From: Desulfuromonas sp. AOP6
GTDB lineage: Bacteria; Desulfobacterota; Desulfuromonadia; Desulfuromonadales; SZUA-540
Assembly (NCBI RefSeq): GCF_009731355.2
Contig: NZ_AP022810.1
Location: forward strand, 2,694,001 to 2,758,000
Length of the DNA stretch: 64,000 nt
Direction: 5' to 3'
Under the pieces are notes generated by a model. The model worked only from the letters and a program-made list of their open reading frames with translations. It was not told where the DNA came from and did not search any database. Positions 1 through 64,000 of this stretch are shown here, one piece after another. The stretch's first letter is position 1, and every line of letters starts with the position of its first letter. Both the position numbers and the translations under genes were made by a program.

Positions 1-1
1 T

Positions 2-121
2 CCCATGGAAGCCATCACTCTCCAGGGAGGAAAAGCCCATATCGACATGGGCCGCTGCGACCTCGATGGCATCTGCATTGCCGCCTGCCCTGAACATGCC
101 ATCCAGTTCATCGAAGACTGA
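2..121 (+). CDS. Ferredoxin-like 4Fe-4S protein, C-terminal end (truncated by window)
   Basis: Only the last 39 codons lie in the window; the reading frame is open to the left edge and ends at a TGA. The tail carries one half of a 4Fe-4S motif, CDLDGICIAACPEHAI. In a normal bacterial ferredoxin this would read CxxCxxCxxxCP; here the second cysteine position is Asp, giving CxxDxxCxxxCP. Some ferredoxins with Asp as a cluster ligand are known, so the cluster may still form, but the rest of the protein is not visible. It ends 33 bp before rsmE, on the same strand, so the two may be co-transcribed. Confidence 0.6.
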   Translation, partial: PMEAITLQGGKAHIDMGRCDLDGICIAACPEHAIQFIED

Positions 122-154
122 CACGCTCGCTGACTCATCGGCCGATTCGACGCT

Positions 155-862
155 ATGAACCTCATCCTGCTTTTCGAGGAAGATTTTATCTCCTCCGATA
201 TCGTGCGGCTTTCAGGAAGGCGACAGCAGCACATCCGCGAGATTCACCGTGCCGGTGAAGGGGATACCTTATGTGTCGGCCTGGCCGGAGGCGACATAGG
301 TCATGGCCAGATCCTCAACTTGAAGGACCGACTCGTGGAGATGCGGGTCTCCTTTGAGCGACAACCTCCCCCGAAACTGCCTCTCACCCTCGTGCTGGCC
401 CTGCCCCGTCCCAAGGCCCTCAAAAGGATTCTTATTGCCGCCACCTCTTTGGGTGTTGAAGAGATCCACCTTATCCATTCCTGGCGGGTGGAAAAGAGTT
501 TTTGGCATAGCGACCTGCTGAAACCCGAAGCCTTGCAGGAACCCCTGATTCTCGGGCTCGAGCAGGCCAAGGACACCCACCTCCCGTCCATTGAACTGCA
601 TCGCCTTTTCAAACCTTTCGCGCAGGACATCCTCCCCGGTCTCAGTGCCAATTCCCAGCGTCTGGTCGCACACCCCGTCGCCGAATCGCCCTGCCCCCGC
701 AATGTTGGTGAAAGAACAACGCTTGCGATAGGGCCTGAGGGGGGGTTCCTCCCCTATGAAGTGGAACTTTTGGCGGCAGCAGGTTTCAAGCCCGTCCATT
801 GCGGCCCACGTATACTCAGGGTTGAAACGGCTGTTCCGGCCCTGATTTCAAGGCTTTCCTAG
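155..862 (+). CDS. rsmE: 16S rRNA m3U1498 methyltransferase RsmE
   Basis: The 235-residue protein fits the RsmE family in length and layout: an N-terminal PUA-like RNA-binding part (about residues 1-70) followed by a SPOUT methyltransferase fold with the trefoil knot. Diagnostic motifs near the C-terminus are AIGPEGGF and LRVETAVPALI, which form the S-adenosylmethionine pocket. RsmE methylates N3 of U1498 in 16S rRNA in the assembled 30S subunit. The ATG at 155 follows the ferredoxin-like gene closely; no strong ribosome binding site is visible directly upstream. Confidence 0.95.
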   Translation: MNLILLFEEDFISSDIVRLSGRRQQHIREIHRAGEGDTLCVGLAGGDIGHGQILNLKDRLVEMRVSFERQPPPKLPLTLVLALPRPKALKRILIAATSLGVEEIHLIHSWRVEKSFWHSDLLKPEALQEPLILGLEQAKDTHLPSIELHRLFKPFAQDILPGLSANSQRLVAHPVAESPCPRNVGERTTLAIGPEGGFLPYEVELLAAAGFKPVHCGPRILRVETAVPALISRLS

Positions 863-1093
863 CGCCTTTCCCGAGGCCCCGTGCGCCAGGCCCCGGCGCG
901 AACCGACACACAATTGTAACTTTTCGCGCGGATTTGTTTGAAAGACTGACCTCGCCATAACACTCTCCCTCCGCGAGTGAAGCAAAAACTTACCATCCTA
1001 CCATTCCATTCCCGTTATTATTTCAAACACTTGCAAAAGTTTGCATCAATTCTTGGCCCTCACCTTTAATGAATAAACGAACGGCCAGCCTGA

Positions 1094-1110
1094 CTGGCAC
1101 GACTCTTGAG
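1094..1110 (+). promoter_or_regulatory. Candidate sigma-54 promoter
   Basis: CTGGCACGACTCTTGAG matches the RpoN consensus TGGCACG-N4-TTGC at every position except the last base of the -12 element, which is A. The GG at -24 and the TTG at -12 have the canonical spacing. It lies about 45 bp before the start of the small zinc-ribbon gene at 1155, as expected for a promoter of that gene. The same TTGA variant of the -12 element is found in the candidate promoter of the hsp20 genes at 42806-42824. Confidence 0.55.
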
Positions 1111-1154
1111 AAAGGATTAAGGCAGCATGAATAACTTTCTGAAAGGTGACGCCC

Positions 1155-1460
1155 TTGAACACCACGCTGGTTCAGCTCGGATTTTTACTCATCGCCCTGT
1201 TTATTGTCTCTTCAGGGGTGGGGGTATTCATAGTTCTTCGCCGTGTTCTGGCTAGCCGTCATCGCAGAACAGACGACGTGATTGGCGCCGCTGAAAAAAC
1301 AAACTTCCATGAAAACTGCTTAGCTGAAAAAGACGCGGGAGAAGCCGTCCAGACGGAACTTGTAACGTGCTCCTTTTGCGGCACCAAATTCTTATACCGT
1401 AAAAACCATGGCACATCCGTCGCCTGCCCCAATTGTGAAAGGCCCTATTCCAACAGATAA
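1155..1460 (+). CDS. Small membrane-anchored zinc-ribbon protein
   Basis: About 101 residues: one hydrophobic segment (roughly residues 8-28), then a charged linker, then a C-terminal zinc ribbon with two CxxC pairs (CSFC and CPNC) separated by about 16 residues. The frame is closed by a TGA just before 1146, so the start is either GTG 1146 or TTG 1155; TTG 1155 is preferred because AAAGGTG lies six bases upstream, whereas it overlaps the GTG. The family is not recognised. The topology suggests a membrane anchor with a cytoplasmic metal-binding knob. It lies alone behind a sigma-54-like promoter. Confidence 0.7.
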   Translation: MNTTLVQLGFLLIALFIVSSGVGVFIVLRRVLASRHRRTDDVIGAAEKTNFHENCLAEKDAGEAVQTELVTCSFCGTKFLYRKNHGTSVACPNCERPYSNR

Positions 1461-1609
1461 GTCTGAAAACATACGACCTCCCTTAAGATCAGTTCTCCTT
1501 CCTGGTCCAACGTTTCTTCATTTCATCAAAATGTCCCGGCTCCTGTCCTTTCCGCGCGGTGAAAATCTGTTAGGCTTTTCCTGAACACCCATTGACGAGG
1601 GGATTTTTT

Positions 1610-2563
1610 ATGGCTCAACACCCGGGTTCCCACTGGAATACTCCCGGACGCAGGCCGGTGAGGTTTTTACTATCTTTCCCGGTAGCGACACTGTTCCTTT
1701 TCGTCCTGATGATTCTTGGTCTGCCACGGGAAGGTTCTGCCGAAAGACAAAGCACAGGCGGCCCCACCCTTAGTTTCGACTCAGGGGCACAGCTGATCCT
1801 GGGCCCCGAAGGGGATCCTTATGCTGCCTATCAGGCCGATCTTCACCGGGCCGCCACGGGCATGCACTATCTGACCGTCGCCCAGGCCGATATCCCGGAC
1901 TCCGGTTCCAGGCGCTTCAACCTGCAGGCAGGGGGCCGTTTTGGTCTGCTGCGTTTTGTACCGGCGCAGGCGCCGCACCGACCCTGGCAACTCAGCTTTG
2001 AAGGCGGCCTTGACGCTCAGTTTGATATCGAACACTCTCTGGACAATATCGGCTGGGACGGCAATTACGGTCTCGTGATCACGACAACCCTCCAACCAGG
2101 GACGAATCTCAAGTTGGGGGTGGTCCATACATCCAGCCACCTGGGGGATGAATATATGCAACGCACGGGACGTACTCGGATCGGCTACCTGCGTGAAGAA
2201 GTACAACTCGCCGTCGATCAGAGGTTTGGGCCATGGACCCGCATCTATTTCGAGGGCGGCTACAGTTATGCCAAAGGAAGCAGTGATGTGGAAAAACCAG
2301 GACGGCTGCAGACAGGAATAGAGCTGGAAAAAACGCGCCCCTTGGGGCCAGGACGGGCAGGCTGGTACCTTGCCGCCGACTTTTCCGCCATGGAGGAAAG
2401 AGACTGGCAGATCGACACGGCCTTGCAGGCAGGCTTCATTGCCCGTTCAGCTACCCGGGCCTGGCGTCTTGGCGCCACCTTTTACCGGGGACGGCCCACG
2501 CTGAGTGAATTTTTTGACAAAACGGAGACCATGGGAATTTTCGGCTTATGGGTGGATTTGTAA
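1610..2563 (+). CDS. DUF1207-type outer-membrane beta-barrel protein
   Basis: The 317-residue product has a long N-terminal signal region with a hydrophobic stretch around residues 22-40 and small residues after it, then alternating amphipathic strands rich in aromatic and Gly residues, and ends in an aromatic/hydrophobic strand (GLWVDL) as outer-membrane barrels do. The segment HTSSHLGDEY is typical of the DUF1207 family. The ATG at 1610 is chosen because GAGGGG precedes it; the upstream TTG at 1592 has no such site. Function is unknown; it is probably a passive pore or a structural outer-membrane protein. The DsrE-like gene follows after 33 bp. Confidence 0.75.
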   Translation: MAQHPGSHWNTPGRRPVRFLLSFPVATLFLFVLMILGLPREGSAERQSTGGPTLSFDSGAQLILGPEGDPYAAYQADLHRAATGMHYLTVAQADIPDSGSRRFNLQAGGRFGLLRFVPAQAPHRPWQLSFEGGLDAQFDIEHSLDNIGWDGNYGLVITTTLQPGTNLKLGVVHTSSHLGDEYMQRTGRTRIGYLREEVQLAVDQRFGPWTRIYFEGGYSYAKGSSDVEKPGRLQTGIELEKTRPLGPGRAGWYLAADFSAMEERDWQIDTALQAGFIARSATRAWRLGATFYRGRPTLSEFFDKTETMGIFGLWVDL

Positions 2564-2596
2564 GAACCGGACACGGGACAAAAACAGGAGGTCTTA

Positions 2597-2947
2597 ATGA
2601 ATAAAAAAGTCGCTCTGGTCGCTTTTAACGGCGATTCGACCTGCTTCGTGCATGTACTCTTGAATGCCCTTGACTTTCATCGGAAGGGCTACGACGTAAA
2701 AGTGGTGCTGGAAGGAAACGCCACTCGCCTGATCAGGGATCTGGCCAGTCCTGACCATCCCCTCGCGACGCTCTATGCGAGGACGACACAGGAGGGCCTT
2801 ATCGACTGTGTGTGCAAGGCCTGTGCTGCCAAAATGGATACCCTGTCTATTGCCGAAGCACAAAAACTGCCGGTCTGCTCAGACATGTCGGGGCATCCAA
2901 GCCTGGCGGACTACGCCTCCAGAGGATACCAGATCATCACTTTTTAG
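2597..2947 (+). CDS. DsrE/DsrF-like family protein
   Basis: A 116-residue cytosolic protein with the DsrE-like alpha/beta layout: an N-terminal strand (KKVALVAFNGD), a conserved ALDF...GYDVKVVLEG segment, then a central cysteine patch CVCKAC at about residues 71-76 and another Cys near 93. DsrE-fold proteins often carry persulfide or bind small redox ligands, and the cysteine patch fits that. The ATG follows AGGAGGTCTTA, a strong ribosome binding site. The role is not established. It lies 33 bp after the DUF1207 gene, so co-transcription is likely. Confidence 0.75.
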   Translation: MNKKVALVAFNGDSTCFVHVLLNALDFHRKGYDVKVVLEGNATRLIRDLASPDHPLATLYARTTQEGLIDCVCKACAAKMDTLSIAEAQKLPVCSDMSGHPSLADYASRGYQIITF

Positions 2948-2961
2948 GCATGTCGCCACGG

Positions 2962-3648
2962 CTAGCCACAGGGTATCGGTTCCCCCTGCAGAAAGGCCGC
3001 CATCCGTTCGGGTTCCTGCAGAAGGGTCCAGACAGCCACAGTCAACTTGACGCTGCGGCTGTCCAGATTCAGCCCGGCGAGGGCGGCGCCCAGGCCGCGG
3101 AAAGTGGCATCCATGAGGGTTTTCTGGAAAAGGTTGATCAGGACGGTCCTTTCTTCGCCCAGCGCCTTGAAGGCAATGGCCTCCCGGCAGTCTTCCGCAT
3201 TGGCGGAGGTGATAGAGCGGCAGATCAGCGGACGCACCGGATAAATCGCACAGGCGCCCTGGTCGGTCAAAAACGCACAGGATTGTCGCAGCAGAACGCG
3301 GTCATCATCATCCAGCCAGAGAATGCGGGGGTAGAGGGATTCGAGGCGAGCGATAATTTTGGCGACCTCCTCCTCGCCCATCGACTCCTTCAAATGAGTA
3401 ATGATCGCGGCGGCCTCAGGCAGCAGGACAGCGACGTTGACGGCACAACAGGTTCCGCACCCGGCTGTGCAGGCGATATGCTTCTGTTCGACAGGATCCA
3501 TATGCCTGGCCAAGGTATCCTCTGCCAGCCCATAGAGTTGACTTACGCTATGCCAGCAATCTTTAAAATTTTTCGCACCGCTCAAAAGATCGCGGGCCCT
3601 CCTTTCTATCGACTGTTCGTACCCCTTGAGATCAAAAGCATCAGACAT
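2962..3648 (-). CDS. YkgJ-family cysteine-cluster protein
   Basis: A 228-residue protein with the two-part cysteine pattern of the YkgJ / CxxCxxCC family: CTAGCGTCC in the first half and CAFLTDQGACAIYPVRPLIC in the second half. These are thought to bind zinc or an Fe-S cluster, but no biochemical role is firmly known. The ATG at 3648 is chosen over the TTG at 3654 because GGGAG sits six bases upstream. It is convergent with the DsrE-like gene and only 14 bp from its stop codon. Confidence 0.8.
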   Translation of the reverse strand: MSDAFDLKGYEQSIERRARDLLSGAKNFKDCWHSVSQLYGLAEDTLARHMDPVEQKHIACTAGCGTCCAVNVAVLLPEAAAIITHLKESMGEEEVAKIIARLESLYPRILWLDDDDRVLLRQSCAFLTDQGACAIYPVRPLICRSITSANAEDCREAIAFKALGEERTVLINLFQKTLMDATFRGLGAALAGLNLDSRSVKLTVAVWTLLQEPERMAAFLQGEPIPCG

Positions 3649-3830
3649 CGACAACTCCCTGGGAGAGAAGAAACTAAAGCCCTATTTTCAATCCTAACGG
3701 AACAGAGCTCTTTCACCAGGGCCAAAAGGCATTTTTCTCCAAATCCTGAGGATTTTCTTTCCGGACTTGCCAAACCGGGGAAGAATGGCAAAATGTCTCT
3801 TCAGGCGATAAACAATGAGGAGAAAACCCC

Positions 3831-4013
3831 ATGAAGCTGGAAATTGCCTTCGAATGTCCACAATGCCAAAAAAGCGTTGCCCAAAACCTTAACGACTACG
3901 CTCCCGGCACACGCCGACTCTGTCCATCCTGTGGCACGGATACGATTCTGACCCCGGACGGCCTTCAGTCTTTTCGCGCCAGCCTGGAATCCTTCTGTCG
4001 ACCGCCGCACTGA
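3831..4013 (+). CDS. Zinc-ribbon miniprotein
   Basis: Sixty residues beginning MKLEIAFECPQC and containing two CPxC knuckles (CPQC and CPSC) 22 residues apart, enough for a single zinc site. The second knuckle is followed by GTDTILTPDGLQ and a short helix. GAGGAG lies just before the ATG. Small proteins like this are widespread in the Geobacter group and are usually annotated as hypothetical. No partner gene is evident: it is convergent with the Mrp gene and separated from it by the terminator at 4040-4069. Confidence 0.7.
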   Translation: MKLEIAFECPQCQKSVAQNLNDYAPGTRRLCPSCGTDTILTPDGLQSFRASLESFCRPPH

Positions 4014-4039
4014 ACCTGCCGAAGGGACATCCGAAAGAC

Positions 4040-4069
4040 AAAAAACCCCCGGTCGCCATCGACCGGGGG
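4040..4069 (-). terminator. Intrinsic terminator of the mrp gene
   Basis: A perfect 9-bp stem CCCCCGGTC / GACCGGGGG with a six-base loop. Read on the minus strand it is followed by six T residues. It lies 36 bp past the mrp stop codon. Confidence 0.85.
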
Positions 4070-4104
4070 TCACCATCTATTTTTGAAAAATTCGAAGGAA
4101 AGAT

Positions 4105-5007
4105 TCAGGCCGTTCGGCCCACCAGCTCCTGGGCAATATGCCGCAATACTTTGCTTGTTTCCGAGTCGGGGTTGGCCAGCACGACGGGTTTTCCGCTGTC
4201 ACCGGCATTGACCATCTCCGGATCGACAGGGACCGCACCGAGGAAAGGAGCGCCCATTGCCTCGGCCATCTGCCGACCGCCTCCTTTTTTGAAGAGGTCG
4301 ATCACCTCATTGCAGTGGGGGCAGACGAAACCACTCATATTCTCCACCACGCCCAACAGATTCATCTTCAACTGATGGCAAAAAGTGATGGACTTGCGCA
4401 CGTCATTGAGGGCGACTTCCTGCGGAGTGGTGACGATGACGGCCTGAGCATCGGCGCCAAGAAACTGGGCTACGGACAGCGGTTCATCCCCGGTTCCCGG
4501 CGGGCAGTCGACCACGAGATAATCCAGATATCCCCATTCGACATCGGCCAAAAACTGCTGAATAACACCTGCCTTCATGGCGCCGCGCCAGATGACCGCG
4601 TCCGTGTCCTGCTCCAGCATGAAGCCAATAGACATGACCTTGAGCCCCTCATAATTGACGGGGAGCATGGCATCTCCAGCCTCGGTGATCTTCGGCCTTA
4701 CCCCTTCAAGACCCAGCATCTTGGGGACGCTGGGCCCGTGGATATCCACGTCGAGCAGACCGACCGCCTGCCCCTGTTGGGCGAGAGCCATGGCCAGATT
4801 CACCGCCGTCGAGCTCTTGCCCACGCCCCCCTTGCCGGACATGACCAGAATTTTGTTGCGGATATGGCCGAGACGCTGCTCCATGAGCAGCCGACGCTCA
4901 CGCTGTTCGGCAGATTCACCGGGCCGGGCTCCCGCCGACGGGCAGCTTTTCTCGGCACATCCCGACTTATCCCCACAGCTGCTGCAGGCGTTATCTGAAT
5001 GGCTCAT
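4105..5007 (-). CDS. Mrp/NBP35-type P-loop ATPase, Fe-S carrier
   Basis: A 300-residue protein with the deviant Walker A GKGGVGKSS at about residues 58-66, the LLDVDIHGPS switch, and a CPHC pair near residue 240 that binds the bridging Fe-S cluster of Mrp/ApbC proteins. An N-terminal extension contains four Cys (8, 11, 17, 22), like the extra cluster site of NBP35-type members. These ATPases load Fe-S clusters into target proteins. The ATG at 5007 is preferred over the GTG at 5031, with GGGAGG upstream. A sigma-70 promoter is seen at 5143-5171. Confidence 0.9.
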   Translation of the reverse strand: MSHSDNACSSCGDKSGCAEKSCPSAGARPGESAEQRERRLLMEQRLGHIRNKILVMSGKGGVGKSSTAVNLAMALAQQGQAVGLLDVDIHGPSVPKMLGLEGVRPKITEAGDAMLPVNYEGLKVMSIGFMLEQDTDAVIWRGAMKAGVIQQFLADVEWGYLDYLVVDCPPGTGDEPLSVAQFLGADAQAVIVTTPQEVALNDVRKSITFCHQLKMNLLGVVENMSGFVCPHCNEVIDLFKKGGGRQMAEAMGAPFLGAVPVDPEMVNAGDSGKPVVLANPDSETSKVLRHIAQELVGRTA

Positions 5008-5142
5008 CGGTAATGATCCTCCCTTTCTCACACGCTATTGTCGAAGACGGCGCACAAAAAAATCTCAACGGGGAGCGTTAACACCCGTGAGACACCAACA
5101 ACAGCCGCCGCCATAAAAAGAAACAGGGCAAAAACGCGATCC

Positions 5143-5171
5143 TTGTTAGCACTTTCCCACAGGACCGTCAA
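5143..5171 (-). promoter_or_regulatory. Sigma-70 promoter for mrp
   Basis: On the minus strand TTGACG and TAACAA are separated by exactly 17 bases. The -10 element is about 135 bp before the mrp start codon. Confidence 0.55.
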
Positions 5172-5314
5172 GAGCAATTCTCACCGTTTCACGGGTGAAC
5201 ATTCAGGGGAAAACCAACCTGAACGATAGGGGTCGAAGAATTATTTTCATCTTTTTTTTAGAGAAACCGGAAGGGCCTTGAAATTCTTCGGGCGGAGGAC
5301 TGCCAGGATTAGCA

Positions 5315-5391
5315 TGGTGGAACTGAGGAATATCAAAACCGCTGACCTGTGCCTTGCAGCCGCAGCGCCCTACCAACTGAGCTACAGCCCC
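5315..5391 (-). pseudogene. Degenerate tRNA-Ala(UGC)-like sequence
   Basis: The 77-base minus-strand sequence aligns end to end with a tRNA-Ala. It starts GGGGCTGTAGCTCAGTTGG and ends CAGTTCC-A-CCA, with the acceptor stem still pairable (two G-U pairs) and the D-stem intact. The anticodon arm is damaged: only the three inner pairs form, position 33 is C instead of T, and the triplet in the anticodon place is TGC. The T-arm is one base too long and its stem has a C-C mismatch and two G-U pairs. I read this as a tRNA-Ala pseudogene; a working but odd tRNA is possible. It lies 36 bp beyond the histidine kinase stop codon. The rest of 5008-5426 shows only the mrp promoter. Confidence 0.55.
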
Positions 5392-5426
5392 TTCATGTGG
5401 TGGCCTCTGCGAAACCCGTCCTTTTG

Positions 5427-7274
5427 TCAGCGCAGCCGCGCCTCATTTCCTTCACGGCAGGGGATACGCAGGATAAAGAGGGCGCCTTTCTCGCGATTCA
5501 TAACTTCAATCTCCCCCCGGTGAAGTTCGACGATCCGATGGGATATGGAGAGTCCCAGACCAGTCCCTTCGCCCTTGGTCGTGAAAAATGGGTTGAAAAT
5601 ATTGCGCATGACTTCATCGGAAATACCACCGCCGGTGTCTTCCACCTCCACGGCGACAGCAGACTCTCCGCGCAAGACGGTCGGATAGGCTCGAACAGTC
5701 AAGGTTCCCCCCAGGGACATCACCTGCCGGGCATTGGCGACCATATTGAGCAGTACCTGTCTAAGTTTCTGGGCGTCTCCCTGAACTTTGGCCAGATTGT
5801 CGGTCACCTCAACCTTAAGCTCGATGCCCGCCGCCAGAATAGCGTTATTTTCCAGGTCGACGACTTCATCAATGATCCGGATCAGGTCACACTCGACAAA
5901 GCAGAGCATCTGCTTTTTGGAAAAGGCGAGGATGTTGGTGAGCATTTCCTCCATCCGACGCACTTCCCGGGCAATAATCCCGGCATATTCCCGGTCCCGA
6001 CTGCCCTCGGGGGCGTGTCGACACAATCGCTGGGCGAAACCTCCGATGGAGACGAGAGGGTTGCGCAATTCGTGGGCAACGGAAGCCGCCATCTCTCCCA
6101 GAACCGCCAGTTTTTCCCCCTGAATCAGGCGCTCCTGTGTTTCCCTCAGATCCTGGTGGGCGCTCTCCAGCCGATGCAGTAACATGGAGTTTTCCATGGC
6201 GGCAGCGGCCTGGTTGGCGAAGAGTTCAAGGAAGCGCAAACGTCCAGGTGTGATATCCTCATGACTGTCGGGGTTGTCGACGACGACGACGCCAAGGACG
6301 CGATCTTTTCCAAGCAGGGGCGCGCAGGCATAGGCTTTCAGCTCCAGGGCTGTGGCGAAAGCTCTATCAGAACCTTGCAGCGAGGTGGAATCGCGGATCA
6401 GGACGACCTCGGTGTCAGCCACTGCCCGGGCCAGGGCGTTGTCTTCGGCGTCCAGAGGAAGCCGCTGTTTCAGAACCTGCCGGCAGAATGCTGTACGCCT
6501 TTGCGCTTCCTGCACTTCCGCACCCATGCGAGGGTGCGCCCAGCTGTCCAGGCCTTCCGTTTTGGGCAGGACAAGCTGCGCGGCCCTGCGTGTCACTCCG
6601 AGCATTCCCTGGAGCGTGCCGCTGCGTTCATTGACCGTAAAGAGCATGGCCCGCTCGAAACCTCCCCCCTCTTTGACCGTCGCCGCCGAAAGGATGAGAT
6701 GCACCAGCTCGTTGAGCCGCAAAGTGCTGTGCATGGCGCGAGAGATACGATAGAGAAGGGAAATCTCACGAAATTTTCTATCATTTTCTGCAGAAAGGGC
6801 CTTCATTTGACCGAGAGCGGAGGCTTGCTCTTTTTCAGCTTCCACATCGTGATGAAGCTGAGCCAGGGAGGCGAGTTCTTCGGAAATGGCTTCGAGCAGA
6901 GAAAGATCGCCTTCGGAGAGTGTGGAACCCGGGAGAAGTTCCACAGAGAGGACACCGTGCTCCCGGTAGCGGGTGACAACGGCAAAAACAGCCTGCGCAC
7001 CCTCCGTCCTGGCCTGGCGGGTACGCAGGACTTCACCCTGAAGAGTCTCTTCAAGAGGAATATGACAATCATGGGAAGACGGTGGGCTGGAAGCGCGGAG
7101 AACACGAGAAAAACGATCACCCCGGGCATCCAGAAAATACAGGGAAGCCTCGGCCAACCCCAGGGCACGAGTAAGATAGTCGAGAATTCCGTGAAAACAG
7201 GCGAGGTGATCGGCCGCCCCGCAATTGGCAAGGCGGACCACATTGCGCAGCACGTCAAAGGAGTCACGCATCAT
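5427..7274 (-). CDS. GAF-domain sensor histidine kinase (soluble)
   Basis: About 615 residues without transmembrane segments. The N-terminal half looks like two GAF-type sensor domains (about residues 15-145 and 185-365) joined by a helical linker. A phospho-acceptor helix follows, with the H-box VAHELRNPLVSIGG, and then a HATPase_c domain with N-box NMVANARQVM and glycine boxes DTGGGIS and GTGLGLSI. No receiver domain or response regulator gene is adjacent, so the partner is unknown. The start is uncertain: GTG 7280, ATG 7274 or ATG 7271 are possible and none has a good ribosome binding site. It is 43 bp downstream of dksA, so probably co-transcribed with it. Confidence 0.85.
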   Translation of the reverse strand: MMRDSFDVLRNVVRLANCGAADHLACFHGILDYLTRALGLAEASLYFLDARGDRFSRVLRASSPPSSHDCHIPLEETLQGEVLRTRQARTEGAQAVFAVVTRYREHGVLSVELLPGSTLSEGDLSLLEAISEELASLAQLHHDVEAEKEQASALGQMKALSAENDRKFREISLLYRISRAMHSTLRLNELVHLILSAATVKEGGGFERAMLFTVNERSGTLQGMLGVTRRAAQLVLPKTEGLDSWAHPRMGAEVQEAQRRTAFCRQVLKQRLPLDAEDNALARAVADTEVVLIRDSTSLQGSDRAFATALELKAYACAPLLGKDRVLGVVVVDNPDSHEDITPGRLRFLELFANQAAAAMENSMLLHRLESAHQDLRETQERLIQGEKLAVLGEMAASVAHELRNPLVSIGGFAQRLCRHAPEGSRDREYAGIIAREVRRMEEMLTNILAFSKKQMLCFVECDLIRIIDEVVDLENNAILAAGIELKVEVTDNLAKVQGDAQKLRQVLLNMVANARQVMSLGGTLTVRAYPTVLRGESAVAVEVEDTGGGISDEVMRNIFNPFFTTKGEGTGLGLSISHRIVELHRGEIEVMNREKGALFILRIPCREGNEARLR

Positions 7275-7317
7275 CGGCACCGTTTCCCGAAGAAAGGTGA
7301 TCCTTTTCCCTTCAGGA

Positions 7318-7674
7318 TCAGCCTATTTTTTCCTGGCGTTCCTGTTCCGTCTTGCAATCAATGCACAAGGTGGTAACCGGACGGGCACGAAGACGGGCCT
7401 CGCCAATCTCTTCTTCACAGCTTTCACAGACACCGAAGGTACCATCTTCGATGCGCTCGATCGCCTCGCGGATTTTCAGAATCAGCTTGCGCTCCCGATC
7501 ACGGATGCGCAATTCGAAATTTCGGTCGGATTCGAGGGATGCACGATCGGTGGGATCGGGGAAATTGGTCTTCTCATCGGTCATCTCAGAGACAGTCTTG
7601 CCCGCCTCTCGCAACAGGTCGTCGAGCTGATTTTGCAGAATCTGGCGAAATTCTTCGAGTTTTTCCTGCTCCAT
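7318..7674 (-). CDS. dksA: DksA/TraR-family RNA polymerase-binding factor
   Basis: A 118-residue protein with a coiled-coil N-terminal half and a C-terminal four-cysteine zinc finger (CESC ... CIDC). The coil tip carries the acidic DxxDRA signature (DPTDRA), which in DksA reaches the RNA polymerase secondary channel. DksA works with ppGpp to adjust transcription of rRNA and biosynthetic genes. The ATG has GGGAG seven bases upstream. It lies in a minus-strand run radA - PH-like gene - dksA - kinase. Confidence 0.92.
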   Translation of the reverse strand: MEQEKLEEFRQILQNQLDDLLREAGKTVSEMTDEKTNFPDPTDRASLESDRNFELRIRDRERKLILKIREAIERIEDGTFGVCESCEEEIGEARLRARPVTTLCIDCKTEQERQEKIG

Positions 7675-7753
7675 TCGGTAACTCCCTTTGCTCTGTGTAA
7701 TTCCGCAAATTTAAGTTAAAACAGCGTTAAAGTCAATACAGATTGCCCCGGCG

Positions 7754-8278
7754 TCAAATCCCCGCCATGACCTGAATATAAAGAATAAATGCCAGCAGGA
7801 TGACAGCCAGCCAGCAGGAAATGATATCGGTGCTTTTTGTCGGAGGAGCGGCCGCCATTTTCTGCGTCTCTTCGCTGATAGCCGCCGGGGGAACCCGTTG
7901 CAGCAGAGTGCGTACCAGGTGCGGGAAGTCGGCATAGGCATTGGAAAGAATGATAAAATCTTCTTCGGTGCTGATGGTCACAAAGGCCCGTTTTTTCACC
8001 AGGACCGTATCCACCGCTGTTATTTGTTCAAGGGGAAGGCTTTTTTTACGAAAGAGCTTGTCCACCCGAACGTCGTCGGCAGTGACCCTGAATCGGCGCA
8101 CAACACTCTCGGAGAAAAATCCGGCCACAGGGAGAATAATGACTCCGAGTATCATCACCTTGGCCAGCGGCTCCCCTTTGACAAGGATGACGGCAAAGAG
8201 CAGCAGCGAAAGGGCAAGCAGTATCCCCAGCGGGATGAGAAATGTTCTGCGTATGACAAAGGTCTGTTGGATAGTCAC
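7754..8278 (-). CDS. Membrane protein with PH-like (bPH) domain
   Basis: A 174-residue protein with two close hydrophobic segments near the N-terminus (about residues 13-33 and 40-57), a central beta-rich block whose pattern (RVTADDVRVDKLFRKKSLPL) resembles bacterial PH domains, and a third hydrophobic segment at the C-terminus. A GTG start is used, with AAGGAA just upstream. The function is unknown; similar proteins sit in the inner membrane with the PH-like fold in the cytoplasm. Confidence 0.65.
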   Translation of the reverse strand: MTIQQTFVIRRTFLIPLGILLALSLLLFAVILVKGEPLAKVMILGVIILPVAGFFSESVVRRFRVTADDVRVDKLFRKKSLPLEQITAVDTVLVKKRAFVTISTEEDFIILSNAYADFPHLVRTLLQRVPPAAISEETQKMAAAPPTKSTDIISCWLAVILLAFILYIQVMAGI

Positions 8279-8399
8279 GGGATTCCTTCCCTATCTGAAA
8301 GTAAGGCGACAGCCATTATAGCCTAACGGGAGAGCGATGCAATGTTGACAGACACCTATTCGTTTTCGCCGTCCAGACAACAAGCAAGACTCGGGCCAT

Positions 8400-9752
8400 C
8401 TAATCAAAAACTCCCTCCAGCGCCTCTTCCACCGACTTGACGCCGACCAACTCCATCCCTGCTGGCGCTTCGAGATTTTTCAGGTTGCCCTGGGGCAGAA
8501 TGCAGCGGTTGAAGCCGAGGCGGGCAGCCTCTTTTACCCGCAGTTCGGGTCGGGAGACGGCCCGCACTTCCCCGGCGAGGCCGACTTCGCCGAAGAGAAT
8601 CGTCCGGGTCTGCACGGCCCGATTGAGGTGGCTTGAAGCCAGAGCCGCCATAACACCCAGGTCGACAGCGGGCTCATCCAGTCGCACCCCGCCGGCGACA
8701 TTAAGGAAAATATCCTGGGAGAGGAGGGACAGCCCCACCTTTTTTTCCAGGACAGCGACCAAAAGGGACACTCTGTTATGGTCAATTCCCATGGTTGTAC
8801 GCCTGGGAGTGCCGAAAGAGGAGCCCGAGACCAGGGCCTGCAGCTCCACGAGGATGGGGCGACTCCCTTCCAACGAGGGGACCACCACGCTGCCGGGCGC
8901 TTCTTCGGGGCGTTCGGCCAGAAAGAGCTCGGAAGGGTTGGTCACCTCGGCCAAACCGCTTTCCTTCATCTCGAAAACACCGATTTCATTGGTGGAGCCA
9001 TAGCGGTTTTTCACCGCCCGCATGATGCGGTACGGATGCCCGGGATCGCCCTCGAAGTAGAGGACGGTGTCGACCATGTGTTCGAGCATGCGCGGACCGG
9101 CGATGGAGCCGTCCTTGGTGACATGCCCGACAATAAAAGTGGGAATCCCCTGGCCCTTGGCCAACTGCATGAGACGCCCGGCACATTCGCGCACCTGACT
9201 GACACTGCCGGGGGCTGACTCGAGGGTCTGGGTAAAGATGGTCTGAATGGAATCCACTACGAGAAAATCAGGCTTGAGCTCCTTGACCTGAGCAAAGATG
9301 GACTCCAGAGACGTTTCGGCCAGCAGATAGAGAGACGAGGCGGCAGCGCCCAGGCGCTCCCCCCGCATCTTGACCTGACGGGTGGATTCCTCCGCCGTCA
9401 CATAGAGAGCCTTGCCGCAGCGAGCCAGACGATCAACCGCCTGTAACAGAAGGGTCGATTTGCCGATACCGGGGTCGCCACCAATCAGGGTAAAAGAGCC
9501 TGGCACCACGCCGCCGCCGAGCACCCGGTCGAGTTCGGCAATACCGCATTGCAGGCGGTCTTCTTCGGCTCCCGACACTTCGGCGAAACGGACTGGCCGG
9601 TTATCGGCAACCACCAGGGTCTTGCCCTTGCCCACAACCTCCACGACCTCTTCGGCCAGCGTGTTCCAGGCTTGACAATCGGGACACTTCCCCAGCCACT
9701 TCGGGCTCTGGTAGCCGCACTGCTGACAGGTGAACAGCGTTTTTGTTTTCAT
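8400..9752 (-). CDS. radA: DNA repair protein RadA
   Basis: The 450-residue protein has all RadA landmarks: an N-terminal C4 zinc finger (CQQC ... CPDC), a RecA-like ATPase core with Walker A GGDPGIGKST, the RadA-specific KNRYG motif (in AVKNRYGSTNE), and a C-terminal Lon-like domain. RadA promotes branch migration during recombinational repair. GGAGCGCC is seen upstream of the ATG. It is the first gene of the minus-strand run leading to dksA. Confidence 0.97.
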   Translation of the reverse strand: MKTKTLFTCQQCGYQSPKWLGKCPDCQAWNTLAEEVVEVVGKGKTLVVADNRPVRFAEVSGAEEDRLQCGIAELDRVLGGGVVPGSFTLIGGDPGIGKSTLLLQAVDRLARCGKALYVTAEESTRQVKMRGERLGAAASSLYLLAETSLESIFAQVKELKPDFLVVDSIQTIFTQTLESAPGSVSQVRECAGRLMQLAKGQGIPTFIVGHVTKDGSIAGPRMLEHMVDTVLYFEGDPGHPYRIMRAVKNRYGSTNEIGVFEMKESGLAEVTNPSELFLAERPEEAPGSVVVPSLEGSRPILVELQALVSGSSFGTPRRTTMGIDHNRVSLLVAVLEKKVGLSLLSQDIFLNVAGGVRLDEPAVDLGVMAALASSHLNRAVQTRTILFGEVGLAGEVRAVSRPELRVKEAARLGFNRCILPQGNLKNLEAPAGMELVGVKSVEEALEGVFD

Positions 9753-9917
9753 GGCGCTCCTTTCCGGAAGGTGCGATTCTAAGTCGAAGTCCCTGCCGAG
9801 TCAATTGAATGGTCTTGCGGAGCCGCATTTGGCATTGATTCCGGCGACTGCCGCCATTATCATGCGTTGAATGACTCAAAGGCACAGATCTTCCACCAGA
9901 CCGGGATTCACCCAATC

Positions 9918-11294
9918 ATGACCCCCACCCTGCCATTTCTCGTCACTTTTGCCACTACCCTTGTGGCCATGACGCTTTTTTCGGCGGTTGGTCGGCGACA
10001 AGTCCGCAGTGCCCAGGACTTTTCCGTGGCGGGGCGGCAGGCCGGCCGCTGGAGTGTCGCCGGCGCCATCATGGGCACCCTGGTCGGGGGCGCCTCCACC
10101 ATCGGCACGGTACAATTGGCGTTTCTCTATGGTCTCTCCGCCTGGTGGTTCACTCTGGGTGCCGGCCTGGCCTGCCTCTTTCTCGGCCTGTTCATGGCCG
10201 CTCCCCTGCGCCGGGGAGAAGTTGAAACCATTCCCCAGTTTATCAGCCGCTTCTACGGCCCCAGGCCACGCTTGGCCGCCAGTCTCTTTTCCGCCGCGGG
10301 CATGTTCGTGCATATCGTCGCCCAATTGCTGGCCTGCAGCGCCATTTTGACCAGCTTGTTCGGCCTCAGCCTCTTCCAGGGAGCCCTGCTGTCGGCCGGC
10401 CTTGTGGCTGTCCTCTCCCTGCAGCAGGGGATGCTCGGCGCCGGCAGAAGCGGCCTGCTCAAACTGCTGCTGCTCTACATCACCATGGTCAGCGCCGGCC
10501 TCATCGCCTTCACCCAAAGCGGTGGCTGGCAGGGATTGGCGGGCTCATTCGCCCCCTTCCCCTGGTTCAGCCTCTTCGGCTACGGCATCGGCGCCGGCCT
10601 CAACGACCTGTTGTCCATGCTGGTGGGTGTCGTCTCCACCCAGACTTACCTGCAGGCCATCTTTTCCGCCCGCGATGCAAAGGCCGCGCGTCAGGGCGCG
10701 CTGTTGAGCGCCGTCCTCATCCCCCCTTTAGGCCTTTTCGGTATCGCCGTCGGCCTGTTCATGCGTCAGAGCCAACCCGGCCTTGACAGTGCCCTGGCCC
10801 TGCCGACCTTTCTCTTCCAGCAGCTCCCGCCCCTTTTCGCCGGCATCGCCTTTGCCGCTCTGCTGATTGCCGCTCTCGGTACCGCCGCGGGTCTGACCCT
10901 TGGAGTCGGCACCACCTTGCAGGTGGATGTCATTTCCCGCTTCGCCTGGACCCGAAAGCACGAGCTGGCCTCCCTGCGTCTTATCACCCTGGCGGCGCTC
11001 CTGCTCGCCCTGCTGCTCGTGCTCGTCAATCTCGGCTCGACCATCATGGCCTGGAGCTTTCTCTCCATGGGCTTGCGCGGCGCCACCCTGTGCCTGCCCT
11101 TATTGGCCGCCCTCTTCCTGCGAGAGCACCTCTCACCCAGAGGCGGCGCGCTGGCTATTTACCTCGGCCCCACTGTCGTCCTGGTCGCCGGCTTCATACA
11201 GACAAATATTCCTCCTCTTTACCTGGGACTGGCGGCCGCCTTTTTCGCCCTGGCCTGCGGACAGCGACGGCCCCGGGGGAAATCCACCCCGTAA
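9918..11294 (+). CDS. Sodium:solute symporter (SSS family), probable lactate/organic acid permease
   Basis: A very hydrophobic 458-residue protein with about 12-13 predicted membrane helices in the arrangement of the SSS family, including the segment FSVAGRQAGRWSVAGAIMGTLVGGAST that corresponds to the conserved start of the transport core. The ATG at 9918 is chosen because residues encoded upstream (from a TTG at 9867) are hydrophilic and unlike the family. Substrate specificity cannot be read from the sequence. Its place directly before larA and the FAD/Fe-S dehydrogenase genes suggests lactate or a related hydroxy acid. Confidence 0.85.
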   Translation: MTPTLPFLVTFATTLVAMTLFSAVGRRQVRSAQDFSVAGRQAGRWSVAGAIMGTLVGGASTIGTVQLAFLYGLSAWWFTLGAGLACLFLGLFMAAPLRRGEVETIPQFISRFYGPRPRLAASLFSAAGMFVHIVAQLLACSAILTSLFGLSLFQGALLSAGLVAVLSLQQGMLGAGRSGLLKLLLLYITMVSAGLIAFTQSGGWQGLAGSFAPFPWFSLFGYGIGAGLNDLLSMLVGVVSTQTYLQAIFSARDAKAARQGALLSAVLIPPLGLFGIAVGLFMRQSQPGLDSALALPTFLFQQLPPLFAGIAFAALLIAALGTAAGLTLGVGTTLQVDVISRFAWTRKHELASLRLITLAALLLALLLVLVNLGSTIMAWSFLSMGLRGATLCLPLLAALFLREHLSPRGGALAIYLGPTVVLVAGFIQTNIPPLYLGLAAAFFALACGQRRPRGKSTP

Positions 11295-11363
11295 CAACAC
11301 CTCTTTTCTTGCACTTTTCCTGTAGAATCCGTAGAATGCAATATTAACCCTGGAGGTCATCAA

Positions 11364-12632
11364 TTGTCGGTTATCGAACTCAAATACGGCGACCGCACAC
11401 TGACATGCACCCTGCCCGAGGCCCAGGTTCTGCGCCCCAAGGCCCAAGCACCCCCTCTGTCCGCCGAGGACCTGGTCCGCCAGAGCCTCACCGCACCCCT
11501 TGGATGTCCACGTCTTGCCGATATCGTGCATCCCGGCGAGCGCGTCGTCATTGTCACCTCGGATATCACCCGCTACACCGGCAGCGAAATCTACCTGCCC
11601 ATTCTGGTGGGTCATCTCAACGACTGCGGCATTGCCGACGAGGACATGGAGATCCTGATTGCCCTGGGCATTCACCGGCCCCAGACGGATAGTGAGCACC
11701 GGAAAATCCTCGGTTCCCTCTACGGACGCATCCGCGTCAGCGATCACAACTGCGACAATCCCGCCGACCTCGTCACACTGGGACGCACCGCCGGCGGCAT
11801 TCCCGTCACGGTCAACCGCAAGGTCACTGAAGCGGACCGGGTCATCGTTACCGGCACGGCGGGCTTCCACTACTTCGCCGGGTTCGGCGGCGGCCGCAAG
11901 GGGCTGGTTCCGGGCGTCGCCAGTCGCGAAACCTGCATGGCCACCCATTTCGCCGTTTTCAACCCCCCCGAGGTGGGTGGTAAACATCCGCAGGCGGTGA
12001 CGGGCGTCCTCGAAGGCAATCCCGTGCATGCCGCTTTGGTGGAAGCCGCCCGCATGATTGCTCCCGACTTTGTGCTCAACACGGTTCTGTCGCCCCGCAA
12101 AGAAATCCTCGGCGTCACTTGCGGCGAACTGGAGCAGGCTCACCTGGCTGCCTGCCGACAGGTGGAAGAGCTCTACGCCGTCCCTTTGACCGAGCCATTC
12201 GATCTCGCCGTGGTCTCCTGCGGCGGCCATCCCAAAGACATCAACTTCATTCAGGCCCACAAGGCTCTCGATTACGGAGTTGGCGCCCTCAAACCAGGAG
12301 GCACCCTCGTTCTGCTCGCCGCCTGTGGGGACGGCTTCGGCAACAGCACCTTTTTCAACTGGTTCCGCTATCAGGATCTGCAGGAGTTCGAGGAGCAGTT
12401 GCGTCAGCACTATGAAATCAACGGACAGACGGCCTATGCCACCCTGCTCAAGGCAAGGAAATTCCGGCTTATCCTGATCAGCGAACTTGGCAGCGAGGAA
12501 ACCTGTCAGATGGGTATGGAAAAGGCTGCCGATCTTGACGAAGCCCTGAGGATGGCGTACAAGGGGCTGAACGAAAATCCCAGGACGGTGGTCATCCCCG
12601 ATGGCGGCAGTGTTCTGCCCGTCTTCACCTGA
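11364..12632 (+). CDS. larA: Nickel-dependent lactate racemase family protein LarA
   Basis: The 422-residue protein matches LarA in length and in its key residues. Asp67 and Arg70 lie in SDITR, His104 in GIHRP, His169 in GFHYFAGFGGGRKG together with Lys179 (the lysine that tethers the nickel-pincer cofactor), and His195 in MATHF. LarA interconverts D- and L-lactate; related members act on other 2-hydroxy acids. It starts with TTG, with GGAGG seven bases upstream. The larB, larC and larE genes that build the cofactor are not in this window. The operon context with a FAD dehydrogenase supports a lactate substrate. Confidence 0.9.
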   Translation: MSVIELKYGDRTLTCTLPEAQVLRPKAQAPPLSAEDLVRQSLTAPLGCPRLADIVHPGERVVIVTSDITRYTGSEIYLPILVGHLNDCGIADEDMEILIALGIHRPQTDSEHRKILGSLYGRIRVSDHNCDNPADLVTLGRTAGGIPVTVNRKVTEADRVIVTGTAGFHYFAGFGGGRKGLVPGVASRETCMATHFAVFNPPEVGGKHPQAVTGVLEGNPVHAALVEAARMIAPDFVLNTVLSPRKEILGVTCGELEQAHLAACRQVEELYAVPLTEPFDLAVVSCGGHPKDINFIQAHKALDYGVGALKPGGTLVLLAACGDGFGNSTFFNWFRYQDLQEFEEQLRQHYEINGQTAYATLLKARKFRLILISELGSEETCQMGMEKAADLDEALRMAYKGLNENPRTVVIPDGGSVLPVFT

Positions 12633-12676
12633 TCCGCTTTGCCAGCCGCCGCCGCGGCCCAGAAAAGGTATAAACC

Positions 12677-14056
12677 ATGCTCGAAACGCGACTCGTAAAA
12701 ATCCTGCAGGATATCGTCGGCAAAAAGAATGTCTCGACGGAAAAGGCCGACCTGATCTGCTATTCCTATGACGCCACCCAGCAGCAGTTTCTGCCCGAAG
12801 CCGTCGTCTTTCCGGCCGATGCCCAGGAAATCAGCCTGATCATGAAGATGGCCAACGCGGAGAAGATTCCCGTCTTTCCCCGCGGCGCCGGCAGCGGCTT
12901 TTCTGGCGGAAGCCTGCCCACCAAGGGGGGGATCGTCCTCTGCACCGAGCGCATCGACCGCATCCTCGAGATCGACGAGGAAAATCTCATCGCCGTCGTT
13001 GAACCCGGCGTCGTTACCGAGCAATTTCAGCAGGCCGTCGAAAAGGTGGGGCTCTTCTATCCCCCCGACCCGGCCTCCCTCAAGTTTTCCACCCTGGGCG
13101 GCAACGTGGCCGAGTGCGCCGGCGGCCCCCGCTGCGTCAAGTATGGCGTGACCAAGGATTACATCCTCGGGCTTGAAGTCGTCACCCCCACCGGCGACAT
13201 CATCACTACGGGGGGCCCGACCATGAAGGGGGTCGTCGGCTACGACCTCACCAAGCTCATGTGCGGTTCGGAAGGGACTCTCGGCATTATCACGCGCATT
13301 GTCATCAAGCTGTTGCCGCTGCCTGAGGCAAAAAAGACCATGCTGGTTCTCTTCGATTCCATCGACGGCGCCGCCCAGGCCGTTTCGGCCATCATCCGCG
13401 GCAAGATCATCCCGACGACCCTCGAATTCATGGATGGCCGCACCATTGACTGTGTGCGCCAGGCCACCGGCCTGCAGGTGCCCGAGAACGCCCGGGCCGT
13501 GCTCATCATCGAAGTCGACGGCGACCGCGAGTTTCTCGACAAGCAGGTGACCCGCATCAGCGACATTATCCGCCCCCTGGGTGTGGTGGAAACCCGTATT
13601 GCCGCCACACCGGAAGAGAGCGAGGCCTTGTGGCAGATCCGCCGCGCCGTTTCACCGTCGCTGCGCAAGGTGAACCCCGACAAGTTCAACGAGGATATCT
13701 GCGTGCCACGCAGCAAGGTGCCGGAGATGATCCGTAAAGTCGATGCCATCTCTGAGAAACACCAGATTCCCATCGTCAACTTCGGTCACGCCGGCGACGG
13801 CAACATCCATGTCAACGTCATGATTGACAAGAAAGTGCCCGGCCAGATGGAAAAAGCCGAGAAGGCCATCGAAGAGGTTTTTCGCGGTGCCCTCGAGCTC
13901 GGTGGCACCATGAGTGGCGAGCACGGCGTCGGCATCGCCAAGGCGGCCTATATCCCCCTGGAACTCAGCGAGCTGACAGCCGCCACCATGAAGGCGGTCA
14001 AAAAGGCCCTCGATCCCAATAACATCCTCAATCCCGGCAAAATTTTTCTGGATTGA
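12677..14056 (+). CDS. FAD-linked D-lactate/glycolate dehydrogenase, GlcD-like
   Basis: A 459-residue flavoprotein of the GlcD / D-lactate dehydrogenase family. The FAD-binding PCMH domain occupies about residues 35-220, with PRGAGSGFSGGSLP as the pyrophosphate loop and the GGNVAECAGGPRCVKYG segment. The C-terminal FAD-oxidase domain carries the metal/substrate motifs NFGHAGDGNIHVN and GTMSGEHGVG. It oxidises a 2-hydroxy acid and passes electrons to the Fe-S protein encoded next. Its position after larA makes D-lactate the likely substrate, with LarA feeding in the L-form. Confidence 0.93.
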   Translation: MLETRLVKILQDIVGKKNVSTEKADLICYSYDATQQQFLPEAVVFPADAQEISLIMKMANAEKIPVFPRGAGSGFSGGSLPTKGGIVLCTERIDRILEIDEENLIAVVEPGVVTEQFQQAVEKVGLFYPPDPASLKFSTLGGNVAECAGGPRCVKYGVTKDYILGLEVVTPTGDIITTGGPTMKGVVGYDLTKLMCGSEGTLGIITRIVIKLLPLPEAKKTMLVLFDSIDGAAQAVSAIIRGKIIPTTLEFMDGRTIDCVRQATGLQVPENARAVLIIEVDGDREFLDKQVTRISDIIRPLGVVETRIAATPEESEALWQIRRAVSPSLRKVNPDKFNEDICVPRSKVPEMIRKVDAISEKHQIPIVNFGHAGDGNIHVNVMIDKKVPGQMEKAEKAIEEVFRGALELGGTMSGEHGVGIAKAAYIPLELSELTAATMKAVKKALDPNNILNPGKIFLD

Positions 14057-14137
14057 TCACACGGAAACCGTTCAGCCTGAGGCTGCGGTCGGAAGATACC
14101 GTCCCTATTACCCCAACACGCGTCACTGGTTCTTTTT

Positions 14138-15418
14138 ATGAGCAAACTGAAGAAACTCGAAGATCTGAGGGAAGAGATAGAACAGTGCGTCAAGTGCGGC
14201 GCCTGCCGGGCCCACTGTCCCGTATTCGGCGCTGAGAAACACGAAGGACGCGTGGCTCGGGGCAAAGTGGCCCTGGCCCACTCCCTGCTGGAAGGACAGA
14301 TCGACCTTGAAAGTAAAGTACTCGAGGACATGAGCCAGTGCCTGCTGTGCGGGAGCTGCTGCGCCCAATGCCCCAACAAGGTCCCTACCGACGACATTGT
14401 CGCCGCCGCCCGCCGCCGCATCGCCGAAGAGCGGGGGCTGAGCAGCTTCGGCAAGGGGGTAGCCGCCGTTCTGGGTCGCCCCAAACTTATGAACACGCTG
14501 GCCAAGACAGGCGGGGTGCTCTCTTCCCTGCTGTTCAAGAAACTCCCGGAAAACAGCGGTCTGCGTCTGCGCTTCCCTGCCCCGTATCTCGACCGGGACC
14601 GTACCCTGCCGCCTATCGCCACCAAACCTTTTCGGGAGCAGCACCCCGAAATCATCCCTGGCAAAGAAGGAGCACCCACTGTCGCCTTCTTCACTGGCTG
14701 CGGCATCAACTACATGTATCCCCAGATCGGTGAAGTCTTTCTGAAAACCCTGCAGTTCCTCGGTGTGACCATTGTCATCCCCAAGGATCAGGCCTGCTGC
14801 GGATTACCCGCTGTCAGCGCCGGCGCCGGTGAGGTGGTCGAGCAACTGGCCGAGCAAAACCTTGCCGCTCTCAATCGCCATCCCGTCGACTACGTGGTGA
14901 CGGCCTGCGCTACCTGCAACGCCGGTCTCGGCAAAATCTATGGTGAGATGGGTGGCGATTTCGAGAAACTGGCGGCCAAGACCAAGGACATTTTCGTCTT
15001 CCTGGTCGAGCAAGGCTTTCCCGAAAAGCTGGCCGCCCTGCCCAAAACGGCCAAGCGAACCCGCGTCACCTATCACGATCCCTGCCACCTGCGCACCCGT
15101 GGCATCACCAAGGAGCCGCGTCTCATCCTCAAGGCGCTGCCACAGGTTGATTTTGTCGAAATGGAGGGGGCCGGAACCTGTTGCGGCCTGGGGGGCACCT
15201 ATTCGGTGTATCACTACGACACGAGCAAAAAGATCGGCGCCAAGAAGGCGGCAAACATCGAGACCAGCGGGGCTCAGCTGGTAGCCACGGACTGCCCCGG
15301 CTGTATCATGCAGCTGCAGGACAGCCTCAACCATGCCGGGCAAAATCAGAAGGCTGTGCATCTGCTGGAACTGGTCGATGAGGCTCTCAGCCTCTATCCC
15401 GATAGTCTGATCTCCTGA
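14138..15418 (+). CDS. Fe-S oxidoreductase, GlcF/LldE-like electron-transfer subunit
   Basis: The 426-residue protein has two 4Fe-4S motifs near the N-terminus, CVKCGACRAHCP (Cys 17, 20, 23, 27) and CLLCGSCCAQCP (about residues 68-79), followed by two CCG domains (QACCGLPAVSAG and GTCCGLGGTYSVYH), the cysteine-rich domain of heterodisulfide reductase-type proteins. This layout is that of GlcF, the partner of GlcD. It should carry electrons from the flavoprotein to quinone or another membrane acceptor. It lies 81 bp after glcD; no strong ribosome binding site is visible. Confidence 0.93.
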   Translation: MSKLKKLEDLREEIEQCVKCGACRAHCPVFGAEKHEGRVARGKVALAHSLLEGQIDLESKVLEDMSQCLLCGSCCAQCPNKVPTDDIVAAARRRIAEERGLSSFGKGVAAVLGRPKLMNTLAKTGGVLSSLLFKKLPENSGLRLRFPAPYLDRDRTLPPIATKPFREQHPEIIPGKEGAPTVAFFTGCGINYMYPQIGEVFLKTLQFLGVTIVIPKDQACCGLPAVSAGAGEVVEQLAEQNLAALNRHPVDYVVTACATCNAGLGKIYGEMGGDFEKLAAKTKDIFVFLVEQGFPEKLAALPKTAKRTRVTYHDPCHLRTRGITKEPRLILKALPQVDFVEMEGAGTCCGLGGTYSVYHYDTSKKIGAKKAANIETSGAQLVATDCPGCIMQLQDSLNHAGQNQKAVHLLELVDEALSLYPDSLIS

Positions 15419-15503
15419 CAGGGCAGGTTGCACTATCCCTGACAAAAGGCATAATTAGACAATGATTTCAAACATCCCATACTTAATTTGAAGGAGGTTC
15501 ACC

Positions 15504-15815
15504 ATGAAAAAGCTGGCTTTCGTCCTGGTTCTTATGGCTTTTGGCGCCACCGCCGCTCTTGCCGTCCCCCCCGGCAGAACCCTAGAGTTTGATAAAAGCC
15601 CTATGGGAAAAGTGATTTTTGATGGCAAACTGCATAACGACGCCGCCAAAAGCTGTGCCCAGTGCCATAACAAGGACACCTTTCCGGCCATGAAAAAAGG
15701 GACGGTGACCATCACCATGGATCAAATCTACGCCGGCAAACAGTGCGGCATCTGCCACAACGGCCAACTGGCCTTTGACGCCAAAGGCAACTGTGCCAGG
15801 TGCCACAAAAAGTAG
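15504..15815 (+). CDS. Periplasmic triheme cytochrome c (c7-type)
   Basis: The 103-residue protein has a signal peptide cut after about Ala20 and three CXXCH haem sites (residues 51-55, 81-85 and 97-101). Spacing and the VIFDGKLHN and MKKGTVTITMDQIYAGKQCG segments match the c7-type triheme domain of Geobacter relatives. Such proteins shuttle electrons across the periplasm. Only four His are present in the whole protein (44, 55, 85, 101), so not all haems can have two His ligands; the family pattern FxHxxH is FDGKLH here. A strong AAGGAGG precedes the ATG. It may be fed by the lactate dehydrogenase genes just upstream. Confidence 0.9.
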   Translation: MKKLAFVLVLMAFGATAALAVPPGRTLEFDKSPMGKVIFDGKLHNDAAKSCAQCHNKDTFPAMKKGTVTITMDQIYAGKQCGICHNGQLAFDAKGNCARCHKK

Positions 15816-15839
15816 ATTGATCGAAAGAGCCAAATCCCG

Positions 15840-15868
15840 GAGGCCCGGAAACGGGCCTCTTTTTTTTG
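15840..15868 (+). terminator. Intrinsic terminator after the cytochrome gene
   Basis: Perfect 8-bp stem GAGGCCCG / CGGGCCTC with a GAAA tetraloop, followed by eight or more T residues. Confidence 0.92.
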
Positions 15869-15959
15869 TTTTCGGCCCGGCTCCAAAGCCAGGTGCCCCC
15901 TCTTACCTCAGTCCTGCAGGCGGCCTGAGCGCACACCGCACGATGCAAGGAGTAAAGCT

Positions 15960-16934
15960 ATGAGTAAAGGCCTCGGCCTGATTTCCGGCGGTCTCGACAG
16001 TATTCTGGCCGCCATGGTCCTGAAACGGCAGGGCGTCGATGTGACGGGGATCTCCTTCGTCACCCCCTTTTTCGGTTCGGAAAAAGCGGAAAAAGCTGCC
16101 GCCCAGATTGGCATACCTCTGCTGATTCGGGATATCGGCGACATCCACCTGGAGATGCTGAAGAATCCCAAATACGGTTATGGCCGCAACATGAATCCCT
16201 GTATCGACTGCCATGCCATGATGTTCCGGCTAGCTGGGAGGATCATGAACGATGAAGGCTATGACTTCCTCTTCTCCGGCGAAGTGCTGGGCCAACGCCC
16301 GATGAGTCAAAACCTCAGTGCCCTTAAAGCCGTGGCCAACTACTCAGGCTTTCCCGATCGCATTCTGCGGCCTCTGAGCGCCAAACTCCTGCCCATCACC
16401 CCTATGGAGGAGCAGGGGCTGGTCGACCGTGAGCGTCTGCTCGATATCCAGGGGCGAACCCGGCGACGCCAGGAGGAACTGGCTCGCGAGTGGAAACTGG
16501 TAGAGTACCCCGGTTCGGGAGGAGGTTGCCTGCTGACGGAAAAATCCTTTGCCGGCAGATTGAAGGATCTCTTTGAACACCATCCGCAAGCTACCGTCAC
16601 CGACGTCGAATACCTCAAGCTCGGCCGTCAGTACCGACTGTCGGACAAAGCCAAGCTGACCTTAGGCCGCGACAAGGTCAGCAACGAGGCCTTGAAAAAC
16701 CTGTTGCGCCCACAGGACATCCTGCTGCGCACGCTCCATTTCTCCGGCCCCCTCGGGGTGGTATCCGGCGAGGCTTCTCCCGAAGATCTGGCGACGGCCG
16801 CGGCTATCCTGACCTCCTACGGCAAAGGCAAGGACGAGCCGCATCTGGAGGTTCTGCTCCTACAGGAAGAACAGAGCTGGACAATCGCGGTGTCGCCCAT
16901 GCCCCGAGAACAGGTCGCCAGCTACATCCTCTGA
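15960..16934 (+). CDS. PP-loop ATP-pyrophosphatase, probable RNA thiolation enzyme with NFACT-R-like C-terminus
   Basis: A 324-residue protein that starts with the PP-loop SGGLDS at residues 9-14, the ATP-pyrophosphatase signature shared with ThiI and MnmA. A CxxC pair follows (Cys81, Cys84 in NPCIDCH) and a further Cys in GSGGGCLLT near 183. The last 110 residues (from YLKLGRQYRL) resemble the NFACT RNA-binding type seen fused to such enzymes. It probably activates and thiolates an RNA or small-molecule target. The ATG has AAGGAG seven bases upstream. It is often annotated as a tRNA thiouridylase-like protein; the exact substrate is unknown. Confidence 0.75.
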   Translation: MSKGLGLISGGLDSILAAMVLKRQGVDVTGISFVTPFFGSEKAEKAAAQIGIPLLIRDIGDIHLEMLKNPKYGYGRNMNPCIDCHAMMFRLAGRIMNDEGYDFLFSGEVLGQRPMSQNLSALKAVANYSGFPDRILRPLSAKLLPITPMEEQGLVDRERLLDIQGRTRRRQEELAREWKLVEYPGSGGGCLLTEKSFAGRLKDLFEHHPQATVTDVEYLKLGRQYRLSDKAKLTLGRDKVSNEALKNLLRPQDILLRTLHFSGPLGVVSGEASPEDLATAAAILTSYGKGKDEPHLEVLLLQEEQSWTIAVSPMPREQVASYIL

Positions 16935-16964
16935 TCCTTTAGAGCTTCCGCATCTGCCCTAAAT

Positions 16965-16999
16965 AAAAAATCCCCCGGAATTTCTTCCGGGGGATTTTT
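16965..16999. terminator. Bidirectional terminator (PP-loop gene and groESL/intron transcript)
   Basis: Perfect 10-bp stem TCCCCCGGAA / TTCCGGGGGA with a TTTC loop, flanked by A6 on the left and T5 on the right. It serves the plus-strand gene ending at 16934 and the minus-strand groESL transcript. It lies 35 bp beyond the intron 3' end, so it was presumably the original groL terminator. Confidence 0.9.
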
Positions 17000-17074
17000 G
17001 TTGTTCCAGTGCAGCTCAAAGAGCGGCGGTCTTGTCGGGTAAGGAGAGGCCATTGCTGGCCTCCCCTCCCCTAA

Positions 17075-17108
17075 GAACCGTACGTGCGAGTTTCCCCGCA
17101 TACGGCTC
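17075..17108 (-). ncRNA. Group II intron domain V (catalytic hairpin)
   Basis: On the minus strand the 34 bases begin GAGCCGTATGCGGGG and end CTCGCACGTACGGTTC, with a GAAA-type tetraloop in the middle, an AGC catalytic triad in the lower stem and the two-base bulge on the 3' side. Stem pairing is complete, so the ribozyme core looks active. Domain VI follows at 17034-17071. Confidence 0.93.
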
Positions 17109-17127
17109 AAGCCTTTACAAGCCCGGT

Positions 17128-18807
17128 CTAGGACCGAACCGGCTTCCTCACCGTCAATCCGGCAGCGTGTAGCTGCCTATGGCAGGTGGGGTGCAACACA
17201 ACCAGGTTGGAGAGGTTGTCACTGCCCCCATCAACACAGCGGATCAGATGATGGATATCCCAATCTGACTCCTGCGTGATGAGATGATGACAAACCAAAC
17301 AGCGCTTATCCTGCTCCTTCCAGAGTCCGTAGAGTTTCCGCCGTATCACAGTTGAACTCTTCCAGAATTGCTCAAGGCGCTTCTCGAAGTACTTTTCAAA
17401 CTGCGGATCGTACAGGTTCGCTTCGGCCTGGATTTTGGTGTGTCGCTTGATGGGCGTGTCACTGGCATAGACGAGTGAAAGTTTCTCGCCTCCCGATGTG
17501 GCACTCTGAAAAACCCAGCTCCGGTTACCCACTTTCTTAAAGTACTTGTCTTTAATCCAGCGTTTTCGGCGGTTTAAGTGTCGCCGTCGGCACCATTGCC
17601 AGAGCAGTTTCCAGACGCGGTAGTCCACGTAATTGTATGTCGCCTTGGCGACCACATGCCGGTGATAATTGGCCCATCCTCTGAGCAGAGGATTAAGCTG
17701 CATAATCAGCCTTTCTGTGGGCACGGTCGGATTCCGTTTTACTACGTCCCGCACCTTGACCAGAAAGTTCCGCAAATTGTCCCGACTTGGCTTGATTAGC
17801 AGTTTGTCGTTGTACTTGCGGATGTTCTGGCCGAGGAAGTCGAAACCCTCGCAGATATGCGTCACCACCGTTTTTTCCGGTGAGAGTTGCAGACCGCGCT
17901 CGGCCATGAAGGCCTCGACAATCGGCTTGACCTCGTTTTCCAGCAGCTCTTTCGAGATCCCGGTAATCACAAAGTCGTCTGCGTAACGCACGTAGTTGAC
18001 CTTGGTCTTGTAGCTTTTCTTGGTGTTTTTGCTCCCGAAATGTTCTTCGAGCACACCCTCCAGGCCATCAAGAGCCAGATTGGCCAACGCCGGTGAGACG
18101 TTCCCCCCTTGAGGGGTCCCGGCCTCTGTCGGGTTAAGGCGGTTGGACTCCATGTAACCCGCCTTCAGCCATTTCCTGAGAATCCGCTTGTCCATAGGGA
18201 CATGGGTCAGCAGCCAGTCATGACTGATGCTGTCGAAGCACCCTTTAATGTCGCACTCCAGGACCCACTCGGCCGAGTTTTTGCGACTGAGAATTACAAA
18301 ACATTGCTCAATCGCATCGGCCGTCGACCGTTGTGGGCGGAAGCCATAGCTGTTGCGGTCTGCCGTAGTCTCCGAGACCGGTTCCAGGACCAGCAGATAT
18401 AACGCCTGCATGGCTCTGTCGAGCATCGTCGGTATCCCCAGCGGGCGGCGCTTGCCGTTTGCTTTGGGAATGTAGACCCGGCGCAGCGGTTTGGGTCGAT
18501 ACCCATTGCGCCTCAACCGATCTATGGCCTTCCATTTGGAGTCAGGAGTACTCCACAACTCCCCATCTACCCCGGGCGTTTTCTTGCCCCGGTTTTCGGT
18601 GACTCGCCTGACCGCCAATGCCCTGGCAGCAAACGAGTGGACCAGAAGACGCTGTAGCTTTTGAACCCGTCTCAATTGGCCCTCTTTGGTCGCCTGCGCG
18701 ATCCTGACCTGTAGCCCCCTCACCTTCCGTTGGACCAGACGCCAGTCGATGGCATGCCAGTTGTCGGGAAAGTGGGAGGACGCAGGCCCTTGTTCGTCAT
18801 TGCTCAT
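17128..18807 (-). CDS. ltrA: Group II intron-encoded reverse transcriptase/maturase/HNH endonuclease
   Basis: The 559-residue protein is intact and has the full set of intron-encoded domains: RT palm and fingers (about residues 70-320) with [17 protein letters not shown], the RT core FVRYADDF-like box (here YVRYADDF near residue 273) and [10 protein letters not shown]; maturase domain X (about 340-430, with LRGWANYHR); and a C-terminal HNH nuclease (CLVCHHL ... [12 protein letters not shown] ... [10 protein letters not shown]). It assists splicing and mobility of its host intron. The ATG at 18807 is chosen because GGAGGACAGCAAG precedes it, in preference to the upstream in-frame start at 18858. 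Confidence 0.95.
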
Positions 18808-18863
18808 CTTGCTGTCCTCCTTGATGTTGGAACACCCATCTGAGGACAAAAGACGCACTACTC

Positions 18864-18900
18864 CCCTGACGGGGAAAAGTGTTTCTTTTCCCCGTCAGGG
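18864..18900 (-). other. Long hairpin upstream of the maturase gene (intron domain IV or III)
   Basis: A perfect 16-bp stem (CCCTGACGGGGAAAAG and its complement) with a five-base loop, about 60 bases before the maturase start codon. Domain IVa of group II introns, which binds the maturase and covers its start region, lies in this position; that identity is inferred. Confidence 0.55.
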
Positions 18901-19195
18901 CGCTCTGATTTGGATCGGCTATCCGATCCTTTGCTTAGGGGGTTTTACACGCCATTACGCGTATAAAGACCAGCCGGAAGTCTGCACCCTCTCGGGTAGA
19001 GCAAATGCTCCTATCCCAGTCATTACAACCGGGCCTTCGCTTTTTCCGGCCTCCTCTACCCGCCGCTCCAACAGATCACCTTACGGCTTTCCTGCCCTGA
19101 GGGCGAAACGACGGGCTTACCGAGTTCCAATCCTTGCACACGAGTGGGTTAGGTCCTGCCTATTCACCGATGGCTGTAGTGTCGACGCCTTCCCA

Positions 19196-19201
19196 GATGT
19201 A
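19196..19201 (-). other. Exon-binding site 1 (EBS1) of the group II intron
   Basis: The minus-strand hexamer TACATC is complementary over six bases to the last six exon bases GATGTA (20100-20105). It sits in the terminal loop of a stem CCTTCC / GGAAGG, which is where EBS1 is normally displayed. This supports the 5' boundary at 20099. Confidence 0.65.
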
Positions 19202-19535
19202 AGAGGAAGGACCAGCCATGCACCTTTTGGTTGAAGCCTGTCAGCGACTTTGGCTCCGTGCGGTTGACGGTGTTTATCAGCAGTTCACGTTACGTTGACC
19301 ATACCACCCAGCCTAGCCCCTCATCCGCCTTGTCGCTGGCAGAATCTTCCTGTGACCTCACGGTGGACAAGAACTGCAAATGCAGGGGTACATTATCAGG
19401 GCGCTCAGCACCTCACCGTTACCAGTGACGCACCACCCTTAGGCTACTGTTGGCCGAACAACAGGTCTCGCTACCAATTTTTGGTGAGACAATGCAAGGA
19501 TTGGCTTACGCCGGCAGGTTGCCGCCATAAGCAAT

Positions 19536-19985
19536 TTAGACGCGGGTAATCAAGTCCTTGAGGCAAAACGCTCTTGTCTCTTGGACACACGTACCGCTTT
19601 CGGGAGAGGACCTTCCAGATGGAAGGCCGTCATCGCCAGGAGCGAACAAACTCAAACGAAGGGCATTTCGATTGAGTTTGTATAGTTCCCTTGATGTTGA
19701 CATGAATGGAATCGAATCCAATACAGGCCAGTTTGGCGGGTAGTTCCGACTTTGTTCGGCTTGGTTGGCCGAAGCGGACCCAATGTGTACCCGAGAGGAA
19801 GAGTCGTTGACTCTTCCTCTCGGGACATCATTTATGATGGGTATTTCCGCTTCGATAACCAGTTCCGGCCAAGAGGCGGAGATACCTCCGATTGCGAGGT
19901 GTGGGCATAAGACCAACACCTCCCCCCATGGTTATGGGGGTTCCGGTATCGGGCTTATCGCCCGATTACCGGGTTTAAATTGCTA
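19536..19985 (-). other. Structured insert within intron domain I
   Basis: Imperfect inverted repeats at 19536-19556 and 19962-19983 (sharing AAATTGC and GATTACC blocks) would close a large arm of about 440 nt. Inside are several strong hairpins: a perfect 16-bp stem at 19790-19824, CCCCCAT/ATGGGGG near 19921-19940, GGCCTTCC/GGAAGGTCC near 19609-19628 and a CAAACTCAA stem near 19645-19680. Normal domain I is about 400 nt in total. No convincing coding sequence is present. Confidence 0.5.
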
Positions 19986-20097
19986 GTTTTTTCGGGTTCG
20001 CAGGGGCCAGACGAAGCTGGTCTCTGCTGTCCTAAACAATTGTTTTTAGGACCAAAGTAGCACCCGATAGGCTAGCTACCTACGCGACTCTCGTCGC

Positions 20098-21742
<1,645 letters not shown>

Positions 21743-21774
21743 CTATATCCTCCTTGTCAGATTTGATATGTGGA

Positions 21775-22065
21775 TTACTTTTCAACGACGCCGAGGATGT
21801 CATCCTCACGCATCATCAAAAACTCTTTGCCTTCGATCTTGATTTCGGTACCGGCGTATTTGCCGAACAGAACCCGGTCGCCCACCTTGACGTCCATGCC
21901 GAGCACCTTGCCGTCCTCGGTTACCTTGCCCTTGCCGGCGGCGACAACAACGCCCTGCTGGGGCTTTTCTTTGGCCGAGTCGGGGATGATGAGTCCCCCG
22001 GCGGTCATGGTCTCTTCTTCTACTCTTTCAACAATGATACGGTCGTGCAGCGGTCTGATGTTCAT
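21775..22065 (-). CDS. groS: Co-chaperonin GroES
   Basis: A 96-residue protein with the family start [18 protein letters not shown], a mobile loop TAGGLIIPD, and [13 protein letters not shown]. It caps the GroEL cylinder. GGAGCAGAAAC precedes the ATG. It is the first gene of the heat-shock operon read from the promoter at 22178-22205, with the CIRCE operator in the leader. Confidence 0.98.
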
Positions 22066-22130
22066 GTTTCTGCTCCTTTCTTCTCACTATAAAAATGATA
22101 TCAGGGATAGACTCCCAAGGCCTTTCGCCA

Positions 22131-22175
22131 GCGCTGTTGTTAGCACTCATTCGCGAGGAGTGCTAACAACAGCGC
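22131..22175 (-). promoter_or_regulatory. CIRCE operator (HrcA site), extended inverted repeat
   Basis: The core is the textbook CIRCE, TTAGCACTC-N9-GAGTGCTAA (22140-22166). The inverted repeat continues outward without a mismatch to 18-bp arms, GCGCTGTTGTTAGCACTC and its complement, still around the nine-base spacer. It lies at or just after the expected transcription start of groES. HrcA represses through CIRCE at normal temperature. No hrcA gene is in the window. Confidence 0.95.
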
Positions 22176-22177
22176 TA

Positions 22178-22205
22178 AATATAATCAGCTCAGCCAGAAT
22201 GTCAA
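22178..22205 (-). promoter_or_regulatory. Sigma-70 promoter of groESL
   Basis: Minus-strand TTGACA and TATATT separated by 16 bases, immediately upstream of the CIRCE repeat. Confidence 0.8.
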
Positions 22206-22342
22206 GGTCTTTCTCCGTAAAATTCTTTCCCGGCCAGAACCCTCTCGGCATTTGCCAGAACAGGGCGCCAGCCACCGCGAACCGCTTGACAGGGCCCCTG
22301 CGAATATGCTAATGAGACGCCAGATTAACTCGGACAATTTAA

Positions 22343-22420
22343 GGGCCTCCTGTGACTGGCGAAAGGTGGGATACCACCGGGGAGCAGGACATCAAGGCCC
22401 GGTCAGCCGTTCGCCTGGGC
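22343..22420 (+). promoter_or_regulatory. ZTP/ZMP (pfl) riboswitch
   Basis: The leader contains the conserved 5' half TGTGACTGGCG, a GGTGG...CCACC hairpin, CGGGGAGC, a variable linker, and the 3' half GCCGTTCGCCTGGGC. Together these match the pfl motif, which senses ZTP/ZMP (purine pathway intermediates that accumulate when 10-formyl-tetrahydrofolate is short). It lies about 65 bp before the aminotransferase start. The 3' conserved strand is also the 5' arm of the terminator at 22412-22457, so ligand binding should let transcription continue. Recognition is by eye from the consensus. Confidence 0.85.
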
Positions 22421-22457
22421 TCCCCACCATGGATTGGAGCCAGGCGTTTTTTATTTT
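22412..22457 (+). terminator. Riboswitch-controlled intrinsic terminator
   Basis: CGCCTGGGCTCC pairs with GGAGCCAGGCG (11 pairs, one bulged G) and is followed by TTTTTTATTTT. The upstream arm overlaps the conserved CGCCTGGGC of the ZTP aptamer, so the two structures exclude each other. Confidence 0.85.
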
Positions 22458-22485
22458 GTCCCCATGCAGCAAGGAGACCTCGACG

Positions 22486-23562
22486 ATGGGCAAGAAACTT
22501 TACATCCCCGGGCCGGTTGAAGTCAGTCGCGACGTCATGGAGGCCATGTGCGCTCCCATGATCGGACACCGCATGAAAGAATATGCCGTTCTGCATCAGC
22601 GGGTGACCCGGGCGCTCAAAACGCTTCTCAACACCAGCGAGCCCGTCTTTCTGAGCACCTCCAGCGCCTTCGGGGTCATGGAAGGGGCCGTTCGCAACCT
22701 GGTGCAGAAGCGCTGCGCCAACTTTGCCAACGGCGCTTTCAGCGCCAAGTGGCACGACGTCACCCGCCGCTGCGGCCTCGAAGCCGATCTCTTCAGCGCC
22801 GAGTGGGGGCAACCCATTACGCCGGAGATGGTTGATAACGCCCTCGCCAGTGGCAATTACGACGCTATGACCGTTGTTCACAACGAGACCTCCACCGGGG
22901 TCATGTCGCCTCTGGCAGAGATCGCCGAGGTCATGAAGAAATATCCCGAGGTCTCCTTTATTGTCGATACCGTCTCCTCCATGAGCGCCGTCCCTCTCGA
23001 TCTGTCCGCCCTGCAGACCGACGTCTGCCTGGCCGGCGTGCAGAAAGCCTTCGGCCTGCCGCCGGGGCTGACCGTCTTCGCTGTCTCGCGCAAGGCCCTC
23101 GACAAAGCGAAGACGACGCCTAACCGTGGCTACTACTTCGACTTCGAGGAGTTCGAGCAGAACGATCTCAAGGACAACACCCCCAGCACCCCCTGCATCA
23201 GCCTCATCTACGCCCTTGACCACCAGCTCGCCAAAATGATGACGGAAGGGCTCGACAACCGCTATGCCCGCCACCGGCAGATGGCCGAGATGACCCGCCA
23301 GTGGATCGAGGCGCAGGGATTCGGTCTCTTCGCCGCCGAAGGCTACCGCTCCCAGACCCTGACCTCCGGCCAGAACGACCAGCGCACCGATCTGGAACGG
23401 CTCAAGAAGCTGGCCAGCGAGCGGGGCTACGCCATTGACAACGGCTACGGCAAGATCAAGAACAAGACGTTCCGCATTCCGCACATGGCCGACTTCACCC
23501 CGGACGACCTGGTGGAACTCTTTACCCTGCTGGAAGAGCTATTGCCCCAGGCCCGCGCCTGA
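22486..23562 (+). CDS. Class V aminotransferase (serine/phosphoserine or serine-glyoxylate type)
   Basis: A 358-residue PLP enzyme of aminotransferase class V, beginning MGKKLYIPGPVEVS and having GHRMKEY, FLSTSSAFGVMEGAV and the PLP-lysine site AGVQKAFGLPPG (Lys about residue 187). Family members include serine-glyoxylate, alanine-glyoxylate and archaeal-type phosphoserine aminotransferases; the sequence alone does not separate them. Control by a ZTP riboswitch favours a role in serine/glycine one-carbon supply. The ATG at 22486 has AAGGAGA upstream; the longer upstream frame runs through the riboswitch and is not coding. Confidence 0.85.
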   Translation: MGKKLYIPGPVEVSRDVMEAMCAPMIGHRMKEYAVLHQRVTRALKTLLNTSEPVFLSTSSAFGVMEGAVRNLVQKRCANFANGAFSAKWHDVTRRCGLEADLFSAEWGQPITPEMVDNALASGNYDAMTVVHNETSTGVMSPLAEIAEVMKKYPEVSFIVDTVSSMSAVPLDLSALQTDVCLAGVQKAFGLPPGLTVFAVSRKALDKAKTTPNRGYYFDFEEFEQNDLKDNTPSTPCISLIYALDHQLAKMMTEGLDNRYARHRQMAEMTRQWIEAQGFGLFAAEGYRSQTLTSGQNDQRTDLERLKKLASERGYAIDNGYGKIKNKTFRIPHMADFTPDDLVELFTLLEELLPQARA

Positions 23563-23583
23563 GAATCAGGCTCTCGATAAAAA

Positions 23584-23620
23584 ACGCCCCGGAGAACGAT
23601 ACTTCCTCCGGGGCGTTTTT
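23584..23620 (+). terminator. Intrinsic terminator after the aminotransferase gene
   Basis: Perfect 11-bp stem ACGCCCCGGAG / CTCCGGGGCGT with a ten-base loop and a T5 tail. Confidence 0.92.
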
Positions 23621-23715
23621 GCTTCAAGCCGGCACAGCCGACAGCAACGAAACGGCAATAAGGGTGTATAATTGGTCATAAGGGAATCGACGTCCTTCGT
23701 GCCAGGGAGGTTTCC

Positions 23716-24390
23716 ATGAGATACGTCAGCAGGCTCATCCGTTCCGCAAGGCCCAGGACCATTTTCGTCGTTATTTCAGCTGCGCTGACTGTCCTTTCAC
23801 TCAGTGGCTGCCTCAAGCAGATTGACGGCACGGCGCAGACCCACAATGTGTCCCTTGAAGCAAGCCAGCTGGAAACCTACGGCCTCGCCGTCATCACACC
23901 CACCTCGGTCACCGGCCAGGAAGAAGATCGGCAGAGCGTGGCCCTGATCTTTGCCCTGGCCCTGGAACAGCACCGTCCCGGCATCCCCCTGGCCACCCTC
24001 TCTGAAACCATCGGTCACATCAATCGCAATGGCATGGCCACGGAATACCGCAGCATGTTCGAAGAGTATCACTTTACCGGGATATTCAAGCAGGACGCGC
24101 TGATGAAAGTAGGGGAGATGACCGGACACCGCTATCTGGCCCAGCTCAAATTGGCCAATTTTTCCCAGAGCAGCCAGAGCCGGCTCAGCTTCTTCGGACT
24201 GCGCCTCTTCCAGACCAAGTCGGGTAATGTCCGCCTTTTTCTCTCCGTCTGGGACAGCTGGGACGGCAGCATCGTCTGGGAAGGGATGGACGAGGTGAAT
24301 TTCGCCTACGACACCTATCAGGAAAAACCGATCACTTTCCGCCAGGTCGTGCGCGAAGCCTCGACCCGCCTGGTAAAGCGTCTGCCCTGA
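23716..24390 (+). CDS. Conserved lipoprotein of unknown function
   Basis: A 224-residue protein with a basic N-terminus, a hydrophobic core and the lipobox LSGC (Cys32), so it should be lipidated and, lacking an Asp at +2, probably sent to the outer membrane. The mature part contains mixed alpha/beta segments such as AVITPTSVTGQEEDRQ and SVWDSWDGSIVWEG, resembling periplasmic proteins that build pole- or ring-like assemblies, but I do not recognise the family. GGGAGG precedes the ATG. It is convergent with uvrD, one base apart. Confidence 0.7.
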   Translation: MRYVSRLIRSARPRTIFVVISAALTVLSLSGCLKQIDGTAQTHNVSLEASQLETYGLAVITPTSVTGQEEDRQSVALIFALALEQHRPGIPLATLSETIGHINRNGMATEYRSMFEEYHFTGIFKQDALMKVGEMTGHRYLAQLKLANFSQSSQSRLSFFGLRLFQTKSGNVRLFLSVWDSWDGSIVWEGMDEVNFAYDTYQEKPITFRQVVREASTRLVKRLP

Positions 24391-24391
24391 C

Positions 24392-26579
<2,188 letters not shown>

Positions 26580-26587
<8 letters not shown>

Positions 26588-28376
26588 CGGTGTCCTCCAG
26601 AGTGCGGGTCATCAGGGCCCGATTGTAGGCGGCGACCATGTCCCGCCGCGAGATAATCCCTACCAGCCTGTTGCTCCCTTCTTGATCCACCACCGGCAAC
26701 TGTTCGATGTTGCGGTAGCCGATCTTGCGCATGGCCTGATCAAGATCCTCATCCTCGGTGACGGTAATGACGTCAAGGGTCGCCAACTCTTTCACCACAA
26801 TAAGGTCACGCAGATCGCGCTCGAAGACAACCCCCATGAAATCCTGCACGGAGATAATGCCGGTCAGCTCCCCCGCGCCGTTCACCAGGGGGAAATTGGT
26901 GTGTCGGGTGGTCGCGGTAAAATTGGCGAACTGCCCCAGCGTCATATTTTCAGGAATCGACTCAGGGGCGCCGCTCATGACTTCGCGTACCTTGATCGAT
27001 TTCATGATATTGCGTTCCTTGCCCGCCTCCAGATTAATGCCGGCCCGCGACAGCTCCACCGTGTCCAGACTGTCCTTCTTGAAGTGACGGCTGATGGCAG
27101 TTCCGATGACGCAGGAGAGCATGATGGGGATGATGACCTCGTAGGATGCCGTCATCTCGAAGAGCAGGAAGATGGCGGTCATGGGCGCGTGGGTGGCAGC
27201 GGACAAAAAAGCCCCCATGCCGACCAGGGCGTAAGCGCCCGGGGAAGCGGCGACGGACGGGAAAATCAACTGGGCCAGTTTGCCGAAAGCCCCCCCGGTG
27301 ACAGCGCCGATATAGAGGGAGGGGGCGAAGAGGCCGCCGGGCAAGCCACTGCCCAGGGTGATGGAAGTGGCCAGCGCCTTCATCAGGATAAGCGCGGCCA
27401 GCAGGTACCACAGCCCCTCGCCGTGCATGACCGATTCCATGAACTCATAGCCGTTGCCGAACACCGCCGGAAAAAAGACGCCAATAACGCCGACGAGCAG
27501 GCCGCCGAAAATGGGCTTGGCCAGCCGCGGCAGACGCAGGCGTTCAAAGGCTTCCTTCACCCTGAAATGGACATCAATGAATCCGGCCGCCAGCACCCCG
27601 ATAATCATGCCCAACAGGACGTAAAGGGCGATCTCCCAGGCACTCCCCATGACATAGGGGGGGACGGCGAAGGCCGGTACGTTGCCGAGCAGGGCGCGGG
27701 AAACGACGGTGCTCATGCCGCTGGCGATGACGATGGAGGTGAAGCTGGAGAGTTCAAAAGAGGAAAGCAGGACGATCTCCTGCGCGAAAAAGACGCCAGC
27801 GATGGGGGCGTTGAAGGTCGCGGCTACCCCACCCGAAACCCCGCAGGCCACCAGCACCTTGAGACGGTCGCCGCTGACTTTGAAAGCCTGACCGAACTGG
27901 CTGCCGATGGCGCCGCCGATCTGGGCAATGGGACCTTCCTGCCCGGCTGAGCCACCGGTGCCGATGGTGATGGCGCTGGCCAGACCGCGGGTAAAAATGG
28001 TGCGGCCGGGAATCTTGGCTCCCCGCAGATTGACCTGTTCCAGAAAAGCGGGGAACCCGTAGCGCATGTCCCGGGCAAAAAAGAAGCCGAAGGGGATCAG
28101 CAGCAAGCCGCCGATCATGGGGAAGAACACCAGCAGCAGGCGGCTCCAACTCCACTCCGTCATCGAGATGCTCAATAGAGCGCCCCCCTGCTCGAAGACC
28201 AGCCAGTGAAAGAAGTCGATCGTCTTGCGGAAGGCGTAGTTGCCTAGTCCTGACAGCAAACCGATGACCACCGCCAGGGTGGCCATGAAGGTGTTCTCGC
28301 TGATGCGGAAGTGGCTGAGAAAAGCGGTGCTGCGGCGCCGCAACCAGGCAAAAAGCCATCTCTTTCGAATACGCAA
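26580..28376 (-). CDS. ClC-family chloride channel/antiporter with CBS pair
   Basis: The 598-residue membrane protein has the ClC selectivity-filter motifs GSGLPGGLFAPSLYIGA and GTGGSAGQEGPIAQIGG, the latter holding the gating glutamate (in QEGP). About ten or more membrane helices fill residues 30-440. Two CBS motifs occupy about residues 460-590 (VREVMSGAPESIPENMTLG and the ISRRDMV end). CBS pairs usually bind adenine nucleotides and regulate gating. A TTG start with GTGGAG upstream is used, six bases after the glmS stop codon. It is cotranscribed with glmS and uvrD. Confidence 0.92.
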
Positions 28377-28381
28377 AACAT

Positions 28382-30211
<1,830 letters not shown>

Positions 30212-30280
30212 GCGTCGTAAACTCCGGGGAAGGGGTAAAGGGTGAAGTGAGGCAAGGGGGAGCCCCTCAGGCCTCACACC

Positions 30281-31669
30281 TCACGATTTATTTTCTTTTT
30301 TGCGCTTTCGCAGCACCCAGCCTTCAATCACCTTCTGCTCGCTCCTCGAGAGAGCGAGAGCATCGGCGGGAACATCCTTGGTGATGGTCGAACCGGCGCC
30401 GATGAGACTGTTGCGCCCTATGCGCACCGGGGCGACGAACTGGGTGTCGCTGCCGACAAAGACACCATCCTCGATGATCGTCTTGTGCTTGTTGACGCCG
30501 TCATAGTTGCAGGTGATGGTGCCACAGCCGATGTTGACCTCGGCGCCGACCTCAGCGTCGCCGATATAGGTCAGGTGGCTGGCTTTGGAACCCAGGCCGA
30601 TGACCGCCTTCTTGGTCTCGACAAAGTTGCCGATCTTGTTCTGGCCGGCCAGCTCCGTTCCCGGCCGCAGGTGGGCCATGGGGCCAATATCGGTACGATC
30701 GCCCACACGGGAGTCCTGCAGCACGGAGCCTGCCTTGACATGGACGCCGTCGCCAAGGATGCAATCGGTGATGACCACCCCCGGCTCCAGAATGCAGTCG
30801 CGCCCGATACGGTTGGCACCCCGCAGATGAACACCGGGGTAGACGATCGTATCCGGCCCAATCTCTGTGCGGGCATCGACATAGGTGGCAGCCGGGTCGA
30901 TGAAGCTCACGCCGGCCCGCATCAGTTTTTCATTGAGACGCTGACGCATGTGCGCATCGGCCGTCGCCAACTGCACGCGGTCGTTGATGCCAAGAGTCTC
31001 CTCCGCCGCCGCGACCGGCAGCGCGCTCACATTCAGGCCCTCTTTGCGGGCCACCGCGATGATATCCGTCAGGTAATATTCCCCTTGGGCATTATCGCGG
31101 CCGACCGTGCGCAGCGCCTCGAAAGCCCAGGGGATCTCCATGGCATAAATGCCCGTATTGATTTCATGAATGGCTTTTTCTCTGGCAGTGGCATCCTTCT
31201 CCTCAACGATGCGCAGCACCTGCTCTCCTTCACGCACAATACGACCATAACCCTGGGGATCGTCCATGCTGGCGGTAAGTACGGTGACCGCCGCCTTCTG
31301 GGTATGGTGCCAGGAAAGAAGGTGTTCCAGCGTCTCCGCGCGCAAAAGAGGAACGTCGCCGCAGAGAAGAAGCAGGGTTCCTTCGAAAGCACGCAGGGAC
31401 TCGCGGGCGCAGAGCAAGGCGTGCCCCGTTCCCAGCTGTTCTTCCTGACGGACGAAGACGACTTCTCTGCCGGCCAGTTCCGCCTGTACCTGCTCAGCGC
31501 CGTGGCCCACGACCAGAACCGTCGGCTGACAGCCAAGGCCCGCAGCCAGAGCGACCGGATAGCAGACCATAGGTTGCCCGGCCACAGAGTGCAACACCTT
31601 GGGTTTATTGGATTTCATGCGGGTTCCCTGACCCGCGGCCAGAATAACGGCGGCGACGCTTTTTCCCAT
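30281..31669 (-). CDS. glmU: Bifunctional UDP-GlcNAc pyrophosphorylase / GlcN-1-P acetyltransferase GlmU
   Basis: A 462-residue protein: N-terminal nucleotidyltransferase with AVILAAGQGTRMKS, GTGHALLCA and the NTGIYA motif, and a C-terminal left-handed beta-helix of hexapeptide repeats from about residue 250 (ending in GWVLRKRKK). It makes UDP-N-acetylglucosamine for cell-wall precursors. Gene order glmU-glmS is a common pathway pair. The ATG at 31669 is preferred over an upstream GTG-type start because the family begins there. Confidence 0.97.
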   Translation of the reverse strand: MGKSVAAVILAAGQGTRMKSNKPKVLHSVAGQPMVCYPVALAAGLGCQPTVLVVGHGAEQVQAELAGREVVFVRQEEQLGTGHALLCARESLRAFEGTLLLLCGDVPLLRAETLEHLLSWHHTQKAAVTVLTASMDDPQGYGRIVREGEQVLRIVEEKDATAREKAIHEINTGIYAMEIPWAFEALRTVGRDNAQGEYYLTDIIAVARKEGLNVSALPVAAAEETLGINDRVQLATADAHMRQRLNEKLMRAGVSFIDPAATYVDARTEIGPDTIVYPGVHLRGANRIGRDCILEPGVVITDCILGDGVHVKAGSVLQDSRVGDRTDIGPMAHLRPGTELAGQNKIGNFVETKKAVIGLGSKASHLTYIGDAEVGAEVNIGCGTITCNYDGVNKHKTIIEDGVFVGSDTQFVAPVRIGRNSLIGAGSTITKDVPADALALSRSEQKVIEGWVLRKRKKENKS

Positions 31670-31832
31670 GGGGAAAATCCCTTTCCGATGGAGTCTTTTA
31701 AAATCGCCATTATTATGCAAAGGTGCAGGGCAGTCAAGGAATATGCCCTATAAAACAAGGGCGTTGGCAACATACTTCTTTGCAATGCGACAAGAGATTG
31801 AGTATAGTTTACTTTTTCAAGGAAAGGCGGTT

Positions 31833-32393
31833 ATGAAAGAAAGAAATGCCATCACCCTGGCTTTGGTTGAAATGGAGCAGGACCTTAAAGAGCTTCAGAT
31901 CCGTTATGAACAGTATTTCGCCGGCGTAGAGAAGCGCGAACCCATCCGGGAACGGGAGGAACTCTCCCGCCGACTGCGCCTTCTCAGTAATCGGCGCATC
32001 ATCCAGACCGATCTGCGGTTCCGGCATCAGGCTACGCTGGCGCGCTTCCACAGCTACGCCAGTCACTGGGACCGCATTCTGCGCCTTATCGACGAAGGCA
32101 AATACGAGCGGCACCTGGCCAAGCTCAATCGCCCCCAGGAAGAAGGAGCTCCCCGGAGGCCTCATGAATCAGAAACCCAACAGGATGCGATCGTCGACCG
32201 GCTCTATCAGGATCTTGTGGCCGCCCGCCAATCCTGCAACCTGGGAGGGTCCGCCCCGGACCGGCAGCAGGTATCCGAGTTTCTATCCCGCCAGCGGGAG
32301 AAAATCCGTGAAAAGTTCGGCGACAGGGAAGTCGATTTCGTGGTCGTGACGGAAGCAGGCAAGCCCAAGATCAAAGTGCGCGCCAAGAAATAG
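31833..32393 (+). CDS. Coiled-coil protein of unknown function (MXAN_5187 C-terminal-like)
   Basis: A 186-residue, highly charged cytosolic protein. The first half is a continuous heptad-like helix region (VEMEQDLKELQIRYEQYFAG), and the C-terminal part (RQREKIREKFGDREVDFVVVTEAGKPKIKVRAKK) resembles the MXAN_5187 C-terminal domain found in delta-proteobacteria; this is recognition from memory and not certain. The ATG follows GGAAAGGCGG. Its stop codon is directly followed by the ATG of the patatin gene, so the two are translated together. Confidence 0.65.
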   Translation: MKERNAITLALVEMEQDLKELQIRYEQYFAGVEKREPIREREELSRRLRLLSNRRIIQTDLRFRHQATLARFHSYASHWDRILRLIDEGKYERHLAKLNRPQEEGAPRRPHESETQQDAIVDRLYQDLVAARQSCNLGGSAPDRQQVSEFLSRQREKIREKFGDREVDFVVVTEAGKPKIKVRAKK

Positions 32394-33527
32394 ATGATGA
32401 TGGCCGAAGCTCCCCACAAGACCGCTCTCGTTCTCGCCGGTGGCGGGATTATGGGCGCCGCCTACGAAATAGGTTGCCTGACGGCTGTCGATCGCCTCTT
32501 TCTGCCCGGCTTTTCCAGCCGCCGCTTCGACATGTATGTCGGCGTCAGCGCCGGCTCGGTCATAGCCACGCTCATGGCTAACCGCATTGCCCCCGAGACC
32601 CTCTTCAGCGCTATCGCCAGCAACGATTCGACGGTTTTCAACTGGCGGCGCGGGGATATCTACCGCATGGACAAGGGGGCCATAGTCAAGTCCCTCTGGG
32701 ATGTCTCCCGCAATCTTTTTGGCATCTTTCGTCACCACCGCCGCAAGGGTTGGAACTTTACTTTTTCGGATATGGTGAAAATTGTGCAGGAGCAGTTCCC
32801 TGCCGGCATCTTTTCTCTGGAACCGATGCAGCGTTATCTACGGGACGCATTTCATCAGGAGAATATCGCCGATGCGTTTGATCAGCTCAAGGCCGAACTC
32901 TATATCCCGGCCTATGACCTCGACCGGGGAACCCGGGTCGTCTTCGGCTCGGAAGGATACCGGGACATGGCGATCTGCCAGGCCATAACCGCTTCCTGCG
33001 CCATCCCTTTCTTCTTCAGCCCCCTGCAGATCGGTAATCGTTTCTATCTCGACGGCTCCGTGGGCCGCGTTTCTCATATCGACATCGCCATCGAGCGGGG
33101 AGCCAAACTCATCCTGGTCGTCAATCCCCGGGTGCCGATGAATAATGACCGCGAGCACATCTGCCTGCCATCCCTTTCCTTCGGCAAGTGTTCCAGCATT
33201 GCCCACCTGGGTGTCAGTTCCGCCTGGGAACAGGCCCGACGGATCGAGAACAAGGAAAAGCTCGACCTGGCTCTGGAGACCTACGCGCGCTGCCACCCCG
33301 AGGTGGACATATTGCTGATCGAACCGGGACGCGAAGAGTCCATGCTCTTTTTCCAGAATCCCATGAGCGACGCCGCCCGTTACCACATCATGAATTACGG
33401 CTACCACCTGACGCTGAATCAACTGCAAAAGGATTTCGACCGCTTTCACGCCTGTTTTGCCAAACATGGCATCAAAACAACGGCGAAACGACTGCACAGC
33501 GCGCCACCGGCGGAAATCACCGAGTAA
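32394..33527 (+). CDS. Patatin-like phospholipase
   Basis: A 377-residue protein with the patatin fold: the oxyanion loop GGGIMGAAYE at the start, the nucleophile elbow GVSAGS (Ser52), and the catalytic Asp in DGSVG (about residue 219). No signal peptide is visible, so it acts inside the cell, on lipid substrates not identifiable here. It starts directly at the preceding stop codon (TAG ATG ATG ATG). The radical SAM gene follows after 40 bp. Confidence 0.9.
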   Translation: MMMAEAPHKTALVLAGGGIMGAAYEIGCLTAVDRLFLPGFSSRRFDMYVGVSAGSVIATLMANRIAPETLFSAIASNDSTVFNWRRGDIYRMDKGAIVKSLWDVSRNLFGIFRHHRRKGWNFTFSDMVKIVQEQFPAGIFSLEPMQRYLRDAFHQENIADAFDQLKAELYIPAYDLDRGTRVVFGSEGYRDMAICQAITASCAIPFFFSPLQIGNRFYLDGSVGRVSHIDIAIERGAKLILVVNPRVPMNNDREHICLPSLSFGKCSSIAHLGVSSAWEQARRIENKEKLDLALETYARCHPEVDILLIEPGREESMLFFQNPMSDAARYHIMNYGYHLTLNQLQKDFDRFHACFAKHGIKTTAKRLHSAPPAEITE

Positions 33528-33567
33528 AGAACCGGCGTGGAGCCGGCAAACACACCGGAGAGGGATC

Positions 33568-35505
33568 ATGACCATCGTCCTGCCAACTCTGCACGTTCGC
33601 CGCTCCGCCCAGGCGGTGCCGCTGGCGGCGGCCTGCCTGGCGGCCGCCTTGCCCGCCCCCCTACGGTCGACGACACATCTGCCTGATTTCTTTCCCGACC
33701 AGAGCGACGAAGACATCCTGGCCGGCATCCTGGCCTTCGCGCCCGACCTGGTAGCCTTCCCCATCTACGTATGGAACCGCCGACGCCTGACGCAGTTGGC
33801 CCGACAGCTCAAAAAGCGCCAGCCATCCCTGCGCCTGGTTGCCGGAGGGCCGGAAGCGACCGCCGATTCGGCAGCCATCCTGGCCGAAGGGACTTTTGAC
33901 GCACTCGTCTGCGGGGAGGGGGAAATTCCCTTCGCTCACCTGCTGGCTACCTGGCAGGAATCCGGCGCTCACACCCAAACCGCTGGCATTATCTACAAAA
34001 ATGAACAGGATGTTTCCTGTCGCGAGCCCCATACTGGGCCCATGAGCCTTGACGAGCTGCCCTCTCCTTGGCTTACCGGAACCCTGGTTCCCGAGACAGG
34101 CCAGGGCGTTTTGTGGGAAATCTCCCGCGGCTGCCCATTCGGCTGCGATTTCTGTTTCGATGCGCGCGGCCATCAGGGTGTGCGTCCCCTTTCATTCGAA
34201 CGCCTTCGCGCCGAGCTTGACCTCTTTGTCCGCCAGGGGGTGGCCCAGGTCTGGGTACTGGATTCCACCTTCAATTACCCCCCCGAGCGGGGCAAAGCCC
34301 TTTTGCGCCTATTGGCTGACAAGGCTCCTCACGTCCACTTCCACCTCGAAGCCAAAGCGGACTTTCTTGACCGGGAAACGGCCCGTCTGCTGACCCATCT
34401 CTCCTGCTCGGTGCAGCTCGGCCTGCAATCCGCCAACCCCAAGGTGCTACGCCAGGTGCATCGCTCCCTTGACCTTGAACTCTTCACTCACAAGGTCCGC
34501 CTGCTCGCCGCCGAAGGGGTAACGTTCGGCCTCGACCTCATCTACGGCCTGCCCACGGACGACTACGCCGGTTTTACCCACAGCCTGAATACAGCCCTGA
34601 GCTTCGCGCCCAACCATCTGGATATTTTCCCGCTCGCCGTCCTGCCGGGAACGCCCCTGTATCGGAACAGGGACAAGTTCGGACTCAACGCCCAGACAGC
34701 GCCACCCTACGAAATCCTCTCCACGGCCACTCTGAGCGCCGGCGAGATGGAACACTGCCGCGACCTGGCCGCTGCCACCGATCTCTTCTACAACTTGGGA
34801 CGGGCCGTCGGCTTTTTCCAACCTCTGCTCACAGCTATGCAGGAGGAAGCCGTTCCCTTTCTGGAAAACTTCGCCTCCTGGGCTATGACCGAGGCTTCCG
34901 TCAGCCGTGAAGAGTTCCGGGATTCCTCACGCTGGACGCCGTCCCAGATTCTCGAACTTCAGGAGGGATACATCCGCCAGTGCCTAAAGGCCCGGGGACG
35001 GGGGGATATCCTGCCGGCGGCTCTCGACATGGTGCGTTATCACTTTCATTACGCCGAGACTCTGCTGGGCGAGGAGACCACGCCAGCCGACCCGGAACAG
35101 CTCCGCAACCTGGACAACTGGAACACGCCCTGGCAGCGCTCAGGTACAATACGCCTGGTGCCCTTCAGTTATGAAATTCTGGATCTACTCGAAATGGGAG
35201 AGATGGATCTTGAACGCATTGCCAGCCTGTTTCGCCCGATAGGATCGGTTGCCCTCTTCGCCCGCCGGGGTCCCGAGGTTCTTTGCGAATCGCTGGTGGA
35301 GGATTTTCTCAAATTGCTGCAGGGATCGGATGGCCAGAAAACTCCCCGGGAAATTTTCGCGGGGAGCATCTCGCGCAACGAAGGAGAAGAGATCCTTGAA
35401 TTCGCCGTGAGTGAAGGGCTTCTTGTTCCCAGTGGGAATATTACCCTCCGCCAGCACACAGGAAGCACTCCAGTACAAAAGCGTCCTTCAAAGGGAAAGC
35501 GCTGA
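33568..35505 (+). CDS. B12-binding-type radical SAM protein
   Basis: A 645-residue protein. Residues 1-130 look like a cobalamin-binding-like Rossmann domain (TIVLPTLHVRR ... AGGPEATADS ... VCGEGEIPF), although the DxHxxG motif for base-off B12 is not evident. The radical SAM core follows with CPFGCDFC (about residues 189-196) and typical TIM-barrel strands. The C-terminal third (about 430-645) contains a DUF4080-like region and is specific to this subgroup. The substrate is unknown. The ATG at 33568 has GGAGAGGG upstream. It closes the run coiled-coil / patatin / radical SAM. Confidence 0.85.
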   Translation: MTIVLPTLHVRRSAQAVPLAAACLAAALPAPLRSTTHLPDFFPDQSDEDILAGILAFAPDLVAFPIYVWNRRRLTQLARQLKKRQPSLRLVAGGPEATADSAAILAEGTFDALVCGEGEIPFAHLLATWQESGAHTQTAGIIYKNEQDVSCREPHTGPMSLDELPSPWLTGTLVPETGQGVLWEISRGCPFGCDFCFDARGHQGVRPLSFERLRAELDLFVRQGVAQVWVLDSTFNYPPERGKALLRLLADKAPHVHFHLEAKADFLDRETARLLTHLSCSVQLGLQSANPKVLRQVHRSLDLELFTHKVRLLAAEGVTFGLDLIYGLPTDDYAGFTHSLNTALSFAPNHLDIFPLAVLPGTPLYRNRDKFGLNAQTAPPYEILSTATLSAGEMEHCRDLAAATDLFYNLGRAVGFFQPLLTAMQEEAVPFLENFASWAMTEASVSREEFRDSSRWTPSQILELQEGYIRQCLKARGRGDILPAALDMVRYHFHYAETLLGEETTPADPEQLRNLDNWNTPWQRSGTIRLVPFSYEILDLLEMGEMDLERIASLFRPIGSVALFARRGPEVLCESLVEDFLKLLQGSDGQKTPREIFAGSISRNEGEEILEFAVSEGLLVPSGNITLRQHTGSTPVQKRPSKGKR

Positions 35506-35518
35506 ACAATCTTGACCC

Positions 35519-35794
35519 TCAGGCCACCTTCTGCAGGCGATGCCGGAACCTCGGCCTTTCAGCCAGGATCTTCACAATCTCATCGACCTCAGGTACTCGC
35601 CCCGACACACGCACGCTGTCATCCACCAACAGGGCTGGTGATACATGGACGCGGCTGTCGATCATTTTGCGACGATCCTTGAAAAGGTGCACCTCTGCTT
35701 CCAGTTCCAGGGTGGATAGAGCCTGCCTGACATTTTCAAGAGCACGCTCTCCTTTGCCGGCATTTTCGGGTTTGCACAAAATATCGATACGCAT
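35519..35794 (-). CDS. Thioredoxin-like-fold protein lacking the CxxC motif
   Basis: Ninety-one residues starting MRIDILCKPENAGKGERALENV, with a beta-alpha-beta start and a later SPALLVDDSVRVSGRVPEVDEIVKIL that matches the cis-proline loop and last strands of thioredoxin-type small proteins. The usual CxxC is replaced by a single Cys7 with KPE following, so it is not a dithiol redox enzyme. GAGAGGGG lies next to the ATG at 35794. Convergent with the radical SAM gene, 13 bp apart. Confidence 0.6.
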   Translation of the reverse strand: MRIDILCKPENAGKGERALENVRQALSTLELEAEVHLFKDRRKMIDSRVHVSPALLVDDSVRVSGRVPEVDEIVKILAERPRFRHRLQKVA

Positions 35795-35923
35795 AATCCC
35801 CTCTCTTTCCGCCGCTCCTGTCAATCCAGCGACACCATTTATGACCTTTTTGGTCAATTATACAGGATTCGCCTGCTTTTTCAAGGCATTCCGCTGAAGA
35901 GATGAGAATTTTGGCCGGAAATA

Positions 35924-36757
35924 TCAGGATGCCGCGCCGTAGGTAATTCGCAGCGCCCTGCGTACCCGGGCAACCAGGCGGACCGGATTGACGGGCTTGG
36001 GAATAAAGTCGAAAAAGCCGAGGTCGAGGAGGCGCGCTTCCTCCTCCGCCGAGGCCAGACCGGACAAGGCTACCACGGGAATTTTGCGCAGACTGGGATT
36101 TTCCTGTAAAGCGGCATACATTTCCTGCCCATCCATACGGGGCATCAGCATGTCGGTCAGTATCAGGTGAGGCTTCTTCTCAAGGGCGGCCTGCAGGCCT
36201 TCAGCGCCATTGACTGCTTCGAGCACGTGGAAACCCATCTTTTTCAGAGCGGACACAGTGGCCACACGGACCAGTTCGCCATCTTCAACGACCAGCACGG
36301 TCCACTGACTTTCACCGCCCTTCTGCTCTTTCAGATAATGCCTGCTGACGGCCTCTTCAATTTCAGCTGGCGTGGTGACCAGAGGCTGAATGTTGAAGCC
36401 GGTGCGAAAGGTGATGTTTTCCAGAACATCTTCCGCCAACGGATTGACCATGGCCAGATAGAGAGTCTTTTCCACCACCTTCAAGGGAAAGACCAGCGAA
36501 TGAATGGCCTCATCGCTTTCAACCAGGCCAAGGAGATCTTCCGAGAACCGGTGTTTGGCGAAGCCGGAGACCGTCTTGAAACCAAATTGCCGTGCCAGAA
36601 CCCCGGCAATATCGCGCTGAGTAACACTGCCCATCTCCTCCAACACCATGCCAAGGCGCCTGCCAGTCCCTTTTTGCCTCTGCAGAGCCTGCTGCAGAGC
36701 CTCTTCGGTTACCACCCCGGCCTCAACAAGAACTTCGCCAAAACGTTTTTTCCTCAT
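35924..36757 (-). CDS. Response regulator with N-terminal MshEN/GspE-N domain
   Basis: A 277-residue protein: a GspE N-terminal/MshEN-type domain at about residues 1-140 (KRFGEVLVEAGVVTEEALQQAL and LARQFGFKTVSG) and a C-terminal receiver domain at about 153-270 with DILTDMLMPRMDGQEM-type phospho-acceptor (here LILTDMLMPRMDG), the conserved Thr/Ser switch (ALSGLAS) and Lys in PKPVNPV. MshEN domains in several ATPases bind cyclic-di-GMP. The ATG at 36757 starts the MRKKRFGEVL unit typical of the domain. Two-component signalling input combined with possible c-di-GMP sensing is inferred. Confidence 0.85.
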   Translation of the reverse strand: MRKKRFGEVLVEAGVVTEEALQQALQRQKGTGRRLGMVLEEMGSVTQRDIAGVLARQFGFKTVSGFAKHRFSEDLLGLVESDEAIHSLVFPLKVVEKTLYLAMVNPLAEDVLENITFRTGFNIQPLVTTPAEIEEAVSRHYLKEQKGGESQWTVLVVEDGELVRVATVSALKKMGFHVLEAVNGAEGLQAALEKKPHLILTDMLMPRMDGQEMYAALQENPSLRKIPVVALSGLASAEEEARLLDLGFFDFIPKPVNPVRLVARVRRALRITYGAAS

Positions 36758-37127
36758 CCCCGCCCCCAAAACAAAAGTGATGTTTAAACATGCAGATGAA
36801 AAATGTAGCACATCGAAAGGCTCAGGCGAACCACCCTTTTTAATTTATGGGAAGAAATCGCTCATTATCACCGAAAACCTCGACCTGCTCCCAAGCAAAA
36901 ACACCCATCCGTAATTGGCCAAACCCATTCACCCGTTATCACATGAAACCCGACCACCTATAGTTGCTCCGAAGCTTCAGCGGTGTGACTGACGAGTTCT
37001 AGGTAAAGTAAGCCTCTGCTGCAGGGCAAAATGCAAGACAGCCCAACCTGGTAATTTCAGGTTGGGCTTCTGGGTTCCCAGAATTTCGTGCATGACAAGA
37101 AAATCGTACCGGGGCTGCAGTTGCCAA
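36758..37127. other. Intergenic region with one hairpin
   Basis: No coding sequence is evident. The only clear element is the hairpin at 37040-37068. The stretch 36780-36990 is AT-rich and may hold the promoter of the MshEN-REC gene, but I cannot name a -35/-10 pair. Confidence 0.5.
37040..37068. terminator. Terminator-like hairpin next to abiEii
   Basis: An 11-bp stem AGCCCAACCTG / CAGGTTGGGCT with a seven-base loop, 60 bp past the toxin stop codon. Neither side has a long T tract. Confidence 0.5.
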
Positions 37128-38060
37128 CTATCTTCTTCCTAATGTTAAGCATTGCTCTAATGCCCCCATCATCTCATTGAATTTCCATGGGTTCTTGGCC
37201 TTCAGGATTTCAAGATTCATCAGTTTCCATCGGATGGCGGGCAAAGACTCGATATTCGGTATCCCGAGAGAATCCCAATCGGGTTCAAGCCGATGGACTG
37301 AATGAAGGAATCTGCGTTCGGAATCGTCAAGTGAAGAGGGCAAATCTGCGAACAGACGCTCACGTGTCTCTTCGAGGTCTTCAATGCGGACATCACTAGT
37401 AGTCATCCCGATGAATTCTTTCTCGTACGCGTTCTTTATATCATGGGCCTGTGGTGGCAGCAGTTCATGCATCGGCCGATTGTGTCCTGCCAGATAAATC
37501 ACGAATGCCCGCCTCATGCGAGGAGTGATTCCACCGTTTTTATTGAGCAGCATCACGTCAAATAGGTCCCGCGGATGCTGGCGGTCGAGTGCTGCGACCA
37601 ACTTGCTGGCGTAGAGTTCGTCGACATCGAGCATCGGCACGCTCACTTCCCGCTCGAACATATCCTCGGCACCCTGAGTCAAACCGCCTTCAACGACTGG
37701 ATAAACCGATCCACGGAAAACATGATTCACCTCAATCTTGACTCGGCAAGTACCACGGCTGACAAAGAGCTTAGTTTCCTGGTCGGAACCTGAAGATGTT
37801 CTTTGAACTTTCACCCTCAGGCGCTTTTCCAGTTCCTCGGCAACCTGTCGCAAGCTATCTTCTATCTTGGTGAGCGCTTCATCCCTACTCGGTGCCGCTG
37901 GGTCAATGAATACCAGATCGATATCAACTGATAGTCTCGGCATGTCACGGCAGAACAGATTGATCGCCGTGCCACCTTTCATTGCAAAACAATTCTGCCT
38001 GAACACGAAAGGAATAGCGTCAAGCAAAAGAGCCACGGTATCTTTGTAGCGCCTATCCAT
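37128..38060 (-). CDS. abiEii: AbiEii-type nucleotidyltransferase toxin
   Basis: A 310-residue nucleotidyltransferase of the AbiEii/AbiGii family. The core has MKGGTAINLF, then RLSVDIDLVF (paired Asp of the active site), and later LDVDELYASKLVAALDRQHPRDLFD with the conserved Lys and the RDLFD acidic box. In the type IV AbiE system the toxin stalls growth and the antitoxin counters it indirectly; the system can block phage by abortive infection. It overlaps the antitoxin gene by eight bases (ATGGATAG), which is usual for this pair. Confidence 0.92.
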   Translation of the reverse strand: MDRRYKDTVALLLDAIPFVFRQNCFAMKGGTAINLFCRDMPRLSVDIDLVFIDPAAPSRDEALTKIEDSLRQVAEELEKRLRVKVQRTSSGSDQETKLFVSRGTCRVKIEVNHVFRGSVYPVVEGGLTQGAEDMFEREVSVPMLDVDELYASKLVAALDRQHPRDLFDVMLLNKNGGITPRMRRAFVIYLAGHNRPMHELLPPQAHDIKNAYEKEFIGMTTSDVRIEDLEETRERLFADLPSSLDDSERRFLHSVHRLEPDWDSLGIPNIESLPAIRWKLMNLEILKAKNPWKFNEMMGALEQCLTLGRR

Positions 38061-38814
38061 GAGGATTTCTCAATACCAGGGTTTTTTCCCCCTGCAGCGA
38101 ATAATCTGACGATGAACCGAAATCGATTCCGGAAATGTCTATTTTCTCCAGCACCGGCAACTTGAGTTCTTCGGCGACTTTCCAAAAGAGCCTTTTGACT
38201 TTAATTTTTTTACAAATTTTCAACAGTTCCTGCATCTTCTTGGACCGCAAAGAATAAAGCCCTTCCATAATCTGTTTGCCTTCTTCCAGGGTCTGCTGCT
38301 TCGGCACAGAATCCAACAATTCGAGAACGGCACGTTCCGGTTCCGAGATAAAAGGTCCATTTGGCTCATTATCCAAACGAGAAACACCGTGCCGTTCCGC
38401 CAAAGTATCCCGCTCATCGAACAGGGTACTATTCGACAGATTGGCCCTGAACTGCTCTTGAAACCACTCTGGGAGTTTTCTTGTTCCGTGCCCGTAGAGT
38501 GTTATCGTTTCCTCTCCCATATTCAGGTAGTGGGCAAACCCTTTAAAAGCCAATGCGCTTTTTCCGCCGATATGGACTTTGACACCGTTGGCCTGCAGCG
38601 ATGCCACCGCACCTGCTTTGGTGAGCTTATCTCCAGCCCGAAGGTAATAGCCACTCCCCAGTTGTTTCAACCAGCCGTTCTGAACATAGTGGTGTGCGAG
38701 CTGACGGGATACGCCAAACTCCTTCAGATGGCTCATGGCGAGAGGCATCCCTTGTGGCAGACCAAAAAGGGCTTTCTTTAGCAGCTTGCTGGAATGTAAA
38801 GTATTGTTTGACAT
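38053..38814 (-). CDS. abiEi: AbiEi antitoxin/autorepressor
   Basis: A 253-residue protein with an N-terminal winged-helix DNA-binding domain (about residues 8-65: MSHLKEFGVSRQLAHHYVQNGW) and a larger C-terminal domain (about 66-240). It matches AbiEi antitoxins, which bind inverted repeats in their own promoter. The ATG at 38814 is chosen because the longer frame to 38877 would begin inside the operator and promoter. Its promoter and operator are visible at 38858-38905. Confidence 0.85.
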   Translation of the reverse strand: MSNNTLHSSKLLKKALFGLPQGMPLAMSHLKEFGVSRQLAHHYVQNGWLKQLGSGYYLRAGDKLTKAGAVASLQANGVKVHIGGKSALAFKGFAHYLNMGEETITLYGHGTRKLPEWFQEQFRANLSNSTLFDERDTLAERHGVSRLDNEPNGPFISEPERAVLELLDSVPKQQTLEEGKQIMEGLYSLRSKKMQELLKICKKIKVKRLFWKVAEELKLPVLEKIDISGIDFGSSSDYSLQGEKTLVLRNPHG

Positions 38815-38857
38815 TTTATGCTCTATTCGAATTTTATTAAGTGGAATCTTTGCCTGA

Positions 38858-38886
38858 AATATATTCAATTGTGGCACATATGTAAA
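38858..38886 (-). promoter_or_regulatory. Sigma-70 promoter of abiE
   Basis: Minus-strand TTTACA and TATATT are separated by exactly 17 bases. The -35 element lies inside the operator palindrome. Confidence 0.75.
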
Positions 38887-38905
38887 GCATTGCTTTACAT
38901 ATGTG
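38875..38905. promoter_or_regulatory. abiE operator (perfect palindrome)
   Basis: CACATATGTAAAGCA, one central base, then the exact reverse complement: 15-bp arms. It covers the -35 of the abiE promoter, the place expected for autorepression by AbiEi. A partial copy (TTTACATGCTTCAC) follows at 38911-38924. Confidence 0.8.
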
Positions 38906-39013
38906 CATTATTTTACATGCTTCACAGCAATGTCTTATCCGCTCGCAAATAATTTCCCTGGCAATCCCGGCACCCCGAGCCAGGCCCTTCATTAAAGTCA
39001 TGACCCATAGTAA

Positions 39014-39050
39014 AACGCAGGCAGGACCTCGACAAGATCCTGCCTGCGTT
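39014..39050 (-). terminator. Intrinsic terminator of clpB
   Basis: A 14-bp stem AACGCAGGCAGGA / TCCTGCCTGCGTT with a central loop; on the minus strand it is followed by TTTTAC. It lies 34 bp past the clpB stop. Confidence 0.85.
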
Positions 39051-39083
39051 CTAGTAGAAAGCCTCATGGCGGCTTATAAAAAC

Positions 39084-41738
39084 CTAAGCCGGCGCACAGT
39101 TTTCCCCGGCAGCGGCGCCGCTGCCTGCAGGCCTGACCGGCAGGACGGTCAGGTCGCCATCCCGGGCATCAACGATCAGCGTGGCGCCCTCGCTAAGGTC
39201 GCCGCTGATGATGGCCCGGCCGATGCGGGTCTCCACCGCGTGCTGGAGATAGCGCTTGAGTGGTCGGGCCCCATAGACCGGATCGTAGGCGTTCTGGGCA
39301 ATAAAGTCCCTGGCGGCCTCCGTCATGGTCAAGGTGATACAGCGATCGGCGAGCCGCCGGGTCAATCCCTGCGTCAACAGATCGACGATGCGTTTGATCT
39401 CCTCCAGAGTCAGGGGTTTGAAGAGAACGATGTCATCGACCCGGTTGAGGAACTCGGGGCGGAACTCTCGCCGCAATTCGCCCATCACCGAATTGCGGGC
39501 GGCTTCATGAATCTCACCGTCCCGAGTGACGCCTTCGATGAGATACTGGGAGCCGATATTGGAGGTCATGATGATGACGGTGTTCTTGAAATCGACAGTA
39601 CGCCCCTGCGAGTCGGTCACGCGGCCATCGTCAAGGATCTGCAGCAGCACGTTGAAGACGTCGTGATGGGCCTTTTCGATTTCGTCGAAGAGGATGACCG
39701 CATAGGGTTTGCGCCGCACAGCCTCCGTCAGCTGCCCCCCTTCCTCGTAGCCGACATAGCCGGGAGGGGCGCCAATGAGGCGGCTGACCGTGTGCTTCTC
39801 CATGTACTCGGACATGTCGATGCGCACCATGTTGTCTTCACTGTCGAAGAGAGCTTCGGCCAAAGTGCGGGCCAGCTCGGTCTTGCCCACCCCGGTAGGG
39901 CCAAGGAAGATAAAGGAGCCGATGGGACGCTGGGGATCCTTGATGCCGGCGCGGGCGCGGATGACCGCATCGGCCACCAGCTGCACGGCCTCGTCCTGGC
40001 CCACCACCCGCTGGTGCAGGATTTGGTCGAGCTTCAGCAGCTTTTCGCGCTCCCCTTCCATCAGGCGCGTCACCGGGATACCGGTCCAGCGGGAAATAAT
40101 CTCGGCGATTTCCTCTTCCGTCACCTCTTCACGTAGCAGGCTCGGACCCTGGTATTCCTTGCCATGCACCGTCTCTGCCTGGCGCAGCTCCTGTTCCAAC
40201 TGGGGCAGGCGGCCGTGTTTGAGCTCGGCGGCTCGATTGAGGTCGTACTCTCGCTCGGCCACCTCGATCTGCTGGCGCACCTTTTCAATTTCCTCGCGCA
40301 GGGTCTGCACCTTCTTGATGGCCCCTTTTTCCATGTCCCACTGAGCTCGCAAGGTATCCGCCTCATGCTTGAGCTCGGCCAGCTCCTTGCGCAGCGCGTC
40401 CAGACGTTCACGGCTGGCGCGGTCCTTTTCCTTGGTGAGGGCGGCCTCTTCGATTTCCAGCTGCATGACCCGACGGGTGACCTCATCCAGCTCAGTAGGC
40501 ATGGAGTCGATCTCGGTGCGGATCATGGCGCAGGCCTCGTCGACCAGGTCGATGGCCTTGTCCGGCAGAAAACGGTCGGTGATGTAGCGGTTGCTGAGAA
40601 TGGCCGAGGCGACCAGGGCGTTGTCCTGAATGCGGACGCCGTGGAAGACCTCGAAACGTTCCTTGAGGCCACGCAGGATGCTGATGGTATCCTCCACGTT
40701 GGGCTGATCGACCATGACCGGCTGGAAGCGGCGTTCAAGGGCGGCGTCCTTCTCGATGTACTTGCGGTACTCGTCCAGGGTGGTGGCGCCCAGGCAGTGC
40801 AGTTCGCCACGGGCCAGCATGGGCTTGAGCATGTTGCCGGCGTCCATGGAACCCTCCGCCTTGCCGGCACCAACGATGGTGTGCAGCTCGTCGATGAAGA
40901 GCAGAATGCGCCCCTCGCTCTGGCGGATCTCATTGAGCACCGCCTTGAGCCGTTCCTCGAATTCGCCGCGGTACTTGGCGCCCGCCACCAGCGCCCCCAT
41001 GTCGAGGGCGAAGATGGTCTTGTTCTTCAATCCCTCGGGGACGTCGCCGCGCACGATGCGGTGGGCCAGCCCTTCGGCGATGGCGGTCTTGCCGACGCCC
41101 GGCTCGCCGATAAGGACCGGATTGTTCTTGGTCTTGCGGCTGAGAATGCGGATGACCCGGCGTATTTCCGAGTCCCGCCCGATCACCGGATCGAGCCGGC
41201 CCTTCGTGACTTCCTTGACCAGATCGCGCCCGTACTTTTCCAGCGCTTCGTAGGTCCCCTCCGGATCGGTGCTGGTCACCCGCTGGTGTCCGCGCACGGC
41301 GGTAAGGGCCTGCAGCAGGCGATCACGGGTGATCTTGAACTGGGCCAGCAGCTTGCCTGAGGCATTGGAAGTGCCTTCTTCCACCATAGCCAGCAGCAGA
41401 TGCTCGACGCTGACATAATCGTCTTTGAGATGGGTGGCTTCTTCCTGGGCTTTGATCAGCAGGCGGTTGAGGCGCTGGGTCACGTAGATCTTGCCAGCCT
41501 CCACGCCGGGTCCGGACACACTGGGCCGGCGCTCCAGCTCCTGTTTGACCGCCGCCGCGAAGTTGTCTACGGGCACATCCATGCGCTGCAGCAGGCGCCC
41601 GATGAGACCCCCTTGCTGTTCGAGCAGGGCCATCAGCAGGTGCTCTACGTCCACCTCCAGGTGTCCGTACTTCATGGCCCGGGTCTGGGCCGACTGGATG
41701 GCTTCCTGCGTTTTTTCCGTCATTTTATTGGGATCCAT
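39084..41738 (-). CDS. clpB: ATP-dependent disaggregase ClpB
   Basis: About 884 residues. The ClpB order is complete: Clp-N repeats (about 1-145), AAA+ 1 with Walker A GEPGVGKT (near residue 206), the coiled M-domain (about 400-530), and AAA+ 2 with GPTGVGKT near 605 and [17 protein letters not shown]. It rescues aggregated proteins with DnaK. The start MDPNKMTEK at 41738 has GGAAGGA upstream and avoids the poorly conserved upstream extension. It is the third gene after the sigma-54 promoter at 42806. Confidence 0.97.
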
Positions 41739-41790
41739 GAGCATATCCTTCCGCATGCTAGGGGTACATCTGATTCTTTTTAACAACGAA

Positions 41791-41815
41791 GGCCGGAGGC
41801 TTTGACCCTCCGGCC
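41791..41815 (-). terminator. Hairpin between hsp20 and clpB
   Basis: A 9-bp stem GGCCGGAGG / CCTCCGGCC with a seven-base loop and no clear T run (TTCGTTGTT follows). It may be a partial terminator that lowers clpB expression relative to hsp20. Confidence 0.45.
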
Positions 41816-41830
41816 CGTTTAAACATTATC

Positions 41831-42226
41831 TCAGCCGGCGCTGATTTCAATGCGACGCGGCTTGGCGGCCTCCGCCTTGGGCAGATGCAGTTTGAGCACG
41901 CCGTCCTTGACTTCGGCCCTGGCTTTGTCGGGGTCGATCTCGTCGGGAAGCTGAAACTGACGATAGTAGGCCGCCAGAGAAAACTCCCGGTAGAGCTCTT
42001 CCCCCTGGGCGGATGGCACTTCGCCTTCGATGGTCAAAACGCCCTTTTCGATGCCGATGTGCAGATTCTCCTTGGAAACGCCGGGCATGTCTGCCAGCAG
42101 CGTCAGCCCCTCGTCCGTCTCCATGATATCGACGGCCGGGGCGACGTAGTTGCGGGCAGAGCGGGTCTGCTCCCTGGTCAGGGTTTTATTCTCCTTGTTG
42201 TTGTCGTAAAGTTCCTTGGTTGCCAT
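41831..42226 (-). CDS. Small heat-shock protein Hsp20 (second copy)
   Basis: A 131-residue protein with the alpha-crystallin domain at about residues 30-130, including VAPAVDIMETDEGLTLLADMPGV, KENLHIGIEKGVLTIEG and the C-terminal LKLHLPKAEA with the interface IEI motif (RRIEISAG). It lacks a long N-terminal arm. Hsp20 proteins hold unfolded proteins for the ClpB/DnaK system. It is 58 bp after the first hsp20 copy. Confidence 0.93.
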   Translation of the reverse strand: MATKELYDNNKENKTLTREQTRSARNYVAPAVDIMETDEGLTLLADMPGVSKENLHIGIEKGVLTIEGEVPSAQGEELYREFSLAAYYRQFQLPDEIDPDKARAEVKDGVLKLHLPKAEAAKPRRIEISAG

Positions 42227-42284
42227 GATGCACTCTCCTTTATATCGTGGACATTATTTGCCTTATGACTTGTTCGCGACGGCC

Positions 42285-42737
42285 TTAGCCAACCTGAACG
42301 GCGATTTTTTTCGGCTTGGCCGCTTCCTGTTTCGGCAGGGTCACGCGCAGGATACCGTCACGGTAGGCGGCTGCCACTTTTTCACCATCCACCTCGCCGG
42401 GCAGTTCGATGGTACGCAGAAAGGCGCCAAACCCACGCTCACGGCGGTGCCAGACCTTGGCCTTCTCCTCTCCTTCGACCTCTTTCCTTTCCCCAGAGAG
42501 GGTCAGGCTCCCCTTCTGCAGTGTCATCTCAAGCTGGTCCGCCTCAATCCCCGGCACCAGCGCTTCAACATAGTAGTTGTCGGCATCCTCCCGTAGATTG
42601 ATGCGCGGGAAGGGCCGTGCCCCCACGCCCGGCAGAAAGGCCGGTTCAAGCAGGCGCCCAGCACCGAAGCCGCGAAAAGCACTTTCCATTTCCCGACGAA
42701 GACTGTCCATTTCCCTGAAAAGATCCCAGTTTGCCAT
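42285..42737 (-). CDS. Small heat-shock protein Hsp20 (first copy)
   Basis: A 150-residue alpha-crystallin protein: N-terminal arm (MANWDLFREMDSLRREM), core domain from about residue 45 with INLREDADNYYVEALVPGI and SLTLSGERKE, and IAV C-terminal motif. The ATG at 42737 follows GGAGGAAAACATC. It is the first gene after the sigma-54 promoter and is divergent in sequence from the second copy. Confidence 0.94.
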   Translation of the reverse strand: MANWDLFREMDSLRREMESAFRGFGAGRLLEPAFLPGVGARPFPRINLREDADNYYVEALVPGIEADQLEMTLQKGSLTLSGERKEVEGEEKAKVWHRRERGFGAFLRTIELPGEVDGEKVAAAYRDGILRVTLPKQEAAKPKKIAVQVG

Positions 42738-42805
42738 GATGTTTTCCTCCTTTGACGATTTATGGTTGGCGGGACCAGCCCGCATTGTCTATCTGCCTGA
42801 AGGAC

Positions 42806-42824
42806 ATATCAAGGGACGTGCCAA
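42806..42824 (-). promoter_or_regulatory. Sigma-54 promoter of hsp20-hsp20-clpB
   Basis: Minus-strand TTGGCACGTCCCTTGATA matches TGGCACG-N4-TTGC with A instead of the last C, the same variant as at 1094-1110. It lies about 70 bp before the first hsp20 start codon. Confidence 0.7.
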
Positions 42825-42893
42825 CCACATTCAAAGAATTTTATAGTTCTGTTTCGGGCACTTACGTATTGACGATCAAAAGGAGGGTTTACT

Positions 42894-42938
42894 TGCGACG
42901 TCGCAGCAACCAGCGTTTGCGGCAGTTGCGACGTCGCA
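42894..42938. promoter_or_regulatory. Twin upstream activator palindromes
   Basis: Two identical perfect palindromes TGCGACGTCGCA at 42894-42905 and 42927-42938. Their centres are 33 bp apart, about three helical turns, so they face the same side of the DNA. They lie 70-115 bp upstream of the sigma-54 promoter, where enhancer-binding activators act, and just past the stop codon of the NtrC-type gene. A third half-site (TTGCGACA) follows. Confidence 0.7.
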
Positions 42939-42969
42939 GGGGGGCTTGCGACAGGTGAGGGGACAGCGG

Positions 42970-44412
42970 CTAGGATTCGAGGTCGCGGCGGGTAAGATCG
43001 AGCTTGTCGAGATAGCGGTAGAGGGTGGCGCGGTGCACGCCGAGCAGGCGGGCTGCGGCCGTCAGGTTGCCGTCGGCGGCCTGGAAGGCCTGGCGGATCT
43101 CGTCAGCGTCGAGCTCAACCTGCCGGGTCGATTGGCGCCGGGGAAGGTTCGCCGACGAGGGAGAGACTGCGGGACCTTCGAGAAGCGAAGGCGCGGAAAG
43201 CAGAGGATACGGCGGGATCATGGGGGAGGTTTCCGCCGGAGAAGCCCCCCATTCACCAGCGGCAAAGTGGCGACGCTCCTGAATCCACTCACGAAAGGCC
43301 TTGGCCCCGATCACCTCGCCCGGCGTTTCGATAAAGACCCGTTCGAGGACGTTGCGCAGCTCACGGATGTTGCCCGGCCACAGGTAGGATTGCAGCAGGG
43401 CCAGCGCTTCACCGGTGAGGCGATGGATGCGACGGCCGTATTTCTGGCTGAAGATCTGCAGGAAATGGGAAACCAGGGCGGGGATATCCTCCTTGCGCTC
43501 TCGCAGCGGCGGCAGGTGGATGCGCAGCACCGAGAGGCGATGGTAAAGATCGGCCCGGAAACGCCCCTGCCCCACCGCCTGCTCGAGGGGGACGTTGGTG
43601 GCGGCCACAATGCGCACATCAATACGGCGAGTGCTTTCGCCACCGACGCGCTCAAAGGTTCCCTCTTCCAGCACGCGCAGGAGTTTGGCCTGGGTATGCA
43701 GAGGCATGTCGCCGATCTCGTCGAGAAAGAGGGTGCCGCCGTCCGCTCGCTCGAAGCGGCCGACATGGGTGCGCACCGCCCCGGTAAAAGCCCCCTTTTC
43801 ATGCCCGAAAAGTTCCGATTCAAGCAGTTCCGCCGAGATGGCGCTGCAGTTGACGGCGATATAGGAACCGCTGGCCCGATCGCTGCATTCGTGCAGGGCG
43901 CGGGCCACCAGTTCCTTGCCGGCACCCGTCTCCCCCGTCACCACCACGGCGGCGGCCGTCGGCCCGTAAAGACTGATCTTGCGAAAGACCTCCCGCGTCA
44001 ACGGACTGGAGCCGACCATACCGTGGAACGTTTCCACCTTATCCCGTTCCGCCGAGGTCGGCTGGCGAAAGGTGAAGGTCACGGTGCGTCCCCGAAAGTC
44101 CGAGGTCAAACCGCCGGGACGCACTTCCACCATGAGCAGAACATTTTCCCGGCCAGTGACGCGAAGCTGCAGATCAGGCAAAGGCAGGTCACGCTCGATG
44201 GCTTCGTCGGCCAGATCCGGCAGAGCGGGGCGAACGCCGGCAAAGAGTTCTTCAAGGGGAGCACCGATGGCTTCGGCAGAGGCAACGCCGAGCCATTCGG
44301 CCAAAGCCGGTGACAGCTTCAGTACGCGCCAGGTCCCTGTGCCCGCCCTGGTTGCGACCAGATCAGGCGCTCTGGTCGGCAGGTCAACCGCATTTTCACC
44401 GTCAGCACGCAT
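42970..44412 (-). CDS. NtrC-family sigma-54-dependent activator with PAS domain
   Basis: A 480-residue regulator. Residues about 15-130 look like a PAS domain ([22 protein letters not shown] ... RTVTFTF), followed by a sigma-54 AAA+ domain with Walker A GETGAGKE, the sigma-54 contact loop GAFTGA (in [12 protein letters not shown]), Walker [12 protein letters not shown] and the sensor REL box. A Fis-type HTH at the C-terminus reads [25 protein letters not shown]. No receiver domain is present, so it is controlled by its PAS sensor or another protein. The ATG at 44412 has AAGGAG five bases upstream. It probably activates hsp20-clpB next door. Confidence 0.93.
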
Positions 44413-44599
44413 GGGCTCTCCTTGCACCGAAAAACTTTACTGTCGCCAATTTAACCCTTCCATCGGTAGAGTTCAACCGACAAGGCGCAAATCTTTCCCC
44501 TCCCATTCTTCGAATTTAATCTTATTTGGAATAGGACCATCTCCTCCATTTTGTGTTAGAATCAGAATCATATACCCATCCAGAGGGGAGTTATTTTCC

Positions 44600-46753
44600 A
44601 TGTCGTCTTCTTCTAGTTCAAAACCGGAAAACATTCCTCACCCTCAAGGGAAAAGGGAATTTTCCGTTCTGCTTGTAGAAGACGACCAGGGTATCCGCAA
44701 CCTGGCCAAAATTCATCTGGAACGTCTCGGCTGTCGTGTTCTGCTGGCATCCTCCGGTCGCGAAGCCGTTGACATTTTGAATGAGAACGCCTGCGACCTG
44801 ATGCTGCTGGACTTCGGTCTTCCCGACATGACCGGTCATCAACTCCTTGACGAAATCTCCCCTCGGCATCCGCACCTCCCCTTTCTGGTCACCACCGGTC
44901 ACGGCAGTGAAAAAGTCGCCGTGGAGTTCATGAAGCGCGGCGCCCTCGACTACGTCATCAAGGATGAAAGTTTCTGGAAAAATCTCCCCAAAGCCGTGGA
45001 AAGAGCCAGGGACCATCTGGCCATGGCCCGGCGCCTCGAAAAAGCCAAGGAAGCCCTGCGCCAGAGCGAAGAACGCTACCGCGCCCTGACGGAGAACACC
45101 AACGACGTCACCGTCATCTTTGACGACAGCTTCGACGTCCACTATGTCAGTCCCTCGGTCGAGCGGGTGCTTGGCCTGACTCCCACTGAATTCGCGGCCG
45201 ACGGTCTGATTAAAGCCCTGCATGGCAGTGATCTGCCCCTATACAAAAGGGCCGTGGAACAGGCAGCGGCGACCGCCGGCGAAACGGTCAAAATCGACAA
45301 TTTCCGTCTACACCACCAAAAGGACAACTGGCTCAACATGGAAGGCCAGGTCACGGATCTCCGACATCTTGCCAGCGTCCAGGGGCTCGTTCTTAACTGC
45401 CGGGATATCACCGATCGCATCGAAGCAGAGAACAGACTGAAGGAGAACCAGGCACGCCTCAAGCATCTGGCCCACCATGACCCCCTGACCAACCTCCCCA
45501 ACCGCACTCTTTTCAAGGAGCGCCTCAATCAGGCGCTGGCCAAGGCCAGGCGTTCCGGCGAGCAGGTGGCGATTGTCTTTCTCGACCTCGATCGTTTTAA
45601 AAAAATCAACGATTCCCTCGGTCACGAAGCAGGCGACCACCTGCTCAAGGATGTAGCCTCACGTCTGCGTACCTGCATACGCCAGTCCGATACCGTCGCC
45701 CGTCTCGGCGGCGATGAATTTGTCCTCATCCTGGAGGATATTACCCAGCCGGGACCCGTCATCGCCGTCGCCAATAAGATTCTCAGCTCCCTGGCGCAGC
45801 CTTTTGCCATTAATGACTATGAACTCTACATTACCACCAGCATAGGCATCAGCCTCTTTCCCACCGACGGCGACGAGGCCACGGTTTTGATGAAATGCGC
45901 CGATGTGGCCATGTATCGGGTGAAAGAACAGGGACGGAACAACTACCAGTTTTACCAACCGGACATGAATGCCCGGGCGCGGGAAATGCTGTTGATGGAA
46001 AGTGCCCTGCGCAAGGCGCTGGACAACCACGAGTTGGATGTTTTCTATCAGCCCCAGCTTGATCTGGCCACCGGGCAACTCCTCGGCATGGAGGCCATGC
46101 TGCGCTGGATTCATCCCGAGCAGGGCACTCTCTGTCCGCGGGATTTTCTTGCCCTGGCCGAAGAGACCGGACTGATCGAGCCCTATGGTTACTGGGCTAT
46201 CCAGGAAGCCTGCCGCCAGAACAAAGAGTGGCAGGAGCAAGGCTACCAGCCTGTCACCGTTGCCATCAACATCTCCCAGCGCCTTTTTCACAAAGCCAAC
46301 CTGGTAGTCAAAATAGAGGAGATCCTTCAGCAGACGGGCCTTGCTTCCGAATACCTTGAACTCGAAATCACCGAAGCCATGGTCATGGACGATATCAAAC
46401 GGGTGCAGGCCACCATGCAGGAGCTTCACGACATGGGAGTCAAACTCACCCTGGACGACTTCGGCACCGGCTACTCCTGTCTCGGACAGCTGAAGCGCTT
46501 TCCCCTGTCCAAGCTGAAGATTGACCAGAACTTCATCAAGGATGTCGCCACCAGCCCCGATGACGCTGCCATCACCGCCACCATTATCGCCCTCGGCCGA
46601 GGAATGCACCTGGATGTCATCGCTGAAGGCGTCGAGACTCCCGAGCAGCTGCGTTTTCTACGGGAACACCAGTGCCGACAGGCGCAGGGCTTCCTCTTCT
46701 GTCATCCCCTGCCCCCCGAGCAACTCACACACTTTCTGGACAAAAACGCCTGA
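44600..46753 (+). CDS. REC-PAS-GGDEF-EAL cyclic-di-GMP signalling protein
   Basis: A 717-residue protein with a receiver domain (about residues 22-140, phospho-acceptor in LMLLDFGLPDM), PAS (about 155-275), GGDEF (about 290-455, active site RLGGDEF intact) and EAL (about 465-710). The EAL signature reads EAM in GMEAMLRW, while the other catalytic elements (ELEITEAM, DDFGTGYSCL, KIDQNF, EGVET) are kept. It probably makes and may also degrade cyclic-di-GMP. No hairpin terminator follows. ATG at 44600 after GAGGGGAG. Confidence 0.94.
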   Translation: MSSSSSSKPENIPHPQGKREFSVLLVEDDQGIRNLAKIHLERLGCRVLLASSGREAVDILNENACDLMLLDFGLPDMTGHQLLDEISPRHPHLPFLVTTGHGSEKVAVEFMKRGALDYVIKDESFWKNLPKAVERARDHLAMARRLEKAKEALRQSEERYRALTENTNDVTVIFDDSFDVHYVSPSVERVLGLTPTEFAADGLIKALHGSDLPLYKRAVEQAAATAGETVKIDNFRLHHQKDNWLNMEGQVTDLRHLASVQGLVLNCRDITDRIEAENRLKENQARLKHLAHHDPLTNLPNRTLFKERLNQALAKARRSGEQVAIVFLDLDRFKKINDSLGHEAGDHLLKDVASRLRTCIRQSDTVARLGGDEFVLILEDITQPGPVIAVANKILSSLAQPFAINDYELYITTSIGISLFPTDGDEATVLMKCADVAMYRVKEQGRNNYQFYQPDMNARAREMLLMESALRKALDNHELDVFYQPQLDLATGQLLGMEAMLRWIHPEQGTLCPRDFLALAEETGLIEPYGYWAIQEACRQNKEWQEQGYQPVTVAINISQRLFHKANLVVKIEEILQQTGLASEYLELEITEAMVMDDIKRVQATMQELHDMGVKLTLDDFGTGYSCLGQLKRFPLSKLKIDQNFIKDVATSPDDAAITATIIALGRGMHLDVIAEGVETPEQLRFLREHQCRQAQGFLFCHPLPPEQLTHFLDKNA

Positions 46754-46814
46754 AACAATTACAGCATCTCTCTTCTTGACAGAACAACCTGGGCTGACGT
46801 ATTAATTAAAACCT

Positions 46815-46985
46815 CACAGAAACGTCCAACGGTGCCCGCAAGGGTGAAAAGGGAAGAGGGGTGCAAATCCCCCGCGGACCCGCCACTGTAAGCGAAGACG
46901 AAGGGTTGACAGACCACTGGCCGCCAGGCCGGGAAGGTAACCCCGAGGATGATTCGCGAGCCAGGAGACCTGCCGACATGGACAC
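46815..46985 (+). promoter_or_regulatory. Cobalamin (AdoCbl) riboswitch
   Basis: The leader has the class I cobalamin core: GGTGCCCGCAAGGGTGAAAAGGGAA, GTGCAAATCCCCCGCGGACCC, the B12 box GCCACTG, CCGGGAAGG, and the end GAGCCAGGAGACCTGCC. It lies upstream of the btuB-like gene with a terminator (47046-47083) in between. Vitamin B12 abundance should shut off the transport operon. Confidence 0.95.
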
Positions 46986-47045
46986 ACCACATTAACCTCC
47001 CCGGGAAACAGGGAGAGTGGAGATTAGCGGCGCTTCAAATACGGG

Positions 47046-47083
47046 AAGCCCGCGCACCTATTTAGGGCTGCGCGGGCTTTTTT
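47046..47083 (+). terminator. Intrinsic terminator in the cobalamin leader
   Basis: An 11-bp stem AAGCCCGCGCA / TGCGCGGGCTT with a 12-base loop and T6 tail; the probable expression platform of the riboswitch. Confidence 0.9.
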
Positions 47084-47139
47084 GCGTTGAAGCGGTCCCC
47101 TTTTCGCCATTTTCGTTCGGGGCAAAAAGGAGAAATTCG

Positions 47140-49029
47140 ATGAAGAAACACCTGCTCGCCTGCCTGACTCTCACCCTGCTGCTTCTGCCAGCAGGCACCC
47201 CATTGGCCCAGCCGACCGAGATGGAAACGGTGGTGGTCACCGCTACCAAGGTCGAAACCGCCGCCGAAGAAGTGGCCAGTGCCATCACGGTCATCACCGC
47301 CGAAGAGATGGAGGAGAAACAGCAGCGCACAGTGCTAGACGCCCTGCGCGCCGTCCCTGCCCTCAACGTCACCCGTCGCGGGGGTCCCGGTCAGCAGACC
47401 TCCATCTTTCTGCGCGGGGCGGAGGCCCGGCACACCCTGGTGCTGATTGACGGCGTCGAAATGAACGATCCCATCGATCCGGGCCGTGCCTTTAATTTTG
47501 CCCATCTGAGCACGGACAACATCGAACGCATCGAGGTCGTGCGGGGCCCCCAGAGCACCCTCTACGGCTCCGACGCCATGGGAGGCGTCATCAACATTAT
47601 CACCCGGCGCGGCGCCGGCAAGCCATCTGGCTATGTGTCCGCCGAGGCGGGTTCTTACCGTACCTTCGAGGAGAGGGCCGGCCTGCGCGGTGGCAACGAG
47701 CTGGTCAACTTCTCCCTCGGTGTCTCCCGCCTCGACAGCGACGGCATCTCGGTGGCGGATGAGAAGGATGGTAACCGTGAGGAAGACGGTTACGAAAACA
47801 CCAGCGTCTCCACCCGCCTGGGGTTGACACCGACGGACCATCTGGAAATCGAGGCCATTGCCCGCTATCAGGACAGCCAGACGGATATCGACAACGGCGG
47901 GGGCATCGGCGCCGACGATCCAAATCACGTACTCGACTCCACAGAGATTTTCTTTCGCACTCAGGCCCGCCTACTGCTGTTTGATGAGCTCTGGGAACAG
48001 ACCCTCGGCTTTTCCAGAACCCGGCACGAACGGGACGACAACAACGACCCCGATGCGACCCACCCCCTCGATCTCCTGCGCAGCTCCTACAAAGGCAGCC
48101 TGACCAAATTCGACTGGCAGCACAACCTGTACCTGCATGAGACCAACACCCTCACCCTGGGGCTGGAAACCGAAAAGGAAAAGGGAAGAAGTTCCTATGT
48201 CTCCGATGGCGTCTGGGGACCTTACGAAGATCATCTGAGCGAACAAACTGCCCGTACCAACGGCTACTACCTGCAGGACCAGATTCGTCTGCAGGACGCT
48301 TTTTTTGTCACTCTGGGGGTCCGCCTGGACGATCACAGTCGTTTCGGCACCGAAACGACCTGGCGGACGGCGGCCGCCTATCTCTTTAAAACCAGCGGCA
48401 CCAAAATCAAGGGAACCTACGGCACTGGCTTCAAAGCCCCTTCTCTTTTCCAGCTTTATTCTTCCTACGGGGATATCAATATGAAAGCCGAAAAGAGCCA
48501 GGGTTGGGATGTCGGCATCGAACAGTCTCTTTGGGAGCAGAAACTGACCCTGGGTGCCACCTATTTCCGTAACACCTTCGACGACCTCATCGACTACGAC
48601 TATGTATCCTGGAGCTATAAAAACATCGGTGAGGCCACATCCGATGGGGTTGAGCTGACCCTGGGATTGGACCCTGTCGAGGCACTGAGCCTGCAGGCCA
48701 GCTATACCTTTACGGATACGGAGAATAAGATCACGGGCGAAGATCTCCTTCTACGCCCCCGACACAAGGCCGATCTGAGCATCGGCTATCAGTACAGCCG
48801 CAAAGGGCAGCTCAATGTCCATGGCACCTATGTGGGCAAACGGGATGATTATGGCAGCGTCACGCTTCCCAGCTACACGTTGGTCAATCTGGCCACGTCC
48901 TACGACATCACCCCCAACATTCAGGTTTTCGGCCGCATCGACAACCTCTTCGACAAGAGCTATCAGGAAGTGGCGGGCTACGGCACGCCGGGCCTTTCCG
49001 GCTATGCTGGCGTCACACTCTCTTTTTGA
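47140..49029 (+). CDS. btuB: TonB-dependent vitamin B12 receptor, BtuB-like
   Basis: A 629-residue outer-membrane protein with a signal peptide (about 1-22), a TonB box ETVVVTATK, a plug domain (about 40-150, with RRGGPGQQTSIFLRG and VVRGPQSTLYGSDAMGGVINI), and a C-terminal barrel of beta strands ending in a terminal Phe. Homology is to BtuB-type receptors; the riboswitch in front confirms a corrinoid role. AAAAGGAG precedes the ATG. Confidence 0.9.
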   Translation: MKKHLLACLTLTLLLLPAGTPLAQPTEMETVVVTATKVETAAEEVASAITVITAEEMEEKQQRTVLDALRAVPALNVTRRGGPGQQTSIFLRGAEARHTLVLIDGVEMNDPIDPGRAFNFAHLSTDNIERIEVVRGPQSTLYGSDAMGGVINIITRRGAGKPSGYVSAEAGSYRTFEERAGLRGGNELVNFSLGVSRLDSDGISVADEKDGNREEDGYENTSVSTRLGLTPTDHLEIEAIARYQDSQTDIDNGGGIGADDPNHVLDSTEIFFRTQARLLLFDELWEQTLGFSRTRHERDDNNDPDATHPLDLLRSSYKGSLTKFDWQHNLYLHETNTLTLGLETEKEKGRSSYVSDGVWGPYEDHLSEQTARTNGYYLQDQIRLQDAFFVTLGVRLDDHSRFGTETTWRTAAAYLFKTSGTKIKGTYGTGFKAPSLFQLYSSYGDINMKAEKSQGWDVGIEQSLWEQKLTLGATYFRNTFDDLIDYDYVSWSYKNIGEATSDGVELTLGLDPVEALSLQASYTFTDTENKITGEDLLLRPRHKADLSIGYQYSRKGQLNVHGTYVGKRDDYGSVTLPSYTLVNLATSYDITPNIQVFGRIDNLFDKSYQEVAGYGTPGLSGYAGVTLSF

Positions 49030-49080
49030 CAGCCCGGCCCTTTTTTGACATAGTCCAGACTATGCAGCCCTAACCAGGTC

Positions 49081-49120
49081 GGGGGATGCCATCCAGCTCA
49101 TTGCAGCAATGGCATCCCCC
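49081..49120 (+). terminator. Hairpin between btuB and btuF
   Basis: A 12-bp stem GGGGGATGCCAT / ATGGCATCCCCC followed by ACCTTTTCTTTT. It may reduce downstream expression (attenuation) or mark the end of the btuB transcript. Confidence 0.6.
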
Positions 49121-49145
49121 ACCTTTTCTTTTGGAAGCGGGCCCC

Positions 49146-50045
49146 ATGACCCAGCGCCTTCTGACCTTTTTTCTCGTCTTTCTTCTGTGGGCGGGCACAG
49201 CCGTGAGCGCCACCTGGACCGACGCTGTCGGCCGCACGGTGCAGGTGCCTGAGCGCCCGCAGCGCATCGTCTCCCTGGTGCCAAGTCTTACGGAAATCCT
49301 CTTTGCCCTGGATCTCGGCGACAGGCTGGTCGGGGCGACCCAGTTCTGCACCTACCCCCCCGCCGCCGCCCAGGTGCCGCGCATCGGCAACTACATGCAG
49401 CCGAGTCTGGAAGCCATCGTCGCCAGCAATCCCGACCTGGTCTTCGCCTCCGCCGACATGGCGGCCCCGGCCCTGGTGGCGCAGCTGGTTAAGATGGGGA
49501 TTGCCACCTTCGTCGTCGCTCCTCGTGACCTGGACTCCACGGTGGCGACCATCCGCACCATCGGCATAGTGATGGGAGAGGCCGCCACGGCCGACCAGCT
49601 GGCGCGGGAGATGGAAGAGGCTTTCTGTCGCATTGGCAAGGCTACCGAGAATCGGGCCCGGCCCCGTGTTTTGCTGGCGATCATGGTCAACCCCCTGACC
49701 GTAGCCGGCCCCAACACCCTGGGCCACAACCTGATTGAGGCGGCCGGCGGCAGCAATGTCGTTCCCGCCGGGCCCGGCCGTTATCCCACCTGGAGCATGG
49801 AAGCCGTGCTGGCCGCCGACCCCGATGTCATCATCGTCTCCCCCAATCCGGGTGAGGCCAACCCTGCCGCCCACTTCACCGCTTGGCCTCAGCTTCGAGC
49901 TGTCCGGGCCAATCGGGTGATCACCATCCCCGACCCGGACTGGGTCTACCGGCCGGGGCCCCGTCTGGTGCTGGGTATCGAAGCCATGGCCGGGGCGCTG
50001 CATGGCGCCGACCTGACGAAAAAGGCTGACGCATGCGCGCCCTGA
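49146..50045 (+). CDS. btuF: Cobalamin ABC transporter substrate-binding protein, BtuF-like
   Basis: A 299-residue periplasmic protein: signal peptide to about residue 20 (VFLLWAGTAVSA), then a type III substrate-binding fold with RIVSLVPSLTEILFALDLGDRLVGAT and WSMEAVLAADPDVIIVSP, typical of BtuF. It delivers corrinoid to the BtuC permease. Its stop codon lies 13 bases beyond the btuC start, so the two genes overlap. Confidence 0.9.
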   Translation: MTQRLLTFFLVFLLWAGTAVSATWTDAVGRTVQVPERPQRIVSLVPSLTEILFALDLGDRLVGATQFCTYPPAAAQVPRIGNYMQPSLEAIVASNPDLVFASADMAAPALVAQLVKMGIATFVVAPRDLDSTVATIRTIGIVMGEAATADQLAREMEEAFCRIGKATENRARPRVLLAIMVNPLTVAGPNTLGHNLIEAAGGSNVVPAGPGRYPTWSMEAVLAADPDVIIVSPNPGEANPAAHFTAWPQLRAVRANRVITIPDPDWVYRPGPRLVLGIEAMAGALHGADLTKKADACAP

Positions 50046-51037
50046 CCGGCCCCTTTCGCAACTCCGCCTGGCTGGTCATCCTCAGCGGATGCCTGCTCCT
50101 GGCCTTCGGCTTTTCTCTGTGGGCGGGTCCTCTGCGCATCCCCCTGACAGACATTATCGCCCTATTTTTCGGGGCGGAGACCGAGTCGGCTCAGGCCACC
50201 GTCCTGCTGAAGATCCGGCTGCCACGCGCCGTGCTGGCCGCCCTGGTCGGCGCCTCCCTCGGCGCGGCCGGCTGCGCCTTTCAGGCGGTGCTGCGTAACC
50301 CGCTGGCCGACCCTTACGTGCTCGGCGTTTCCGGGGGCGCCGCCCTTGGCGCCGTAGCCGCCATCTCCCTGGGCTTCGCCTCAGCCATGGTCTTGCCCGC
50401 TGCCGCCTTTGCCGGCGCTATCGGCGCCCTGGCCCTGGTCTACTGGGTAGCCCGCGCTCACCGCAGCACCCCGCACACGCTGATTCTCTCGGGGGTTATG
50501 GTCGGCAGTTTTGCGGCGGCCCTCCTCCTCTTTCTGCTCTGGCTGGCCCCGTCGGACCCCGTCCGCTCGGCGATTTTCTGGTTGGCGGGCAATTTGAGTC
50601 TGGCCGACCCGAACCTGCTCCCCTGGGCGCTGGCCTGGAGCGCCCTCGGCTTTGCCGTTCTCTGGTTTCACTTTCCCGCCCTCGACCTGCTGACCCAGGG
50701 GGAAGAAACCGCCGCCGACCTTGGCCTCTCCGTCGGCCGCGCCCGCCTGCTTGTCTTTGTCGCCGCCGGCGCCCTGACGGCCTGCGCCGTGGCCATGGCC
50801 GGTCTGGTCGGCTTTGTCGGCCTGGTGGTGCCCCATGCGGCTCGACTGCTCTGGGGCCCCGGTCATCGCCGCCTGCTGCCGGCCTCGGCCCTGCTCGGGG
50901 CCGCCTTTCTCATGGCGGCCGATGCTGTTTCCCGCCAGATTCTCGCTCCGGCCGAAGTGCCTGTCGGCGTGGTGACCGCCCTGCTGGGGGCTCCCTTCTT
51001 CCTTTACCTGCTGCGCCGCAGTGAGGGGGGCGCATGA
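50033..51037 (+). CDS. btuC: Cobalamin ABC transporter permease, BtuC-like
   Basis: A 334-residue membrane protein of the FecCD/BtuC family with about ten helices; the conserved RLPRAVLAALVGASLGAAGCAFQAVLRNPLADPYVLGVSGGA block and GLVGFVGLVVPHAARLLWGPGHR region are present. It overlaps btuF by 13 bases and btuD by four bases (ATGA). Confidence 0.95.
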   Translation: MRALTGPFRNSAWLVILSGCLLLAFGFSLWAGPLRIPLTDIIALFFGAETESAQATVLLKIRLPRAVLAALVGASLGAAGCAFQAVLRNPLADPYVLGVSGGAALGAVAAISLGFASAMVLPAAAFAGAIGALALVYWVARAHRSTPHTLILSGVMVGSFAAALLLFLLWLAPSDPVRSAIFWLAGNLSLADPNLLPWALAWSALGFAVLWFHFPALDLLTQGEETAADLGLSVGRARLLVFVAAGALTACAVAMAGLVGFVGLVVPHAARLLWGPGHRRLLPASALLGAAFLMAADAVSRQILAPAEVPVGVVTALLGAPFFLYLLRRSEGGA

Positions 51038-52278
51038 TTCGCGCTGAACGTCTCCGCTTTGCCTACGCCAAGGATCCGGTCCTGCAGGATGTCGATTTCG
51101 AGGTGCGCTCCGGCGAAATCCTGACGGTTCTGGGGCCTAATGGCTGCGGCAAATCGACCCTGCTGCGTCTGCTGCGTGGGCTGCTCAAACCAACGCAAGG
51201 GGGCATCTTCTGGGGGGAGCGCCCGGCCCACCGTATCCGCCGAGGCGAGATGGCCCGCCTGGCCGCTGTCGTCCCGCAGTTCACCGTGGCTTACTTCCCC
51301 TACACTGTGCGGCAGATGACCGCCATGGGGCGCTTTTCCCACGGCACCGCCCTGGGTCCCGAATCGAAGGAGGATCGTCGCGCCATTGAACAGGCCCTGG
51401 CCGTCACCGACACCCTGCACCTGGCCGATCGACTCATCACCGGACTGAGTGGCGGCGAGCTGCAGCGCGCCATCCTCGCCCGCGCTCTCGCCCAGCAGAC
51501 ACCGGTGCTGCTCCTTGACGAAGCGACCAGCCATCTCGACCTGGACCATCGCCTGGAGATCGCCGATCTGCTGGTGCGCCTCAACCGGGAGCAGGGGACC
51601 ACCATTGTGCAGATTTCCCACGACCTCGACCTGGCCGCCCAGGTTTCCCATCGGCTGATGCTCCTCTCCGAGCAGGGCAAGCTGACTGCCCTCGGCCCAC
51701 CCGCCGACGTCCTGACCCCGGCCAACCTGCGCAAGGTTTTCCGCGTCGATCTGCAGGTGGAAACCAACCCTTACACGGGTGCGCCCCGCGTCTTCCCCGT
51801 CTCCCAGCGGCGACAGTGGAGCGGAAAACCTCCCCGCCTTCATGTGATCTGCGGCGGCGGCCTCGGCGCCGACACCCTACGACGTCTGCATGTGGCCGGA
51901 TGTAATCTGTCCGTCGGCCCACTCAATCGCGGCGACTCCGACGCCACCCTCGCGCTCGCCCTCGATCTGGATACCGTACTCGATGAGCCTTTCTGCCCTA
52001 TTTCCGCAAAAGCCGCCGCCGCAGCCGGGACCCTGGCGCTTCAGGCCGCCGCGCTGGTGGTGGCGCCTACCTGGTGGGGGCCCGGCAACCTGATCTGCCT
52101 GCAGCTGGCCCTCGATTGCTGCCGGCAGGGCCGACCGGTTTTTCTCATCGATCCGCAACAGGAGCGGGACTTTACGGAGGGACAAGCCTGGAGCCTTACA
52201 GAGGAGATCAGGTCGGCGGGAGGCCAGGTCGTGGAAGATGCGGAAGAGGTGCTGAAGCACTTACGGCGGGATGTGTAA
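51034..52278 (+). CDS. btuD: Cobalamin ABC transporter ATPase, BtuD-like, with unknown C-terminal domain
   Basis: A 414-residue fusion. Residues about 1-257 are a FepC/BtuD-type ATPase with Walker A GPNGCGKST, LSGGELQRA signature and DEATSHLDLDH Walker B. Residues about 268-414 are an extra domain that I do not recognise, beginning RLHVICGGGLG and containing GPLNRGDSDATLALALDLD and APTWWGPGNLICLQLAL. It is Gly-rich with Rossmann-like strand spacing. The BtuD family normally ends near residue 260. Its neighbours suggest it joins B12 handling to ATP hydrolysis. Confidence 0.9.
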   Translation: MIRAERLRFAYAKDPVLQDVDFEVRSGEILTVLGPNGCGKSTLLRLLRGLLKPTQGGIFWGERPAHRIRRGEMARLAAVVPQFTVAYFPYTVRQMTAMGRFSHGTALGPESKEDRRAIEQALAVTDTLHLADRLITGLSGGELQRAILARALAQQTPVLLLDEATSHLDLDHRLEIADLLVRLNREQGTTIVQISHDLDLAAQVSHRLMLLSEQGKLTALGPPADVLTPANLRKVFRVDLQVETNPYTGAPRVFPVSQRRQWSGKPPRLHVICGGGLGADTLRRLHVAGCNLSVGPLNRGDSDATLALALDLDTVLDEPFCPISAKAAAAAGTLALQAAALVVAPTWWGPGNLICLQLALDCCRQGRPVFLIDPQQERDFTEGQAWSLTEEIRSAGGQVVEDAEEVLKHLRRDV

Positions 52279-52314
52279 AAAAGGGGCCAGCGGCGTATAT
52301 GCCGCTGGCCCCTT
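52277..52314 (-). terminator. Intrinsic terminator for the enoyl-CoA hydratase gene
   Basis: A perfect 14-bp stem AAGGGGCCAGCGGC / GCCGCTGGCCCCTT. On the minus strand it is followed by T6. On the plus strand it may also end the btu operon. Confidence 0.9.
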
Positions 52315-52338
52315 CTAAGTTGTGCATAGTTGATGGGG

Positions 52339-53121
52339 TTACCGATCCGTGAAGCGTGGCGGCCGTTTCTCCAGAAAGGCGCTCATCCCCTCCTTCTGGT
52401 CCTCGGTGGCAAAGGCCAGGGCGAAGAGTTCCGCCTCATAGGCGCAGGCCCGATCGAAATCCATCTCCAATCCATTTTCCACCGCCTGTTTGTTCAATTG
52501 CAGGGCCACGCGCCCTTTGGCCGCCAGCTTCTCGGCCAGGCGCCGGGCTTCCGATAGCAGTTGGTCGGCGGGCACCACCCGGTTGACTAGGCCGATGCGA
52601 AAGGCCTCGGCGGCATCAATGCGGTCGCCGGTAAACATCATCTCCTTGGCCCGCCCCTTGCCCACCAACCGGGCCAGGCGCTGGCTCCCGCCAAAACCGG
52701 GCAGAATGCCGATGTTGATCTCGGGCTGACCGAAACTGGCCGTCTCGCTGGCCAGACGGATATCGCAACAGAGGGCGAGCTCGCAGCCGCCGCCGAGAGC
52801 AAAGCCATTGACGGCGGCGATGACAGGTTTGGGCCCTTTCTCGATGGCCGAAAAAGTCTTCTGCACCTGCAGGGCCAGACGGCGAGCCGCCAGGGGATCG
52901 AGCCTCAACAGGGCGCCGATGTCGCCACCGGCGGCGAAGGATTTCTCCCCCGCCCCCGTCAGGATAATGACGCGCACATGGTCATCGGCCAAGAGTTTCG
53001 TAACGGCCCGATCCAGCTCATCGAGAGTTTGCTCATCCATGGCGTTGTGCACCCTGGGACGATTGATGGTAAGAACCGCCACCCCCCTGCTGATTTCGAC
53101 CAGCAAGTTTTCAAATTCCAT
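52339..53121 (-). CDS. Enoyl-CoA hydratase/crotonase family protein
   Basis: A 260-residue crotonase with the oxyanion-hole segments AGEKSFAAGGDI and NGFALGGGCELALCCD, and the two catalytic Glu positions retained: in GQPEINIGILPGFGGSQRL and in GKGRAKEMMFTG. It hydrates 2-enoyl-CoAs. The ATG at 53121 has GGGGGAGAC upstream. It lies 26 bp after the AcuI-like gene, suggesting joint use of a short enoyl-CoA such as acrylyl-CoA. Confidence 0.92.
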   Translation of the reverse strand: MEFENLLVEISRGVAVLTINRPRVHNAMDEQTLDELDRAVTKLLADDHVRVIILTGAGEKSFAAGGDIGALLRLDPLAARRLALQVQKTFSAIEKGPKPVIAAVNGFALGGGCELALCCDIRLASETASFGQPEINIGILPGFGGSQRLARLVGKGRAKEMMFTGDRIDAAEAFRIGLVNRVVPADQLLSEARRLAEKLAAKGRVALQLNKQAVENGLEMDFDRACAYEAELFALAFATEDQKEGMSAFLEKRPPRFTDR

Positions 53122-53147
53122 GTCTCCCCCCTGCCGCATCGCTTCGC

Positions 53148-54152
53148 TCACGGCTCAAGTATTTTGACCAGGGTACGCCCGCGCACCTGCCCCTTAAGGA
53201 TCGCCTCGATCTTTTCATCAAGCTCGTCGAGACTGCACTCGCTGCCGATCATTTTCAACCGTTCCGGTTTCCAGTCGCCGGCCAGCTTTTTCCAGACCTG
53301 CAGGCGCGTTTCCATGGGACATTGCACTGAATCGACGCCAAGCAGGGAGACGCCGCGCAGAATAAAAGGGAAGACGTTCATGGTCAGATCCGAGGAACCC
53401 ACCAGACCGCAGCAGGTCACCACGCCGCCGTAGCGGGTAGCCTTGAGGGCCGCTGCCAGGGTCTCGCCGCCGACGGCATCCACCACCCCGGCCCAACGTT
53501 CTTTAAGCATGGGTTTTTCGGCCCCTTCGGTGACGGCGGCGCGATGGATGACTTCGCTGGCGCCGAGCTGCTGAAGATAATCCTCTTCCTCGCTTTTGCC
53601 CGTGGCGGCGACCACACGGTAACCCGCTTTGGCGAGGATGGCTACCGCCAGACTACCCACGCCGCCGGTGGCGCCGGTGACCAGGATGTCGCCATCGCCA
53701 GGCTTCACCCCGGCGCCGGCCAGCTTCCACACCGACAGGGCGGCGGTGAATCCGGCGGTGCCCAGAATCATACTCTCCCGCAGGGACAATCCCTCCGGCA
53801 GGGGAACCACCCACTTGGAAGGAACCCGGATGTATTCTCCGAAACCTCCCGTCGTATTCATCCCCAGGTCGTAGCCTGTCACCAGGACTTTCTGGCCGCG
53901 GGAGATAAGAGCAGTGGAACATTCGACGACCTCTCCGGCCGCATCGATGCCGGGAGTATGGGGATAATTCCGCGAAACCCCCTTGTTGCCAATGGCGGAA
54001 AGGGCATCTTTGTAATTGAGCGAGGAATAATGCACCTTGATCAGCACATCGCCTGGTGGCAACTCATCGATCCGACGCGATGTCAGCTTTCGGGTGAACT
54101 TCCGGTTCTCTCCTTCTTCCACCACCATGGCCTTGAACATCCTCTGCGACAT
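53148..54152 (-). CDS. acuI: Acrylyl-CoA reductase AcuI/YhdH family oxidoreductase
   Basis: A 334-residue zinc-independent medium-chain dehydrogenase: YSSLNYKDALSAIGNKGVSRNYPHTPGIDAAGEV at the start, the NADPH-binding VTGATGGVGSLAVAILAKAGYRVVAATGK, and FILRGVSLLGVDSVQCP. These match YhdH/AcuI, which reduces acrylyl-CoA to propionyl-CoA with NADPH. The ATG at 54152 follows AAGGAGG. It is first in a two-gene minus-strand unit. Confidence 0.9.
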   Translation of the reverse strand: MSQRMFKAMVVEEGENRKFTRKLTSRRIDELPPGDVLIKVHYSSLNYKDALSAIGNKGVSRNYPHTPGIDAAGEVVECSTALISRGQKVLVTGYDLGMNTTGGFGEYIRVPSKWVVPLPEGLSLRESMILGTAGFTAALSVWKLAGAGVKPGDGDILVTGATGGVGSLAVAILAKAGYRVVAATGKSEEEDYLQQLGASEVIHRAAVTEGAEKPMLKERWAGVVDAVGGETLAAALKATRYGGVVTCCGLVGSSDLTMNVFPFILRGVSLLGVDSVQCPMETRLQVWKKLAGDWKPERLKMIGSECSLDELDEKIEAILKGQVRGRTLVKILEP

Positions 54153-54397
54153 GCGCTCAACCTCCTTCTCTTCAGGGTGTGAGATTACGAACGATTGGCC
54201 TCAAAGAGGCGATTCATGCTATCTTTTTCCGACCTGTTTTTTAATAGCCTAGGTGCTATGGCGTTTCACGTCAAGTTTCGCGTTCAAGGTGAAGACCGCT
54301 ATTTCCCCTTCGGCACGGTAAGGCCCCGCATGCCGGGACAGGGGCCGGCATGCCATGCAGGTCCCCACTTCTCTGGTACAATCCATGGAGACCCTGA

Positions 54398-55540
54398 ATG
54401 AAGGCTGACATGGAAAAATCAATGGCGACACTGGAAACCTGCCTGGACGCCGAGGGGGCATTCACCCTGAGCCTCGGGGGACGTCTTGATGCTTCCTCGG
54501 CCGGGCCGCTGTGGAAAAAGATGGAAAAGCTTTTTGCCCAGGGCGCGAGGGATCTGGTCCGTATCGATGTCGGCGACCTTGTCTACATCGACGGCGCCGG
54601 CGCCGCCCTGCTGGTTGAAATCAGCCGCCGCCAGCTGCAGGCCGGCCGGCGATATGAGCTCGTGAATCTTAATGATGAGTTCCGTCAGCTGCTCGACCTG
54701 TTCGATCCGGCCGACTATGTCGATGCCTATCCGAGCAAACCGGCCTGTTCGAACCTGCCCAGCGAGGTCGGCAGGGCCAGTGTCAGCCTCTGGCGCAACC
54801 TCATCACCCTGATCGCCTTTGTCGGCGAACTCAGCGCCGCCCTGGTCCATGCCCTGCTGCATTTCCGCAAGATCCGCTGGAAAGACACCTTTCTGATTTT
54901 CGAAGCCACCGGCATCAACGCCCTGCCGATCATCGCCCTGCTCAGCTTCCTGGTCGGGCTTATCATGGCCTTCCAGTCCGCTATCCCCATGCAACAGTTC
55001 GGGGTCGAGATTTATGTGGCCAACCTCATCGCCCTCTCCATGCTGCGTGAGCTGGGACCGCTGATGACCGCCATCATCCTGGCCGGCCGCTCCGGCTCCT
55101 CCTTTGCGGCAGAACTGGGCACCATGAAGGTCAACGAAGAAGTCGACGCCCTCACCACCCTGGGACTCGACCCCGTGCGCTTTCTGGCCATTCCCCGTCT
55201 GCTCGCCGCCCTGGTGGCCACGCCTCTGCTCACCATCTTTTCTGGCCTGTGCGGGCTACTCGGCGGCGCCGTTGTTTTGCTGGCCATGGGTTACCCCCTC
55301 GTCACCTATGCCAACCAGGTCATCTCGGCGGTCAGTCTGCAGGACCTGGTCAGCGGCCTGGCCAAGACCTTTGTTTTCGGCCTGCTCATCGCCGGCATTG
55401 GCTGCCTGCACGGCCTGCAGGCCGAACGGGGCGCCAGCGGCGTCGGCAAAGCGGCCACCAGAGCTGTCGTGGCCGGGATTATCCTTATCATCGTGACCGA
55501 CGGCATCTTTGCCGTGGTCTATTATTATCTGGGTTTTTGA
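54398..55540 (+). CDS. mlaE: STAS-MlaE fusion, lipid ABC transporter permease
   Basis: A 380-residue protein: an N-terminal STAS domain (about residues 8-105; LVRIDVGDLVYIDGAGAALL) fused to the MlaE permease (about 130-380, with five or so helices and the ELGPLMTAIILAGRSGSSFAAELGTMKVNEEVDAL signature). In other bacteria the STAS part is a separate MlaB subunit. It exchanges phospholipids between the membranes to keep outer-membrane asymmetry. The 54153-54397 stretch before it has no gene. Confidence 0.92.
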   Translation: MKADMEKSMATLETCLDAEGAFTLSLGGRLDASSAGPLWKKMEKLFAQGARDLVRIDVGDLVYIDGAGAALLVEISRRQLQAGRRYELVNLNDEFRQLLDLFDPADYVDAYPSKPACSNLPSEVGRASVSLWRNLITLIAFVGELSAALVHALLHFRKIRWKDTFLIFEATGINALPIIALLSFLVGLIMAFQSAIPMQQFGVEIYVANLIALSMLRELGPLMTAIILAGRSGSSFAAELGTMKVNEEVDALTTLGLDPVRFLAIPRLLAALVATPLLTIFSGLCGLLGGAVVLLAMGYPLVTYANQVISAVSLQDLVSGLAKTFVFGLLIAGIGCLHGLQAERGASGVGKAATRAVVAGIILIIVTDGIFAVVYYYLGF

Positions 55541-55542
55541 TC

Positions 55543-56301
55543 ATGGACGACCCACAGAACGCCATCATACAAGTCAGCAACCTGACGGCCGGCTACGGGG
55601 ATCAGGTCATTCTGAAGGACGTTTCCTTTCAGGTGAACCGGGGCGAAATCTTCATCATTCTCGGGGGTTCGGGTTGCGGCAAAAGCACCCTGCTCAAGCA
55701 TATGATTGGCCTGTATGCCCCCCTGTCCGGCTCCGTCCTGCTTAATGGCAAAGACATTGTCGGCGCCCAGGGGGACGCGCGACGGCAGATTCTGCAACAG
55801 ATCGGTGTGAGCTATCAGAGCTCGGCTCTCTTTGGCTCGCTGACCCTGCTGGAAAATGTCTGTCTGCCCCTCGATGAATTCACCGCGCTGCCCGCAGCGG
55901 CCAAAGATTTGGTGGCGCGCATGAAACTGCGCCTGGTCGGCCTGCAGGGCTTCGAGAATCATCTCCCGGCGGCCTTGAGCGGCGGGATGCAGAAAAGGGC
56001 CGCCATCGCCCGGGCTATAGCCCTCGACCCGGCCATCCTCTTTCTTGACGAACCTTCGGCCGGTCTCGATCCGGTCACCTCGGCCGAGCTCGACCTGCTG
56101 ATACGAAATCTGGCCCAATCGATTTCCAGCACCTTTGTCATTGTTTCTCATGAACTTCCCAGCATCTTCGCCATTGCCGACCATGTCATCATGCTGGATA
56201 AAGAGAGTAAGGGAATCATCGCCGAGGGGAACCCCGTCGACCTGCGTGACCACAGTGAGGACCCTCGGGTACGTCGCTTCTTCAACCGCGAGGTCACCTG
56301 A
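55543..56301 (+). CDS. mlaF: MlaF-like lipid ABC transporter ATPase
   Basis: A 252-residue ATPase with Walker A GGSGCGKST, the signature LSGGMQKRAAIARA and Walker B LFLDEPSAGLDP. It starts two bases after the mlaE stop codon with the ATG at 55543. It energises the MlaE permease. Confidence 0.95.
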   Translation: MDDPQNAIIQVSNLTAGYGDQVILKDVSFQVNRGEIFIILGGSGCGKSTLLKHMIGLYAPLSGSVLLNGKDIVGAQGDARRQILQQIGVSYQSSALFGSLTLLENVCLPLDEFTALPAAAKDLVARMKLRLVGLQGFENHLPAALSGGMQKRAAIARAIALDPAILFLDEPSAGLDPVTSAELDLLIRNLAQSISSTFVIVSHELPSIFAIADHVIMLDKESKGIIAEGNPVDLRDHSEDPRVRRFFNREVT

Positions 56302-56355
56302 TTCAAGCCGGCACCGGACCTTGCTCCGGTAATACAGGCAGGAGTGTTTTGAGCC

Positions 56356-57267
56356 ATGAGTGAACGCGCCAACTTTTTTAAAATAGGCCTCTTTGTCATC
56401 AGCGCGGCAACTATCGTCGTCGTGGGCATTGTCGTTCTCGGATCCAACGTCCTCTTCCGGCATCCCATTGTCATGGAAAGCTACTTCGATGAAACGGTGC
56501 AGGGGCTTGATGTCGGCTCTCCCGTCAAGTTCCGGGGCGTGCAGATCGGACGGGTCGAAACCATCACCCTGGCCGGCAACGAATACCCTACCGCCAAACG
56601 CTATGTGTTGGTTCGTTTCGCTCTCGAACGGGATGCCTTTCAGCTTCAGGCCGAGCGCATGAACACCGAACTGCTGCACAGGGAGATCGAAAAAGGCCTC
56701 CGGGTTCGCACCGCCGCCAAGGGCGTTACCGGCACGGCCTTCCTGGAAGCCGACTATCTCGATCCCGAGCGCAACCCCACCCTTTCCATCGACTGGACCC
56801 CGGACTATCCTTACGTCCCTTCGGCCGGCAGCGTCATCACCCAACTCGGAGATTCCGTCAACCGCATTCTTTTTGCCCTGGAGAAGATTGATCTCGAAAG
56901 ACTGATTCTGAACATGGAAGAGTCCATGCTGGCCATCGCCGGCCTGGCTCGCGACACCAACATGAAACAGATCAGCCACCAAACGGAGTTGCTGCTGATG
57001 GAGATTCGCCGCACCAACAGCAACCTCGACCAGATGGTGCAGGGCGTTTCCGCCGAACTACCCGCCAGCCTGGCGCAGCTGCGGCAAACGCTCAATCGCC
57101 TCGACAGTCTGCTGGTCAGCCAACAGCCGAACGTGGAAGAAACCCTGGAAAATCTTCGCGTCCTCAGTGACAACCTGCGCTCCCTCAGCGAAGAGGCCAG
57201 GGCCTACCCCGCCCATACACTCTTCGGCGCCCCGCCAGCTGCCGTATATCCAGGAGAAGCCCCATGA
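56356..57267 (+). CDS. mlaD: MlaD/MCE-domain lipid-binding protein
   Basis: A 303-residue protein with a single N-terminal membrane helix (about residues 10-32), an MCE domain (about 38-120; VQGLDVGSPVKFRGVQIGRV and KGVTGTAFLEADYLD), and a long predicted coiled-coil C-terminus that ends in Pro-rich sequence. It carries lipid across the periplasm. Its last bases overlap the auxiliary lipoprotein start by four bases (ATGA). Confidence 0.93.
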   Translation: MSERANFFKIGLFVISAATIVVVGIVVLGSNVLFRHPIVMESYFDETVQGLDVGSPVKFRGVQIGRVETITLAGNEYPTAKRYVLVRFALERDAFQLQAERMNTELLHREIEKGLRVRTAAKGVTGTAFLEADYLDPERNPTLSIDWTPDYPYVPSAGSVITQLGDSVNRILFALEKIDLERLILNMEESMLAIAGLARDTNMKQISHQTELLLMEIRRTNSNLDQMVQGVSAELPASLAQLRQTLNRLDSLLVSQQPNVEETLENLRVLSDNLRSLSEEARAYPAHTLFGAPPAAVYPGEAP

Positions 57268-57887
57268 GACCTCGACTGCTATCCCTGTTTCTCATCACGG
57301 TGGCCCTGCTCAGCGCCTGCGTGCAGGTCGACAACAAAATGCTGGAAAAGAGCCCGCCGGCCAGACAGTTCTACGCCCTGGAAGCTGTCCGTCCACTGCC
57401 TGCCGCCACCGGGCAGGCCGACAGCGTTCTGCGCCTGGCTCCCTTCAGGCTTGCGCCACCCTTTTACGGCAAAGGATTCATCTACCGTTTGGATGAACAC
57501 CGCTATCAGAGCGATTACTATCATCAATTTATCGCGGACCCGGCCGCCCTCATCACCGCCGCCACCGAAAAATGGCTTGCGGCGTCAGGACGTTTCGCCG
57601 CGGTGGGCAGCGCTGTCAGCCGTCTTGAGGCGGATTGGCTTCTTGAAGGCACGGTCGATGCCCTGTACGGCGACTTCCGACAGCCCCAATCCCCCCGGGC
57701 AATTTTGGAACTGCACCTGCGTTTACTGGACACCAAGGCAGACCGGCCTTCGGTTCTTTTTCAGCATCGCTATACCGAATCCCTCCCCTTTGAACCCGGC
57801 CCCCCCGCGAATCTCGTAAAGGCCTGGAACCAGGGCCTGATGGAAATCCTCATGCAATTCGAGCAGGACATCGCCGGAAGCAACTAG
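57264..57887 (+). CDS. ABC transport auxiliary lipoprotein (PqiC/ABC_trans_aux-like)
   Basis: A 207-residue lipoprotein with lipobox LSAC (Cys19). Mature-region motifs FYALEAVRPL, YRLDEHRYQSDYYHQFIADPAALI and LEGTVDALYGDF fit the ABC transport auxiliary family that pairs with Mla/Pqi-type systems. It probably helps link the MCE protein to the outer membrane. No MlaC-like or MlaA-like gene is in the window. It is co-translated with mlaD. Confidence 0.85.
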   Translation: MRPRLLSLFLITVALLSACVQVDNKMLEKSPPARQFYALEAVRPLPAATGQADSVLRLAPFRLAPPFYGKGFIYRLDEHRYQSDYYHQFIADPAALITAATEKWLAASGRFAAVGSAVSRLEADWLLEGTVDALYGDFRQPQSPRAILELHLRLLDTKADRPSVLFQHRYTESLPFEPGPPANLVKAWNQGLMEILMQFEQDIAGSN

Positions 57888-57903
57888 GCCTGCCGCGCAC
57901 ACG

Positions 57904-57935
57904 AAAAAAGGCAGTGCCACCAGAGGCACTGCCTT
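57904..57935. terminator. Bidirectional terminator
   Basis: An 11-bp stem AAGGCAGTGCC / GGCACTGCCTT with a six-base loop. On the minus strand it has a T6 tail (PEP-CTERM gene); on the plus strand it ends the mla operon with a weaker tail. Confidence 0.85.
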
Positions 57936-57978
57936 CAATAAAAATCATTCATGTCTTTTTTCTCTCCCGATTATCTGA

Positions 57979-58368
57979 CTATTTCATTTTTTTCCTGAGT
58001 ACTGCCGCCCCGATCAGACCGGCACCAAGCAGGATGAGGGTTGACGGTTCTGGAACAGGCGCCGGACCATCATTGGTGTCACCGTTGCCGTCATCGATGA
58101 CGCCGTTTGTGGGTTCTTCGATGAACTCGTTATCCAGTTCGGTGGCGACCCCCACCAGATCCATAGTGCTATATGAGGCAACAAACATATCCGGTTCCAC
58201 GGCGGCCGCTGCAATTTGCGGCTCGTCGTAGGTATAGCTCGATGTGAGATAAGTACCCCAAATCGAATCATAACCCAGGGTAATACTGTAGCACCATGCC
58301 GAGCCCGACAGGAACAGCGCCATGGCAAACCCAGCCAGAACAACCTTAAGCAGACGATAGCGTTTCAT
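57979..58368 (-). CDS. PEP-CTERM sorting domain protein
   Basis: A 129-residue secreted protein: signal peptide (cut near residue 26), a middle domain rich in Tyr, Asp and Glu, and a C-terminal PEP-CTERM signal, PVPEPSTLILLGAGLIG followed by AAVLRKKMK. The PEP motif, hydrophobic helix and basic tail lead to recognition by an exosortase (EpsH-type), which is not in this window. Its role is unknown. GGGAGG precedes the ATG; a sigma-54-like promoter lies at 58421-58440. Confidence 0.88.
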   Translation of the reverse strand: MKRYRLLKVVLAGFAMALFLSGSAWCYSITLGYDSIWGTYLTSSYTYDEPQIAAAAVEPDMFVASYSTMDLVGVATELDNEFIEEPTNGVIDDGNGDTNDGPAPVPEPSTLILLGAGLIGAAVLRKKMK

Positions 58369-58420
58369 TCTTTTTCACCTCCCTTCTTAATTTCCAAAAT
58401 TTTCAATCTGTAACTTCTTC

Positions 58421-58440
58421 GTGGCAAGATTCATTCCACA
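58421..58440 (-). promoter_or_regulatory. Sigma-54-like promoter for the PEP-CTERM gene
   Basis: Minus-strand TGTGGAATGAATCTTGCCA has GG and GC exactly ten bases apart and a full TTGC. The region between them agrees poorly with CACG. It lies about 55 bp upstream of the start codon. PEP-CTERM genes in several species are under RpoN control. Confidence 0.45.
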
Positions 58441-58849
58441 ACCTCAACCCCTTGATTTGACTTTACTTTATAAAAGGCGAACAGTAGACGTCAACTAAGT
58501 CAACACGCATTAATGAGTTTGACTTTGTCTCTATGGTTATTAACCAGTTGATTTCATTAAATAAAAAAGCTCGTTCTTAAAACACATACTTTATTCCAGC
58601 ATCAATCTGGCTTTTTATGTAAGATTTTTCGACAATGTTTGGAACCTAACTGCCAACATCACATCAAAACACCTCAAATATTACCGAAACAGCACATTTA
58701 TAAAGAGCGCACATTGACAAAGTGCCTTCCTTGATTATCGTAATACCATGTGAAAAAAGATTCGAATAAGGGAGATTTTTCAAACAACTATTCATTCTTT
58801 GAACATGTAGTCCAAAAGATACAATTAACGCGAAGGCAGGGGGCCCAAA
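58441..58849. other. AT-rich intergenic region
   Basis: No gene is evident. The sequence is much richer in A/T than the flanking genes. A TTGACA at 58714-58719 may be the -35 of the lipoprotein gene, but no good -10 is at the right distance. Confidence 0.5.
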
Positions 58850-60169
58850 ATGAAAAATCAAAAGAGAGGATTTATCGGGATAATACTTGGCCTGGCTTTA
58901 CTGCTCCTGTGCGGATGTGGTGGAGGGGGCTCCGACCCACCCCCCATACCCCCGGACGACACCGTGAACAAGGATCCACTGGCAGGGTCTGAGATTGACG
59001 GTTTAAACTTAGAACAGCCTGGTCGGCCTGCTGTTGCCACTGACGGAACCAACTTCTTAGTGGTCAGCGCAACCACTGCGGCGGACGGCACTAGCACCCT
59101 TATTGGTACACTTGTGGGTGCACTAGACGACGCCCCTTTCATCGACACTACCTACCCTGACGATTGGACTATCATTGCCAACCTCCAGAACAACGCCACC
59201 TCGAGTCGACCCGCGGCTATCTTCAATGGCACCCACTATTGTGTTGTTTTTCAGGACGGCGGCCACATTTACGCCCAGCTGATTGACTCAACAGGTACGC
59301 CAAGGGGTACAAAAAAGGAACTTTCCACCGGCGATGGCAACTTTCTTCCCGTCATGGCTTACGATGACGTCCACCAGCAAGCCTTGATCGTCTGGGTCAA
59401 GTACATGGATGACAGTGTCAATTATTATGATCTATACAGTGCCCTTATTAAATTTGATAATTTTTCCTGGCTAATTGAACCACTAGGGATAGAAAGCTCT
59501 CTCCTTGGGGACCAACCCGGTGACCAGAACGAACCGACCGTCGCCTTTGACGGCATCAACTACCTCGTACTCTGGCGTCAGTGGACCGATACCAGCCAAG
59601 ACATCACGATAGCTAGTGATATCTATGGGGCCAGAGTCGAAGCCGCCAACGGAACAGTGATCGGGGGTGAATTCGCTGTCTCAACTGCGGCCGAGGGACA
59701 ATCTGAACCGAAACTGGCCTTTGATGACACAACCCCTGTTGACCCAAAATATCTCGCGGTATGGAGTGACCTGCGAAACGCCACCACAGGATACGACATC
59801 TACGGAACTCTCATTTCAACAACCATTACACCTGTTGTGAGCAACGACTTCCCAATAAACAAGTCCACTGTACCTATTCAGAACTTCCCCACGGTTACTT
59901 GGGATGGGTCTAACTTTTTTGTGGCCTGGGCTAATGTTGACATAATCAATTCGAATGAAATTAATCTTGCGAATACTGGCATATTCGCCGACTTTGTGAC
60001 ACCAGATGGCATTGTGAACAACCCTGACAACCTTGGGTTGCATGTCAGCGGACAACCAGCAGAAGCAGCACTATACATTTACCCCGTTGTCTCTAATTAT
60101 CTGGCCACCTGGGTCGAACTAACCTTGGACGGACAAAGCATTCTCGGCACCTGGGCCATTTTCCAATAG
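58850..60169 (+). CDS. Repeat-containing lipoprotein of unknown function
   Basis: A 439-residue protein with a lipobox LLCGC (Cys23), then a Gly/Pro-rich linker and a long beta-rich region. Weak repeats of the form P-x-VAFDG-x-NYLVLW, spaced 50-70 residues, are seen at DGTNFLVVS, FNGTHYCVVF, FDGINYLVLW, AFDDTTPVDPKYLAVW and TWDGSNFFVAW. This resembles WD/kelch-like or beta-propeller blades. Codon use is more AT-rich than in the neighbours, so transfer is possible. The ATG follows GCAGGGGG. Confidence 0.75.
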   Translation: MKNQKRGFIGIILGLALLLLCGCGGGGSDPPPIPPDDTVNKDPLAGSEIDGLNLEQPGRPAVATDGTNFLVVSATTAADGTSTLIGTLVGALDDAPFIDTTYPDDWTIIANLQNNATSSRPAAIFNGTHYCVVFQDGGHIYAQLIDSTGTPRGTKKELSTGDGNFLPVMAYDDVHQQALIVWVKYMDDSVNYYDLYSALIKFDNFSWLIEPLGIESSLLGDQPGDQNEPTVAFDGINYLVLWRQWTDTSQDITIASDIYGARVEAANGTVIGGEFAVSTAAEGQSEPKLAFDDTTPVDPKYLAVWSDLRNATTGYDIYGTLISTTITPVVSNDFPINKSTVPIQNFPTVTWDGSNFFVAWANVDIINSNEINLANTGIFADFVTPDGIVNNPDNLGLHVSGQPAEAALYIYPVVSNYLATWVELTLDGQSILGTWAIFQ

Positions 60170-60186
60170 TTATAGGTGCATCGTCA

Positions 60187-60230
60187 GAACGACGAGAGGC
60201 GGAACCAATCGGTTCCGCCTCTCGTCGTTC
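60187..60230. terminator. Long perfect hairpin after the lipoprotein gene
   Basis: A 20-bp stem without mismatch, GAACGACGAGAGGCGGAACC and its complement, with a four-base AATC loop. No T tract follows on either strand, so it is a poor classical terminator; it lies between convergent genes. Confidence 0.55.
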
Positions 60231-60247
60231 TGGTCGAAAAATGACTT

Positions 60248-60688
60248 TTATTTCCCCCGTCGAACCTCTCTCATCTCGACCACCTTCTCCCGCGCCCCCC
60301 GTATCCGCTGCATGAACACCTCGCAAGCCGCGCACTGCTTGAGCTCTTTGGCGCAGGCGGTATTGGCCCGTTCCCAGCAGGGCTTGGTGCGATCGATATA
60401 GGCTGAGCAATGAGCGCGTTTGTCGGGATCGCAGGACTTGATTTCCCAGCAGGGACTCAGATCGAGGAGTTTTTTGAGACCGGGGATGCTGATGCCGTCG
60501 TCGTGGATGAGGTCGCGCAGGCACTGGATCCATTCAATATCGTCGTTGGAGAAGTAGCGCTTGCTCCCCTGGCGGGACGGCTTGACCAGGCCTTCTTCTT
60601 CGTAAATGCGAATGGTTCTTGGGTGGACGTTGAGCAGCCTGGCGGCTACGCTGATTGGGTAGATAGGATCACTACTTGCTACTCCCAT
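60248..60688 (-). CDS. MerR-type regulator with two-CW cysteine domain
   Basis: A 146-residue protein. Residues about 8-78 are a MerR-type HTH (YPISVAARLLNVHPRTIRIYEEEGL), and the C-terminal part is a cysteine-rich two-CW domain: PCWEIKSC, HCSAY, PCWERANTAC, QCAAC, seven Cys in all. Such domains occur in delta-proteobacterial proteins and may bind a metal or cluster. It may act as a metal- or redox-responsive regulator. The ATG at 60688 has GGGAGG upstream. Confidence 0.85.
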   Translation of the reverse strand: MGVASSDPIYPISVAARLLNVHPRTIRIYEEEGLVKPSRQGSKRYFSNDDIEWIQCLRDLIHDDGISIPGLKKLLDLSPCWEIKSCDPDKRAHCSAYIDRTKPCWERANTACAKELKQCAACEVFMQRIRGAREKVVEMREVRRGK

Positions 60689-61094
60689 AATTGGTACCTC
60701 CCGCGTTTGCATTTCTGTGGGAGCCCAGGGCGGCAATGTTTCTGGAATTTTGGACTTACACGAATCATACTATACCAATTTTATAAAATCAAACACTGTT
60801 TTGATTTTACTTTATATGATATACCTTGTCATAAATCAAATGCGTGTACTTAAGCGGTGACAGGCAGATCAGTGCTTGTTAATACTTGACCAAAAGGCTA
60901 CAACATCAATCTAACATCATGTTCTAATTGTTGGAAAGATAAATTTTAATCATGATGCGTAAAGGACGGATATTCCCCTGTTCTTTTTTTCTGGCAGGGA
61001 GATCTCTGCGCCAGTGACCACCGAGAAGTTCCGCGTTCCTTGATTTTCAAGAGGACGCGACCTACTATAGGCGACGGGCTATCCCTTAAAAAGC
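60689..61094. other. Intergenic region between the MerR gene and queG
   Basis: No gene is evident. The centre, 60760-60960, is AT-rich. It should hold the divergent promoters but no convincing -35/-10 pair or MerR-type dyad was found by eye. Confidence 0.5.
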
Positions 61095-62021
61095 ATGTCA
61101 GCCTTGCTGAGAACATTCATGACCCTGGAAGAGGAAATCACAAAAGAAGGTCGCCGGCTCGGTTTTGCCGCCGTTGGATTTACCTCGGCGGCAGAGCCCG
61201 AAACGCTGGATATCTATCGACGCTGGCTCGACAGCGGAAGCGCGGCCCGGATGGACTATCTCCAGCGCCATGCCGACCTGCGCGCGAGCCTGGAGCAGGT
61301 AGCTCCCGGTACGACTTCGGTCATTGTGGTGGCGGCGCGCTACCCCGGCAATGCGCACCCCGAGGCTGGCGGCATCTCCACCTACGCCCGGGGAAGGGAC
61401 TATCACAAGGTCGTTCGCAAGAAACTGAAGCAGCTGGTGGCCTTTCTGGGAAATAAGGCCGAATTGAAGGTAGCGCGCATCTGTGTCGACTCGGCGCCGG
61501 TACTGGAGCGGGAATGGGCGTTGCGGGCCGGTATCGGCTGGCGGGGGCGGCAGGGGCAAATTGTCAACCCCGACTTCGGCTGCGGCTTTGTCTTGGGAGA
61601 AATCCTGGTCGATCTGCGCTTGCGCCCCTCGACCCGACTCCCTGATCGCTGTGGGCACTGCCGACGTTGCGTCGAGGCCTGCCCGACGGGGGCTATCGAT
61701 GGGCAGGGGCTGGTCGATGCCAACAGGTGCCGCTCCTATCTCACCATCGAGCACCCGGGCGAGATAGCTCCCGAGCGACAGAAAGACTTAGGTCCGGCTC
61801 TCTTCGGCTGCGACCTCTGTACGGCTGCCTGCCCCTGGAACCGCTTCGGAGAGGAAATGGTCATGCCTGAACTGATTGGCGAGGCTCCTCCCAGCCCGGA
61901 AGACTTTCTCGAGATGACTGAAGCGACCTTTCAGGCACGTTTTCAGGGCACCCCCCTCTATCGCACCGGTTTGGCACGCCTGCAGCGAAATGCCACCATC
62001 GTCCTAAAAAATCGCCAATAA
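61095..62021 (+). CDS. queG: Epoxyqueuosine reductase QueG
   Basis: A 308-residue protein with the QueG layout: an N-terminal corrinoid-binding catalytic domain (ARICVDSAPVLEREWALRAGIGWRG) and two 4Fe-4S motifs, CGHCRRCVEACP and CDLCTAACPWN. It reduces epoxyqueuosine to queuosine in tRNA and needs cobalamin, which the nearby btu operon could supply. The start at 61095 or at 61119 cannot be decided. Confidence 0.95.
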   Translation: MSALLRTFMTLEEEITKEGRRLGFAAVGFTSAAEPETLDIYRRWLDSGSAARMDYLQRHADLRASLEQVAPGTTSVIVVAARYPGNAHPEAGGISTYARGRDYHKVVRKKLKQLVAFLGNKAELKVARICVDSAPVLEREWALRAGIGWRGRQGQIVNPDFGCGFVLGEILVDLRLRPSTRLPDRCGHCRRCVEACPTGAIDGQGLVDANRCRSYLTIEHPGEIAPERQKDLGPALFGCDLCTAACPWNRFGEEMVMPELIGEAPPSPEDFLEMTEATFQARFQGTPLYRTGLARLQRNATIVLKNRQ

Positions 62022-62029
62022 ATTGCCCC

Positions 62030-64000
62030 TCACACCTCAGACCTCACCCCACACAGACACGGCTCAATCTCCTCCGGAGGAACCGGACGACCAAACAGGT
62101 AGCCCTGCCCCTGGGGACAGCCGTGCTTTTTCAGGAAATCAAACTGTTCTTCTGTCTCCACCCCCTCGGCTACGACATTGAGGTTCATACCGCGCGCCAG
62201 ACCGATTATGGAAATGGCGATGGAGGCGTCGTTGGCGTCAACGGTGACGTCTCGAATGAAGGATTGGTCAATTTTCAGGGCCGAAATGGGGAATCGCTTG
62301 AGATAGCTCAGAGACGAATATCCTGTGCCGAAGTCATCGATGGAGCAATGGACTCCCATTTCCGCCAGTTCCTGCAGGATCGCAATGGAGGCGTTGATGT
62401 CGGCCATGATCATGCTTTCAGTAATCTCCAGATGCAGGTATCGGGGTTCGAGAGCCGAATCTTCCAGCGCCTTTTTGACCATATCGACCAGGTCGCGCTG
62501 ACGGAACTGGCGCGCTGAAATATTCACCGAAACAGGCACACGGGCGCATCCGCGATCCTGCCAGAGCTTGTTCTGCCGGCAGGCGGTGCGCAGCACCCAC
62601 TCCCCGATCGGGACGATAAGGCCCGTGTCTTCGGCCATGGGGATAAAACTATAGGGAGGCACCAGGTCCCCCTTCCCTCGGCGCCAGCGGATCAAGGCTT
62701 CCATCCCCACCAACGTGCCGCTTTGCAGTTCGATCTGGGGCTGGTAATGGAGCAGCAGTTCTTCCCTCTCAAGGGCATTGCGCAGATCCGCTTCGAGGAT
62801 CAGGCGATCGCGGGCATGGGAATCCATATCGGGCATATAGAACTGATAAAGATTGCGTCCCAGTTCCTTGGCCCGGTACATGGCGACCTCGGCCGCCATG
62901 ATCAGGCTGTCGCCGTCGTCGCCATTTTCGGGAAAATGACTGATACCGATACTCGCCGTCGGATAAAACTGCAGATCGTCCAGCGCCATCTCCCGGGTCA
63001 GGCTGAACTGGATCTGCTGGACGATCTCCGAAACCTTGTGGATATCGGTGATATCTTCAAGCAGCAGAATGAACTTGTCGCCGCCGAAGCGGGAGAGGGT
63101 ATCGGCCCGCCGGGTGTGAGATTCAAGCCGCAGAGCGACCTTGCACAACACGCGGTCGCCAAAGGCATGCCCCATGGAATCGTTGATGGTTTTAAAGCGG
63201 TCGAGGTCGAAGAAGAGCAGGGCCAGCTTGCTGCCCGTGCGCCGCGCCCTGTCAATGGCATGCTGCAGGCGATCATGCAGCAGCACCCGGTTGGGCAGAT
63301 GGGTCAAGGGATCGTAATAGGAGAGATAGTTCAGGCGCTCCTGGTTTTCACGCAGGCGGCTTTCCGCCTGGGCCCTTTCGGTGACGTCGGTGGAAAGGCC
63401 GATAATGCCCATGACCTTTCCCGTGGAGATTTTCTGCGGGCTCCACAGGGTTTCAAAGATCCGTCCCTTAACCTCATTGCGGGCGGAGAATTCTTCACCC
63501 CCCAGGGCTCTGCTGACGTAATGCCGGATCTGGTGGACATCACCGTAAAGGTCGAAAACCGACTGTCCCACCACTTCGCCCGGTTTCAGGCCCATGCTGG
63601 CCAGAGCGCGCCCTTCCGACATGGTGAAGAACCCGTCGGCATCCAGGGCCCAGAGGATGATCGGCGCATTGTTGACGGTAGTACGGAAGCGTTCCTCGCT
63701 CTGACGCAGCAGCTCTTCGGCATGCTTGCGATCCGTGATGTCCTGCACCATGGCGATGGCATGATCGGGATGCCCTTCATCATCCAGAATCCAGACAACG
63801 GTGACATGACCCCAAACCACGCTCCCCGATTTGCGAACGAAACGCTTCTCATAATCAAAAGCCTGCAGATGACCCGCCTTGACCTGCTCATAAAAAAGGT
63901 GGGTCATTTCCCTGTCGGCGGGGTAGGTGACATCATCCACCGCCATCTGCAGCAGTTCCTCTTCGGAATAGCCAAGAAAACTGCTCATACGGGGATTGAC
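62030..64000 (-). CDS. PAS-GGDEF-EAL protein (N-terminus beyond the window)
   Basis: The frame stays open to the right edge. The visible ~657 residues begin inside a PAS domain (NPRMSSFLGYSEEELLQM), then a second PAS, GGDEF and EAL. The GGDEF active site reads GGDKF (in RFGGDKFILLLED), which should abolish diguanylate cyclase activity. The EAL side is complete: GMEALIRW, EITESM, DDFGTGYSSL, EGVET. So it is most likely a c-di-GMP phosphodiesterase, perhaps with a GTP-binding regulatory GGDKF domain. Confidence 0.93.
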   Translation of the reverse strand, partial: VNPRMSSFLGYSEEELLQMAVDDVTYPADREMTHLFYEQVKAGHLQAFDYEKRFVRKSGSVVWGHVTVVWILDDEGHPDHAIAMVQDITDRKHAEELLRQSEERFRTTVNNAPIILWALDADGFFTMSEGRALASMGLKPGEVVGQSVFDLYGDVHQIRHYVSRALGGEEFSARNEVKGRIFETLWSPQKISTGKVMGIIGLSTDVTERAQAESRLRENQERLNYLSYYDPLTHLPNRVLLHDRLQHAIDRARRTGSKLALLFFDLDRFKTINDSMGHAFGDRVLCKVALRLESHTRRADTLSRFGGDKFILLLEDITDIHKVSEIVQQIQFSLTREMALDDLQFYPTASIGISHFPENGDDGDSLIMAAEVAMYRAKELGRNLYQFYMPDMDSHARDRLILEADLRNALEREELLLHYQPQIELQSGTLVGMEALIRWRRGKGDLVPPYSFIPMAEDTGLIVPIGEWVLRTACRQNKLWQDRGCARVPVSVNISARQFRQRDLVDMVKKALEDSALEPRYLHLEITESMIMADINASIAILQELAEMGVHCSIDDFGTGYSSLSYLKRFPISALKIDQSFIRDVTVDANDASIAISIIGLARGMNLNVVAEGVETEEQFDFLKKHGCPQGQGYLFGRPVPPEEIEPCLCGVRSEV

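Follow-up and report, generated by a model that had tools for sequence, protein, structure and literature searches.

A ZTP riboswitch with an overlapping terminator precedes a predicted phosphoserine aminotransferase gene in Desulfuromonas sp. AOP6

The riboswitch leader and its gene

The window analysed here is a stretch of 64,000 nucleotides (positions 2,694,001 to 2,758,000 of contig NZ_AP022810.1) from Desulfuromonas sp. AOP6, whose genome is a single contig of 3,269,909 bases. It contains a leader with a ZTP/ZMP riboswitch aptamer, a terminator that shares nucleotides with it, and an aminotransferase gene whose ATG lies at 22486. In the following list, "all 23 loci" refers to the riboswitch loci of the order Desulfuromonadales.

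22286 to 22313, + strand: promoter-like TTGACA-N16-GCTAAT, read from the sequence
22342 to 22427, + strand: ZTP/ZMP riboswitch aptamer (RF01750, 62.6 bits, cut-off 39)
22358 to 22361, + strand: pseudoknot 5′ strand GGCG (4 of 4 pairs in all 23 loci)
22405 to 22408, + strand: P3 5′ strand AGCC, from the Rfam alignment (4 of 4 pairs in the window copy)
22412 to 22420, + strand: CGCCTGGGC, 3′ strand of pseudoknot and P3 and also terminator 5′ arm, from the alignment and a pair check
22412 to 22446, + strand: terminator hairpin (-21.0 kcal/mol, local fold; core 7 of 7 pairs in all 23 loci)
22439 to 22446, + strand: GCCAGGCG, terminator 3′ arm, pairing with CGCCTGGGC
22447 to 22452, + strand: terminator T6 tract (four T invariant across the 23-row alignment)
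22473 to 22476, + strand: ribosome-binding site GGAG, read from the sequence
22486 to 23562, + strand: class V aminotransferase of 358 aa, predicted phosphoserine aminotransferase (SerC3-like; PF00266, 73.9 bits)
23585 to 23620, no strand assigned: inverted repeat CGCCCCGGAG/CTCCGGGGCG followed by T5, a possible terminator 3′ of the aminotransferase gene, read from the sequence

The Rfam scan of the whole window matched RF01750 over model positions 1-86 of 86, at 62.6 bits (gathering score 39, E = 9e-8), and this match is the only one in the whole 3.27-Mb genome. A further model, R1, whose training set included the window sequence, gave the aptamer 117.8 bits. P1 and P2 are present in the Rfam alignment of the window copy, and all four pairs of the pseudoknot and of P3 are possible. 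The original prediction had named the ZTP class and held that a low score in an Rfam pfl/ZTP scan would count against it; the full-length match above the cut-off confirms the aptamer at the level of sequence. The interval proposed there (22343-22486) starts one base late and runs one base into the start codon, its other coordinates being right. The 3′ strand of the aptamer had also been proposed to double as the 5′ arm of a terminator with T6, giving the leader the anatomy of an ON switch; computation bears out this overlap, which involves the same nucleotides in 23 of 23 loci, each with the anatomy of a transcriptional ON platform with an overlapping terminator.

The predicted fold of the leader contains the terminator alongside P1 and P2, and its stability falls short of significance (z = -1.25; of 200 shuffles, 28 were equally or more stable). 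Because the leader is no more stable than shuffles, folding energy was left out of the evidence, and thermodynamic folding was dropped as proof of the element; the stronger support for the aptamer and terminator is comparative. A consensus scan missed the riboswitch terminator and gave no promoter on the + strand, its sole promoter-like site lying on the minus strand, and a loose TTGACA-type promoter pattern is matched by 20 of the 23 riboswitch loci. In the region 3′ of the aminotransferase gene, the terminator scan returned only a minus-strand terminator (23598-23585).

Several other features were observed in the window. The repeat TTAGCACTC-N9-GAGTGCTAA (22140-22166), which we take to be CIRCE-like, lies between the riboswitch-led gene and the divergent ORFs that are presumably groES (21775-22065) and groEL (20099-21739). 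Group II intron matches (17034-19465, minus strand) lie around a reverse-transcriptase-like ORF (17128-18858), and a cobalamin riboswitch (46816-46990, 111.1 bits) precedes a TonB-dependent receptor-like ORF (47017-49029) and transporter-like ORFs, all named by eye, in an ordinary arrangement.

Identity of the aminotransferase

The window protein is a member of PF00266 (73.9 bits, cut-off 21.5), in keeping with the class V aminotransferase originally named as the target, and reaches no NCBIfam cut-off. Its best NCBIfam match is BhcA (NF045640), an aspartate-glyoxylate aminotransferase, at 196.6 of the 650 bits required, while the models of canonical SerC gave 52.8 of 253 bits (NF003764) and 46.7 of 443.6 bits (TIGR01364). 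The best solved relative is named merely a hypothetical serine aminotransferase.

Nine PF00266 matches were found in the genome at E up to 0.001, namely NifS, two cysteine-desulfurase-like proteins, a class I aminotransferase, GcvPA, GcvPB, PanP, a cystathionine-lyase relative, and the window protein. SerC is absent from these nine and the window protein is the sole candidate among them, in a survey confined to PF00266, so that aminotransferases of other families could catalyse the step. A profile search of the genome with NF003764 gave no match, although such a survey may lose weak matches because it missed the 52.8-bit match of the window protein itself. SerA is present in two copies above the cut-off.

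Among 136 genomes of the order, the SerC3-type enzyme occurs in 55, SerC in 61, neither in 20, and both in none, with SerC3-type enzymes counted at 69% or higher identity to the window enzyme (fragments in four genomes included) and SerC as NF003764 matches above the cut-off. This exclusion gives a one-sided Fisher p of 1.6e-21 with genomes treated as unrelated, and the pattern follows families; it is what would be expected of a SerC replacement, the accompanying SerA search having covered the genome of strain AOP6. Genomes with neither enzyme include the nearly complete G033 and G057 (98%), and G073 has the window-type enzyme and no SerC though its family is mostly SerC-bearing.

More distant relatives of the enzyme were collected from 24 loci (L053-L076), mostly of clostridia, and are 44-51% identical to it. 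SerA adjoins the aminotransferase in 19 of these loci, and a glycine riboswitch lies 5′ of it in five (L061, L062, L067, L073, and L074, at about 3636-3923); SerA follows in the first four, and the contig ends in L074. These neighbourhoods fit the prediction, in part of PMC9026213, of an enzyme designated SerC3, which is encoded in an operon with serA in Clostridium and resembles a characterised Synechocystis enzyme. SerC3, of which A5I0W7 is the published example, is likewise a PF00266 protein; clostridial SerC3 adjoins serA, whereas the window gene lies apart from serA behind a ZTP leader.

In many clostridial loci a DUF1015 gene was observed 3′ of SerA (Pfam-tested at L055:6002-7237, by eye in others), and the family also occurs in the genome of strain AOP6 (G000:C1:2169978-2171033). 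It is possible that this is a serine-pathway gene; our search found no literature linking TM1400, MJ0959, or DUF1015 to serine.

Considering that SerA is present twice, that no other SerC candidate was found in PF00266, and that the enzyme does not co-occur with SerC, the window gene most probably encodes the missing phosphoserine aminotransferase, a predicted SerC replacement of the SerC3 type. It is unlikely that a real riboswitch instead controls an alanine-, serine-, or aspartate-glyoxylate aminotransferase, which would turn glyoxylate into glycine and thereby feed one-carbon units through glycine cleavage. Such a role would accord with BhcA as the top family match, though under its cut-off, with the serine-glyoxylate and alanine-glyoxylate aminotransferases among the solved relatives, and with GcvPA and GcvPB in the genome, but it sits poorly with a single-contig genome that has two SerA copies and no other PF00266 candidate for SerC, with the absence of any genome among 136 holding both enzymes, and with SerA as neighbour in 19 of the 24 distant loci.

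Distribution and decay of the riboswitch

ZTP aptamers above the cut-off were detected in 23 of the 136 genomes, one per genome, by a scan whose stricter filters lose some weak matches. All 23 lie 5′ of the orthologous aminotransferase (76.8-100% identical); the nearest named relative found, a Desulfuromonadaceae MAG (L024), has an enzyme 89% identical to that of the window. In every locus, four of four pseudoknot pairs, three or four of four P3 pairs, and seven of seven terminator core pairs are possible, with nucleotides common to both structures. The aptamer, the overlapping terminator, and their conservation with the gene are established by computation. RNAalifold found no two-sided change in the terminator core among the order loci, where this core is nearly invariant, and core pairs at this level say little because they hardly vary. 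In 15 of 23 listed loci from the rest of the phylum, GACG/CGTC replaces GGCG/CGCC (judged by eye; several loci share genomes), which is a compensatory change in the pseudoknot. The aminotransferase of L021 is split into two pieces near 2533, by a frameshift or an assembly error.

Of the 55 genomes with the enzyme, 32 gave no ZTP match, and the leaders of 20 of these were examined. In 17 riboswitch-less loci Rfam gave no ZTP match even at E up to 1. Three leaders (L119, L126, and L129) retain a terminator with T5-T6 about 200 bases 5′ of the aminotransferase, the aptamer being broken or missing; L122, which is less sure, retains at least the T tract, its aligned stretch consisting of the T tract and the ribosome-binding site, with aptamer-like scraps noticed by eye. 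These four have local alignment scores of 40-67, whereas the best of 200 shuffles of two-base blocks for each leader scored 30-35. Our own model confirms L126 (53.9 bits) and L119 (51.2 bits), finds no match in L122, and scores L129 at 18.5 bits. This does not exceed the 19.6 bits of L133 and L135, in which the matched stretch is at the 3′ end of the gene and is probably a plain terminator. A weak match in L140, equalled by one of 200 shuffles, was put down to chance and rejected as a remnant, and the other 15 of the 20 relatives have no remnant by local alignment or by our own model. Among the riboswitch-bearing loci, L023 has a weak aptamer (39.9 bits) that looks half-way decayed.

The flanks retrieved upstream of the gene contain divergent groES in 18 of the 23 loci with the riboswitch and 17 of the 20 without, so that the riboswitch decayed in front of a gene that mostly kept its position. 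A tree of 45 aminotransferases was built from 20 of the 23 riboswitch-bearing enzymes (L016, L019, and L021, being partial or frameshifted, were excluded), 22 from loci lacking the riboswitch, and three outgroups. The riboswitch label changes five times on the drawn tree, which has many open forks, and because supported branches force only two changes, the tree cannot separate losses from gains; the remnants favour losses over gains in the order.

The three to four broken copies among the 20 riboswitch-less relatives examined, in which a terminator may set a low basal level behind an unresponsive aptamer, raise the question of whether the window leader is likewise a decayed or constitutive attenuator, which is quite improbable for a copy that matches 86 of 86 model positions at 62.6 bits and retains its pseudoknot and P3 pairs. 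A chance hairpin, which the unexceptional folding stability (z = -1.25) would permit, is scarcely credible in view of the E-value of 9e-8 in the window and of its recurrence at this position, ahead of the same gene, in 23 genomes.

ZTP matches were found in 25 of 395 genomes sampled across the phylum, at 45 sites, of which 43 lie outside the order of the window; two of the 43 are under the Rfam cut-off and many come from the same family. First genes at these 43 sites were named by tblastn with probes taken from the same loci. They encode another class V aminotransferase, 30-32% identical to the window enzyme and followed by SerA and PurA, at eight sites (HisZ between in six), SerA at one, serine hydroxymethyltransferase at five (one a fragment, one just 40% identical), formate-THF ligase at two, monomeric isocitrate dehydrogenase at 11 and the dimeric form at one, RnfC at eight, alanine-dehydrogenase/transhydrogenase at two, succinyl-CoA synthetase at one (named by eye), and KUP at one, three being not identified. 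Pfam confirmed one example each of monomeric IDH, Iso_dh, RnfC, KUP, AlaDh_PNT, SHMT, FTHFS, and PGDH domains. By this tally, serine synthesis is therefore a repeated ZTP target in the phylum. The isocitrate dehydrogenase, Rnf, transhydrogenase-like, and succinyl-CoA synthetase targets together account for 23 of the 43 sites, in other families:

L088, L089, L091, L093, L097, L102, L107, L109, L112, and L113: aptamer from position 1501, transcribed strand
L157 to L167 and L173 to L175: aptamer near the start, transcribed strand

Tentatively, the ZTP riboswitch in this phylum might be a wider alarm of carbon and redox state than a purine/folate switch, reaching serine synthesis through two distantly related aminotransferases as well as isocitrate dehydrogenase, Rnf, transhydrogenase-like, and succinyl-CoA synthetase genes, and might in the order of the window be old and repeatedly lost, leaving aptamer-less terminators. 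No paper joining the ZTP riboswitch and isocitrate dehydrogenase was found, and a partial literature survey encountered neither decayed ZTP copies nor ZTP riboswitches before isocitrate dehydrogenase or Rnf genes.

One-carbon logic and known systems

ZTP riboswitches are known sensors of one-carbon shortage, and PurH consumes ZMP using 10-formyl-THF. The genome encodes PurH, GcvPA, and GcvPB, and formate-THF ligase was not found in it by a search that was positive in 4 of 14 control genomes. Because no formate-THF ligase match exists in the genome, one-carbon units would come mainly from serine and glycine, with serine hydroxymethyltransferase and glycine cleavage as the likely main sources of 10-formyl-THF; producing more aminotransferase at high ZTP would therefore be sensible. 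Serine and glycine are named as one-carbon sources in Geobacteraceae in part of PMC3543383.

We assign a probability of roughly 0.8 to the reading that a transcriptional ZTP ON riboswitch controls the predicted phosphohydroxypyruvate (phosphoserine) aminotransferase gene of the serine pathway. When 10-formyl-THF runs short, PurH would stall and ZMP/ZTP would rise, and the ligand would stabilise the pseudoknot and P3, keeping CGCCTGGGC out of the terminator. With the terminator blocked, RNA polymerase would read through and more aminotransferase would be made, and serine and glycine would load THF via a presumed serine hydroxymethyltransferase and glycine cleavage. Ligand binding and the ON direction are suggested by the riboswitch class and the anatomy, and we infer the enzyme activity and the flux. 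The class alone does not fix the ON direction because predicted OFF members exist, such as the moeA tandem treated in a section of PMC9481103.

The serA gene of strain AOP6 lies far off in a serA-hisZ-purA cluster (L156:2920-7183) without an aminotransferase, whereas elsewhere in the phylum aminotransferase-serA-hisZ-purA stands behind one ZTP riboswitch. As serA is distant and there is no second ZTP match, ZTP control would be limited to a single step of the pathway. The link to serine or glycine supply made in the original prediction is supported by computation and can be sharpened to a predicted phosphoserine aminotransferase. Its view of the target as unusual holds insofar as an aminotransferase takes the place of a folate or purine gene, but serine synthesis itself has a ZTP precedent in the relevant part of PMC9481103.

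Both sensor and mechanism are already known, and the target is somewhat unusual. In architecture, in the P3/pseudoknot strand common to an intrinsic terminator, and in ON logic, the leader resembles the ZTP (pfl) class of Thermosinus carboxydivorans and Clostridium beijerinckii (as covered in parts of PMC7337938 and PMC2864571), the ON mechanism being described in the former paper. Unlike the usual members, which precede purH, fhs, pfl, glyA, or folD, the window copy precedes an aminotransferase gene. The precedent noted above is a tandem ZTP/glycine riboswitch of Bacillus and Oceanobacillus before the gene that initiates the route from 3-phosphoglycerate to serine, likewise placing serine synthesis for 10-formyl-THF under ZTP control (PMC9481103, in part). 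That system concerns the first enzyme in Bacillota and a tandem with a glycine aptamer, whereas the window has a single aptamer and the second enzyme in Desulfuromonadales. A glycine riboswitch precedes serC/serA in a Clostridium (from a portion of PMC3766115), so that the same two serine-pathway steps are under a riboswitch, but with glycine as the ligand. OFF logic has been predicted for a glycine/T-box tandem before serC-serA-serS (same part of PMC9481103), and a glyA gene behind a ZTP riboswitch responds to folate stress in Cupriavidus (PMC10882993, in part). A ZTP riboswitch with a SerC3-type gene in Desulfuromonadales was not met in our partial literature survey.

The finding connects the ZTP alarm with serine synthesis by way of a replacement enzyme, and it adds evidence from regulation for an enzyme function known until now only as a prediction. 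Among the relatives, the broken copies form a natural series in which riboswitch death can be followed, the aptamer going first and the terminator last. To judge from the ZTP riboswitches in front of isocitrate dehydrogenase and Rnf genes, the alarm seems in some lineages to extend to central metabolism. For Desulfuromonas sp. AOP6, in which no formate-THF ligase is recognisable, such a switch would account for the control of one-carbon supply.
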